In this document: piece by piece, positions 1 through 64,000 of the stretch
How the letters are laid out: the number at the start of each line of letters is the position of its first letter
How positions within the stretch are numbered: the first letter of the stretch is position 1
Assembly: GCA_015039465.1 (NCBI GenBank)
Contig: MU130030.1
Coordinates: 159,950 to 223,949, forward strand
DNA from: Phlegmacium glaucopus
Taxonomy: Eukaryota > Basidiomycota > Agaricomycetes > Agaricales > Cortinariaceae
Direction: 5' to 3'
Length of the DNA: 64,000 bases
Program-made: the position numbers and the translations under genes
Notes under the pieces: model-generated
Told to the model about the DNA's origin: nothing
The model's input: the letters and a program-made list of their open reading frames with translations, nothing else
Databases searched by the model: none

Positions 1-245
1 CATCTTGGAAACAATTGGAATTATTTAGAAGTCCTTGGAATTCCTTGGAAACATTTGGAATCCTTGGAATCCTTGGAAGTCCTTGGAATTCCAAATAATT
101 CCAATTGTTTCCAAGATGTTTCCAAGGAATTCCAAATGTTTCCAAGTAATTCCAATTGTTTCCAAGATTATTTCCAATTTCATTCTAACTGTTTGCAAGG
201 AATTCCAAATGTTTCCAAGGAATTCCAAGGATTCCAATTGCCAAC
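1..245. repeat. TTGGAA/TTCCAA minisatellite
   Basis: The stretch consists of irregular 8-14 bp units built from TTGGAA and its complement TTCCAA, with further spacing by AATT, TGTT and CCTT. Reading frames here give only low-complexity peptides in all frames, so they are not genes. The same kind of short palindromic unit fills the inner part of the hAT-type elements elsewhere in the window, so this may be the inside of such an element cut by the window edge. Confidence 0.8.
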
Positions 246-321
246 TTCCTAATCAAGTAATTAATCACCTGACTTGTAGCATATGACAAATAAAAGAATA
301 CCAATAAGGAGGATTGAACCA

Positions 322-1328
322 CATCAGGAAAAATGACTTCTGCCTTAGGCTGTCCTGAAATGTCCTGGGGTGCCCCAGGCAGCTCAGGGCACTCAGGTCA
401 AGAGGGTCGCCCTGGGGTGCAAGTTACCTATGTATGAAAAGTCTTAGGCTGTCCTGGGGCAACCTGAGGCAACCTGAGGGCAACCTGAGGCAACCTGAGA
501 GCAACCTGAGGCAACCTGAGAGCGTCCTGAGGCAACCTGAGAGTGTTCTGAGGCAACCTGAGAGCATCCTGAGGCAGCCTTAGTCCCTTTGGATCTGATG
601 CTAGAAAACATATATAAACCAGATATTTGAGTGGCCTCACACAACAGAATAATAATAATAATAATAAAATTATATTCAATTATTCTAAACATCATATATA
701 CTAGTAATAAAATAATAATAAAATAGTGATACATAAATATACTAGTATAATACTGGGGAAGTAGGAAATAAGAAAACAAAATTGTGGGTGGTTTATATAT
801 CTTTTGGATGGCGCACAGACCATTGGTCACATGATCACAGATAAGCATGATTTCAAGCATATGGTGCTGGGTCAGGGTAGATTACATAAATTCCAAAAAA
901 GGAAATTTTTTTAAAGATGGTAGAGAATTGTTTTAGGACCCTGAATATGTTTAAATTATATTAATAGCAGCTCTCCTTATTGAGAAAACTTCAAAATACT
1001 TTCCTGGACACGGTGGTTAAAGATTTTCTAGCAAAATTCATAAATTCTAAGGGACTCCCAGGGCCTCCTGATGTGATTTAATCCAGATGGTCAATGCACC
1101 AGGATACACTAAAGGTGTCCTGAGAAAATGGGTGACACTCAAAGCTTTATCTATGCTGTCCTAGGTTGTCCTGAGGTGTCCTTGGATAAGTGTGTAACAC
1201 TCAACTTTTACCTGTGCTGCTCTAGGATGTCCTGGGGTGTCCTGGGGTGTCCTGGGATGTCCTGAGTAGTGATGTGATACTAACAAAATACCCAAGGCTA
1301 CCTAGGGCCAAAATCATTTTTCCTGATG
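322..1328. mobile_element. Short inverted-repeat element A, copy 1
   Basis: The element begins CATCAGGAAAAATGA and ends with the reverse complement TCATTTTTCCTGATG. A second copy in opposite orientation lies at 11335-12276. Inside are two tandem blocks: GCAACCTGAG-type units around 440-570 and GGGGTGTCCTG-type units around 1205-1265. Flanking dinucleotides are CA on both sides (AA on both sides of copy 2), suggesting a very short target duplication. No coding capacity is visible, so it is non-autonomous and its superfamily is undetermined. Confidence 0.8.
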
Positions 1329-1428
1329 CAAAGACCTTGAGAAAGGTCATGTGACATAATTCCCACACTGCATCAGTGATCTATGAACTGCACCATCATT
1401 GCTTGTATATATATAAAAACTAATGGTT

Positions 1429-2050
1429 ATATATACCCTTCCCACCTGACTAAATAATATATTCTGGCACTTGCTGAAGGGCTACTACCATGTATTATAT
1501 ACCAAAATGTTCATAACAATGAGGGGAATCCATTGGTAATAAGCCTGTGATGTGATACACACTTTTATATGCAGTTATACGTGAAATACTGCAGAATATA
1601 CAGTAAAATCATGCACTCTATGCTTATAAATGAGCTGAACATGATGCACCTTATACCAATAGAATCATGCTAATAACAGCCTTCAGAATATATATAAATC
1701 ACGTGCATGTGCCATGTCTGGTGCATGTTCTTACACATTTTATATGTTTTAAAATTGGAAAAGGGCTTATATTCCCACGCTAATAGTATGGTTAGATTCC
1801 CTAGCAGTGTAGCTTTCTATCAGTATAAGGTGCATCATGTTTGGCTCATTGATAAGCATAGAGCGCATTATTTTACTGTATATTCTGCAGTATTTTGCGT
1901 ATAACTGCATATAAAAGTGCGTATCACATCACAAGCATATTACCAATGGATTCCCCTCATTGTTATGAACATTTTGGTATATAATACATGGTAGTAGCCC
2001 TTCAACAAGTGCCAGAATATATTATTTAGTCAGGTGGGAGGGGTATATAT
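1429..2050. mobile_element. Foldback element with ~230-bp inverted arms
   Basis: The left arm (about 1429-1660, beginning TATATATACCC) and right arm (about 1823-2050, ending GGGTATATA) are imperfect inverted repeats covering nearly the whole element, with a loop of about 160 bp. Both ends lie in TA-rich sequence, so a TA-type target site is possible. No open reading frame of note is present. The right end abuts a Gypsy LTR. Confidence 0.7.
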
Positions 2051-2282
2051 TGTTAAGTTTAAATAAAGGAGTCATGTCGGGGTTACTCTGGAACGGATGG
2101 AACAGAACCGGAACAAACAACAGAAAGGACTTTGGCCTCAGTGTATGTGCTGTGCCGCCCAGCTCCTGTAGTGTCCTGATTTCAGAACTGGAAGAGAAAG
2201 GAATAAGATGGAAGACCTCAGTGACTTAGAGGACAAACAAGAGGAGGAAACTAAGTTGATATTTGAACTGAGGAAAACATAC

Positions 2283-4081
2283 TGTTACATTCCGTCATAC
2301 GTTGATACACTGTCAGTACGCTAGGTGCTGTACTAACTGAGGTGTGATGCGGCTCGGGGCTTCGGTGGCCTAAACACTGAGTCAAGTATATGCAGAAAGG
2401 TTCCAACTAAGGTAGGGCGATGAGATATGAGACGAGCGAAACGAGGAGCAATGTAATGACGAAAGGGCGACGAAGGAACGAAGTGGCGACGCAGTGACGA
2501 AGGGGAGATGCAGTGACGAAGGGGAGACGCAGTGACGAAGGGGAGACGCAGTGACGAAGGGGCGACGCAGTGACGAAGGGGCGACGCAGTGACGAAGGGG
2601 AGACGCAGTGACAAAGGGGGGGCGACGCAGTGACGAAGTATAGTCGCTGTATGGGCGACTCGCAGTAAAACGCAATGAAACGAAGGCGAACGACGAGAGA
2701 GACGATGACAAGACTTAATTCTATACTCTGGGGAGAGAGGCGAATACTTTCTTATTGTTTTTGTAACTAAATTACAGGAGGTTTTTATAGTAGGTAGAGG
2801 AGATCACATGGCTAAGTTGCACATGTGTATCTATAAAACAAATCAAAACGATGAAACAGGAGTCCAAGAGGGACTAGGCAAAATGGGGAGACAAAACATC
2901 AGGGATAGTGGGCGATAAATGAAAGAGGACCGGTCATCGCTCCGAGGACCGGCAGGAGACATGTGGTATAGGGAGGCGATCAAGGAGCGATGGCAAACGT
3001 ATCAAAAATAAAGAAAACAACGCGTTTGAGGTAACCGAAGAGAGATAAAAGAATATAAATGATCAGCGACCCAAAATGCCCAATGGTGTTAAGGAACTTC
3101 CCGATCTGGTGATTGTCGCTGGATAGGAGCGACTGGTAGGGTAGCTACGACGATTTGACACCAAACGATTCGGTGTAGCGTAAGGGGACGTCGGTCTGGG
3201 CAGTGGACATGCCTACGACTCTTAGACGAGTGAGCATTACCAAATATGGAAAAAGCATGACTATACACGTGACCGCTGGTGAAAGGGAGCGAAAGGGAGG
3301 CAGGACGCCTAATGTCGTCCGGGTACTGCCGGAGAAGGGGGCGATCGTACGAGCGAAATATAGCCAAGGCATTTAGGAAGCTTCTGGGACAGTAGAGGCG
3401 ACGACCGAATAGCCAGAGACTTATCTATGCAATAAAACAGCAAATAGTCGGTGTAAGAGGCGACGTAGAGCGACGTCGCTGCCAAAAATGCGAAAAACGA
3501 AGGCAGGGAACCAGCATGTTCATCAACGTTACTCCGGTCCAGCTCCATCGGAGTTGTCTCCGGTAGTCCGTACTCCGTACAGTCACTTCCCTCACATCCC
3601 GAACTACTCCTTCTATGTTCAACCCCAAGACTTCTCCATGTCATTCCGGTTCCTCCGTCTATACTCCGCACCCATTACCACTTCTTTGCCACTACCACTA
3701 TTTCTTTATCATCACGTTCCCACTATCAGTCAGCACACCAGCCATGGATTATTCACCCCAAGAATGCAGGACCTTTCGGGAGCAGAACGCATCACATTAT
3801 ATTTATACTTTATATTTCAGTTGCAATTCCTTTTATTATTTAAGTACTCGAACTTGTATGTTTTCCCTCAGTTCGAATATCAACATAATTTCTCCTCCTA
3901 GTCTTCCTCTAAGTTACTGCAACTTCCGGTTCCACTCCATTCCATTCTTACTCCAAAATTAGGACACGAAGGTTTAGGGTAGCACAGCACATACACTGAG
4001 GCTATAGTCCTTTCCTGTTCCATGGTTCCGTTCCGGTCAAACTCCATCCGATACTCCGGAATAGAGTTCTCGAACTTAACA
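2283..4081 (-). mobile_element. G1 solo LTR (inverted) inside a G1 LTR
   Basis: On the plus strand this copy runs TGTTACATTCC to CGAACTTAACA, the reverse complement of the host LTR. It is flanked by the 5-bp target duplication CATAC (2278-2282 and 4082-4086), so it is a true insertion. It is itself split by the 1.2-kb element at 2303-3525. Confidence 0.9.
2303..3525. mobile_element. 1.2-kb LTR-like element with TGAT...ATCA ends
   Basis: The inserted segment begins TGATACAC and ends GTTCATCA and is flanked by ACGT on both sides (2299-2302 and 3526-3529). Removing it restores the G1 LTR sequence ACGTTACTCC. The ends fit a solo LTR of an unrelated retroelement, although 4-bp duplications are less usual. 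A minisatellite of about 18 bp (units like GACGCAGTGACGAAGGGG) occupies about 2455-2640. Base composition is more GC-rich than the surroundings. The minus-strand reading frames here are low complexity. Confidence 0.65.
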
Positions 4082-4558
4082 CATACAAGTTTTGAGTACT
4101 TAAATAAACAAAGGAATAGCAACCAAAATATAAAAGATAAATATAAAGTGCTGTGCTCTGCTCCTGGAAGGTCCTGCATTCTTGGGTGAATAATCCATAG
4201 TGGGTGTGATGACTGATAGTGGGAAAGTGATGACAAAGAAATAGTGGTAGTGTCAAAGATGTGGTAATGAGTTTGGAGTATCGTCGGAAGATATGGAGAA
4301 GTCTTGGAGTTGGACATAGGAGGAGTGGATCCGGAGACAAGGGAAAGTACTGGAATGGAGTATGGACTACTGGAGACAACTCCGATGGAGCTGGACCAGA
4401 GTAATGTATAACAGAATGTAACAGTACCTCCCTGTCAAGGCCGAGACCCTTGAGGCCACGTGGTGGTCCATGTGAGGTTGACATGGTATAAAGTCCATCG
4501 GAAACTTGCTTGGACTCTTCACTTCAAATAACTACCCCTCCACTACATCCTCTAACAA

Positions 4559-5307
4559 ATGGCTTCAAACAACAATGCTGGATCCTCCTGTCCCCCAGCT
4601 TCTAACTTGGTGAAGTTGGAAGAAGTGCAGGCATGAATGTGGAAACAGCAGGAGGAGGAGGACAAGCATATGGAGGTGGAGATGGAGGCAGCATGGAAGG
4701 AGGAGGAAGAGGAGGAGAAACAGAGAGTGCAAGTGGAGAGGAAGAGGGTGGAGGTGGAGAGGAAGAGTAGAGAGGAGCAGCAGCGGGCTTGGCAGGTGGA
4801 GGAGCAGAGGAGGAAGGAAGCGGAGGTAATTGACTTAGATGAAGAAGAGGGAGAAGAAGAACATGAAGACAACAGAATGGAATCGGGGCCCAGTGTCCCA
4901 AAAAAAAGAAAACTAAATGAAAAAGTAAGTGAATTCTGGTAAAAAAAGAAAATGTAATGCTAAATGATTCATAGGAACAAGTAACTCTGACCATGGAGGA
5001 AAACCGGCTGGCCTGCACCCAATGTATGGGTGTGGGTACTATGTGCCACAGAAAGATGCATGGGCCTGGGTGCTGGAGGTGCTACCAGCTGAAGAAGGGC
5101 TGTAGCCTAGTTGGAGGGAAAAAGAGGATGGTGGCAGTGGAAATGCTGGCTGAAAGGGTTGGAGGAAAAGGAAAAGCAAAGGAGGTCATGGAGATTGAAA
5201 CAGATGGAATGGAGAGGTTGGCGGACAGGTTGGAGATGATAGGAGGGTGGTTGAAGAAGTTGGCGGAGACTCAGGAGAGGATAAGTTGGCGATGGAGGTG
5301 CAGATGA
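4559..5307 (+). pseudogene. Coiled-coil, cysteine-cluster ORF linked to G1 LTRs (broken)
   Basis: Translation from the ATG at 4559 gives a short leader, an in-frame TGA at 4634, then a Glu/Lys/Arg-rich coiled-coil stretch. An intron (4925-4974, GTAAGT...CATAG) joins it to an exon carrying a cysteine cluster of the pattern CTQC-x6-C-x7-CWRC-x6-C. The segment ending ETQERI matches the plus-strand ORF at 23608, but here a one-base frameshift follows. Both ORFs lie just downstream of a G1 LTR in the same orientation, so this is probably a retroelement-carried ORF. Whether it is gag-like, DNA-binding or captured from the host cannot be told. Confidence 0.55.
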
Positions 5308-5579
5308 GCAGGGAGTTGGAGCAGGTAGGTAAGCTACATTGTTATGTGTAACATGGTGTAGCGAAGACATACATTGTATTGACTAAGTTGGGCCCGCTGG
5401 AGGCCAGTGAAGCACCTAAATATAGGATACATACATTGTATTGACTAACTTGAGGCCAGTGGGCCTGCTGGAGGGCCTATAATATATTAATATTAGCAGG
5501 CAGCTGCCTGATGTGCACCTGCAGCCCATATTCAGCTACAAATGTACCCTGCAGCAACCAAAAACTGCCTAAATGGGTA

Positions 5580-6130
5580 GATAAATATATAACTAATGCA
5601 ATTCTCAATGGTTTTGCATCAAAAAAAATTGCCTTGTACTCATAGAATTTAGGGCTACACAGGATGTAAAGAATGGCCATGGTTGAGCCATGAAGGCCAT
5701 GGGTAAAATTAAAAAAATTTGGCCTCAAGAGTAAACCAATAGCCAATTAACCCAAATGTTAATCATTTTTCATGAGGAAAAGTGCGTTGGACTTGTAGGA
5801 GTTAAGGATACAAAGGATGTAAACGACGGCCACGGTTGAGCAATGAAGGCCGCGGGTAAAATTCAAATTTTTCGGCCTAAAAGAGAGAATTAATAGCTAA
5901 TTACCCCAAATGTTAACCATTTCTCATGAGGAAAAGTGCATCAGACTTGTAGGATTTAAGGCTACACAATATATAACAATGGCCGCAGTTGAGCAAAGAA
6001 GGCCATGGGTAAATTAGAAAATTTTGGCCTAAAAGATGGAATTAATATCTAATTAATGCAATTTTCAATGGTTTTCATCAATAAAATTGAATCAGACTCA
6101 TAGGATTTATGGCTACACAGGATGTAAACA
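5580..6130 (+). repeat. ~155-bp tandem repeat, about 3.5 units
   Basis: Units recur with matching landmarks: GGCCATGGTTGAGC near 5672, GGCCACGGTTGAGC near 5828 and GGCCGCAGTTGAGC near 5981. Each is followed by a GGCCTAAAAGA-type segment and a CTCATGAGGAAAAGTGC segment. Divergence is noticeable, so the array is old. Just upstream (5366-5480) is a separate partial duplication around TACATTGTATTGACTAA. Confidence 0.75.
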
Positions 6131-6344
6131 ATGGCTGCTATCGCGCACCAATACTGGTGGGTAGTTGTGACAGTGGTGGGCGGCGAGTGATTGTGATGGA
6201 CATCAAGGGCTAGAGTTGGTGGTGGGAAAGGGTGGGAAGTGATGGGGGAGGGTGGGAAGCGATGGGTGGAAAGCGCCCATATTTGGGTATGCGCATGGGC
6301 CATGTGTCAGCAACAGAATATCGGAATTACTTTTTCTACAAATG

Positions 6345-6440
6345 TAAATGGTACCATGGCTTAGTGGGCTGGAGCACTGGATTTGTTGATGATAAGGTCC
6401 CTGGTTCAATTCATGCTGGTCTCACTTATATTTTTTCAAA
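6345..6440 (+). mobile_element. tRNA-derived SINE-like sequence
   Basis: A polymerase III type A box (TGGCTTAGTGG, 6357-6367) and B box (GGTTCAATTCA, 6403-6413) lie at tRNA-like spacing. A T-rich stretch follows. The tRNA stem pairing is not preserved well enough to call a functional tRNA. A second A/B-box pair with different sequence is at 31626-32249, supporting a SINE family or families. Confidence 0.6.
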
Positions 6441-6465
6441 GACACTACAAATTATATTAATGGTT

Positions 6466-6840
6466 GTTCCATATGGAATAGAGATGGAATCCATAGGGAA
6501 TAGAGATGGAAATAGTGGAATCCATATGGAATAGAGATGGAAATAGTGGAATCCATATGGAATATACATGGAATCTGTGGCTTTATTCCACCTGGAATCC
6601 ATGTGGAATCCATGTGGACATTCCATCATTCCATATGGAATTTGGCTGTTCCCTTGTCATTCCACATGGAATCCATACAGATTCCATATGGAATGAAGAG
6701 CCTAAAATGGGTGGGATCTGAGCCAAAACATATTCCATATGGAATGATGGAATCCATGTGGAATCCATGTGGAATTGGGTGGATTCCAGGTGGATTCCAG
6801 GTGGATTCCATGTGGAATAAGGGGGGAGAGTAAAGACCTC
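6466..6840. mobile_element. hAT-type element fragment with TTCCATATGGAAT array
   Basis: The right end is the family terminus GAGAGTAAAGACCTC (ends 6840). It is preceded by a dense array of palindromic units built on TTCCATATGGAAT and ATTCCATGTGGAAT. The usual left terminus CAGTACTTTACCC is not found upstream, so the left end is lost or too decayed. It sits in the Copia integrase coding region; TATGAAAG follows at 6841-6848 but has no partner on the left. Confidence 0.7.
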
Positions 6841-9258
6841 TATGAAAGCTTCATCCTGTTTGTACAATCAGAATGTTTTGCTCTTTTTCTCTTGGAAATA
6901 GAGCTTCGTCTCATGAGTTGCATCATCTATATGAGCTGCCATGTAGTAATGGCTATTTAGACTCTTTACTGATGCTAGTCCCCTGCTAAGTTCAAGAACT
7001 CTATTCCAGAGTATCGGACGGAGTTTGACCGGAACGGAACCATGGAACAGGAAAGGACTATAGCCTCAGTGTATGTGCTGTGCTACCCTAAACCTTCGTG
7101 TCCTAATTTTGGAGTAAGAACGGAATGGAGTGGAACCAGAAGTTGCAGTAACTTAGAGGAAGACTAGGAGGAGGAAACTTTGTTGATATTCGAACTAAGG
7201 GAAAACATACAAGTTTGAGTACTTAAATAATAAAAGGAATTGCAACCGAAATATAAAGTATAAATATAAAGTGCTGTGTTCTGCTCCCGAAGGGTCCTGC
7301 ATTCTTGGGGTGAATAATCCATGGCTGGTGTGCTGACTGATAGTGGGAATGTGATAACAAAGAAATAGTGGTAGTGGCAAAGAAGTGGTAATGGGTGCGG
7401 AGCATAGACGGAGGGACCGGAATGACACAGAGAAGATGTTGGGGTTGAACGTAGGAGGAGTAGTTTGGGATGTGAGGGGGAGCACTGTACAGAGTACGGA
7501 CTACTGGAGACAACTCCGATGGAGCTGGACCAGAGTAACGTATGACGGAATGTAACATCCCCATAGATCCCAATGGACACAATCACTGTATTTTGCAGCC
7601 CTAGTTTCTGATTCCTTCAGAAAAGGAAGTCTATTGGACTTGGCCTTTGCACATGCTTCGCAAAATTTGACCTTCAAATTGTTATCAAGGTTGATACCAG
7701 TAATGAATCCCTTCAAAATTGCATGCTTGATAGCATCTACTGATATGTGTCTGAGTTTTCGATGAGCTTCATTTATGCTCATTTTTTGAGAAGCTATGTT
7801 TGCATGATGTGTGTTTTTGGATGGGTCTGGAGCAGGGATAGGATATAAATCATTCACCCAAGGTATAGTTGCAATGGTACATCCATCCCACTGTTTAATT
7901 GTGCACATACCCTTATGGAACGTCACTAGACATCCAGCCCTTTCCAACCTGCTGATGGATATAAGAGTAAAGGCTAGATCCAGTGTGTGAATTGCATCCT
8001 TAAAGGTTGTTTTGGTCCATGTTGACCCATTTGGGGGTTCTAGGAGTGTATCTCCCATTCCAATAGCTTTAACCCTTTGTCCGTCTGCTGTAGTAATTTC
8101 ATGATCAATAGGACAATAATTGGTAAACTTGGAATGATCCAGAGAGTAATCACTACTGGCTCCACTGTTGATGCATCTGCCCAATTTGGATTTTGGGACT
8201 GGCAACGCATTTGCAACATCGACATAGTCAGATGTACAGGTAAAGGCAAATAGTTTATTGTCTTCCTCATTGACTGCAATTGTTGCTGATTCAACCTTTT
8301 TAGACTTCTTTTGTCTCGGCCCTTGACCCTCTTTACCACCTCCTTTGGACCAACAATCTGGATCCTTATGCCCTTTCTTTCTGCAGTTTCCATATGCATC
8401 ATCAGATTTGGTTTTACTTTGCTTTTTGAACCTTTTCTTGTTGGTGTTTCTAGATTTTCCACCCCTTTTTCCATGGGCAGCAAGCGTGGACTCAGTGTTT
8501 TTGCCATGTTTGTCATTGATCAAACAATACTGAGCCTCCTTGATGATGAAGGCAATTAGGTCATCTGTTTTCATATGTTGTGACTGGCCTCCTGAGAGAC
8601 TGCTGGCTCATTCAGCTGGCATAATGGTTTGGAGAGTAGGCCAGTAAGTTTCAGGTAATGATGACATGACAATGATATTAAATTGTGTGTCAGATAATGC
8701 CAATCCCATTTTCAGGAGATTATCACATTGTTGCATCATCAGCTCAAAATGTTGCTTGAGTTCTGCAAGATGAATCTTTGGGTCTTCATTCTCTGCCAGT
8801 CTCATACTCGAGAGCTGGTCTTCTGTGTCAAGGAGGTACAGTGTACTTTTCATCGTCACATCAGCTTTAACAACCTTCCACATGTCTTCAGCTGATGTTA
8901 AATTCTTTATTTTAGATCTGAGACATGTCAAAGTTGTTGAGAGATTAATATGTTGTGCCAGGTATTCTCGCTTCTCAAATTCAATGATTCTGATTTCTTT
9001 GGTTTCTATTTGCTCCTCTGTAGCTGGCATCTTCCTATCTGATAGAACTAGGACTTCATCAACAACAGAAAACAGTTTAGGCATGGTGGTGGTACCTTCT
9101 ACATGTCTCCACAGTCCCTTAGAACCCATGGCCTTTTGAATTTGAGGCTCATAGTCAGCCCAGTTGCTTCCATCGTCACAGAGCTTGGGAATGGCTAGGG
9201 TCATGGTATCTGTACTGGAGTTCATCCAGAGATTAGACAGTTTGTCTTCAGGGCCCAT
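6841..9258 (-). pseudogene. Copia C1 gag-protease-integrase (broken)
   Basis: The minus strand starts with ATG at 9258, immediately inside the LTR. Gag contains IPKLCDDGSNWADYE and a UBN2-type gag body to about 8608, where it stops. A second frame (8574-7563) contains a zinc knuckle (CRKKGHKDPDC), a protease-like region where the usual DSGAS motif reads NSGASS, and a GAG pre-integrase domain (HRKLRHISVDAI, FCEACAKAKSNRLPF). Integrase continues on the other side of a solo LTR at 6983-6841 and is cut by the hAT fragment. Reverse transcriptase is missing. Stops and insertions make it inactive. Confidence 0.85.
6984..7557 (+). mobile_element. G1 solo LTR in Copia C1 integrase
   Basis: The copy runs from TGCTAAGTTCAAG to GAATGTAACA with the 5-bp target duplication TCCCC at 6979-6983 and 7558-7562. 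Removing it rejoins the Copia integrase reading frame. The first bases differ slightly from the TGTTAAG consensus, so it is a diverged subfamily member. Confidence 0.9.
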
Positions 9259-9262
9259 AACC

Positions 9263-9508
9263 TGTTGCAATATTTTGCAGCTAGAGCAAAGAAATAGTGA
9301 CTAGATATATGTTAGATGAAGTAATTAAGATAATAAATGAATGGACTCATGTCTCAACTTTAAGTTGAGACTTGCTACAGTGAAAATTTGTGACTAATGA
9401 ATGTGACCATTGATGTGACACAAAATAAAAGAAACAATAAGATGTAAGATCTAAGATAATAAAAGATTAAAGAATGAATCAACAAGTTGAAACTTGTATA
9501 CCTCAACA
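9263..9508 (-). mobile_element. Copia C1 5' LTR (246 bp)
   Basis: Read on the minus strand, the LTR goes from TGTTGAGGTATAC to ATATTGCAACA and is directly followed by GGTTATGGGC, in which the gag ATG lies. The same arrangement follows the LTR of Copia C2 at 17114. A relic of the same LTR family surrounds the Mutator-like element at 42895-47981. The partner 3' LTR is not in the window. Confidence 0.75.
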
Positions 9509-10538
9509 ACTCCATGGTTCAATATTAGACTCATGAGCCCATTAGACACCCATGGCAGTTGAATATTACACTCCCTTCAGCTCTTTGGGAATCTTCCGTA
9601 GTTAAATATTCAACCTGTCTGAGCTCATTGGACACCCTCCATCATAGAATATTAACCTCCTATCATCTCATTGGACATCCTCCATAGTTGAATATTAATA
9701 TAACATGAGCTCATTGGGCACACTCTGTGGTTGAATCTTAGACTCAAATGTGCTCATAGGACACCCATTGGAGTTGAATATTACACTCCCATCAGCTCTT
9801 TGGGAATCTTCCATAGTCAAGTATTCAACCAATGTGAGCTCATTGAACACCCTCCATTGTTGAATATTAGGCTCCTATCAGCTCCCTGGACATCCTCCAT
9901 AGTTCGATATTCATCTAGCATGAGTTCATTGGGCACACTCCATGGTTGAATAATCGACTCTCATGAGCTCATTGGACACTCATGGCAGTTGAATATTACA
10001 CTCCCATCCACTCATTGGACACCAACCAGAGTTAAATATTCAAATATTTTGAGCTCATTGGTCACCCTCCATAGTGGAGTATTAGGCTTCCATCAGCTCA
10101 TTGGGCATATTCCATAGTTGAATATTCAATTGGTTTTAGCTCATTAAACACCCTCCATACTTGACTATTAGGCTCTCATGAGCTCCTTGGACACCTTTGG
10201 CAGTTCAGTATTCAATCCCATCTGCTCATCAGACACCCTCTGCAGTTGAATATTAGAAAATCCTGAACATCTTGGACACCATCCGTAGTAGAGTATTTGG
10301 CTTTTATCCACTCATCAGGTATCTTCTGTAGTTAACTATTCAACCAGTGTGAGCTCATTAAACACCCTACATAGTTGAATATTAGGCTCATATGAGCTCA
10401 TTGGCTATCCCTGGCACTTGAATATTCAACTACCATCAGCTCATTGGGCAGCTTCCATAGTTAAATATTCAAATCTCCTGAGCTCATTAGATACCCTCCA
10501 TATTTGAATATTTATCTCCTACTAGCTCCTTGGACACT

Positions 10539-11109
10539 TGTTAATTTAGAGAACTCTGTTCTGGAATATCGGACAGAGTAATGGAACGGAGTCACAGAAA
10601 GGATAAGGACTTAGCCTCAGCTTATGTGCTGTGCTACCCAGCACCTTCGTGTCCTAAATTTCGGAGTAGGAGTGGAACGGAGCGGAACCAGAAGTTGCAA
10701 GGAACTTAGAGGAAGAACAAGAGAGGGAAACTAAGTTGATATTCGAACTGAGGAAAACATAGAAGTTTCAAGTACTTAAATAAACAAAGGAATAGCAACC
10801 AAAACATAAGATATAAATATAATGTGCTGTGTTCTGCTCCCAGAAGGTCCTGCATTCTTGGGTGAATAATCCATAGTGGGTGTGATGACTGATAGTGGGA
10901 AAGTGATGACAAAGAAATAGTGGTAGTGGCAAAGATGTAGTAATGGGTTTGGAGTATAGTCGGAGGAGCCGGAATGACATGGAAAAGTCTCGGAGTTGGA
11001 TGTAGGAAGGGTAGATCCGGAAACAAGGGAAAATACTGGAATGGAGTACAGACTTCTGGAGACAACTCCAACGGAGCTGGACCAGAGTAACGTAAAACAG
11101 AATGTAACA
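10539..11109 (+). mobile_element. G1 solo LTR in the satellite
   Basis: The LTR runs TGTTAATTTAGAG to GAATGTAACA (571 bp). The 5-bp target duplication ACACT is at 10534-10538 and 11110-11114. Confidence 0.92.
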
Positions 11110-11173
11110 ACACTCTCTGGAGTTCAATATTTGACTATCATGAGCTCAATGGACAACCTCTGCATTTCAATAC

Positions 11174-12695
11174 TGTTACGTTCCATTATACATTACTCCG
11201 GTCCAGCTCTGTCAGAGTTGTTTCCGGTAGTCCATACTCCATTCAGTACTTTCCCTTGTCTCCAGATCCACTCCTCCTACATCCAACTCCAAGACTTCTC
11301 TGTATCATTCCGGGTCTTCCAACAATACTCCAAACATCAGGAAAAATGATTTTGGCCCTAGGTAGCCTTGGGTAATTTGTTAGTATCACATCACTACTCA
11401 GGACATCCCAGGACACCCCAGGACACCCCAGGACATCCTAGAGCAGCACAGGTAAAATTTGAGTGTTACACACTTATCCAAGGACACCTCAGGACAACCT
11501 AGGACAGCATAGATAAAGTTTTGAGTGTCACCCATTTTCTCAGGACACCTTTAGTGTATCCTGGTGCATTGACCATCTGGATTAAATCACATCAGGAGGC
11601 CCTGGGAGTCCCTTAGAATTTATGAATTTTGCTAGAAAATCTTTAACCGCTGCGTCCAGGAAAGTATTTTGCAGTTTTCTCAATAAGGAGAGCTGCTATC
11701 AATATAATTTAAACATATTCAGGGTCCTAAAACAATTCTCTACCATCTTTAAAAAATTTCCTTTTTTGGAATTTATGTAATGTACCCTGACCCAGCACCA
11801 TATGCTTGAAATCATGCTTATCTGTGATCATGTGACCAATGGTCTGTGCGCCATCCAAAAGATATATAAACCACCCACAATTTTGTTTTCTTATTTCCTA
11901 CTTCCCCAGTATTATACTAGTATATTTATGTATCACTATTTTATTATTATTTTATTACTAGTATATATGATGTTTAGAATAATTGAATATAATTTTATTA
12001 TTATTATTATTATTCTGTTGTGTGAGACCACTCAAATATCTGGTTTATATATGTTTTCTAGCATCAGATCCAAAGGGACTAAGGCTGCCTCAGGACACTC
12101 TCAGGTTGCCTCAGGATGCTCTCAGGTTGCCTCAGGTTGCCCCAGGACAGCCTAAGACTTTTCATACATAGGTAACTTGCACCCCAGGGCGACCTCTTGA
12201 CCTGAGTGCCCTGAGCTGCCTGGGGCACCCCAGGACATTTCAGGACAGCCTAGGGCAGAAGTTGTTTTTCCTGATGAACCCAATACCACATCTTCGCCAT
12301 AACCACTATTTCTTTGTCATCACCTTGCCCACTATCAGTCAGCACACCCGCTATGGATTATTCACCCAAGAATGGAGGACTTTCCAGGAGCAGAACGCAG
12401 CACTTATATTTATCTTTTATATTTTGGTTGCTATTCCTTTGTTTATTTAAGTACTCAAACTTGTATGTTTTCCTCAGTTCAAATATCAACTTAGTTTCCT
12501 CCTCTTGTTCATCCTCTAAATCACGGAGGTCTTCCATCTTATTCCTTTCTCTTCCGGTTCCAAAATCAGGACACTATAGGAGCTGGGTGGCACAGCACAT
12601 ACACTGAGGCCAAAGTCCTTTCCATTATTTGTTCCGGTTCTGTTCTGTCCATTCCGGAGTAACTCCGATGTGACTCCTTTGTTTTAAACTTAACA
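11174..12695 (-). mobile_element. G1 solo LTR (inverted), itself split by element A
   Basis: On the plus strand it runs TGTTACGTTCC to TAAACTTAACA with the 5-bp target duplication AATAC at 11169-11173 and 12696-12700. It is interrupted by element A copy 2 (11335-12276); without that the LTR is about 575 bp. Confidence 0.92.
11335..12276. mobile_element. Short inverted-repeat element A, copy 2
   Basis: This is a near full-length copy of element A in the opposite orientation to copy 1, from CATCAGGAAAAATGA to TTTTTCCTGATG. Tandem CAGGACACCCC units are at about 11398-11440 and CTCAGGTTGC units at about 12090-12145. Comparison with uninterrupted G1 LTRs (CCAAACCC) shows the insertion point and only a two-base AA overlap. 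Confidence 0.85.
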
Positions 12696-12958
12696 AATAC
12701 TACACTTCCTCCCAGCTCTCCGAACACCATCTGCAGTTCAATATCAGACACCATCAGCTCACAGGGCATCCTTCACAAGCTGAATACTGGACTACCTACT
12801 ACATGGTTAAGCTCTCCAGACATCCCTGGCCTCTTCAATACTGAGCAGAAATCAGCTCACCAGACTCCCTCCACAGTACAATCCACCTAAAATCTGCTGA
12901 TGGACAACCTTGGGGCTTTGTCAACTTCATTTTCACAGACTAACTCCAGTATATTTGA

Positions 12959-13457
<499 letters not shown>

Positions 13458-13787
13458 GCTATTAGGGTTTTCTCTGTTTCTTTGCCTTATACATTTTTTA
13501 TATTGTATTAGCACTCATTATCTGTCTGAATAAGATTTATATTTGCTTCTTATTTTCCGCACCCTCTAAGACCCTCTAAGAGTATATTACATTGTTTGAA
13601 CTCTCTTTGAGCATTCCAGGAGTCCTCTGGTAGTGGCCATGTCAAGAAAATCAGGTATAATTTCTCTTCCCTTCCCTTTTCTCATGGTGCAGCCAGTACC
13701 TACACCCACAATTGGAGGAAGTCCTTCAAACTGACACTCATACATTAGGCCACAACACTTGAAGACCCTTTTGGAACAAATGCAGTC

Positions 13788-14476
13788 ATGGAGAATGTTG
13801 TTGTGGAGGTATGGAAGGTGGTGTTCCCCTCCATTTCAAATGAGGTGGATGGTGGCAGCCATGAGGGAATTATACATGTGGTAAGGCCTTATTCAATCAC
13901 ATGTTCATTGTTCTGATTAATATTCAAACTTTAGGTGGCTGATGCCCTCATTGACTGGTGTAGTTCCATGGGTAAAGAGGGCCTTCATCTTGTCCTCCAT
14001 GCATTGAATGAAGAGGGGGTGAAGAAAGAAGATGCATGTCAAACTGCAGAATATTACCTCAAAAACTACTGCTTCATTTATGAAAACCCTGACAATGATA
14101 TGGTATGTTTATCTCCCATTTGCTCATTTGTGCCAATCATTCTTGACAGTACATATCTGACTAGGGCAACAAGGGGGCTTAAAAAAGCCCCCTTGTTAGT
14201 ATGTGCCTTGCTGTACACCTTAAGACGATGGAAAATAATGTCATTCAATATGGATATCCCATAGGAGCTCTTGCAATCACAACAGCTGTTGTATGTAGGA
14301 ATTCACTTTTTTCTCATTGAGTGTGAGGTTATATTCTTTACTTGTAGCTTGAATGCGGCCTGGACTTGATCAAAGCTGGCCACATTGGGCTTGACAGTAA
14401 CAACACTGACATTTTCAAATCTTCAATGGTGATGCAATGGCCAGCAAGAAATGTAGAACAAATCACTATGTGGGAT
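13788..14476 (+). pseudogene. Unrecognised basidiomycete gene, interrupted by a hAT
   Basis: Plausible exons run 13788-13879, 13935-14102, about 14261-14289 and about 14347-14476. They read through typical GT-AG introns and include VADALIDWCSSMGKEGLH and GALAITTAV then LECGLDLIKAGHIGLD. The reading frame is then cut by the hAT element at 14477. I do not recognise a domain; the YPIGALA-type segment resembles hypothetical proteins of agaricomycetes. An inverted GGGGGCTTAAAAAAGCCCCC lies in the intronic region around 14173. Confidence 0.45.
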
Positions 14477-15509
14477 TAGTGATGTGCAGGCCTGGCTCGG
14501 CTCAGCTCGGCCTGATGAGGGCCTGACAAAATCCAAGCCCAAGCCTTAGGCCCTGAAAAGCCAAAGCCGGCCCAAGCCTTGGGCTTAGGCCACGGCTTTG
14601 TTCATGTGACATGCTGTGAGCTGGCAAGCTGTAAAAGTGCCATTAGCGGTTCCAAAAACATCCATAACAGGTTCCTTTACCATCCATTAGTGCTTGAAAG
14701 TCCAGTTAGGTCCAGTTATTTGGTGCCCAGGGGCTCTAACCAAGACCGAGACCGGTTAGGCTCCGTTCCCAAACCCAAAATAACCTAACCGGACCAAAAA
14801 TAACTGACCAAAACCGGTTAGTTGCAGTTACTAACCAGTTAGGACCGAAAAAAATGAAAAACCAGTTATAACTGGGCAAGACCATACATATTTCTCTCAA
14901 TAAACATTATTTCCACGCATCGTAGCTTTAAAATGAGCCCAAGAACGCTAAATTTGATGAAGAATTGACAAAGCTATGATAATATTCATGAAAGTCTACT
15001 TTTGGCCAATATTTTAAAGATTTGACCATAACTCAGTCAGATTTTTAGTGTTTCTCACGTTTTTGGGTGTGTTTTGAAGGGGTATAATAGGGTTGTTTAT
15101 AACCGGTTATAACCGGTTTTTTAACGGTTAGCTAACCGCAAAATAACTGGTTATTTCATTTTCAGAATCAACTAACCACTAACTGCAGTCCGGTCTTTTT
15201 GCGGTTAGGTCCGGTCCAGTCTTGGTTATTTTCCGGTTAATTAACCAGACTTTCAAGCACTACCATCCATTGTGTAAATATTTCACTAGTTTAACAGCTT
15301 GAGAGCAATATAGGATAGTTTTAAAAAAAATTAGGTCCACCCACCACTGAAAATCCATCTGTATATGCACCAGGGCCTGAAGCCACGGCCTAAGGCTTAC
15401 CAAAATGAAAGCCTGGGCCCTAGGCCCTGTTCAACCCTGGCCACAGCTTTGACGGCTTGGGCTCAGCTCGGCTGGCTTAGGGCTTAAAGGCTGAGCCTGC
15501 ACATCACTA
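14477..15509. mobile_element. hAT-C element with TAGTGATGTGC ends
   Basis: Termini are TAGTGATGTGCAGG and CCTGCACATCACTA. The 8-bp target duplication TGTGGGAT is perfect (14469-14476 and 15510-15517). The inside is rich in GGCCTAAGCC-like units and has no transposase, so it is non-autonomous. Element B1 is nested within it. Confidence 0.92.
14688..15262. mobile_element. hAT-like element B, copy 1
   Basis: Termini are TAGTGCTTGAAAGTCC and GACTTTCAAGCACTA, with the perfect 8-bp target duplication CCATCCAT at 14680-14687 and 15263-15270. The inside is built from AACCGGTTA-like units and has no coding capacity. Copies B2 (16374-40347) and B3 (31670-32228) share the termini. Confidence 0.93.
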
Positions 15510-15927
15510 TGTGGGATACACTGTTATGAATTCTTTTTCTTTATTTCCACCAATACATGCTTTCTCCTTCATACACAACATATGCATTACTTTCATCTCC
15601 ATCTAACATGCCTTTTCCTTTTGTCTTTCATTGTTTCATGTACATTTCACCTACATGTGTATGACTCATTGTATGAGTCACTTTTACTTTTACATATGAC
15701 TCATGTACTACATGCAACTCATTCTTCACTATAAAAACCATATTTACTACTTTTTAATTCTCTAGCTAGTTCTTGAGAATCTACTTGTTTCCTTGATCTT
15801 TCTCAAACTCTCTAAGACAATACCAATAATTATCAGCATTCTTTAGAGCTCACTATTCTGAACCAATCTTTTATTCATCTGTTTAAGATCAGAATCATCT
15901 GAATCTTTTGAAGTCGTAACATACACA

Positions 15928-16113
15928 GATGCAGTGTGGGGTGGGAAAACTTGTGGGTGGGCAGCAGCAGCTAGCCATCTTGACAACAACAAGTGGAGAG
16001 TTATTCTCCATACTGTGGTCAACAAGATGGATTGGTCTGTTGATGATGGTGATGTAGAGGATGGCACTGGTGGGGGGGCATTTGACCCATGTTCTTTGAT
16101 TGAAATATGGTGA
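15928..16113 (+). pseudogene. Hypothetical coding fragment
   Basis: An open frame with no initiator ATG contains GGKTCGWAAAASHLDN and ends near DPCSLIEIW. It has ordinary coding composition and may be a downstream exon of the gene interrupted at 14477. A GTGAGT donor follows at its end. I cannot assign a function. Confidence 0.35.
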
Positions 16114-16851
16114 GTCTGTTACTACCATGGGCCCAGGCTATGTTTTTAGCTCACAGGAGTACACTTCCTAGACATCGTTCAGCTCAGATATATTGTGTAC
16201 TCTATGTAAATGGTTGAATTGTGTGCTGTATTTAGTTTAATTGTACTGGAACACCTAAGGATACTAGTGTACAGCTGGATAATTGTTTATCATTGATGTG
16301 CAGTATCTGTGAAAACAAACAAACAAAAAAAGGGATTTTGAGAAACTAGTACCAGGGCTTGGTACTGGGCTCAGTAGTGCTTGGAAGTTAGGTTAGTTAA
16401 CTGGAAAATAACTGCAACCTAACTGCAACCTAACTGCAAAGCTAACCTAACTGCAGTTAGGGTTACTCAATTTTGAAAATAAAATAACCAGTTATTTTGC
16501 AGTTAACTAACCGTTAACTAACCAATTATGACTGGTTATAATTGCCCCTATTTTACCCGTTCAAAATGTGCCTAAGAACATCAAAAACACTCAAAATTTG
16601 ACTGAGTTATTGTCAAATCTCTAAATATTAGTCAAAATAGTAGATTTTTAAGATTAATTTCATAAATATATCAATTCTTCACCGAATTAAGCGTTCTTGG
16701 GCTCGTTTTAAAGCTAAAATAAGTGGAAATAATATTTACTGACACATATTTGGACAGATTTGCCTTTCTTTTGCCGAATTTTAGTTTTTCAGTCCTAACT
16801 GGTTAGTTGCAGTCCAGTTAGGTTATTTTTGGTTCTGGAATGAAGGCTAAC

Positions 16852-17114
16852 TGTTGAACTCATTACACTACTTGTTCGCTTATTTAGTATTACATAATTC
16901 TTTTTATTTAAAAGGTCACTCTCGTTTATGTGACACCTCAGTGTTTATTCTCACTGAGGTGTAAGTCGTTCAGTCGTCGTATTATATTTATTACTTACCT
17001 TTCTTTAGTTAATAACCTTTAGGTACATATCTTTGAATATATACAGTGTTTATTTTCACTGAGGTTTAACAACCTTTAGCTCTGCTTTATTCCAATTACC
17101 CTGCACATTCAATA
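16852..17114 (+). repeat. Copia C2 5' LTR
   Basis: It begins TGTTGAACTC and ends ACATTCAATA, identical in length to the 3' LTR. The gag ATG lies a few bases downstream within GGGTTATGGGC, as in Copia C1. Confidence 0.92.
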
Positions 17115-17119
17115 GGGTT

Positions 17120-18014
17120 ATGGGCTCTGATGATGTCTCTGACATGAACTCTATGTCAAACACAGGTCAAGGACTGACAATCCCGAAGCTCTAGCCAATG
17201 GCAGTACTTTACCCTCCCCCACACATTCCGCTCGGATCCGAGCAAATCCAAGCAGTCCAAGCAGATCCAAGCAGATTCCAAGCGGGTCCGAGCAGATTTT
17301 GAGCGGAATGGTCAGATCTGAGCAGAGTCCAAGCAGATTCTAAGCAGATTCCAAGCAGATTCCAAGTGGATCCAAGCAAATAAGACACAAATTGATTGGG
17401 AAAATACTTCTGTTAAGGTTTTGTTGGGGTTTTGTTAAGGTTTTTTAAGGTTTTTGTTAGGGTTGTGTTAAGGTTTTGTTAAGGTTTTTGTTAAGGTTCT
17501 GTTAAGGTTAGGGAGGTATATAATTTGTTAGGGTTTTGTTAAGGTTTTGGTGAGGTTTTTGTTAAGGTTGTGTTAAGGTTAGGGAGGTATATGGTTTGTT
17601 AAGGTTTTATTAAGGTTTTGTTAAGGTTTTGTTAAGGTTAGGGAGGTATATAGGTTCCATTCCTAGCAGTCCGAGCGGATCGGAGTGGGTCCGAGCAAAT
17701 TCCACTCGGAATACACTCAAAAAGTGCTCGGATCCGCTCAGAATTTGCTCAGATCTGAGCAGATTCCACTCAGAATGTGTGGGGGAGAGTAAAGACCTCG
17801 CCAATGGCTCCAATTGGATGATGTATGCTGAACAAGTATTGAATTACCTCACTTTGAAAGGCCTAAAGAGACATGTCACTGGGACAGCACATAAACCAAT
17901 TGATCTAATAGCAAGAGTTGGTGCTTACCCAGTTCCCTAACACCTTTAACAGATGATGAAATCCAAAGACACAAGGCTGAACAAGACAAATATGAGCAAA
18001 AACAGGCAGCTGTT
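17120..18014 (+). pseudogene. Copia C2 gag, N-terminal part
   Basis: From the ATG at 17120 the frame includes GLTIPKL, then a stop at TAG just before the hAT insertion, and after it NGSNWMMYAEQVLNYL and GLKRHVTGTAHKP, which are hallmarks of Copia gag. A further stop follows near 17939. The reading ends at 18014, where a hAT terminus begins. The matching C-terminal half (a UBN2-type region) is found as base-by-base complement at about 22146-22475. Confidence 0.85.
17202..17799. mobile_element. hAT-1 element in Copia gag
   Basis: Termini are CAGTACTTTACCCTCCCCC on the left and GGGGGAGAGTAAAGACCTC on the right. The perfect 8-bp target duplication GCCAATGG is at 17194-17201 and 17800-17807. Subterminal arrays of CCGAGCAGATCC-like units surround a central block of TTAAGGTTTTG units that resemble degenerate telomere repeats. 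No transposase. Confidence 0.95.
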
Positions 18015-18227
18015 GAGGTCTTTACACTAAGCCACTAATTCCGATTGGACTCAAATTTGGCTGGAGCACTAGCCATTTTCAAATTTTGAGTCCGAGCCCA
18101 GTCCGAGTTCAGTCCGAGTAAATTGCTTGGACTACTTGGAATCTGATTGGACTTACTCAGACTTAGTCCAAGTAAATTGCTTAGACTACTTGTTTGTACC
18201 CATGTTTGTATCCACGTTTATCCTCTT

Positions 18228-18886
18228 CCCACACAGACCATTGGTCACATGATCCCAGATAAGCATGATTTCAAGCATATGGTGGGTCAGAGTAGATTAC
18301 ATAAGATTCCAAAAAAGGAAATTTTTTAAAGATGGTAGAGAATTGTTTTAGGACCCTGAATATGTTTAAATTCTATTAATAGCAGCTCTCCTTATTGAGA
18401 AAATTGCAAAATACTTTCCTGGATGCAGCAGTTAAACATTCTATATGAAAATTTGAGGTCTTTGCTGTGATCCACCAGATCTGATCAGATCTGAGCAGAT
18501 TTGGCAGGCATTCTGAGCAGATCTGAGCAGAATGGAAACTATATACCTCCCTAACCTTAATAAAACCCTAACCAAACCTTAACCCAAACCTTAACCAAAC
18601 CTTAACCCAAACCTTAACCAAACCTTAACCCAAACCTTAACCAAACCTTAACCAAACCTTAACCAAACCTTAACCAAACCTTAACAGAAGTAGCTAGTAG
18701 GTCTCTATTTTCTCAGATCCACTTGGATCCACTCAGATATAACAATTCTGATCAGATCTGATCAGATCTGGTGGGGGACAGAAAAGTACTGGAAAATTCA
18801 TAAATTCTAAATCAATTCTAAGGGACTCCCAGGGCCTCCTGATGTGATTTAATCCAAATGGCCAATGCACCAGGATGCACTAAAGG
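18228..18886. mobile_element. Element A, copy 3 (partial, split)
   Basis: The sequence from CACAGACCATTGG through CATATGGTG, then a stretch interrupted by hAT-1 (18455-18791), then CTAAGGGACTCCCAGGGCC to ACTAAAGG, follows copy 1 in order. The CATCAGG termini are missing here because hAT termini cut it on both sides. Confidence 0.75.
18455..18791. mobile_element. Small hAT-1 element with telomere-like core
   Basis: It begins GAGGTCTTTGCTGTG and ends ACAGAAAAGTACTG, flanked by GAAAATTT (18447-18454) and GAAAATTC (18792-18799). The core, about 18553-18690, is an array of CCTTAACCAAA and CCTTAACCCAAA units. GATCTGATCAG units lie near both ends. Confidence 0.85.
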
Positions 18887-19193
18887 GAGGTCTTTACTCT
18901 CCCCCACACATTCCAAGCGGGTCCGAGCGGGTCCGAGCGAACTCCGAGCAGAATCTGAGCAGAATCCAACCATATTCCAACCAATTTTACATCAAATTCA
19001 TTATAACCACCTAGCATCAATATACTGCCCTAACCTCTTAAATAAACCTTAATCCTAACCCTAAATAGACTCTAACCAAACCTTAACCTAACCCTAAATG
19101 AGGTCAGAAGTTGGTCGGAATTTGGTTGGATTGCTCAGAATTTGGTTGGAATTTGGTTGGAATTTGGTTGGATTGCTCAGACCCGCTCGGTAT
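18887..19193. mobile_element. hAT-1 right half, cut by element D
   Basis: The terminus GAGGTCTTTACTCTCCCCC opens an array of GGGTCCGAGCGG-like units and CCCTAACC-like units. It follows ACTAAAGG inside element A. The matching left terminus (CAGTACTTTACCCTCCCCC) is found in the string-reversed block beginning at 20460. Element D interrupts it at 19194. Confidence 0.65.
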
Positions 19194-19883
19194 CGCGCAC
19201 CAATACTGATTGGTAGCGTGAGAAGAAAGCTTAAAAGTCGCCATCATGAAAATAAGCGGACTTCAAATTCACTTACCTATTTTGGAAGCAGCCCTGAATC
19301 GTGTTCCTGGTCAACAAAATCATTCGTTCAACGATAACATCCCCATCGCTCATCATACTCTCAATGTCTCACACTATGCTCTCCATCGTTTTCACTATTG
19401 ACATGCTCCTAAGCATATACCATCCGTTCGTTCCTTGGCTAGTGATCCAGCAAAGCGATCAATCTACTATTCGCATCGGTCATCGGCTTGCGTTTGATCG
19501 TATCTTTGGTCCATCATTTCAAGAACGGCCCCTTTATGGATGCATCAACTACATCTCCCATTATGTACAAGGCTTTGTCATTGTTGTTGTGGCTATGGAC
19601 CCACAAGTCTTTGCTTCAGCTATATATCTTGCCATACCTCGCTCCTGGATCTCACTCAGTCCCCTATCCTCACTCATCTACCTCTTATCTTATCATTCAC
19701 TGCCAAAACCATCATTCACGCGGTACCTGAAGCCTTCCCACCCTCTTTATGACAATTTAGGAAGTCCAGGAGGATCACGACTAAGCAGGAATTGCAGATG
19801 AATCAGCAGCAGAGGATTATTCTCGCAGTGTGTCAAGTGTTATCAAGGCTGCGCGACATGGGACCATGGGCAAGTAGTGTTTT
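19194..19883 (-). mobile_element. Element D, copy 1 (first part)
   Basis: It begins TATCGCGCACCAATACTG and is about 90 percent similar by eye to the reverse complement of 29207-29898. Both copies carry a similar open frame of about 165-210 codons (for example MSHTMLSI and VIVVVAMDPQVF) with no recognised domain. The intact continuation after GTAGTGTTTT would be CTCGGGAACAAGG. In the record this is replaced by a block that supplies exactly that sequence only when reversed. Confidence 0.7.
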
Positions 19884-21152
19884 GGGTAGGAAAGGAGAAG
19901 CCTAGGGGACGATCCACTCAGTGAACATCTATAGGGAAACTTTATGATAATTGAAACCTAGGGGACAATCGAACTGATTCAGTCCCAGCGTCAACGGGAT
20001 TGTCCAGCGGTTGGTTCTCCTACTTGGATGGAACTCCCTTCGTGAACCGTCAGCACTTTTTCTTGTTACCTACCTACGTTATCTTCGTCTTGAATGGGTC
20101 TAGCTTTTCAATGTGTGGACCCTGGAATAGTTGTGTGGTATACCGTGATTACACTATGGTACGACTATGTAAAAAGCGACATTTACACTACGGCTACCCT
20201 TATAACGAGCTATATTCCGGTCTAATCAACGTTTTCCCATATCTGTCCTCAAACCACAACTAATGTGACTTTGAAAGCGAGGGTGTCAGGCGGGACATTC
20301 GAATGTGTGGAATAACAGAAAGTCACGAGTCTTTTTACGAAGGTAAGTAGTTTAACTGCAGTTTTTACGGATAACATTACGGATGAATGTTCTCCTACTT
20401 CACTAAGTATACTTAGAGGGGGGAGATATGGTGTTTCAAAGGCTAGATGGATTGTTCAAGTCATGAAATGGGAGGGGGTGTGTAAGGCTATATTTAGTAA
20501 CAAACACAACTATATATTGTGGTTGGTCTCTCGTCACCTGGTCAGGAATCCAGTTCTCTGAGGGACAACAAGCAAATCCCTTCCACATTGGAACTGAACA
20601 TAGTGTGTCTCCATCCCTCGTTCTCATCTCCACTCCTCCTACTCCTACTTACAGAACCTTCTACCTACTCCATCTTCTACTCCTACTCCTACCCATTCTT
20701 TCTCAGAAGTCATTCTGATATCGCTAACTCCCTATCCCCTATCTAACTGTCATTCCCCGTTCTTTTCGCTTGAATTCCCTCCTTAAGTGACCTTAAGGTG
20801 ACTCTACTACTTTCACCCCCCATTCTTACTTAACTTGACTTGATGGATAGGACCATGTTTTCTCGTCATAAATATGGGATTCCTACTCCGATACATTTTG
20901 TTATTTTTTTTTCTTCATGCGCGACAGTTTCCTTCTTTCTATTTCTCTCCTGTCGACGCTCTTCTTTTCTTGTTACCTTTTCTTCTTCCTTGTTATTTTT
21001 TTAGACATTTCACAGTTTCACGCTCTCTTTTCTTTTCTTCCTTCACATGTATCAGGTTATCGTTTTTATATAGCTGAGGTATCCGCACACCAGTACAGTT
21101 TTTACACTTTCCAGGACTCAGTTGTGAACTTTCCGCGTCGGAACAAGGGCTC
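19884..21152. other. String-reversed block, left of the gap
   Basis: As written, this stretch matches nothing. Complemented base by base without reversing, it gives in order: the last ~119 bases of the G2 Gypsy LTR ending GTTGCCCTAACA (raw 20002), Copia RT from about 20003 to 20459 (EQWMDAIEAELTQIEKLHTW, then YKARLVAKGYRQEFGVDYTE), a hAT-1 left terminus at 20460, and element D sequence ending CTTGTTCCCGAG. Reversing the raw block places CTCGGGAACAAGG directly after GTAGTGTTTT, the exact sequence of element D copy 2. Any direct annotation of the raw letters here would be wrong. Confidence 0.93.
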
Positions 21153-21653
21153 NNNNNNNNNNNNNNNNNNNNNNNNNNNNNNNNNNNNNNNNNNNNNNNN
21201 NNNNNNNNNNNNNNNNNNNNNNNNNNNNNNNNNNNNNNNNNNNNNNNNNNNNNNNNNNNNNNNNNNNNNNNNNNNNNNNNNNNNNNNNNNNNNNNNNNNN
21301 NNNNNNNNNNNNNNNNNNNNNNNNNNNNNNNNNNNNNNNNNNNNNNNNNNNNNNNNNNNNNNNNNNNNNNNNNNNNNNNNNNNNNNNNNNNNNNNNNNNN
21401 NNNNNNNNNNNNNNNNNNNNNNNNNNNNNNNNNNNNNNNNNNNNNNNNNNNNNNNNNNNNNNNNNNNNNNNNNNNNNNNNNNNNNNNNNNNNNNNNNNNN
21501 NNNNNNNNNNNNNNNNNNNNNNNNNNNNNNNNNNNNNNNNNNNNNNNNNNNNNNNNNNNNNNNNNNNNNNNNNNNNNNNNNNNNNNNNNNNNNNNNNNNN
21601 NNNNNNNNNNNNNNNNNNNNNNNNNNNNNNNNNNNNNNNNNNNNNNNNNNNNN
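21153..21653. other. Assembly gap (run of N)
   Basis: About 500 unknown bases. Reading frames through it are artefacts. After correcting the neighbours, the left contig ends inside a G2 LTR and the right contig begins inside element A. Both are repeats, which explains the break. Confidence 0.99.
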
Positions 21654-22992
21654 GTTTGGAATTGGTTTGGAATTGTCTTCATCGATCATCCAGAGATAAA
21701 AGAGTCTAGGTGAACCTAGGTGAGTCTTAGACTCGTCTAGACTCGTCTAGACCAGCCTATATTGTTAAGACTAGTCTAGACTAGTCTAGACCACCCCCTG
21801 TCTTTTCATGACCTTCAAGTATTTAAGATTTATTTAAGATTCCCTGAGGGTCCCGGAGGACTACACTAAATTAGGTCTACCAGTTACGTGGTCCTACGTG
21901 ATTTCCACAGTTTTAGTAAAAAGGACTACGTCAGGCTCAAGTCAGGCTCGACTCAGGCTCGACTCAGGTTCAGGTTCATCATTTTTTAATGAACCTGAGC
22001 CTGAGTTGAGCCTGAGTCGAGCCTGAGTCGAGCCTGAGTCGAGCCTGACTTGAGTCTGACTTGAGCCTGAAAACTACAAAAATGAGTCTAAGGTTAGTCT
22101 AATGAGCCTCAGGTTAGCCTGACCACCCACTCACATTTCAGAACCGGCATACCTCTTTCTAACACAATTAAGTACGGTTGTTCCCAAGATACATACTTTA
22201 CTTGGAAGAATGAGTTAATGTTTGTTCGGTTATGTAACTACCGGTTTCATACACTCTTGTAGACTACTTTTACTGACTCTAGTTTCTTTCTGACCGGTTT
22301 TACTTGACGGTCTAAAGACTACTCAGAAAGCACCGTATATAGGTTTGGAGTGATAGGGAACGTGGGTCAAAGGTTAGGGATTAGTGTTACGATTCGTGGT
22401 GACGTGTACTTAGACCTTTCTTCGAAAACTCATACTTGGAATATACCGTGGAGTTACTTCTCCGTTTGAATTATGTAGTCCTTTTCCGTAGTCCTTTTTA
22501 CTAAAACCGGGATCCATCGGAACCCATTAAACAATCATAGTGTAGTGATGAGTCCTGTAGGGTCCTGTGGGGTCCTGTGGGGTCCTGTGGAGTCCTGTAG
22601 GATCTCGTCGTGTCCATTTTAAAACTCACAGTGGGTAAAAGAGTCCTGTGGAAATCACATAGGACCACGTAACTGGTAGACCTGGTTTAGTGTAGTCCTC
22701 CGGGACCCTCAGGGAATCTTAAATACTTAAAACGATCTTTTAGAAATTGGCGACGCAGGTTTTTTCATAAAACGTCAAAAGAGTTATTCCTCTCGACGAT
22801 AATTATATTAAATTTGTATAAGTCCCAGGATTTTGTTAAGAGATGGTAGAAATTTTTTAAAGGAAAAAACCTTAAATACATTAGATGGGACTGGGTCGTG
22901 GTATACGAACTTTAGTACGAATAGACACTAGTACACTGGTTACCAGACACGCGGTAGGTTTTCTATATATTTGGTTGGTGTTAAAACAAAAG
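21654..22992. other. String-reversed block, right of the gap
   Basis: Complemented without reversing, it reads: telomere-like AACCTTAACC units and the hAT-1 element of 18690-18791, part of element A, a CAGTCCGAG-unit hAT arm, Copia gag C-terminal half at about 22146-22475 (IVLIHANKGSMYEMNLLTQ, then FVAYIQTSLSLAP), then element A from CATCAGG to TTTTGTTTTC. Reversing it in place joins GGTTAAGGTTTG to AGTTAAGGTTTGG at 22993, a perfect continuation of the repeat array. The right edge is uncertain by one or two bases. Confidence 0.93.
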
Positions 22993-23449
22993 AGTTAAGG
23001 TTTGGTTAAGGTTTGGTTAAGGTTTGAGTTAAGGTTTGGTTAGGGTTTTATTAAGGTTAGGGAGGTATATAGTTTCCATTCTGCTCAGATCTGACCATCT
23101 GAGTAGATCTGCTCAGAATGCCTGCCAAATCTGCTCAGATCTGATCAGATCTGGTGGATCACAGAAAAGACCTTGAATTTTTAACCGCCATGTCCAGGAA
23201 AGTATTTTGCAATTTTCTCAATAAGGAGAGCTGCTATTAATAGAATTTAAACATATTTGGGGTCCTAAAACAATTCTCTACCATCTTTAAAAAATTTCCT
23301 TTTTTGGAATCTTATCTACTCTGACCCACCATATGCTTGAAATCATGCTTATCTGTGATCATGTGACCAATGGTCTGTGTGGGAAGAGGACAAACATGGG
23401 TACAAACATGGGTACAAACAAGTAGTCTAAGCAATTTACTTGGACTAAG
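22993..23449. mobile_element. Right inverted arm: telomere-like units and element A
   Basis: TTAAGGTTTGG units run to about 23065, then CTGATCAGATCTGG hAT-1 sequence to about 23177, then element A to about 23385. Array units with CCAAGTAAATTGC (in reverse) follow to the CTAAG target site at 23445-23449. The order is the reverse complement of 18100-18690. Confidence 0.75.
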
Positions 23450-23607
23450 TGTTAAGTTTAAAACAAGGAAGTCATGTTGGAGTTACTCCGGAACAGTAAG
23501 CGGAAAGGACGTTGGCCTCAGCGTGTGTGCTGTGCCGCCCAGCTCCTAAGGTGTCCTGATTTCGGAACGGAAGAAGAAGTAATAAGACGGAGGAATGGAG
23601 CGGAAGG

Positions 23608-24003
23608 GTGGATAAGGGGAAAAGGAAGGAGACAGCACCAGAGGTGGACGGGACAGACTTGTTGATAGAGGGGTTAGAGATGATTGGAGGATTGTTGAGG
23701 AAGATGGTGGAGACGCAGGAGGGGATCAAGTATGCGATGGAAGTATGGATGAGGTGGGAGATAGAAAGGGAGAAATGGGAAATAGAGAAAGATAGACGGG
23801 AAGAAGAAAGGAGAGAAGAGGAGAGAAAACGGAGAGACACGACAAAAGCGGAGAAGGGTGTGGAGATGGAGATCCAAGAGGAGATGGAAAAAGAGGAGTC
23901 GGATGACGGGGACGAGTCGGAGGTGGAAGGAGGGTTGGAAACGGAGACGGAGAGGGCGGAAGGAGCGGAGGAAGCAAGGATAGAAGAAGTAGAAAAACAA
24001 TAG
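23608..24003 (+). CDS. G1-associated coiled-coil ORF
   Basis: An uninterrupted ORF of 131 codons starts ATGGATAAGGGG and contains DLLIEGLEMIGGLLRKM followed by a strongly charged Glu/Arg-rich helix and an acidic C-terminus. The first part matches the broken ORF at 4975-5300, which also lies after a G1 LTR. Here the cysteine cluster is missing, so the N-terminal half appears lost at the LTR junction. Likely a truncated retroelement ORF; low-complexity composition limits homology claims. Confidence 0.5.
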   Translation: MDKGKRKETAPEVDGTDLLIEGLEMIGGLLRKMVETQEGIKYAMEVWMRWEIEREKWEIEKDRREEERREEERKRRDTTKAEKGVEMEIQEEMEKEESDDGDESEVEGGLETETERAEGAEEARIEEVEKQ

Positions 24004-24175
24004 AATAAAGAATCAACTGTATATATTTTTTCTTGTTATTTTTTTTGTTTTGTTTATAAAAAATTGTGTTTTCTTGACTTTGTTTTGTGAAACAGAAGAA
24101 TAAGATAATGGAAAGGAATAGAACGGAAAAGACATGGAAAGGAACGGAAAAGCAAGGAAAGAGACGGAAAAGGAA

Positions 24176-27100
24176 TCAAGAGAGTGGAAGAGGTCCAGGT
24201 TTAGTCGGATAGCTCTGGTGGAAATCAGCAACAAGTTTGGACGCATGTCCTAATTCATTAGCTGGTAACCAGGAAGTCTCTTCGTTGGTACCTTCATAGC
24301 CAGACCACTTGACTAGGTACAGAAGTTTGCATACACGTCGTCTGTTGTCCAATTTAGAGTCCAAAATTTCGGAGACCTCGAATTCCTGCTCTCCGTCAAT
24401 GACGACCGGAGGAGGTGGAGGTTGAGTACGATTTGGAATAGTGTTTGGAATGGAGGGCTCTAGCATGGAAACATGGAAGACGGGATGGATGGCACGCATA
24501 TTGTCGGGAAGACGAAGGGTCCAGGACAAAGGACCTGCCTGAGCAATAATCTCATATGGACCAAGATACTTCTCAGAGAGTTTCTTTGAAGGTCTGGTCG
24601 TACAGAAGAATTGTGCTCTGACAAAGGCTCAATCTCCAACCTTGAAGTCCGGGGGAGGAATCCAACGCTTGTCCGCGGAACATTGGTATTGTTCCTGGGA
24701 AGTGAGGATAGCTTTTCGGAGTTCTTCGTGGAGTTCGTTAAGGTCCGTAACGTACTTGTGAGCATGGGAGGAGACGAGGTTGTACTCCGGATGGATAGTG
24801 ATAGCTGGATCATAGCCTTTGTTGGCAAAGAACGGAGATACACCGGTAGTGGCACTTGGAGTATTGTTGTAGGAGAATTCCGCTAATGGGAGAAGTGAAC
24901 TCCAGTTGTCTTGCTGATAATTGCAGTAGATGCAGATGTATTGTTCCAAGGTCTGGTTGACGTGTTCCGTTTGTCGGTCACATTCCAGGTGGTATCCAGA
25001 GGTGAAGTGCAGCTTCATGTCGAGGGCTTTTCCGAGGGATCTGAAGAAGTGAGATACAAACTCGGAACCGTGATTAGAAGTTACATGGGACGGAACACTG
25101 TGCTTGGAAAACACGTGGATGACAAATAGTTCAGCAAGTTGAGCAGAGGTGATGGTGTTGTATGTGGGGATGAAAATGGATTGTTTTGTGAACCGGTCTA
25201 CTACGACTAAGACCGCAGTGAAACCTTCGGAGTCCGGAAGGTATTCAATGAAATCCATGGAGATGGAGTCCCAAGGACAGGATAGAACAGGCAGTTGTCG
25301 GAGTAAGCCGTAAGATTTATGACATTTGGCTTTGGACCGAGAACAGGTGGTGCAAGTCCTACAATAGTCAGTGACAAAAACACGAACACTGGGCCAAGTA
25401 TATTCACGACGGATAACCACAAGAGTTCTATTGACACCAAAATGTCCGGAGACAGGTGTTAGGGCAACTGCAACGCTGACTTAGTCAAGCTAGCAGGGGA
25501 TCCAAAGTTAATAATATTTCAGAAAAGATATCTACAAGTGACTTACCTAGCAGGGGATCCAAAGAGGAAAGGATGGGGATCCCTGCTAGGCTGGGGGTGT
25601 TTAAGTACTAATATGGACATAACGGAGATATAAAATAAATAAAGGAATGATACGATAATAATTAATTAATTAAATAAGAAGTGGTGCGATATGAAAAATA
25701 GAAATAAAAGACGGAGTGAATCGGAGGACCGGAGTCGGAGCGGAACTACGGGATTCCGGAGTCAACCGGTGACGGAAGCGGAGTTGGACGGAAGGTCGGA
25801 GGTCGTCGGAAAGGTGGGGTGTATGATTCTAGAGTTGAGGTTTGGGTTAAAGTCGGGTGTCCCCTAACAACAGGATGGTCATGATAATAACAAAGGACAC
25901 GGAGACGAAGATCTCCGGAATCTGGAACATAGATCCATTGATCAATCCGGATGAATCTGGAAGAGTCCTTAGACCATCTAGCATACTTCGGATTGTCTAG
26001 ATCCAATAAGTAGGACTGTGCAAGGGGATCCGTAGAAAGAGCAGAAAGGATCCCCTTGTTGAGCTCTTTGACATCCATGGTAAAGATACCACGGAGTATG
26101 GTAGGAAGTAATGAAGTAGCTCGGAGTGAAGCGGAAAGTTGTTCGGAAGAAAAGATAGGTTTAAAATTGTGTGGATTGACTTCACCGTAATCTTTCCCTC
26201 CCTCCTTGAGATAGAGGTCAGGACGACAAGTCAGCATGTCCGGCTTTGTTCTGAGATGGCCTGGGCAAAATCTGATAACCATGTTGAATGCGGAAAGGTA
26301 CTCGGACCACCGGGCTTGACGCTGGGATAAGATTTTGGTGGTCGCAAAGTACTCTAGATTTTTATGGTCAGTAACCACATCAATTGGGAAACTAGCACCT
26401 TCAAGGTAGTGACGCCAAGCTTTGAAAGCTTTGAAAATGGCAAGGAGTTCCTTATCGTGAACGTTGTAATTCAATTCTGCACCGGAAAAGGTACGAGAAC
26501 GATATGTGATGGGATGGATTTCTCCATCGGAATCACGGATGGAAAGAATAGCTGCTAAAGCGTAGTTGGATGCGTCAGTTTCCACAATGATAGGACAGTC
26601 TGGCTTCCAGTGTGTTAACACCGGAGCGGAAATAAAAGCCTCCTTGAGAGTCTTAAAAGCAAGGTGACAACTGTCATCAAAAACCCACGGAATATTTTTC
26701 CGGGTAAGACGAGTCAACAGAACCACAATATCAGAGTAGTTGTGGATGAAACACCTGTAAAAATTAGCAAAACCAAGGAAGGATTGGACATCTTTGACTT
26801 TCCGAGGTTCTGGCCAGTCTTGAATGACTTGGACTTTTGCCGGATCCATAGAAAGGCCATCAGGACCAATCATGTGACCCAGGTACTCGACGGAATTGGA
26901 GTGGAAAACACATTTCTTACCATTAGCGAAGAGATTATTATCTTGGAGCCATTGGAGGACTTCGGAGACATGTTTGATGTGATCTTTTTTGTTGATGGAG
27001 AAAATGAGGATGTCGTCCAGATAGATGATTATGAACACATCTAAAAGGTCAGCAAAAATAGGTTAAGGAAGCGTTGAAAACCGCCAGGGGCATTGGTAAG

Positions 27101-27590
27101 TCCGAATGGCATGACAAGCCATTTGAAGGATCCATAGCGGGTACGAAAAGCAGTCTTCCATTCATCTCCCGCAGCAATCCAGACGAGATGGTGGGCATGC
27201 TTTAAATCGATTTTAGTGAATATTCCGGATTTGCGAGGAGCATCAAGTAAGTCGGAAACAAGGGGTAAGGGATACTTGTCTTTCCGAGTGATGGCATTGA
27301 GTTTTTGGAAGTCGATGCAAAGCCAGAGTGACCCGTCCTTCTTCTTGATAAACAGGACAGGTGCTCCAAAAGGAGACTTAGAGGGGCGGATGAAACCCAT
27401 GTTTAGGTGCTTGTCGATGAATTCTCGGAGTGTTCCTAACTCGGATTCGGAAAGGGGATAAATTGGACCCAAAGGGGGCTTAGTGGACTCATCAATTTCA
27501 ATTTTTAGGTCATACTCTCGATGGTCCGCTAGACTGTTAGCCTTGCCTTTGGAAAAGACATCCGAAAATTCATGGTATATTTCCAGAACA
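24176..27590 (-). pseudogene. G1 Gypsy pol: RT, RNase H, integrase, chromodomain
   Basis: Reading on the minus strand: RT begins without gag or protease, with LGPIYPLSESEL and FIRPSKSPFGAPVLFIKKKD. A frameshift falls at about 27040, then YLDDILIF with the catalytic Asp pair, RNase H (VETDASNYALAAIL), and a solo G2 LTR (25457-25869). Integrase follows with a CRTCTTCSRSKAKC zinc motif and MDFIEYLP. The second catalytic Asp position reads TSNHGSEF, so Asp is replaced by Asn. The C-terminal chromodomain (LLYLVKWSGYEGTNEETSW) points to a chromovirus-type Gypsy. It is inactive. Confidence 0.9.
25457..25869 (-). mobile_element. G2 solo LTR in G1 pol
   Basis: The 413-bp LTR reads TGTTAGGGCAACTG to CCCTAACA on the plus strand, with perfect 5-bp target duplication ACAGG (25452-25456, 25870-25874). 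It has the same length as the two LTRs of G2 at 30184-39186. Confidence 0.95.
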
Positions 27591-27591
27591 C

Positions 27592-28161
27592 TGTTACATT
27601 CTGTTATACGTTACTCCAGTCCAGCTCCGTCGGAGCTGTTTCTGGTAGTCTGTACTCCGTACAGTGCCTTCCCTTATATCCTGAACTACTCTTCCTATGT
27701 TCAACTCTGAGACTTTCCCGTGTCATTCTGGTTCCTCCATCTATACTCCAAACCCGTTACCACTTCTTTGCCACTACCACTATTCTTTGTCATCATCCTT
27801 CCCACCATCAGTCAGCATACCCGCCATGGATTATTCACCCAAGAATGCAGGACCTTTCTGGGAGCAGAATGCAGCACTTATATTTATCTTTTATATTTCG
27901 GTTGCTATTCCTTTATTTATTTAAGTACTCGAAACTTGTATGTTTTCCCTCAGTTTGAATATCAACTTTATTTTCTCCTCTTGTTCGTCCTCTAAGTCAC
28001 TGAGGTCTTCCGTCTTATTACTTCTTCTTCCATTCCAAAATCAGGACACCTTAGGAGCTGGGCGGCACAGCACACACGCTGAGGCCAACGTCCTTTCCGC
28101 TTACTGTTCCAGTTCCGTTCCGGAGTAACTCCGACGTGACTTCCTTGTTTTAAACTTAACA
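27592..28161 (-). mobile_element. G1 LTR next to pol
   Basis: A full 570-bp LTR in the same orientation as the adjacent pol, so it acts as its 5' LTR. Pol begins within two bases of its TGTAACA end, which shows that gag, protease and the start of RT have been deleted. Its own flanks (AACAC and CTAAG) do not match, so it is not a solo insertion. Confidence 0.85.
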
Positions 28162-28412
28162 CTAAGTCTGAGTAAGTCCGATCAGAATCCGATGACACAC
28201 AGTCCAATCAGATTCCAAGTAGTCCGAGCAATTTACTTGGACTGAACTTGGACTGGGCTCGGACTGGGCTTGGACTCAAAATTTGAAAATGGCTGGTGCT
28301 CCAGCCAAATTTGAGTCCGATCAGATTGCTCAGAATCCGATCAGAATCCGATCGGACTCCAATTAGTCTGATCAGAATCCGATCGGAATTAGTGGCTTAG
28401 TGTAAAGACCTC

Positions 28413-30183
28413 AACAAGTTGTGAAATACCAAAAATCTAGTATGCCAACTTTGTTGCCCACTCTATGGGACTAAAAACGGTGCTCATGCTATAAATTGTT
28501 GTTGTTGTTGTATATAAACACCAACTAGAGAGCAATGGACTAGTCTTGGAGTCAAAAGCCTCCCTGTTGTTCGTTTAGGGAAGGTGTAACCTTAGATTGT
28601 AACACACAGAGGTAGGGGGTGAGAATAGAGATAAGGAGGATGAGGATGAATGAGAAAGAGTCTTCAGTAAGACTATAGCAGTTGACAGTGGGTTGACAGT
28701 AAGGGACTGAAAAAGTGAACTTAGAGGGGTTAAGGAAGATGATGAGGAAGAATAAGAGGGAGTCTTCAGCAAGACTATAGCAGTAGACAGTATGGATTGA
28801 CAGTAAAGGGATAAAAAAAGCGAACTTGAGGGAGGAATTCACTGGAATTCCACTGAGATGATGACTGTATGGGAGTAAGAATGGATTGAGATAAACTACC
28901 TATCCTGGTACAAAAGAGCAGTATTTATACCCTAAGGACGAGGCTATGTAACACAAATGAAAAGAAAGAAGTACACACTGTCAAAGGAAGAATGATGAAG
29001 AGAGGACAGCTGCGAGAAGAAAGAACAATGGAAAGAAGAAGGAACAATAAAAAGATCTGTAAAATGTCAAAGTGCAAGAGAAAAGAAGAGAAGGCAGTGT
29101 ACATAGTCCAATAGCAAAAATATATTGACTCCAAGGCGTGTGGTCATGTCAAAAATGTGAAAGGTCCTGAGTCAACACTTGAAAGGCGCAGCCTTGTTCC
29201 CGAGAAAACACTACTTGCCCATGATCCCATGTTGCGCAGCCTTGATAACACTTGACACTCTGCAAGAATAATCCTCTACTGCTGATTCATCTGCAATTCC
29301 TGCTTCGTCGTGATCCTCCTGGACTTCCTAAATTGTCATAAAGAGGATGGGAAGGCTTCAGGTACTGTGTGAATGATGGTTTTGGCAGTGAATGATAAGA
29401 TAAGAGGTAGATGAGTGAGGATAGGGGACTGAGTGAGATCCAGGAGCGAGGTATGGCAAGATAGATAGCTGAGGTGAAGACTTGTGGGTCCATAGCCACA
29501 ACAACAATGACAAAGCCTTTGACATAATGGGAGATGTAGCTGATGTGTCCATAAATGGGCTGTTCTTGAAATGATGGGCCATAGATGCAATCAAACGCGA
29601 GCTGATGACCAATGCAAATAGTAGATTGATCACTTTGTTGTATCACTAGCCAGGGGACAAACGGATGGTAGATGTTCAGGAGCATGTCGATGGTGTAAAT
29701 GATGGATAGCATAGTGTGAGACATTGAGGATATAATGAGCGATGAGGTTGATAATGTCGAACAAATGATTTTTATTGACCAGGAACGCAATTCAGGGCTG
29801 CTTCCAAAATAGGTAAGTGAATTCGAAGTCCGCTTATTTTCATGATGGCAACTTTTAAGCTTTGTTCTCATGCTACCAATCAGTATTGGTGCGTGATAAC
29901 GCCTGGTACCTTGAAGTTGTTGATACATTTACTGGACTCGGATTTATGGTCTCAACAGCTGATGAAGCTGTATTCTACAAACTTGATGATGATAAGTATA
30001 TTATAGTTGCCACTGCAACTGATGATTTTACTATCATTGCCAATTCTGACAAATCAGTTGAATTTTTCAAACAGCAAATTTGTCAATGATTCGAAATTAC
30101 TGATCTTGGACCCATTAACTGGTTGCTTGGAGTCAAGATCACATGTGATTTTGAAGCTCATACAATATCTCTATCCCAATTGT
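28413..30183 (+). pseudogene. Copia C2 RT, second half, split by element D
   Basis: After the octamer AACAAGTT the frame carries a stop (NKL then TGA) and the RT segment NLVCQLCCPLYGTKNGAHA to about 28475. After element D it resumes with WYLEVVDTFTGLGF and GFMVSTADEAVFYKL. A stop follows ICQ, then LGPINWLLGVKI and LSQL to the Gypsy insertion at 30184. The Copia active-site motif YVDD, normally in this part, reads ATDD in VATATDDFTII. Together with the complemented 20003-20459 and 39187-39964 it makes a complete but dead RT-RNase H. Confidence 0.85.
28486..29898 (-). mobile_element. Element D, copy 2
   Basis: Its right end is CAGTATTGGTGCGTGATA at 29898 and its left end lies near ATAAATTGTTGTTG at about 28480-28490. 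It interrupts the Copia RT frame. Target duplication is not clear. The minus strand has a 213-codon open frame (29928-29287, starting just outside) similar to that of copy 1. A segment of 28554-29206 is found complemented in the reversed block 20570-21152. Superfamily is unknown. Confidence 0.6.
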
Positions 30184-30596
30184 TGTTAGGGGACACCCAA
30201 TTTCAATCCAAACCTCAACCTCAGGACTCTACATCCCACCTTTCCAACGACCTCCAACCTTACATCCAACTCAGCTTCTGTCACTGGTTTACTCCAGAAC
30301 TCCGTAACTCCATCCCAACTCCAATCCTCCAGTTCGCTCCATCTTTTATTTTTATTTTTCACATCACACCACTTCTTAATTAATTAATTAATTATTATTG
30401 TATCATTCCTTTATTTATTTTATATCTCTGTTATGTCCATATTAGTACTTAAATACCCCTTAGCCTAGCAGGGATCCCCATCCTTTCCTCTTTGGATCTT
30501 CTGCTAGGTGAGTCACTTGTAGATATCCCTTTGAAATATTATTAACTTTGGATCCCCTGCTAGCTTGACTCAGTCAGCGTCACAGTTGCCCTAACA
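30184..30596 (+). repeat. G2 5' LTR
   Basis: It begins TGTTAGGGGACACCC and ends TTGCCCTAACA, with an 8-bp inverted terminal repeat TGTTAGGG/CCCTAACA. A run of ATTAATTA and a possible TATA region (TTATATCTC) lie in the middle. Confidence 0.95.
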
Positions 30597-30914
30597 TTAG
30601 AAAAGGATCTTCCCTTAATGGACCGAGCCCAGTCTGCACAGTGGAACGATAGTCCAATTCACAGCCCCCGATTCAGGCCAATCAGACTCTGTACACTCCC
30701 AGACCATGGCTCCCTCCTTGTCAGTACTTTACCCTCCCCCACCTATTCCGGTTGGATTCCAGTGGATTCTGGTTATTAAATCACTTAAAATTAACAAGTC
30801 ATAGACTTGTTATCTCACTTAATTTTCTCTTAATTTTTTTTATTGTTGATTATAAAATAATATATATTCAAATTACATACATAGTAACATTAACATTAAT
30901 AAAGGTAAAAAAAA

Positions 30915-31420
30915 TACCCCAGTAAGGGGGTATGGTATGATATACATGATTATCTACTAAAATAAAGAAACAAGCCCCCCGTGAGGGGGGTTCTCATGGT
31001 CGTGTGTTGTACCATAGTATTGAAACTAAATTAAAAACTCCCCCTCGGTGAGGGGGGGTGGTCGACATCGTCGTTGTTGCAGCCGTTGTTGGTGTGTCAT
31101 CATCATCGCCAGAGTATTGAAAAACCCCCCATAAGGGGGGTTCTCATTGTCGTGGGTCACTGAGGTCATCGTAGAATTAAAATAAAAAATAAAAAACCCC
31201 CCCAGTGAGGGGAGGGGTGGTCATCATTGTTGTGCTGGCGTTGTTTGTGTCGTTGTGGTGTATTAATAAGAAAAAATACCCCCCCCAAGTGAGGGGGGGG
31301 TCGTTGTTGTTGTAGTGTATGAATAAAAAAAATACCCCCTCAAGTGAGGGGGGGGTCGTCGTTGTCATTGTCATTGTAGTGTATGAATAAAAAAATACCC
31401 CCCCAAGTGAGGGGTTGTTG
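30915..31420 (+). repeat. Array of C-run/GTGA/G-run hairpins
   Basis: Eight units each contain a run of 4-8 C, a short spacer ending GTGA or TAA, and a run of 4-9 G, separated by 40-80 bp of GTCGTTGTTG and AATAAAAAA sequence. Each unit can fold into a perfect GC hairpin. Unit similarity increases towards the right end, where the spacer is consistently AAGTGA. Confidence 0.8.
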
Positions 31421-31580
31421 TTGTTGTTGTTGTTGTCAGTGGTGGTGGTGGTGGTCGTCCTCAGTGGTGGTGGTGGTGGTCGTCAACAGTGGCAGTGGTG
31501 GTGGTGGTGGTTGTAGCTGTCATTGTCATTGTCATTGTCATTGTGGCAGTGGCTGTTGTTGTTGCTGTTGCTGTTGTTGC

Positions 31581-31623
<43 letters not shown>

Positions 31624-31624
31624 G
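31421..31624 (+). repeat. GTT/GGT microsatellite
   Basis: A compound tract: GTTGTT, GGTGGTGGT, CATTGT and again GTTGTT units. Reading frames here give only runs of one or two residues and are not genes. Confidence 0.95.
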
Positions 31625-31625
31625 A

Positions 31626-32290
31626 TGGCTCAAGGGTCTTTAGCACTGCACCTTATTTCCAGGGGTAATTAGTGTTTGAAGGTCCGGTTATGAGACCGGA
31701 AAAAGACCGTAACCAGACCAGACTGGACCAGAAAAAGACCAGACCAGTGGTCCGGTCTTTTGATTTTTGAGAATCAAAGACCAGAAAAAGACTGGTCTCG
31801 ATTAACCGGTCTTTTGAGGTTCAGACCGGTTTGAACCGGCAAACAGGTAGCCATAACTTACCCCTTTCCAACGAGCCCAAGATCATAAAAATCCAATAAA
31901 AACTGGTTGAGAAATAAATAGATCTGTAAAATAGTCTAAAATATTTGCTAAAATACTAGTATTACTGTAGAAAATACAAATCCTAACGGAATTCAACGTT
32001 CTTGGGCTCGTTCGGAAGCTATTATTAAACTTAACAACAATTTCAGATACAAAAATATATATTTGTCAGCAGAAGACCAGTCCTAGGACCGAAAAAAACC
32101 GATGTAAACTGGTCCTAAGTGGTTCAGTCCGGTCTTTTTCGGTCCTAGGACTGAGGTGGACCGGTTACAGTCTCAGTTAAAGGTCCCAAGGGTCAAAAAG
32201 CCGGACTGGACTGGACTTTTAAACACTAGGGGTAATGTGTTCAATTCCCAGCATGACACATGTATATTAAAGCATTATATTATTTTGTAT
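31626..32290 (+). mobile_element. tRNA-derived SINE, split by element B3
   Basis: An A box (TGGCTCAAGGG, 31626-31636) is followed, after removal of element B3, by a B box (TGTTCAATTCCC, 32238-32249) at tRNA-like spacing, then ATATTAAAGC and an AT-rich tail. The GTT microsatellite lies immediately 5'. Confidence 0.6.
31670..32228. mobile_element. hAT-like element B, copy 3
   Basis: Termini TAGTGTTTGAAGGTCC and GGACTTTTAAACACTA, perfect 8-bp target duplication GGGGTAAT (31662-31669, 32229-32236). The interior has GACCGGAAAAAGACC units in place of the AACCGGTTA units of copy B1. It is non-autonomous. Confidence 0.93.
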
Positions 32291-32612
32291 ACCTTATAAC
32301 AACTATACTAATACACTAATACTAATAACTACTAATACTAATAACCAAGTAACACTAATAAGTAACTACAAATGACTGGAATTCCAGAAAAATCCTGGAT
32401 TCTGGTTGGTCTCTGGACAGGAATTATTCTGGAAATTCCAGTGAAAAAATCCAGACTGACTCCAGAATAATTTCTGAAAATGACTGTACCACCAGCCAAA
32501 ATTGGATTCCATCAGATTCTGACTGGAATCCGACCGGAATAGGTGGGGGAGTGTAAAGACCTCCTCCTTGTCTTCACAGCATGCATCTCTGAGCGGCTCC
32601 TTCTTATCATCC

Positions 32613-33743
32613 ATGGACAATGAATGCACCACCCAGCTGGAAAGAGAAGTTGTCCTACTGCGAGCTCGGGACATTTAATACCAAAACAGATTCAACCGAA
32701 TCATGGAGACGCTCCACCAACTCGTTCCAAATGTACAATCACCTGTACCACAACAAGAGGTTCCCCCACAAACCGAAAACATACCCTGGACTCATTCTGC
32801 AAGGCCGGCATTCCCAATGGAGTTCAACAGAGAACAATCCAAAGGAGTGGTGTTCCTTCACTTGTGCCAAACATACATCCAGCTCTGTCCCAATGAATTC
32901 TCGGACGAGCAAACAAAGATTATCTGGGCCATGTCCTACATGAAATCTGGAAGAGCATCAAAATGGGCAGCTAGGGTTTTCCAATGGGAAACAGACAACC
33001 CTCAGTCAACCCAGTTCCTGGATTGGTCCAATTTCCAAGACAACTTCAAAAAGGAGTTCTGCCCCACAAATGCGGACTCAGTTGCCATCAACCAACTAGA
33101 GTCAACTGGATATTTCCAGAAAAACCAATCCTTGGAAGAATATGTGGATGAATTCCAAGACCTAATTATGGATTCTGGATACACTGATCCGAAAACTATT
33201 GTAGTAAAATTCCAAAGAGGCCTAAATGCCCAGATTCAGAACTCCATTGCTACAATGGCTTCCGGAAGACCATCCAATATGGATCTGACGGGATGGTACA
33301 GAATGGCCCAGACAACAGACAAAAACCGAGCCACTAACAAGGCTTTCCAGTCAGCTTACAAAAGTCTGGCAGCAACCACTTCCTGACCAACTGGTACCAC
33401 CACACTCAGGCTCCGGTTCAATCCATCAATTCCGCCACAGAGGAATGCACACCTTATACCAACTCCAGGAAACCCTGTACCTATGGACATTGACACAGCC
33501 CAGAAAGCAGGTTCGGTACCGCTGACATGCTTCTGGTGCAGAGGCATTGGACACATCGGGAGACAATGCGAGAAACATTTTGATGTCCAAGCAATGACCA
33601 ATGATGAACTCCAGAATATCTTGGAGCACCGGCTGACCCAATTTGACAAAGTAGTTGATCCGGATCCGCCAGAACCTTCGGAGGACACTGAACACAAAAG
33701 TCAGACCGATGATTTAAAGGATTTTTGCCAAAACAGTGAGTGA
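32613..33743 (+). pseudogene. G2 gag with zinc knuckle
   Basis: One frame from ATG 32613 to TGA 33743 holds a retrotransposon gag domain (PMEFNREQSKGVVFL, then WAARVFQWETDNPQ and FCPTNADSVAINQLES) and a CCHC-like knuckle CFWCRGIGHIGRQC. It is broken by TAA at 32676 and TGA at 33384. The stops look like single C-to-T changes (CAA to TAA, CGA to TGA). Gag would form the virus-like particle. Confidence 0.88.
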
Positions 33744-33745
33744 AC

Positions 33746-36700
33746 CGTACACCCTCACTGTCAGCAACCAACCGGTTCTCCATTTTACATGTAGATAGCA
33801 TTGATGAAATAAACGAGATGGTTGAAAACATTCAAGTCATACAAACATCAGAAATTCCAAAAAAAATCCAAGTGTTCTGGCCCTGATGGGAAAAAACCCT
33901 CCTGAAAAAGTTCACTATTGGCTCCCTCAATGCGGACTCTAAATCACTGGAACTCAAAGTTAGCATTGAAATGACTGACACCAAAGAAGTAAACTCCTTT
34001 CTGTCCTTAATAGACTCTGGAGCTGACAGAAAGTTTATTGACAGAGACTATGTCAAAACTAACAGGCTCACAACAAAGTCCCTGTCAAATCCAATTCTGG
34101 TATTTAACATTGACAGTACTCCGAATGAAGCCAGATTGATCACAGAAGTGGTTGATCTGATACTTATGTATAAAGGACATCCCAAGAGATCCTTGTTCAC
34201 GGTCACTGGACTAGGAAAACAAACCTTGATTCTCGGACATTCCTGGCTTAAGATGCACAACCCGGAGATTGACTGGGCAACCAGAGAAGTGAAAATGTCC
34301 TGTTGTCCACCCCGTTGTTGTTCAGAATGCAGGAATGAAATCCAAGAAGAACAAAAGTTCAAAAAGTGGAAATATGCCAAATTGAAAAATGTTTAATTGG
34401 CCCACTTCCAGCTCATGTAGAGGATTGTGATGAGGATGGTGAGGAGGAAAGTAGCCCAAACCCTGAATTTGAGGATGGCAACAGAATATTTGCCACCAGC
34501 CTACTACCACCACAGGCAGATATCCGAGCCACTTCCACCATCTCCCAATGTCTTGCAGAAGCTTTCCAGCATAATACACAATCCAAAACAAAACAAGGAG
34601 TTCCGGACTACCTCTGAGAATTCAACAGCATCTTCGCCAAAGAATATTTCAATGTCCTACCTGACCCAAAACCTTGGGACCACGCAGTAGAAATTATCCC
34701 AGGAGAAAAACCATCAGGTTGCAAGGTCTATCCGCTAGCTCCAATGGAACAAAAGGAACTTGACATATTCCTCCAAGAGAATTTAAGCTCCAGACGCATC
34801 TGACCTTCCAAATCTCTGATGGCATCTCTGGTTTTCTTCATCAAAAAGAAAGACAGAAGTCTTCACCTCGTTCAGGACTATCGAGCCCTCAATGCAATCA
34901 CCATCAAAAATAAGTACCCACTTCCCCTCATTTCAGAACTGATTACCCAACTCTGGGGCGCCAAATACTTCACTAAGTTGGATGTCTGGCAGGGTTTTAA
35001 CAATGTCCAAATGAAGGAAGGGGACGAATGGAAAGTGGCTTTCTGAACCAACCAGGGATTATTTGAACCCCTAGTTATGTTCTTTGGCCTCACCAACAGT
35101 CCAGCTACTTTCCAAACAATGATGAACAACATATTCTGCAAACTCATAATGGAAGGAGTTGTGGTGGTTTACCTCGATGATATCCTGATATTCATGGAGA
35201 TGCTAGAAGAACACTGGTCCATGACCCAGAGAGTACTGGAACTTCTACAGAAGCATAAACTCTTCCTAAAACCGGACAAGTGCGAGTTTGAACAGACCAA
35301 GGTGGAATACCTTGGAGTCATAATATCTCATAACTCTGCCGAGATGGACCCTGTAAAATTTGCTGGAGTAGTGGAATGGCCAACTCCGACAAACAAAAAG
35401 GAAGTCCAGTCATTCCCAGGCTTTACCAACTTTTACCGAAGGTTCATCCAAGACTTTTCTCATCATGCCCATCCCTTGTTTGATCTCACCAAAAATGACA
35501 TCAAATGGAGATGGGATACAGAGGAGCAATTGGCATTTGATTCTCTCAAAAACCTGATCACTTTGACCCTGATTCTAGCCTCTCTGGACAACTCCAGGCC
35601 ATTCCACATCAAAGCAGACAGTTCCGATTTTGCAACCAGAGCCGTACTTTCCCAACAATCCCTCAATGATGAAAAATGGCACCTGGTCGCATTCCTGTCT
35701 AAATCCTTATCCCCGGTTGAACAGAACTACGAGATCCACAACAAAGAGATGCTAGCAATCATCCAAGCCCTAGAAGAGTGGAGACACTTCTTCGAAGGAG
35801 GGGAACATAAGTGTGAGATCTGGACTGATCACAAGAACTTGGAATACTTTATGACAGCCAAAAAGCTCAATCAGAGACAAGCCCATTGGTCATTGTTTCT
35901 TGCCCAGTTTGATTTCCTCATGCACCACAGACCAGGCAAAAGTATGGGAAAACTGGATGCTTTGTCCAGACGAGCGGACCATGGAACCGGAACCGGTGAC
36001 AATGACAACATCACACTCCTAACTCCAGGCTTCTTCACAATTCAATCCTTAGAAGGACTGGAAGTCATAGGAGAAGAACGAGATGTCTTGAAAGACATCC
36101 GGAAGGGCACCTGTGAAGGTGTAAAAGAAGAGGCCATAGCTAAAGTGGTAAAGGAGTTGAAAACCACTCACACGTGATCTGTCCAATCCGTGGAATGGTC
36201 TCATGACAACAACATCCTCTTCTTCCAAGGAAAAATCTACATTCTGGACATGTTCAACTTGTGAAGATGGATTGTATCCCTCTGCCATGACACTCTAATT
36301 GCCAGGCATCCAGGAAGGTGGAAAACCCTCAAACTTGTATCCCAAAACTATTGGTGGCCACAGATGTCCCGGTATATTGGAAAATATGCCTCAACCTGTG
36401 ACCTGTGTCTTCAGACCAAGGCTCAAAGACACCACCCAGTGGGTGAATTTCACCCCCTCCCAATTCTGAATGCTCCATGGGACACAATTAGTGTGGACTT
36501 CATAGTGGAACTTCCAGAGTCTTCAGGATACAACTCGGTAATGGTAGTAGTTGATTTGGTCACCAAAAGAGCTCATTTCACACCAACCCTTACTACCACC
36601 TCCACATCTGGAACGGCACACCTGTATATCCAACATGTTTGGAAACATCATGGACTACCCCAGAGAGTGGTGTCAGACAGAGGACCACAATTTGTAGCGG

Positions 36701-38140
36701 AATTCACTTGTGAGCTCTACCAGATCCTCAGAATCATTTACCAGCCACTACCGCCTATCATCCGCAAGGGGACGGCCAGACAGAATGAGTAAATCAGGAA
36801 TTGGAACAGTATCTCTGACTCTTTACAAACCTATTGGGCCGAACTCCTCCCCCTTGTGGAATTCCAATACAATAATCATGTCCACTCTGCCACCCAGCAC
36901 CCGCCTTTCCTTCTAGACTCCGGACGAATTCCTGGAATGGGTTTTGAACCAAACCAACCAGAATCCCGAATATAGTCCATTAATGAATTCACAGAATGAA
37001 TGCAGAATACCTTAGACAAAGTGAAAGTGGCACTAGTCAAATCTAAGGATGATATGACAAGGTATTACAATTACAAAAGGACTCCAGCACCTGAATACAA
37101 ACCAGGAGACAAAGTATACCTGGATGCCAGCGATATACAAACAACAAGACCATCCAGGAAATTGTCCCATTGGCACCTAGGCCCCTTTCTGATTGAAGAA
37201 TGAGTCAGCAACAATGCTTACTGACTCCGACTTCCCTTGTCCATGAAATGATTGCATCCAGTCTTTAATGTGGTCAAACTAACTCCATGTTACATTCCGT
37301 CTTACGTTACTCCGGTCCAGCTCCGTCGGAGCTGTCTCCGGTAGTCCATACTCCGAACAGTGCCTTCCCTTATTCCCCAAACTACTCTTCCTATGTTCAA
37401 CTCCGAGACTTCTCCATGTCATTCCGGTTCTTCCGTCCATACTCCAAACCCGTTATCACTTCTTCGCCACTACCACTATTCTTTGTCATCATCTTTCCCA
37501 TCATCAGTCAGCACACCAGCCATGGATTATTCACCCAAGAATGCAGAACCTTTTCCGGGAGCAGAACGCAGCACTTATATTTATATTCTATATTTTGGTT
37601 GCAATTCCTTTTATATTTAAAGTACTCGAACTTGTATGTTTTCCCTTAGTTCGAATATCAACTTAGTTTCCTCCTCTTGTTTTTCCTCTAAGTCACTGAG
37701 GTCTTCCGACTTGTTACTTTCTTCTTCCGTTCCGAAATCAGGACACCTTAGGAGCTGGGCGGCACAGCACACACGCTGAGGCCAACGTCCTTTCCGGGTT
37801 ACTGTTCCGGTTCCGTTCCGTCCGTTCCGGAGTAACTCCGACGTGACTTCTCCTTTTGTCTTAAACTTAACACTCCAGCCCCAATAGACCTGATCCCTGG
37901 AAGATGCATTCTGGCTCCTCCACTTCTGGAAATCATTGATGGGGAAGAGGAATGGGTCATAGAGGAAATCCTCAACAGCAGAATTATAAACAGGAGGTTC
38001 TGATACCTCGTGAAATAGCAAGACTTTGGAATCAAACATAACACCTGGGAGCCTCGGGAAAACATACATGCCCCCAAATTAGTCATGGAATTCCATAGGA
38101 AGTACCCTGGAGCTCCTAAGCACATCAGGATGGCCAAATT
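33746..38140 (+). pseudogene. G2 pol: protease, RT, RNase H, integrase, chromodomain
   Basis: Protease carries LIDSGADRKFID near 34008. RT spans about 34680-35500 with FTKLDVWQGF, FGLTNSPATFQ and YLDDILIF. RNase H spans about 35590-36000 (KADSSDFATRAVL, DHKNLEYF). Integrase spans about 36270-37000 with CDLCLQTKAQRH, VDFIVELP and VSDRGPQFV, and a frameshift near 36740 before the catalytic Glu region. The linker GDKVYLDASDI precedes a chromodomain (EEWVIEEILNSRI, WEPRENIHAPKL) after the LTR insertion. Many TGA stops replace expected Arg codons. Confidence 0.9.
37288..37872 (-). mobile_element. G1 solo LTR in G2 pol
   Basis: The LTR runs TGTTACATTCC to TAAACTTAACA (585 bp) with perfect 5-bp target duplication CTCCA (37283-37287, 37873-37877). 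It separates the integrase tail from the chromodomain. Confidence 0.95.
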
Positions 38141-38191
38141 CGAACAGTTTCCTTTTGTGCTGGGATGTCACCTACCAAAGGGGGGGATGGA

Positions 38192-39186
38192 TGTTAGGGG
38201 ACACCCAATTTCAATCCAAACCTCAACCTCAGGACTCCACATCCCGCCTTTCTGTTAAGTTTAAAGCAAAAAGGGAGAAGTCACGTCGGAGTTACTCCGG
38301 AACGGAACCGGAACAGTAACCCGGAAAGGACGTTGGCCTCAGCGTATGTGCTGTGCCGCCCAGCTCCTAAGGTGTCCTGATTTCGGAACGGAAGAAGAAA
38401 GTAACAAGTCGGAAGACCTCAGTGACTTAGAGGAAAAACAAGAGGAGGAAACTAAGTTGATATTCGAACTAAGGGAAAACATACAAGTTCGAGTACTTAA
38501 ATATAAAAGGAATTGCAACCGAAATATAGAATATAAATATAAGTGCTGCGTTCTGCTCCCGGAAAAGGTCCTGCATTCTTGGGTGAATAATCCATGGCTG
38601 GTGTGCTGACTGATGGTGGGAAAGATGATGACAAAGAATAGTGGTAGTGGCGAAGAAGTGATAACGGGTTTGGAGTATAGACGGAGGAACCGGAATGACA
38701 CGGAGAAGTCTCGGAGTTGAACATAGGAAGAGTAGTTCAGGATATAAGGGAAAGCACTGTACGGAGTATGGACTACCGGAAACAGCTCCGACGGAGCTGG
38801 ACCAGAGTAACGTATGACGGAATGTAACACTTTCCAACAACCTCCAACCTTACATCCAACTCCACTTCCATCACCGGTTTACTCCAGAACTCTATAACTC
38901 CATCCTGACTCCGATCCTCTGGTTCGCTCCATCTTTTATTTTTATTTTTCACATCACACCACTTCTTAATTAATTAATTAATTATTATTGTATCATTCCT
39001 TTATTTATTTTATATCTCTGTTATGTCCATATTAGTACTTAAATACCCCTTAGCCTAGCAGGGATCCCCATCCTTTCCTCTTTGGATCCCCTGCTAGGTG
39101 AGTCACTTGTAGATATCCCTTTGAAATATTATTAACTTTGGATCCCCTGCTAGCTTGACTCAGTCAGTGTCGCAGTTGCCCTAACA
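38192..39186 (+). repeat. G2 3' LTR, split by a G1 solo LTR
   Basis: LTR sequence 38192-38252 and 38835-39186 adds up to 413 bp once the nested LTR and one copy of its target duplication are removed. It follows the polypurine tract directly. Confidence 0.95.
38253..38829 (+). mobile_element. G1 solo LTR in the G2 3' LTR
   Basis: TGTTAAGTTTAAAGC to GAATGTAACA (577 bp), perfect 5-bp target duplication CTTTC (38248-38252, 38830-38834). It is opposite in orientation to the G1 LTR at 37288, so two separate insertions entered one G2 copy. Confidence 0.95.
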
Positions 39187-39966
39187 ATTGTCTTATATCA
39201 AACAAATTATCATTCATTTTGGTTTAGAGGACTCGCATACTGCAGTTACGCCATTGGAACCTGGAATCGACTTAACACTGGACTCGCGAGGCATTTTGCC
39301 TACCCTCCTTACCCCTAGTGAGAAGTTGAAGTACACAAAATGATCAGCTCACTCATGTATGTCACTGTAATGACTCGTCCCGACATATCCTTTGCTGTTT
39401 CAACCCTGTCTCAGTATCTTGAGCCCCCCCATATAACTCACTTAAAAGCTGTCACTCGCATTTTCAAGTATTTATTAGGTTCTAAAGACATACAACTTGT
39501 ATTGGGTGGTACTCACAGCAAGGTAACTGGCTATTCTGATGCAGATTGGGCCTCCCATCTACATCGACACTCAATATCTGGTTTCATATATTTTATTGGC
39601 ATCGGAATCATCTCCTGGAGCTGCAACAAGCAACCTATCATCACTTTATCCAGCACCAAAGCCAAATATGTTGCCCTTACTCATTCTTCCAAGGATATAT
39701 TATGGATACATAAGTTTCTTTCCAAATTTTCTAATATTTTCTCTTTCACTTTACCTACTACTCTCTTTTGTGATAATCAAGGTGCTATCTGTTTGTCCAA
39801 AGACTCAATGTTTCACAGTCGCACCAAACATATCAACATTCATTTTCATTTTATTCAACAAACTATTTCTTCTGGCCACATTTTTATCAAATATTGTCCT
39901 ACCTCCGATATGATTGCTGATATCTTCACTAAATCACTCACACAAAACAAATTTGTTGCTTTTTGA
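39187..39966 (+). pseudogene. Copia C2 RT tail and RNase H
   Basis: The frame continues LSQL with SYIKQI, includes SLMYVTVMTRPDISFAVSTL (end of RT) and RNase H motifs GYSDADWASHLH, TLSSTKAKYVAL and LFCDNQGAICL. It ends at TGA 39964-39966 and is followed by the polypurine stretch GAGGGGGAG at the 3' LTR. A TGA interrupts it just before MISSL. Confidence 0.9.
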
Positions 39967-40011
39967 GACCTCCTTGGACTTCATTAACCCCATATTTGTC
40001 TCGAGGGGGAG

Positions 40012-40274
40012 TGTTGAACTCATTACACTACTTGTTTGCTTATTTAGTATTATGTAATTCTTTTTATTTAAAAGGTCACTCTTGTTTATGTGACACCTCA
40101 GTGTTTATTCTCACTGAGGTGTAAGTCATTCGTTCGTTGTATGATATTCATTACTTACCTTTCTTTAGTTAATAACCTTTATATACATATCTTTGAATAT
40201 ATACAGTGTTTATTCTCACTGAGATTTAATAACCTTTAGCTCTGCTTTATTCTGACTACCCTGCACATTCAATA
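40012..40274 (+). repeat. Copia C2 3' LTR
   Basis: 263 bp from TGTTGAACTC to ACATTCAATA; target duplication CTAAC follows at 40275-40279. Confidence 0.95.
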
Positions 40275-40849
40275 CTAACCAGGCTTGGTCTTGGTTAGAG
40301 ACCCCTGGGCACCCAATAACCGGACCTAACTGGACTTTCAAGCACTAGGGCTCGGTACTAGCTCCAGTTCAGGGGACTGTTACCAGCAATTTTCTCTGCC
40401 AGCAGATGCACCAGATTCAGGCATGTCAATGTAGGTCCAGCTGCTGGGAAGCTGGAACAACTGGACTTACTGGCTCCAGAAATTCTAGCAGCCTGCCATT
40501 TTACTGATGAGCCTTATGTTAAAATATGAACCCTAGATAACGATGTCACAACTCAGTCACTAATACAAACAACTATATTAGTGTTTACTGTACCTAGATA
40601 ATGGTGGTGGGCAATGTCTATTACAGATTTGGCAGCGTTATGTCATGTCACATTGCCAAATGCATGACAAAGTGTGAAACACTTGAAACACTTGCTCACT
40701 CAGTTCTGCATCATTTGGATGTTGTTTTGTATGATAAATGTATTATAGCATCATAGGAATATATAGTGAATGAATTTTGATCATAAAAGTGGTAATTATG
40801 TGGTTTTTTGAGGTGGCTGTTCTTTCTTTATCTGATGGACTGAAACTTC

Positions 40850-42010
40850 CAGGTAATATAATTATTCATTTCTGCAACATGTTTTGGTGATGTAAAATTC
40901 TCTACTATGTATTTTAAATATTTCTCAGCAGTTATTCTATTTTATTGCACACTCAGGACCTTACAAATGAGCAATTTCTACCCAGATACCTACCAAGATG
41001 CCATTTTTGCAACTTCCAGCCAATGGAACACTTCAGAAACTGGTTTAGATAACTTGTCTTGGTAATGTGAAATGTTCTAATACATATTTCAAATATTTGT
41101 CAGCAATTATATTATTTTATTTCACACCCAGACCCTTATAAATGATCAGTTTCCACCCCAAATTCCTGCTAAAATGCAGTGTTGGCAACTTCTAGCCTAT
41201 AGAACACATCTAAAACTGGTTTCTGTAGCTCATATTACTGACACAAAATAGTATAATATGCATTATTAACATCTCTCAGGAGCTAAAATTTTTATTTCAC
41301 ACTCAAGCCCTTAAAAATAAGTGAACTACTGCCAATTCCAATCCAAATTTGAAACTTCCAGCCTAAAGAACTGTTCATAAACTGGTCTTTGCAGCTCTTC
41401 CTGTGACCAAAAATTATCTATGGTGTATCAAAAATATTTCTCAAGAATTTCATTATTTTATTTCACACTTATAATCCCACAATTAAGCAAACCCCACCCA
41501 CATCCCTGCTAAATTGCAATTTTTGAGACATCCAGCCTATAAAACTCTTCAGAAACTGGGTTCTGCAACCTATCATAGTGACAAAAAGTGCTCTACCATA
41601 TATTCTCAGTATTTCTCAGGAGTTATATTTTTTAATTCTGCTCCCAACCCCCCACAACTAAGTGATCTTCTGCCAATTTCATCCAATGTGTGATGTTTGA
41701 GACTTCCAACCTATAGAACTCTTCATAAACTGGTTACTGTAACTAATATTGGTGATAAGAAATGCTCTACAATGTATCCTAAACATTCCTCAGGAGTTTA
41801 ATCTTCTGATTTTACATGTTGAGCTTGATAAAATAAGTGATATCAGCCATTGTCAGCCAAAATGATAGCTGAAGCTTCTAAGGAATAGAACTCTTCAACA
41901 ACTCATTTATGAGACTTGTGTTGGTGAGTGAATATGCTATATTTTTGACTCTGAACATTTCTCAGGGATTAGAATTTTTAATTTCATGCTCCAAGTATGA
42001 GATATTGGGT
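40850..42010 (+). repeat. ~172-bp tandem array, seven units
   Basis: The landmark TTTCTCAGCAGTTA and its variants recur near 40924, 41094, 41272, 41438, 41610, 41786 and 41959. Each is followed by TTTATTTCACAC, a CCC run, CTTCCAGCC and GAAACTGGTT. Spacing is 166-178 bp. No coding content. The flanking 40356-40849 and 42011-42780 hold no feature I can support. Confidence 0.85.
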
Positions 42011-42894
42011 GGCTTTTGGGCCAAGCCAGGCCAGAACATCACTACTAAGCTGTGACGTACTGTCTCTTTAGGTGGTCAAAACCCCACTTCTCTCCCTAAC
42101 ATCTGGTGCATTTCGATCACAAAGGGTATGGATGCTCAATTAGTCACAGTAGTCACACATTGTATCACTATCTCTTAATCTCTTTCCCATTGTTCATCTC
42201 GGTGATGGACACTGTATTCCTTGATAATTCATTTCTTGACTAAGGAGAAATTATGATGCTCTGGAGTCTGTTTCCACCAGTAAAGATAAGACAGAAGGGA
42301 TTTCCAGCCCCTATCCCTGCTATTACTGAGCAGTCCAGGTCTAACAGAAGGGCCTCTGTGACATCTAATTATCATTCATAGGCAATCATACTATTATTTT
42401 GGCACTTATGCTCCCCACACGTCCCATTCCATGTTGCTTTCAAAAGGCATCCATCCTTCTTAAATGTATTTTGGCAAGCATTTTTCAGCAGCCTGTTTGA
42501 TGTTGCATTGACACTTCTCGAAGCGAGGAGACCCAGGAGGCAGCTCCATATCCTATTTGAGAAAGACAGACGCAATCTATGTATGAAAGAACCGACAGAG
42601 AGATTGACAAGTCTTGAACTGATGCTTAGTGAATGTCACAACGTGACTCATCGGTACCCTTACTGACCGAACTGCACCAGACGTTATAGGACACATCTCT
42701 ACCATCAAACTTTTCCTGTTTTTTACCTCCGACTTTAAACTCCGTCGGGTCCAGAGAGATCGTGCCCTATAACGGCGGGAACGAGACTATAATATCTTAT
42801 CACTCCGTTTATTTTTCGTGTCACAATAACCGTCACATTATTTAGTCACAAATCTTATTATAGCGAGTCTCATCTTTAGTATAAAGTTGAGACG

Positions 42895-45800
42895 GAGGAA
42901 TCCCCAAGTGCGACACTGTCACACTCGCTCCAGCCGCTCGCACTCACACTCAATCCATCATACTCACACTCAAGCACGAGCAATCCCTATTCTTGCCATT
43001 GTCATACTCGCTCTGCTTGCTCACACTCACACTCGGTTTGTCATATTCACACTCAGTTTGTCATACTCACACTCGGTTTAACATGTCCAAGTGCCTATAT
43101 TCCACTAAGTATTTGTAGTGAGTAGATAAAAAAATGACTTGTAACTTCGGTTGAGACTCGAGAAAATGGAGAAGTGAATTACAGATAAGTAACTACACAT
43201 TAAAAAACATAGGACCCTATAAGACCTTCAGCTATGACTAGTAAGCATTGTCTAGAGATCCGAATGTAGCAGTGAAACCGTCAAATATATAGTCTGATGA
43301 GTGATAGTCAATATCACCAGTACTAAGGGTAGAATCATTAGTGTGAATACTATCGTTGTTATAGTCAGCCATCGCAAAAAATTCGAACCCGGAACTGATG
43401 GATGGTGTTGTGTCGCACAGCGGGGGCAACTCCAGACTCGGAGAAGCGGGGGCATTGAGTGCCTGTGGGAATAGATTGGCTGCGACAGTCATGTCAGCCA
43501 ACGGCGGTGCATAGGTAGGTTCCGTTGGAAAATGGTAGTAGTATGGTCCAGCGGGCACTGCCATATTCGACGATGACAGGGCACAGTTTGTTTCTTCAAG
43601 CCCGAATGCTTGAAATCAAAATCAGTGTCATTACTATCTTTGAGTTGAAACAAGTGAAACTCACCCATCACGTCGCCGAATTTGACAACCTCACTGCCAG
43701 CCTTCGAGAAGGTGGCATTTGCTGTATCCATCGGCATAGTATTGAGTGTTGAGGGTGTCTCTTCGGATTCGGCAGGCTTGAATAATGGGGTAGCGTGCTT
43801 TTGGTTCACACCTTCCGCAAGCAAAAGGGAATGTTCAGAAGGAAATAAACATGATTGAACATAAAAAACTCACCTTCTTTAACTGTTGCGAGCCTTGAAG
43901 CCACCTTCGCTCTTTTTCTCTTTGAGACTCCTGTCACCGCAACCTTGCCACTCGAACTTGATTCAGCCTTCGACGACTTTCCCTTTCTCACTATGTTGGA
44001 TTTGGCAGCTTTGAGTTCCTTCATTCTTGCGGCATTCTCTTTTTGGGAGTCCTTGAGTGAGGCAAGTTCTTTGTCAACAATGTTGAGGGCTTTATTCCGT
44101 TGACATGTTCCTTGGGCCTTCTTGTATGCATGGGTTGTTCGAGCAGTATTTCTTGCAAGGCGTGTGAAGGTGTCGTTGCGATGGTTTTTGAGGACCCCCG
44201 TTTCGAGTGCTGCCTTGATCTCAGCTGCCACTTTTTCATCAACCTCCCGTGCGCTGGAGACATTCAATTATCACGTTCAATTATCATGGAGTTATGAATC
44301 AGTAAACAAACTTACGTGAGAATAGCCTCAAGAAGTGAAAGTTGAATACCTGTGTTGATGTTGGTCCAGTGGTGCTGAGACTCGCCTACATTTGTTGTTG
44401 GTGGTGTGAGATCCCAGTCATCAGAATCCATTTTCGACAGACACTTGATGAGCGATGGAAGGATCCAGCTATTGTTTGTCTTATGGTCCCACCAGGCTGA
44501 GAGGAAAGGCTCGCTCAAACTTTTTAACGATAAAATATAATTTTTGGTGCACGAACCTTGGACTTTGGGGTTGGTTAGGCTTTTTACCCAGGCCGAAAAT
44601 TCATTGACTTCCTCCTTCGTCTCAAGGTACATAAAATTAATAAGATGTTCGTACTCTTCATCTGTAACATACGACTTGAGGTCATGTATGCCCCTGCATG
44701 CGAGATATTTATTAACACGGTATCAAGTCATGAACAAACATTCAAACCTCTTTGCATGGGTATAACATGCCCGAATGAAAAATTGAACAATTTCTTCAGC
44801 AGTTTGAACGTGGATATTGCTAAATTCTGGTTCGTTTGTTGGTAAAAAGGAGTCGCCAGCACCAAGAGCCTGTGCTAGCTCCATATCGACACCAACTGAG
44901 ATAAGCGTGCCATTTCTGGACAACCGCTTCAGCCGTAAAGGTTGCCCAGTAAGCACAAGGGTAACACGCTGGAGTTCGTCGAAAATGGTCTTGTATTGAA
45001 GGCGGTCAGCGCGATCACTATATACACGAGCGATAGTGACAGCTGTCATTGATAGTAAGCCACTTGAAGTGAGCGACAAGATCAAGGACTCGAGTTTGTA
45101 ACATACACACCTCGTTCCACTTCTTTGTCATACATTACTACTTCCCACTCCTTCAAGGCGCCCACAGTCCGCTTAAATGTTGTATCCACAAAAAGGGTTT
45201 TCGCATGGTGGATTCGCTTGAGCAAAGAAGCGTTGGCTGTCAAGAGAATGCGGCCGCCATGAAGTGTTGTAGCAAAACCATGGATATAACGTTCCTCAAT
45301 GGGCCTGCTGAGGTCCTTGTTCATAATGTAAATAACACCTGTTGATAGATCATTAGAGAAAGGAATTGGGCGAATACGAAGAAAATATGTACCTGGCAGA
45401 TCTGTACCACAAGGGTAACTTTTTTTCTTCTCCTCCCAAATTAGATCTTGCTTGACCCGGTTATTCTGAAGCATTGGTGCATATAGGGAAGGTGAAGTCC
45501 CCAAAGTTAACTTTGTGCTTCGTGCTAAAATACGTAGCCCATTAAATTAACATATTCATCACTGACAACTGTAGAAAAGACACTTCACCATTATCAACAG
45601 TGCGGACTGAACTACCAACAATGCCTGCATTTTTTATACATTTTCTGTAGACCTCTTTTATCGCAACTGGTGTCTTTGTCGGAGGAAGGATAGGATGGTT
45701 ATGAGGTTCTTCATGGTCAGGCACAACACAAGCCTTGCGGATTGTTGGATCTTCAGGAACATAAATGATTCGATAGGCTGAACATGCGTGATGAATGAGT

Positions 45801-47981
45801 ACAGCTTGGGATCCATTACCGAGGTGAGGAAAGTCTGGGAAGCCAGTAATTTGCATCAACGATGGGTACCAGAAACAAAACCATGACTTACTGCAATGGG
45901 AGACTCTGGAGCCGATGTGAGCAGGAACAATACGGCCGCATGGGAAAGGCTCTTCGAAACCAGGCAGGTTGCCCCCCGAAAAGAGGACCTCAAGGTGCTT
46001 GTCTTTTACTCCAGAAGGAATAAAAGATGTCCGATGGCCTTCGGAAAAGCGGTGACTCCAGTTACTGCATGAAACGAAATAGTGGTGGCCGTTTTTTATG
46101 GCGTTCTAAAATGAGGGTCACAAAAAACGGCTGAGACAACAGAGAGAAAATTGGACACACATTTTTAAATTTCACAAGCTTTGGAATCCCTGTACAGGCC
46201 TGGCCTCGCACATTATTTGCAGTGCATGGGCTTGAATGGCAAATTGCAAAAAAACTAAATGTGAAAGGGGACAGGGGAAACGAGTAAAGGCAAGAACAGG
46301 GAACCTCAGGAAACCTGAGAACGCACATCAATGCCAGCTTTTCGGGGGTATCTGCCTCCCGCAGACGTGAGTCAATTTGGATCTTGAGAACGTCTTCTAA
46401 TGACGCCGGGTCAAGTTCAAATCGTTCTTGATTGACCAAGGCAGGGTTGATGTGCTCGCAAGCCGAATAACCGGCACAGGTGAGGCGGCTCCTCCGACAA
46501 ATAATTTCTTTGCCGTCCTGGAATCCAAAAACTGATGATGGAATTTTAGGGCGAGAATCATTGGGCCCATTGCCGGTGCAACCTGTCCATGAATCCTGTT
46601 CCTGAAGGTTGTCTGTTAAATCCATGTTGAAGGCTCAAGAAATTGACTCTTACCGCATTTTTAATGAGCGCATCCACCGTGATAAGCCTCCCATTTTTAT
46701 CATAGACATTGAACTTTGGGTCTGATAAGTCCACAATGTAAGCTCGTTTAATTCGGGGAACAGGCCAGTAGGAAGGAAGCTCAGAAATATATTCGATGGT
46801 GTCCACTTTGCATTGCCTGGTAATCTTGATGGGACCTTGCTTGACAGTTGACAAAATAGTGTCATCGAGCCAGTTTGAGGATGCTGGTTCATCACAATCT
46901 GAGTCGTCATCAGAATCCGAGGCTGAACTGCCTATATCTGTCAATCTGTCAGACTTTTCTCGATCGTGGAACAAATTCAGCTCCTCATTGTCATCAGAAT
47001 CCATTTCTAGGTCGAAATCTCCAACCATTGTATCACTACTCATTCCCTTGTCCTCAGAAGCATCAACAGGCTCCATTTCATGGTCACTATCCAACAACTC
47101 GATAATTTCCTGGCCATTTTCTGTTATGGTTCGGAACAGGGAGTTCATAGCTGCATTGACAGCTTGAGTGATAGGGATCCCATCAGACACGGGCTCCTGC
47201 TTGATGACCAAATTGGGAGATGAAGCGCGTTCTTCTTTGATTGCCTTAAGTGACGCGTTCGAAACATGTTTGACGCGTGTATGTTCCTGTAAATACTTCA
47301 TTAATTCACTAAAAATAAAATACTTTGTGAATACACTGGCCTCTCGTTCACGTAGAAATTCCTTCAGGCTGTCTATCTCAACCCATGTTGTATTCACAAA
47401 CATTGCAGGGTTTTTTTTAATGAAGGACCCGGAATACATCTGTGTGGGTAAGAAATTGTCACAGTCATGGCAATCAAATGGCAATGGCAGAAAATCAAAG
47501 ACATGCCTCAGCCCTGAATTCTTTGAGTACACCATTTGGGATTGAATGGAGAAACAATGTGTCCTCATTGCTACGTGTCATGGCAAGGATATGCAGAGGA
47601 AGAATGAATGAAAATGGGTCAAAAAATCACTCAGTCTCCAATTTCATTTGAATTTCACGCCATTTCTTTTTTGTGGGCCTGAAAACTTGATTTACCAAGG
47701 CAAATTGGCAGTTTGGAATGATAAATGGCCTAATACAGTAATTTAATATAAAATAGGGGCACAGAAACATATGTAGGCTATTTATGCCGACTGTGAACAG
47801 GGGGGATCAGTATGATTAGTGGACTCTGAGTGTGATTGTTGGTGAGTGTGACCATGAGCGTCTGGGTGTGTGTGTGATCGGCTGAGGTGTGAGTGTGATC
47901 AGCTGAGTGTGAGTGTGACTGGCCGAGTGTGAGTATGAGTGCCTGGAGCGACTATGACAGTGTCGTGTTTGGTATATCCTC
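42895..47981 (-). mobile_element. Mutator-like DNA transposon (5.1 kb)
   Basis: Inverted ends begin GAGGAATCCCC and GAGGATATACC and share CGACACTGTCA, CGCTCCAG and CTCACACTC further in, over about 70 bp. A perfect 10-bp duplication AGTTGAGACG flanks the element (42885-42894, 47982-47991), in the range of Mutator-like elements. The single transposase-type gene fills it. Arrays of CTCACACTC units lie just inside both ends. Coding frames are largely free of stops, so it may be recent and autonomous. Confidence 0.8.
43238..47568 (-). CDS. Mutator-like transposase (multi-exon)
   Basis: Exons on the minus strand, boundaries approximate apart from clear GT-AG junctions: about 47568-46656, 46609 to about 46322, a cysteine-bearing stretch about 46230-45890 (CSNW and HIGSRVSHC types), about 45859-45545, 45504-45110, 45085-44710, 44632-44312, then 44267 and 43824 to the tail. 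Catalytic-type motifs are LFVDTTFKRTVGALKEW (first Asp), SVGVDMELAQAL (second Asp) and TTNVGESQHHWTN (Glu), fitting a DDE transposase of the MULE type. The N-terminus is acidic; the C-terminus has a Lys-rich coiled coil. The start is uncertain; the family is common in agaricomycetes as hypothetical proteins. Confidence 0.65.
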
Positions 47982-48225
47982 AGTTGAGACGTGAGTTCGG
48001 TCGTTTATTCTTTCGTTATTACATCTAACAATTACCTAGTTACACCTTCATTTGTTCTAGCTGCGAAATATTACAGCAACAATACCGTGAGAGTAATCAA
48101 TAACTGATATCATTCATTGACGTGTAGCAATGTAACGACATAATTATAATACAGGGATGCTTTGCGATAAGAGATATAAACGTTTCCGAATTCAAGAACA
48201 TTCAAAAACATGAATCATAAGATAT

Positions 48226-48645
48226 TTATGTTGTAGAATGGACCCCAGTATGAGCCACCTGTTAGGATGTCGACGATCAACATAAACAAGTTCTTGAATG
48301 ATATGAACGTGTTTGAGGACTTACATTGTCTGTGATTCCAAGGGCATTAGCGAGTGATTTGAATTCAGCCTCAGTTGGCTTGGCATTACCAGTGCAAACT
48401 ATTCAAGGCATAAGGTGTGAATAAAATTTCAAACTCGCCATCGACGACGGCGATGGGAGCATTCACGAGGAATAGCTCACCGTCAATAACTCTCTGCTCG
48501 GGCGAGCCGATAGTGTTCGCGATCTGAGCATAGGATAGGCCTAGCCGATAAGATTCAGGTGAGTAAGGCACCTGTGAGCAGAGAGTTACTCACCCTTCTT
48601 GGCCTTAGCGGCAGCTAGAGCAGCGCATCGAGGATCGGGTGCCAT
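48226..48645 (-). CDS. Small cyanase-like (CynS N-terminal-like) protein
   Basis: Four exons (48645-48594, 48540-48481, 48398-48325, 48258-48226) give a 72-residue protein. It has MAPDPRCAALAAAKAKKG, SYAQIANTIGSPEQRVID, CTGNAKPTEAEFKSLANAL and a short tail. All junctions are GT-AG and keep the frame. The GLSYAQIANTIG helix-turn-helix followed by CTG-x-AKPT resembles the N-terminal helical domain of cyanate hydratase. The catalytic C-terminal domain is absent, so it is not an active cyanase. Similar short proteins are frequent in basidiomycetes; the role is unknown. The longest open frame here is mostly intron and should not be annotated. Confidence 0.7.
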
Positions 48646-50050
48646 TTCTTGTGGGTGGATAGCTTGAGCTTGAGTGAGTAGGAGACTTGTTGGGAGACGA
48701 AGCTTAAAGAAGAGGATCACGAATTGGAGCTTTATATATATGCCAACTGTCCTTGTGACCGGAAATGCAATACCGAACAGTCGAAGATCAATATATCTAG
48801 TTCAAGTGGTATACTTGGGAGCGATGTCATCTGACGATAAGATTAGAGGCTTTGGGACATGATGTGACAGCTAGGGATGCACATGCTTCAGAATACAGCT
48901 ATGAATACCAATGTAATGTCCGTGGGTTGGAGCTATGCGGAGCGTGTAAATCGAAGATGCAAATTTAGCCAAGTATATCAAGGGTTATGTTCAGATCGGC
49001 CGGGGCTTGAAGTCAAGATAGAACGACGGCGTACGCTAATTGGCTTAGCAAGCCATCACTTGAGATCTCAGTACAAACAGACGAATATAGATGTTTGTTG
49101 AGTAAATAGAGCCGTTTAAGGCGATTTTGATGTTTGGTCTTTCTGCGAAGGTGTCCGGTTCCCGGACCGGAGCAAGGGCTTGCTCCGAACCTATCTCCTC
49201 GGTTTACCGTTGGTTGTGCTGGGTTTGTTATCTGCCCGGCAAAGTCCGAAAATAGCACGGTTCGCCAATATTTTAACCATTGTGAGCTCAAAAATGAGGA
49301 TTGAGTGAGCTCGCAACGTGAATTCATGAAAACTTATGTTTAGAATGATCCTATCTCTTAAAATATATGAAAGGTGCCTTTGTTGAGGCTGTAAAGATCA
49401 ATATGTTATCTGCCTGAGACTTATGTTATCTACATAGCCAATCAGAGGCCTTTGTTATGAACATTTTGTTCCCATTACTTCAGTTTAAATTATTATGCTC
49501 CCAATTTTTTAATTTACAACCAAATAGAATTTTACTACCATCATGAATATTTCAATATTTTACTAGTGTGCTGGAAGAGAAAAATTGTTCCGAATGTAAA
49601 TTTCTTGCCTGCATAGCCACACGTTATCTGCCATGCGTACAGATTTATACATTGAGACTCTGTCAAGCTATTAAATACAAATGCAAGCTGACCTTAATTT
49701 AATTAATGGATGTGCAACTATAATTCAGTAAAAAAAAGAAGTTATTCAGAATTGTGAACACTACAAAAGAAGTACAAAAGATAGTGTACATGCGCGCGAG
49801 AAAAAAAAAGGGTCATTCATATTTCAAGGCAATAATTAGGCATGTTTTTCCATTTTTAATTCTCTCCCACCTCTTTTTCATTTTTTGGATACCCAGTACT
49901 ATGAACGATAAACCCCTATCTCAACTTTAGTAGCACGGCGGCATTTGCCGTGGTTTGAAGTTGCTTGTCCCTGTGTTATTCGGGAGCCGCCGAACTTTTT
50001 GAGTCCATCGTCCTCGTCATCCTCAAGCTCCTCACAGCAAATCCGTCAAG
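48646..50050. other. Intergenic region, no gene seen
   Basis: This is AT-rich sequence with several GTTATCTGCC-like words (near 49217, 49398, 49622) and a palindromic GGAGCAAGGGCTTGCTCC near 49170. It may be an old transposon remnant. A pyrimidine-rich stretch lies upstream of the ribosomal protein gene. Confidence 0.5.
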
Positions 50051-50738
50051 ATGGTGCGTCCCAGAGCTTCATATCTTCACTTACAATCCCATTTCCTTTC
50101 CTCTTATCTAACTTTGTTCTTTAAATTTGGTTCATAAATGGTGGATCGCGATACTGACTTTTGGATGATCTCATCTCTAGCCCCCCAAAAAAGTCAAAGC
50201 ACCCAAGGAAGAAAACACTGTCTCTCTTGGTCCTCAAGTCGCAGAGGGTGAACAAGTTTTCGGAGTCGCACACATTTTCGCATCCTTCAACGATACCTTC
50301 GTCCATGTTACCGATTTATCAGGAAAAGAAACCATCTCGCGCGTCACCGGTGCGCACTGTCTACAAAAGTTTGGCTTTTTTGACTTAAACTTCCTCTCAT
50401 ATAGGCGGCATGAAAGTCAAGGCTGACAGAGACGAGTCTTCACCATACGCTGCTATGTTGGCTGCTCAGGATGTTGCCACCCGATGCCGTGAAGTTGGCG
50501 TTACAGCCCTTCACATCAAGCTCCGTGCTACTGGCGGAACAGGTACAAAAACCCCCGGCCCAGGTGCACAGAGTGCTCTTCGTGCTTTGGCCCGCGCTGG
50601 TATGCGTATCGGACGTATCGAAGATGTTACTCCCGTCCCTACGGATTCCACCAGACGCAAGGTATAAACTTATGTTTTTGAACTTTTATCTGTGTATTAA
50701 TTCCTTCATAGGGTGGTCGTCGTGGTCGTCGTCTCTGA
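50051..50738 (+). CDS. rps14: 40S ribosomal protein uS11 (S14)
   Basis: Four exons: 50051-50053 (the ATG alone), 50181-50349, 50405-50661 and 50712-50738, giving 151 residues, the usual length. The protein contains [60 protein letters not shown] and the basic C-terminus [11 protein letters not shown]. uS11 binds 18S rRNA at the platform of the small subunit, near the mRNA exit channel. The first intron directly after the start codon is common in ribosomal protein genes. All introns are GT-AG. High confidence in identity and exon structure. Confidence 0.97.
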
Positions 50739-51086
50739 TCTTCTACGTTCTGGTGTTGGTCTCCGTCAATTGGCGCATTACTATCTATCATTCGTAGCCT
50801 TATCCATCCATTGTCATTGATGCAATACAAAATCTGTCGCCGCTCGACACGCATCAGGTTCATGATTAATTTATGAATCTGACCCGTGGTCGTCCAAAGT
50901 CCTAATGTGTTGCCGTATGTTTTGTTGTGAAACGATCATTTTTCGGAAATATATTCGACGCGTGCAGTGAGATGTTTCAGCCATCGATTCCGAGTCAGTG
51001 TAGGTCGGTGTTTTGTTTATGAAACCAAATTTCAATGTTGCCCAGCACTTTCATCACCTGAGATCGCACTCACCACACAGTTCATA

Positions 51087-53575
51087 ATGCAATTGAAGCT
51101 GGTGTATCGTTTTCTCCGTAAAATATCAGATTGGACGGTAGATGGGTTCTATTCGGAAGTCTATTTGGAGGGTCAAGAAAATGTGCCCAAAGAAGGCCCT
51201 CTCATCATGTACGTCAATGAGCTGGCCCACCTTTGCTTGGTTCCTCTCTTCCATTGCGGTGGCAGGGAGTCTTCGTCACCGTGCCACACCTAATGCATCT
51301 CCTTTCTTCTCCCTCGCTGGGATGCTTGTGGACTAAGTAAAAGACATCATGCTAATACCATCCCGGGACAGCGCATCAACACATCATAATGAAATCATCG
51401 ACATTGCTACGTTAGGTCAGAAATCCTCAACCCTTACTGTCTTACAAAAGAACAATTGAATAATTTTATAACAGCCGCAACGCTTCCTCACAGACGGCAC
51501 CTCTCATTCTGGGCCAAATCAACCTTGTTCGCGAACCCTATCGCTGGAGCCATCCTTTCGTCGTCTGGGGCCATTCCTGTCAGACGGAATCCCAACAATG
51601 GAGCTGCTCCTCCTCATCCTGCTGTACCTTCACCTTCCGAGGCCCCTCATAGTGATCCTTCTTCCCCGAAGAACGCTACCACGAAGGCAAATGTCAGCCC
51701 AGAAGTCTCATTCCGTTCAGCCTTATTCGGGGACACTTCTAAAGCACTCGCTTCGAACCAAGTTGTGGGTGTGTTTCCTGAAGGAACTAGTTATACTCAG
51801 TCAAGCATTGTGCAAATCATGTCTGGAGCGGGGTGGGCTGCGGTGGAGTACGCACGATATGTTCATGAGCATAACAACCTGTGGAGTCAGAATGGACATG
51901 GTGAAGGGAAGGAAACAAATACTGGGTTGAAGATCATGCCCGTTGCGGTGGTGTATACTGATAAGTCTCAGTATCAGAGCCGGGTGAGTAGTTTATCTAT
52001 ATTAAATATCATATCTTAATATTTGCTGCTACTTTCTCCCTATAGATCTGTGTCAGGTATGGTTGAATATTTTCACAGAAAAAGTGGTTCATCCGAACAA
52101 AATATTGGTCTGAAGATACGGAGAACCTATCGTAATTGACTCTTACGCAACGGAATTGTTTGAAGGCGATCCTGATGCAGCTTCAAAATTGGTCGTAAAG
52201 CAAATAATGACGAAAGTTGAAAAACAACTGAGGAATATGACGATTAATGCTCCTGATTGGTAATTTTTTTTGAAAGGAGATTCTTTTAGCTGCCTCTGAG
52301 CCGCTTTTTGGAATCAGGGACACACTTTGCGCTGCGACAATAGCGAGAGCCATCCTATGGGGCGATGATCAGAATGTGCCTCTAAAGCATTGGGTGGAAA
52401 TTTCACAAAGGTTTCATTTTTCGGACTCCTATTATTTTCCTGCCTAATGACTTTCTCCCTAAATTCTCTAGACTCGTTAAAATGTTCACTCCACCACTGG
52501 AGGAAGCCTCGAGTATCCAATACGATTCCATTGCGCATTTGAAAGCAGCTCTCACAAAATACTACGCACTCTTACATTATACGGGTATCAAGCATTCCAT
52601 CCTTACATCCCTTCTCCCTGTTCAGCCATCAACATCAGCCCTTCGGGATAGTTCCCCTTCTCACACTCCCCCACGCAGCTCCCTCTTGGTGCAGCCCACA
52701 CTTTCAATTCTCTCCAGCCTACCTTCATCCCTGATCGGCCTGATTTTGTTCATGTTTCCTTTACTCATTCATCTTCCGGGGTATATCACTGGGCACCTTG
52801 CTGCAAAATTTTTGGCTGTACCCAGAGAAGAAGAATCATATGCTCAATTCAAGGCTGTCGGAGGCGGTCTGGGTATTGGAGCTAACCTTGCGATGATTTT
52901 GGGTATCTTGTGGAAGATGACTAGGTTGGGTCGCTTAGATTCCTTCGCTCCCCCGGGTAGGGATGATGAGGGATGGTTGCCACCGTTGAAGCGTCTGATC
53001 GGGCTATCGGGCGCTGTTTATTGCAGCGTCGTTATACTTCTTAAATGGCACAAACTCTTAGTCAAAGGTGAGATCTGCATCCATCATCTGGCATCAGCAT
53101 CTTACTGATATGTTTCCTGGTATCTATTGTTTCCATCAATGCTACAGAGAATTACAGACAGTGAATACTTTCTTTCGAGTCAGGCTTCATGAAAAAGGCT
53201 GAATTCCTTTTATCTAGTTTACAACGGCTGTTAACCTACCGCAAACTCTTGTTAACGTCTGTCCGTAAGGATAATAGTCTCAGCACAACAGAACTCGCCG
53301 CGTATATCACACCACCGCCACCTGCAGCCAACGTCTTCATCAAGAGAAGAGAAGCTGCCTCATCGGATGCGAACAATGTTGCTCGTGACTCGAATGGTCC
53401 AGATATGGCAGAAAGCTTCCAGCCGCCCAAACTGGTGTCATCTAGGAAACTGATAAGGCATTTGCTGGATGCACGAACAGATGCATGCGCTGCTCTGTCG
53501 ACTCACTTATCAACGACGGACAATAAAACGTTACTTACTTTTGTATTGGACAATGGGGGGAATGTTTCACAGTGA
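51087..53575 (+). CDS. SCT1: Glycerol-3-phosphate/DHAP O-acyltransferase (Gpt2/Sct1 type)
   Basis: Eight exons (51087-51208, 51372-51415, 51475-51983, 52046-52056, 52116-52259, 52318-52410, 52472-53067, 53184-53575) encode 636 residues. The PlsC motifs are HHNEIID (HX4D, split by an intron) and VFPEGTS. Two hydrophobic segments follow (SLIGLILFMFPLLIHLPGYI and the GIGANLAMILGIL region). This enzyme makes lysophosphatidic acid, the first step of glycerolipid synthesis, in the ER membrane. One exon is only 11 bp. Somewhat shorter than yeast Sct1/Gpt2. Which yeast paralogue it matches better was not tested. Confidence 0.88.
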
Positions 53576-53832
53576 TCTAATATAATAGTGGCTGTGAACA
53601 GTTTGATCAGATCAGAGAGCCCGGTTGTTGACCCCTGCAAGCATTGATATATTTACACACCTCGCCTCCCGTGATAGGTGTTCATCGTTTCGATGTTACT
53701 TTCGTGGTAGGATCCCCTCAACAACTTCTTGAGGTTTACAACCACTGCTACCATTACATTCCTAACTTTCGACCCAGTTGTGCCCAGTCAAACCAAACCT
53801 GGCTTGACCAGACAACTGATTAAACTGTATGC

Positions 53833-56285
53833 ATGCTTATTCTACATCCCTCTAGTCGTTGCGATGTATGCTTGGATGCGTATACATGGCAAACAATAGC
53901 TCAGACGCCACATGCCATCCCTTGTGGACACGTATTCTGCCGCCCGTACGTATGTCGTCTTGCTCACACCCGATGACACCAGAAAAGACTCATGTATATA
54001 TCGACACAGATGTCTCTTCGCCCTAAGTCCCTATATCTGTCCTCTTTGCCGCAAAAGGTTCGAACCGAATAAAGCCAAGAAACTTCATGTAGATCGGCCT
54101 GAAAATGTAGATGAGAACAGGGAGAATGATTTGTTGCAGAGGTTGACAGTTTCTTGGGAGGCACCTGAGGATCAGCTTCGGGCTTTAACATTTGAAGTGG
54201 ATACATGGCTTGATACTCGAGCGGACGATACGGTGTGTGTGTTATCTCTCGTGTTATGGGTTGTCTCCTGACATAGGCTGTGTCTCAAATCGATCTAGTG
54301 CATCGTTCTGAGGAAAGCTCGAGCGGCGTTGGCAAGACATCTTGAACTCAAGAAAGTAGAAACGACCTTAGAAAACGATCTCGCTGATGTCCGTGCACGC
54401 TGTGAAGATATGGAACTTAACTATAATGCAGTACATCGACAAGCCGTTGCCACTGAGGCCAAGCTTAAGGCAGATAATAATGCATTGATAAGGTTTGCTT
54501 CAGTGTTAAATTGAGATATGTCCCCGTACTGATTGATTGGAATTTAGAGAAGTTAGTCAAGTCTCTATTACCAGCAATTCATTTGACAATTGTTTCCATT
54601 AGAACGAGGAACTCAAGGCCGAAGTCAAGGTGTTGCGCACAGCTTCTGAACAACATTCCTTAAAGAAGAACCCACTACCACGTCCTCCTAAACCCATTTC
54701 TACTGATTATATACCAACATTTCCCCAAGCCATGGCCCAGGATCGGGTGAGGTTTAACCTCCCATCAGGCTCTCCTTACGCACAGTCATTCGAGGTGGAG
54801 AGTCGTAAACGTCACAAAGGAAAGGTCAAATCGCAAGACCACCGATTAATCTCTCCTACCAGCCAACATCCGCACCCTCTCCCAACCCAACTACCCAAAA
54901 TGGACCCATCTGAGGAACCCCCCGCCTTGATATCACATTTCGGTCATGACAGCCCTCGTCAATGCCGGATTTCGACTCCTGCCCCGTCCTCGGGGCTTAA
55001 ACTTTATTTTGAAAATACGAATCAACCACTTGATCTTTTCGAATTGACTCACACATACCTCCGAGAGTACTCACAAGGAGTCTTAGATGGTCAACTGATG
55101 GCTGGAAAAGGAGCATCTCGATCTTCGACATTCCAACAACCACCCCATGCGAGCACCAGCCATAGCCACGGAGATGTCTCGTTACCTGATACCAATGAAT
55201 CCATTGAGACACGGAGTATGCGAAGCAATCAGGCCCGTGAGATCCAACCTATCGCTGGACCTTCCATAGTGGACAGATCATCTCGTTTTCGTCACGAAAG
55301 ACAGAACACAGTTTCATCTATAGCTACTTCTGCTGAATCTTCTTCTATCGGGCAGCGCCCTCAAAATGACTCGAGGTCTAGATCGAGGACCAGTCTGAAT
55401 CAATTTAGCCATCCAAGTCTAGCCGCTTTGCTATCGAACAGTACTCCTCAGCCCAGCGCTCCATCACGAAGACCTATGGCTTCCTTACCGACTGCTCCTC
55501 CCAACCCTAGTCCCAACCCTTCAATTCCATCCCTAACCCAACCCCAACCTTCCCAAGGAATACAACCAGAACCACCGCTACAGCCTCGAACAGAGTCACC
55601 AACAATGTCGCACCTTAGCAAAAGCTCATGGGGCACTATCATTAGCACTTCGACAAATCTAACTTCATATAGCTTGCTTGGCCTACGAGACTTCCGTGAA
55701 TTTTCTTACCCCCAAATGGTCGGCTCAGAAGCGGGTACGCCCGCAAGCCGTGTTTCGTCCATGGTTGGTGTGATCCCTGCTCATGAGACTGTTGGTGGCA
55801 GTGCTGCTGCTTCTCCCCGGTCTCGTGGTCGTAATGATAGCCGGACCCAACGGTTGTCTCAATATCCTCCACCTTCCTTGACTTCATGGCATGGTTCAGT
55901 CGCATCCTTATCTCCTGGGCAAACGCCAGACCAATTCCCATCTTCGAACGGATACCATTCTGACGACGAAAATGAAAATGTAGTGCGATCAGACGAACTC
56001 CTTCACCCCAACTACAGTAGAGACTCTACTGGGAGTCATCCAATGACAATGGAATCTCAGCGTGTGATACGAGGTCGTAACCAGCCCCTCCCTGCTGTAT
56101 CTCCATCTTTCCCAGCCGCCGATTCCGTCACCGCCGAAGAAGACGACAGATCAAATCGAAACATCATGGAGACTTTCGGTAACGCCCTGGGACTTGAGTT
56201 GACGACGGGTCCAACGCCCATCAGTGCTCCTACACCTATAGTGCCACACCAGTCTTTTTTGCGGTCTTTTAGTGATGAAACGTGA
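53833..56285 (+). CDS. RING-finger protein with coiled coil and disordered tail (A)
   Basis: Five exons (53833-53945, 54010-54232, 54299-54492, 54548-54560, 54603-56285) give 741 residues. The N-terminal RING is MLILHPSSRCDVCLDAY, then CGHVFCRPC and CPLCRKRF. A coiled coil (about residues 115-200) contains LENDLADVRARCEDMELN. The rest is Ser/Pro-rich and predicted disordered. RING proteins of this layout are usually E3 ubiquitin ligases; the substrate is unknown. One exon is 13 bp. The start, layout and RING spacing match gene B at 60037-62286, so the two are paralogues in opposite orientation. Confidence 0.85.
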
Positions 56286-58045
56286 ATAAACGTTCTTCTC
56301 TCACTTTTGTCCCCTTATTTTTTCGTTTGGCCATTTTTTTCAATCACCCGTGTTTCTTAATTGTTACCCACCTGGTAGGTAACCGAACGAATCATCATCG
56401 ATCATCTCTGTATTTAATAGCTACATTTCCCCTTGCTCTGTTGCTGCTTTATAATTTCTAATTATAATCCCTTGACTTCCTTTTTTGTGTTATCTGTTGT
56501 AGATACAATATCAATCTTGTTTTTTTTTGTGCTTAAGAACTTCAATTGTCGATGGAACCTTTTCTGGCAGTGTGGTGCAACATTTGAAACACTTCTCTAT
56601 AACAAGGATAATTTCACTCGCGGAGTCCCTACCATGGTTTGATAGATTGATCGACTGAAAATCTTCAGGGACCAGAGTTGATTTTGAGCCGATAGAAGAT
56701 GGAAGGGCTTAAAAAACCTAGGGTGCCTCCGACTCCCTCGCATAATAAGTTGATTCGGAAAGGGGATCTTTTTTTTGACTGTTCGTGAAATAAGTTGATA
56801 TCGATAAATTTGATTGATAGCCACGCTGGTACGAAGAATCTCATATGTATAACAGAGCTGATAGAAAATTTACAGATGCAGACAAAGACTCATGGAACGA
56901 AATGATATGACAGACATTGTCAGACAAGAAAAAATCCGCGCACTTATACTGGTGATGCATCGATGAACGTTTGCAACCCTTTCGTCATTTAGGCAATCAC
57001 ACAAATGACACGATGATCACAAGGCAACATTAGAAATAGTTGCGTTGTTGCGCAGCGGTACTTGTGAGACCAGTGAGTCCTCCATTAATTTCACGAACCA
57101 AGCCTCTTCTAAATCGAGCGGATCGTCCAGAAAACCCAGGTCGCTATATATGGCGAATCAGCGAACGCGATAACGAGAATTGGCAATAGCAATTGATATC
57201 AAGAATTCGTATGGTGCTGGCAGCTGCATCCGAGTCCGAGCCGCGTCACGTTGGACAACCAATCATGTGCTTAAAAAGTTGCCAAAGCGGTTGGGGAGAG
57301 AAGGCGCCTGTCATAAACCAACATCGCAACATCAAGTTCCTACATGAATTTTTAGAAACAGAATCAAAGAGGAGCCAGTAAGAATAGACATCTGGAGTTC
57401 TGAACAGCGGAGCCAACAGATCCCTGGTCTTTGGTGCCACAACCAAAGGGAGATACCTTTGGCGATCGGCATGGTCAACCCAATGGCAAAAGATATATAT
57501 GGCTATTAAAAACTCGGCGGAAAGATTGGTGGCTGAGAAAGGTCCAATCCATGATGGAGAACCTATGTCCTAGAGTGGCCCAGTGTAGAAGGTCCTTCCG
57601 AGTTATTTGCCCTGTCCTTTATTAGAGGCTACCACCAAACACCACCGGCAGGCAAAATAAAAGCGACCCGCGTCATATAAGAGGAGCCAGTGATGAATCG
57701 CTCCTCAAATGTCGACTTCAAAGAAGGGAGTGCGAGTCAGGATTATATTCACTGGGTAAAATTCGAGAATCCAGTGTAACAGTTAAGATTCTAGGTCGCC
57801 AAAATGTTTTTGGACAGCCTTGAAGTTGACAATGTTGAAGCATTGAGTACCAGTCCGAGCCTGTTGATGAAACCATCCATGGTTTGAGGAGGAGCTTTTT
57901 ACAGGACAGGACTCGGACGAATTTATAATTACGTACACAAATCGTAAGTAACCCGTGGGAGTCATGAGCCTGCAATGAACCACTTGAAGTTGGAACTCCA
58001 TTCTTTATCCTCTCTTTTAAAGTCGCCGCCTTTCTCTAGTTGAAA
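56286..58045. other. Intergenic region, no confident gene
   Basis: Several 60-85-codon open frames exist on both strands, including a 72-codon minus frame ending at 57783 with its ATG at 58001, divergent from the SNARE gene. None shows a recognisable motif or a convincing intron-joined extension. Sequence from about 57180 to 57720 looks like decayed coding DNA on the minus strand but cannot be assigned. Confidence 0.4.
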
Positions 58046-59044
58046 ATGTCTTTGGTATGGTGAATATTGCATATGACAAGGATTGGAACTTCTGAATGTG
58101 CCTTAGATACATGCTTTGGTAGCCCAAGGTTCGACAATCCTCGCTGAACACAAAGCGGGAAAGAGGGATTTCTCTCAAGGCATACTTACTTCCTTGTTGT
58201 ATTTGAAGCGAAATATACTAATGTTCTCTTCAGCCACTCAGACTATCTTATCCAAAATCCCTCCAAATAATAGGTGTGATATCCCAGTGCTGCATGAAAT
58301 ATTCAAATGCTAATTACGTGTCATTTACTTACACAGCAAATTGACTTATGTTTGGGAACAATACTTGTTCCATTATATCTCAGAGGGTGGTTTTGTATAC
58401 CTAGTCATGGCAGATGAATCTGCGGGGCGGTTTGTGGCATATTATGTCCCATAAACTCGGTCTCATTGTTTCCACCAGGAGGATGCCATTTGCGTTTCTA
58501 ACAGATCTCCAACTAAAGGTACGAAAGCTCCAGTCTCCTGTGCTTACACCAAATGAGGTCATCTCACTTAACAGTTTACATCCGCCCCCTCTTCTTCGTC
58601 ATCGGACGAAATGCCTGCTTATGGTTTGCAAGGAACATTTGGACCCACTATAGCCGCCCTAGTACACACATACAACACAGAGCCACCAATTGATGAGTTG
58701 ACACGTGCCCAAACGGAATTAAATCAAGTCAAGGACATCATGGTGCAAAACGTGGAACAAATTCTCAGTAGAGGCGAGAGAATCGAACTACTCGTGGACA
58801 AGACAGACGTCATGGCCGGACAGGCCACGGCATTCAGACGAGGTGCCCGCAGTGTCAGACGACAGATGTGGTGGAAGAACACGAAAGTGATGGTCCTTTG
58901 CGTCATCGTAGCCCTGGTGAAGCCTATCTAATAAACTCGCTTTGTCATATCGTTAACCCTTACCCTTCCTAGTTTTTGTTTTGGATTATTCTCGCTCAAT
59001 TTTGTGGCGTAGGATTGAATCATTGTATCCCTTCACAAACCTAG
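58046..59044 (+). CDS. VAMP7: VAMP7-type longin R-SNARE
   Basis: Seven exons (58046-58054, 58107-58179, 58234-58273, 58337-58429, 58479-58518, 58575-58916, 58973-59044) encode 222 residues, the size of VAMP7. The longin domain spans residues 1-110 (MSLIHALVAQGSTILAEHK, then SEGGFVYLVMADESAGRRM). The R-SNARE helix spans about residues 120-180 (RAQTELNQVKDIMVQNVEQI, then SRGERIELLVDKTD with the zero-layer Arg). A C-terminal membrane anchor follows (VMVLCVIVALFLFWIILAQF). It acts in fusion at the vacuole or late endosome. The intron after 58179 begins GC rather than GT. The last exon replaces a shorter read-through ending at 58931. Confidence 0.92.
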
Positions 59045-60036
59045 GACTTATGATCGGTATTTTCTGTATCTCTTCTTGAAGGACATGGCCCCTTTTCTCG
59101 ATCGTCATAATCATAATCTGTACTGATCCATATATAAGCTATTGCCCCAACATGAACTCTAAAAGACATTTGGATACTCAACTCTATTCTTGGGCCTCCA
59201 AACTCCATGGTGATCATGAAGGAGATCTGGCTGATAGATTTCTCGTAATTCGGGGGAACTATTTGATCGAATGGTTCTGTGACATTCATATAGGCTCGCT
59301 CGTTCACAAGTCCCGCGGTCCCCAAAGCTTAGATCATCATCACCTTATTGCCAGCCCTTGAAGAACCTGGGGCTTGGCATGCAAGAAATCTTCCTTCGAT
59401 TCTTGATTCTCTTCGTTCTCCTGCAACTCAGCCGCGCTAGCCACCGTTAGGTATAACGAGGCAGCTGACTATTTGTGAATGATTGTATAGCCATACGATC
59501 CAGAGCAACCTCCGACTCTCAGAGCGCCACTCCAGAGTAGAAGTCCCGGATCTCACTCCTTCGATGAATGACCTTCATAGCCGGCTCATTCAGTGGACAC
59601 AGGTCGGCTTTGGGGGTTGCCTTAACAAGCGACAAAGCGTGATCAGCTCTGTTCAACCAACCTACGTTCATGAACTATGTTGTCCTCCTGATATATAAGT
59701 AAAGAAAACATTATCACTTTCACCAAAATGAGAAATATAGGCTTGAATAATCAAACATATATATTACAAAAATTGATGATAAATGTACAGAATGCAGTAT
59801 AAAGGAATACACAAGACGAGTATAAGACATGAAAAAATAGCACGAGCAGAGGATTGTGAACTGTTCGAATATATATAATTACTCACACATACAACCAAGG
59901 GTGAAAGAGTAAAGAACCCTACAATGGAGTTCAATACTAATCAGGTTATTCGGAAAGTGTGCCAATGTCAATTGCCCAGGTCTAAGGGCAGGGATGGGCA
60001 AGGGAGAACGCTAGATGAAGAAAAGAGTGAAAAAAA
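59045..60036. other. Intergenic region, no confident gene
   Basis: Open frames up to about 95 codons lie on the minus strand (59041-59325) and plus strand (59152-59361), overlapping each other, with no motif I recognise. The SNARE gene and RING gene B converge on this interval, so it holds two 3' ends. Confidence 0.4.
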
Positions 60037-62286
60037 TCATGCGTATATACCTGCAGGATCAACCGAGGATAGAATTGAACCCCGAGCTTTGCCTATACTG
60101 ACATATCGGCTCTGATGCGTCAAGACATCATGTTCTTCATGACTGGGAAGTATACTTGATCCTCTTCCAAGGACGCCAGCAGAGCTCTGTCCTCGCCTAG
60201 TGGAGGATGTTGGACCAGAATTAGAAACCATCAATGGATTAGTGGTAGTTGATGACTGTTCACGGCGTGTAGTAAGTGGCATAGTTTGCGTAGAAGTTGA
60301 TGCGGACAGTTGTTTCGACATATGAACTTCGCGATCCATGTTGTCATTTGCACTCTTCTCAAGCTGCGGCTGTTGTCTCTCTTCTCGCATTTTTCGCCTA
60401 CGCTCTTCCTCTAGCTTCTTTGCCTCTGTGCTTGCGCTGGAGAAACCTTGCCGTGGAGCGGAATTGCAATTTGACATAACACCAGAAGTAGGTTTATTCG
60501 CGCTCGTCTGAGGGAGTGGCCCAGTTATATCAGAAGACGACGATGTTGATGGCAGTGGTGCTTTGTTAGTGCTTGAAGGATCAGAACGAGGGGGAGGGGG
60601 AGAAACACGATCACTTGAGGTTTCACGATTGGCAAAGGATGGCGGGAAATGACTAGCCGACATGTTTGGCAAAGAAGAAGACATGGCAGAATCGCGGAGG
60701 AGGTCATGTAAGCGTGTTCGGAGTACTCCTCCATCCTGATTCTGGGGCAAGCTGGAACGACTGGGGAGCGGGCCATCAGCATCGCGAGAGGAGGATGCAT
60801 GTTGTACTGGCTGGGGTTGCGAAAGAGTTGCTGATTTAGGAGGTGACGGAGGTATGGCACTGGACATATCAGCCGATCTGTTGGCAGACAAAGGGCTGTG
60901 GGTCCGGCTCGTAGGCATAATGGGGGTTGAACCTGACCGTGCTCGTCGGTGATCACGGTAAGAGCCAGTATAAGACAAGACAGATTCAGGATCCGATCTT
61001 CCGTCTGTTCGGCGGAATGAGGGCTGCTGGAGAACAGGTTCACGCTTAAGCCCATTTGACCCTTGTAATTGTTGTTGCACGACGACGGGCGTCGCTGCCT
61101 CGTGTTCAGAGTCTGCTGCCTCGTCATCCTCATCCTCAAGGTCATCAGTTAGCTCTGGAAGGGGCGGGACAAGTGCGGAAGATAAAGCGAGTATGTTGGA
61201 AGTAGTAGTGAGCGGCGTCGTGAATTGAGGCAGAGGGGAAATCAAGAAAGGATAGTCAGGGTTCGGCAAAGCAGCACCTCTGAGAGACAGCCTATCATGT
61301 ATCTTCTTATCAGGGACGCAGGGAAGGCTAGAATAGGCAGGAGGCTGCGAGGAGGCGTCTCCGGAACGTGTCGTACATGCTGCCTCGAGTTGTTTGTTGA
61401 GATGGTCGTTTCTTTTAGCTACGGCATTATACTATACAGACAGCGTCAGTATCACACGAGTCATCACAATAGAGAACTGACCATTCTATGGATGATAGCG
61501 AATAAATCAGACAATGAAAACCGAGAGTTTGATTACGACTCACTCCACCAATGATTGATAGGCAATCTGAGCACCTTCACAGTGTTGTCGAAGATTCATT
61601 TCGACGGCATGCGACCTTTCTCTCTCGTACTTCTGAGACTCCTCCAGCTCAGCAAGTTGCTTTTGGAGCCCTTCTTTCTGTGCGACCAGTTGTTGAATTT
61701 CTTCTTCTTGTTTCCTGAGTTCTTCTGTTTGGTTTTCGAGATTGTGAGTGGTGTTTCGAAGCGTCGATCTCACTTCACACAGATAAGCAATCATTCTATG
61801 AGCGACTCTAAGCTCTTTGTGCTATCATATCCTTCAGTAACGTTGGGAGTTAAAAACGCCGCCACGTACCATATGGCGTGGCTTTCCGTTTAGAAATGTC
61901 TTGCATTCCTGAATTAGTTGGCGTAACCGAGGCTCTGTAGTTCCTTCGTCGGCTACGCTAGCAATAGCTTGTTGAAGTCGTAGAGCCTCGTGAGTCTCCG
62001 TTGGAGTAGCTCGCGATTGCTCATCAGCAACCAAGTCAGAGTCAACACGAAGCGTAATACAGGAGTGTTTATCAAAGGGTAAACGGCACAACGGACATAA
62101 AGTCTTTACTTGGCCGATACAGCTGTCGATGCAGACTGTTAGTTAGCCAAGTCCATATTAAATGTTAGGTTCAACTCACCTAACGCAAAATACATGTCCA
62201 CATGTAATTGAGCAAGGTGCTTTGTGATCTTGGCCAAATCGTTCAAAGCAGATATCGCAGTTAGAGCCAGGCCCCAAAACAAGCAT
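60037..62286 (-). CDS. RING-finger protein with coiled coil and disordered tail (B)
   Basis: Four exons (62286-62180, 62122-61870, 61821-61549, 61431-60037) give 675 residues. The RING begins MLVLGPGSNCDICFERF, then CSITCGHVFC and CPLCRLPFDKH. A coiled coil contains ENQTEELRKQEEEIQQLVAQ and ERERSHAVEMNL. An acidic stretch (DDLEDEDDEAADSEHE) precedes a long Ser/Pro-rich tail. A further intron at GTATATACG near 60058 could extend the C-terminus. Likely an E3 ubiquitin ligase; substrate unknown. Paralogue of gene A. Confidence 0.82.
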
Positions 62287-64000
62287 AATCGGTCAACGAG
62301 AGGAAGTCTAGATAATGGATGAGCACCGAAGACAGTCAGGGTATATAGGCGGGGCGGACGGTGTTGACGATATGGGAGGGGGGGGCGAAGGACAGAAGTC
62401 CTAACATTCGGGCAATAAGAAATAATAGCGACTGTTATAAAGAACACACAGGCACGAGGCGTCGCTTAGGTCCAAAATGATATTGCTTTCTGCATATAAG
62501 AGACCGGCAATCCTGAATGGCAGAACATTCCGAAACTACTGGGGCAAGTGCCCGAGAAGAGCATCAAGATGCGTTACCATCTGGGAAGAGAACCCTGCAA
62601 TGACGCATGACTGGTCTCTCTTGGTCACGACATGGGTCCTTGGGCTATCATTGGTTGTCCCAAGCTCGCTGCAATGAACCAGCTCCAAGCTAGATCAAAC
62701 CAGGTTGTCAAGTGGACATGAGGAATGGACCGCGTGACCAAAACAACCCTCGGAATATACGGTACGGGCTGCCTCGTGTCTGGACTATCCACCCAATGTT
62801 TACTACGGTCCGCGAATTCTTCCCCGTTCAAGGGTAGCCAACGGTTTAAGTTGAAGTGACGGGTCTGCCAGTGCCATTGCTTCATGACACCTCGGAATTT
62901 GAAGCTTGAGACTTTGCATTGGAAAGAAAGAAGAAAAAGGTCTCCCGGGCCACTATAGATTTTCTTGAAAGAATTTTTGACGTGGGATTATAATTGAACT
63001 CGGTTCTGAACCATCATCGATCATCGTCTTCTGGAGTTTTCCTATCAAATGAAACACCCACGCAGATAACGCGTCCAGATTATTCCGAGAAACAAGTTAA
63101 AAGTCCATTAATTTCAGGGAAGCTTGGTTGATGGAAAACACAAGTTGACTTGACTTCGGGCCTCGGACATCTCACACTTGAATATAGAATAAGTCGTTCC
63201 GAACGTTCAGCCTAGGCGCCGAAACTCTTCAGGAACATGTAAAGCCAGACGTTTGTAACAGGCTGCAGCGGCTGCGAATTGATGGTAAGGGACATAAGTA
63301 CATTCTGATAACTGACAGCAGAACACAGTGACCGTTTTTGATGGAGTCACATGCCCCCTTCTGCAACTTGAGCGCGCCGAGCTCTAGTGCTTGTCACATC
63401 TACAAACCAGAGAGACTCGGAAGGCCGCCTTGTATGGAAGTCTATCCTGGCCCTGGAGTTACTGAAACGGGAACATCGCGCACGTTGAACGTCCGACTAT
63501 TCCTATTTCTGTTGGCAAGTCTCTGCTACCAAACTACTCTGGAAAAGTAACAATATGCTGGTTTTATCCACATTTGAGGACCTGTGATCCTCGTGGTATA
63601 TAGGTATCTCGACTTCGGCACCGGCGTGTACTTCTTTGCGATTGTGTCGTATCGCAGCTGGGTTTTCAACGGTCTCAACAAGCCTTACGGATTTATCGAC
63701 GAATGAAGAAGTACTTATCCAGGGCTTATCGATGAACATGATATTATTATCCTGGTATCGAAAGCACAGGAGTTGACATCTCATCTAATACTTTCCTTTT
63801 ACAATTCTGAGGTTTATTCTGTTCCAGTAATTCAAGTGGCAAGAAACCTCGTTCAGTCTCGTTCGTCCGCTCGTCCAGCCTCGATTCGGGGTGTGTTCGA
63901 TCGACCGCGTTGATGTCTTCTAATATAGAATGGCCAATCTCCGGTGAAGTGACCTGAGTACCTGCCTAATCTGCGATAGAACGCTATATATGAGAAGTTA
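62287..64000. other. Region without a recognisable gene
   Basis: Open frames here (for example minus 62625-62885, plus 63338-63550, minus 63503-63784) are under 95 codons and show no family motif. The stretch just upstream of 62286 should contain the promoter of RING gene B. Partial genes running off the window edge cannot be excluded. Confidence 0.4.

What the first reader, a model, noticed from the sequence alone, without database searches (positions are those of the whole stretch)
19884..22992. Two blocks flanking the assembly gap are written reversed without complementing
The raw letters match nothing, but the base-by-base complement reproduces known sequence in this very window: the G2 LTR end, Copia RT and gag, element A, element D and hAT-1 termini. 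Reversing each block in place gives seamless joins at both outer edges: GTAGTGTTTT then CTCGGGAACAAGG at 19883 (identical to element D copy 2), and GGTTAAGGTTTG then AGTTAAGG at 22993. DNA strand polarity forbids this in nature, so it is a record or assembly error, affecting about 1.3 kb on each side of the run of N. Annotation and homology searches will miss everything inside.
Basis: seen in the sequence. Interest (0 to 1): 0.93.

Follow-up and report, generated by a model that had tools for sequence, protein, structure and literature searches.

The report
Backwards-written patches in a mushroom genome
Pieces of DNA that were patched in beside gaps of a mushroom genome assembly are spelled backwards, most likely by gap-filling software, so this is a data error that repeats across the assembly and not biology.

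Summary
Window 19884-21152 and 21654-22992, either side of a 501-N gap, match nothing in the rest of the window as written (best 28 bits) but match repeats there when plainly reversed (645 and 756 bits; 100 shuffles of each stay below 35). Reversing each block in place gives alignments across both outer edges; reversing blocks and gap as one unit does not.

It is not local. The assembly (Phlegmacium/Cortinarius glaucopus by a protein record) holds dozens of such stretches in several transposon families. Many abut N runs or runs of 25 or more A: 23 of 35 distinct reversed pieces, 3 of 30 forward ones. In 18 of 19 testable places in-place reversal restores the interrupted element within 6 bases. 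Runs of exactly 25 A number 157 on the written strand and 1 on the other; exactly 24 A, 0 and 1. The gap filler PBJelly is reported to inflate short gaps to exactly 25, and JGI hybrid mycorrhizal genomes were patched with it.

Best explanation: gap-filling extensions written reversed in place, 25-N placeholders turned to A. Shown: artefact. Inferred: the program and the faulty step.

The parts
19884..21152 (.). Block A, written reversed without complementing; restores to the continuation of the repeat 'element D' that runs up to 19883
   Evidence: (element coordinate 696 at 19883, 697 at raw 21152)
21153..21653 (.). Run of 501 N (remaining gap)
21654..22992 (.). Block B, written reversed without complementing; right edge uncertain by several bases, best score at 22993
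   Evidence: polarity score -0.042 per base
19188..19883 (+). Correctly written first part of the interrupted copy of element D
   Evidence: 98.4% to the forward copy in L012
28490..29901 (-). Correctly written near-complete copy of element D, matched by reversed block A
11335..11890 (-). Correctly written repeat copy matched by reversed block B
772..1329 (+). Second correctly written copy matched by reversed block B
18221..18886 (-). Correctly written copy that aligns across the restored right edge

Best explanation
This is a systematic assembly error. After short-read assembly, long reads were used to extend contig ends into gaps. Many of these extension patches (20 measured here, 0.4-2.3 kb) were spliced in at the right place but spelled backwards (reverse without complement, which equals complementing a minus-strand patch without reversing it). 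If the gap was only shortened, N remained between the patches (the case in this window). If the patches together overfilled the gap, a 25-base placeholder was put between them and was later turned from N into A. Shown here: plain reversal, its place beside N runs and 25-A runs, its presence in many places, the one-strand bias of the 25-A runs. Inferred: that long-read gap filling made the patches, that the program was PBJelly, that the fault is a missing reversal or complement step, and that a format without N caused N to become A. The confidence given is for backwards-written gap patches of whatever program; the first rival below, another program or step, lies partly inside it.
For: In-place reversal joins both window edges, the left one exactly. 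As-written block A (663 bases) gives 46 match rows from 40 scored of 65 candidates, at 40 places by my count; as-written block B (505 bases) gives 41 rows from 33 candidates, 22 of them at least 200 bases long (the window itself is among each; some short B rows may be tandem-repeat matches). Reversed Gypsy and Copia pieces give 6 and 14 candidates, their own source included. 23 of 35 distinct reversed element-D pieces of at least 150 bp touch an N run, a 25+ A run or an apparent contig end within 10 bp, against 3 of 30 forward pieces (24 of 38 before removing DNA fetched twice). In 18 of 19 places with a forward piece and a touching reversed piece, in-place reversal restores element coordinates within 6 bases (my reading of the table). 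Exactly 24, 25, 26 A: 0, 157, 72 on the written strand and 1, 1, 1 on the other. Reversed copies do not form one lineage: 7 changes on the tree, 0% of 200 bootstrap trees with one. RT, RNase H or integrase proteins of the window match reversed stretches of L028 (46%), L036, L043 and L049 (86-94% with the nearer protein). PBJelly extends flanks and leaves N if a gap is only reduced (PMC3504050, passages), inflates short gaps to exactly 25 bp (PMC6733440, passage), and was used on JGI hybrid mycorrhizal genomes (PMC7550596, passage).
Against: No raw reads, no pre-patch assembly and no program code were seen. The main text of PMC7550596 does not say in the passages seen that this species was one of the hybrids; a second paper that includes the species names Illumina, PacBio, Velvet, AllPathsLG and Falcon for its own genomes and does not contain the word PBJelly (PMC8480192, passages). 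Long-read patches would be expected to carry indels, but 20 of 33 reversed segments show none against their nearest forward copy (pooled 1.76 against 0.24 gap events per kb, regions not matched). One of 19 places (L048) misses continuity by about 107 bases, and 12 of 35 distinct reversed pieces touch no placeholder within the stretch held. L043 reads as complemented in place, not reversed, so one simple fault does not fit every block. Of three flanks at two gaps met at round coordinates, one is reversed (L028 left), one matches forward (L028 right) and one scores forward by polarity alone (L026 right); L026 also has two 600-base windows of negative polarity near 5401-6300, far from its gap and without homology. 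So not every gap flank is affected, and the polarity score has false or unexplained negatives.
Confidence: 0.9

Rival explanations
1. Same artefact, other cause: a different gap filler, a hand-made merge, or a later format conversion reversed the patches; PBJelly itself was sound. (Partly inside the best explanation, which does not depend on the program's name.)
For: Program code and logs were not seen. A conversion step is needed anyway to turn 25 N into 25 A. L043 is complemented, not reversed, which suggests more than one orientation slip.
Against: The 25-base placeholder and the extend-from-both-sides anatomy are those described for PBJelly.
Confidence: 0.3
2. Real biology: the cell holds DNA copied in mirror order, made by polymerisation of a parallel strand or by systematic nucleotide exchange, then spread as repeats.
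For: Reversed copies are many and vary from 68 to 100% identity to the as-written query, as a real repeat family would.
Against: They often abut N runs and one-strand 25-A runs, restore element continuity when reversed in place in 18 of 19 places, and are scattered among forward copies on the tree. No polymerase is known to do this (general knowledge).
Confidence: 0.01
3. Chance or low-complexity mirror symmetry.
For: The region is rich in short tandem repeats, which can be partly mirror-symmetric; the window has such mirror matches, for example near 31545-31628.
Against: Shuffles reach 35 bits against 645 and 756; 46 other segments reach at most 100.
Confidence: 0.001
4. The reversal was introduced by the holder of this data set and is not in the public record.
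For: Window and held assembly are the only copies seen.
Against: The pattern is tied to gaps and to one-strand 25-A runs on many contigs, which a later handler would hardly create.
Confidence: 0.03

Closest known systems
PBJelly flank extension and overfilled gaps (English et al. 2012, PMC3504050; gapFinisher paper PMC6733440)
   Different: The passages read mention no reversed patches and no N turned into A.
Overfilled gaps in other PBJelly genomes or benchmarks (PMC4580222, PMC7757076, PMC8848313; passages read)
   Same: Overfilled gaps are reported in each; extended gaps in PMC7757076.
   Different: No plain reversal is reported in the passages read.
Swinger sequences / systematic nucleotide exchange (for example PMC4942731, PMC7027195; search listing and start of abstract only)
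   Same: The exchange A-T plus C-G equals complement without reversal (my reasoning), so such blocks would look like swinger DNA.
   Different: Here the blocks sit at gap edges and have a technical explanation.
Synthetic reversed DNA placed in cells (PMC11006607; search listing and start of abstract only)
   Same: DNA in reversed order.
   Different: That DNA was, by its title and abstract, synthetic and introduced on purpose; here the order exists only in the record.

Membership tests
Reversed-in-place assembly patch | No match in the rest of the window as written, strong match after plain reversal | tested here: met
Reversed-in-place assembly patch | In-place reversal gives seamless outer joins | tested here: met
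   18 of 19 places, this window among them
Reversed-in-place assembly patch | Adjacent to a gap or placeholder | tested here: met
   both window blocks; 23 of 35 distinct reversed against 3 of 30 forward pieces
PBJelly output | 25-base placeholders | tested here: met
   157 exact 25-A runs on the written strand, 1 on the other; 24-A: 0 and 1. They are A, not N, which needs a further step
PBJelly output | Program used on this very assembly | not testable with these tools
PBJelly output | Long-read style indel excess in patches | tested here: inconclusive
   pooled excess but 20 of 33 reversed segments have no indel; regions not matched
Mirror-copied (swinger-like) biological repeat | Reversed copies share one origin and spread | tested here: not met
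   7 changes on the tree, 0% of 200 bootstrap trees with one change; only 9 forward rows and 4 of 36 inner branches well supported
Mirror-copied (swinger-like) biological repeat | Blocks independent of assembly gaps | tested here: not met

The most novel reading that the evidence does not exclude
One release of a widely used gap-filling pipeline wrote flank extensions backwards, so that many published hybrid assemblies carry hundreds of mirror-order blocks, marked in some by one-strand runs of 25 A, that homology searches and repeat annotation cannot see.
Probability: 0.3. Interest if true: 0.55.

Novelty: not a real feature. Interest (0 to 1): 0.35.

Why it matters
A genome assembly carries dozens of matched, and by inference perhaps hundreds of, stretches of about 1 kb that ordinary homology searches will not read correctly; they can hide genes, break transposons, split alignments, inflate 'unique' or 'orphan' sequence, and be mistaken for exotic replication. 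The one-strand run of exactly 25 A is a cheap marker for candidate patches, and an order-4 polarity score can flag them without homology, with some false signals. Reversed sequence is also used as a decoy in search benchmarks (PMC11099658, listing and start of abstract only), so real reversed blocks could spoil such controls.

Tried and rejected
Reversal of block+gap+block as one unit: no crossing alignments. A single self-copying mirror repeat: spoken against by the tree and by gap adjacency. Long-read indel signature: inconclusive. Search for plainly reversed 16S and 23S motifs in genome contigs (84,980 prokaryote species genomes by the tool's description): 0 hits for each of two patterns, with no forward positive control run and the motifs recalled from memory; this says little about PBJelly, since the methods used for those genomes are unknown. 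Papers naming reversed patches or a PBJelly orientation fault: none recognised in the listings of the searches (7 to 12 papers shown each; full text of open-licence PMC papers only). I read passages, not whole texts, of PMC3504050, PMC6733440, PMC8081667, PMC4580222, PMC8848313, PMC7757076, PMC6240028, PMC7550596 and PMC8480192.

Rows dropped: in the indel comparison forward copies up to 85% and reversed copies up to 80% identity to the reference, and one reversed copy without a long enough partner, were left out (17 of 20 and 33 of 35 kept); in the tree 39 of 55 copies, those covering 75% of the common region; in the distance count I entered 40 of 46 rows, 24 of 41, 6 of 9, 10 of 14 and 40 of 41 (second or short pieces left out), and then used only contigs C1-C184, because the 25-A list was cut there.

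Full report
What was checked. The window has one N run, 21153-21653, 501 bases. With the blocks masked from the target, block A (19884-21152) and block B (21654-22992) as written find nothing better than 28.3 bits in the rest of the window, both strands searched. Plainly reversed, A finds 645 bits (727 bp, 79.9%, window 29204-28490) and B finds 756 bits (556 bp, 88.5%, window 11890-11335). 100 dinucleotide shuffles of each stay at or below 34.6 bits, and plain reversal of 46 other 1300-base segments of the window reaches at most 100 bits.

Which operation. Turning each block in its own place gives one 800-bp alignment (93.0%) across 19883/19884 and one 715-bp alignment (81.8%) across 22992/22993. 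By the same criterion the record as written and the reversal of block+gap+block as one unit give no crossing alignment. The left edge is exact: a start at 19884 scores best against both of two forward copies. The right edge lies in a tandem repeat: ends from 22984 to 22995 score within about 1% of each other, the best being 22993. An order-4 Markov polarity score, which needs no homology, is positive in 248 of 252 cross-validated 1-kb windows of sequence taken as normal and is -0.011 for A and -0.042 for B.

Where it is. The window is G000:C25:159950-223949 of a 60.5-Mb assembly in 259 contigs. The assembly holds the same letters at these blocks. An ORF of the window is 100% identical over its length to BYT27DRAFT_7193308 of Phlegmacium glaucopus, on a contig of 297,805 bases, the length of C25. 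This is the mushroom formerly called Cortinarius glaucopus (the synonymy is recalled; the taxonomy entry with strain AT 2004 276 is).

It is found in many places. The as-written block A piece (663 bases) gives 46 match rows from 40 scored of 65 candidates; the as-written block B piece (505 bases) gives 41 rows from 33 candidates, of which 22 rows are at least 200 bases long. The window itself is among each, and some of the short B rows may be tandem-repeat matches. Identity to the query runs from 68 to 100%. Forward copies of the neighbouring half of element D are more common: 783 candidates, 40 scored. Reversed Gypsy sequence taken from L043 has 6 candidates and reversed Copia sequence from L028 has 14, their sources included. 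In L028, L036, L043 and L049 the window's RT, RNase H or integrase proteins match reversed stretches that do not match as written: 46% for L028, 86-94% with the nearer Gypsy proteins for the other three, 34-54% with the more distant ones.

Gaps and placeholders. In the loci in hand, 23 of 35 distinct reversed element-D pieces of at least 150 bp touch an N run, a run of 25 or more A, or in one case an apparent contig end (L035, inferred because the locus was cut short), within 10 bp; 3 of 30 forward pieces do, at A runs. These loci were chosen by reversed or forward hits, so the two fractions compare like with like only roughly, and 12 of the 35 touch no placeholder within the stretch held. Where a forward piece of the same element lies beside the touching reversed piece, turning the block in place restores the element's coordinates: 19 places (L013 and L034 are one place), 18 within 6 bases, L048 off by about 107 (read by eye from the table). 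Examples: this window 696|697, L057 253|254, L046 151|152, L034 138|139. L054, L014 and L043 have both kinds of piece but no touching reversed piece and are not in the 19. Twenty blocks with both ends placed by me measure 381-2,291 bases, median 1,045.

The A runs. Runs of exactly 25 A number 157 on the written strand and 1 on the other; exactly 26 A, 72 and 1; exactly 24 A, 0 and 1. A sharp lower edge at 25 and the use of one strand are not expected of genomic poly-A, which should be about as frequent as poly-T. Of 52 reversed places entered on contigs C1-C184 (22 + 17 + 5 + 8), 15 lie within 1.5 kb of a listed 25- or 26-A site, against 0 of 29 forward element-D places. The other reversed places may lie beside N gaps, which a pattern search cannot see; a good part of those in the loci do.

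Why PBJelly. The PBJelly paper describes extension of flanks into gaps, gaps of 25 or more N, N left in place when a gap is only reduced, and overfilled gaps (PMC3504050, passages). Another paper states that PBJelly inflates short gaps to exactly 25 bp (PMC6733440, passage). A paper that includes this species says that JGI assembled Illumina data with ALLPATHS-LG and patched hybrids with PBJelly (PMC7550596, passage); whether this genome was a hybrid I could not read. A second paper with this species does not contain the word PBJelly (PMC8480192). That N became A through a two-bit format is inference. Reverse in place equals complementing, without reversing, a patch that arrived on the minus strand, so one missing operation suffices for these blocks.

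What does not fit neatly. In L043 the Gypsy polymerase, integrase residues 9-238, the element-D insertion, integrase 236-283 and the following frame are collinear only if the left block is complemented in place and not reversed (my reading of the tables); I saw one such case. Most reversed segments (20 of 33) show no indel against their nearest forward copy. At two gaps met at round coordinates, the left flank of the L028 gap is reversed, its right flank matches forward, and the right flank of the L026 gap scores forward by polarity with no homology; L026 also has negative polarity near 5401-6300, away from its gap, which I cannot explain.

Real mirror DNA? On a tree of 39 copies (9 forward, 30 reversed) the label changes 7 times (shuffled mean 8.3, 78 of 500 shuffles as low) and no bootstrap tree of 200 has one change; well supported branches alone force 2, and only 4 of 36 inner branches are well supported. 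Reversed copies are thus scattered among forward ones, as expected if each was turned on its own. Together with the gap edges and the A runs this leaves no biological mechanism that I would defend.

Verdict. As biology it is not a feature; as a data-quality finding it is useful and, in the searches listed, I recognised no report of it.

Noticed in passing
L043:1-2253 (G000:C237): A block complemented in place and not reversed; it restores a Gypsy polymerase-integrase order that is interrupted by an element-D copy, with integrase residues 236-238 on both sides (a likely target-site duplication).
   Followed up: partly
G000:C158:2920-2971: The only exact 24-A run, on the minus strand (a T run), directly precedes a 26-A run on the plus strand.
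   Followed up: no
G000:C82:25316-25342 and G000:C166:248269-248296: The single minus-strand 25-A and 26-A runs; possibly real poly-A or turned contigs.
   Followed up: no
window 24176-27610, minus strand: Gypsy-like retrotransposon frames; Pfam finds integrase zinc-binding and core domains in 24629-25480. The labels RT and chromo for the neighbouring frames are recalled, not tested.
   Followed up: partly
window 51393-52019, plus strand: Acyltransferase domain (PF01553), probably an ordinary host gene.
   Followed up: no
L014:3476-3843: A reversed segment only 73% like element D, not touching a placeholder, 1.1 kb beyond a 28-A run.
   Followed up: no
L026:5401-6300 (G000:C195): Negative polarity score away from any gap and without homology in the loci held.
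   Followed up: partly
G000:C25:131692-131719: Another probable placeholder (26 A) on the window's own contig, outside the window.
   Followed up: no
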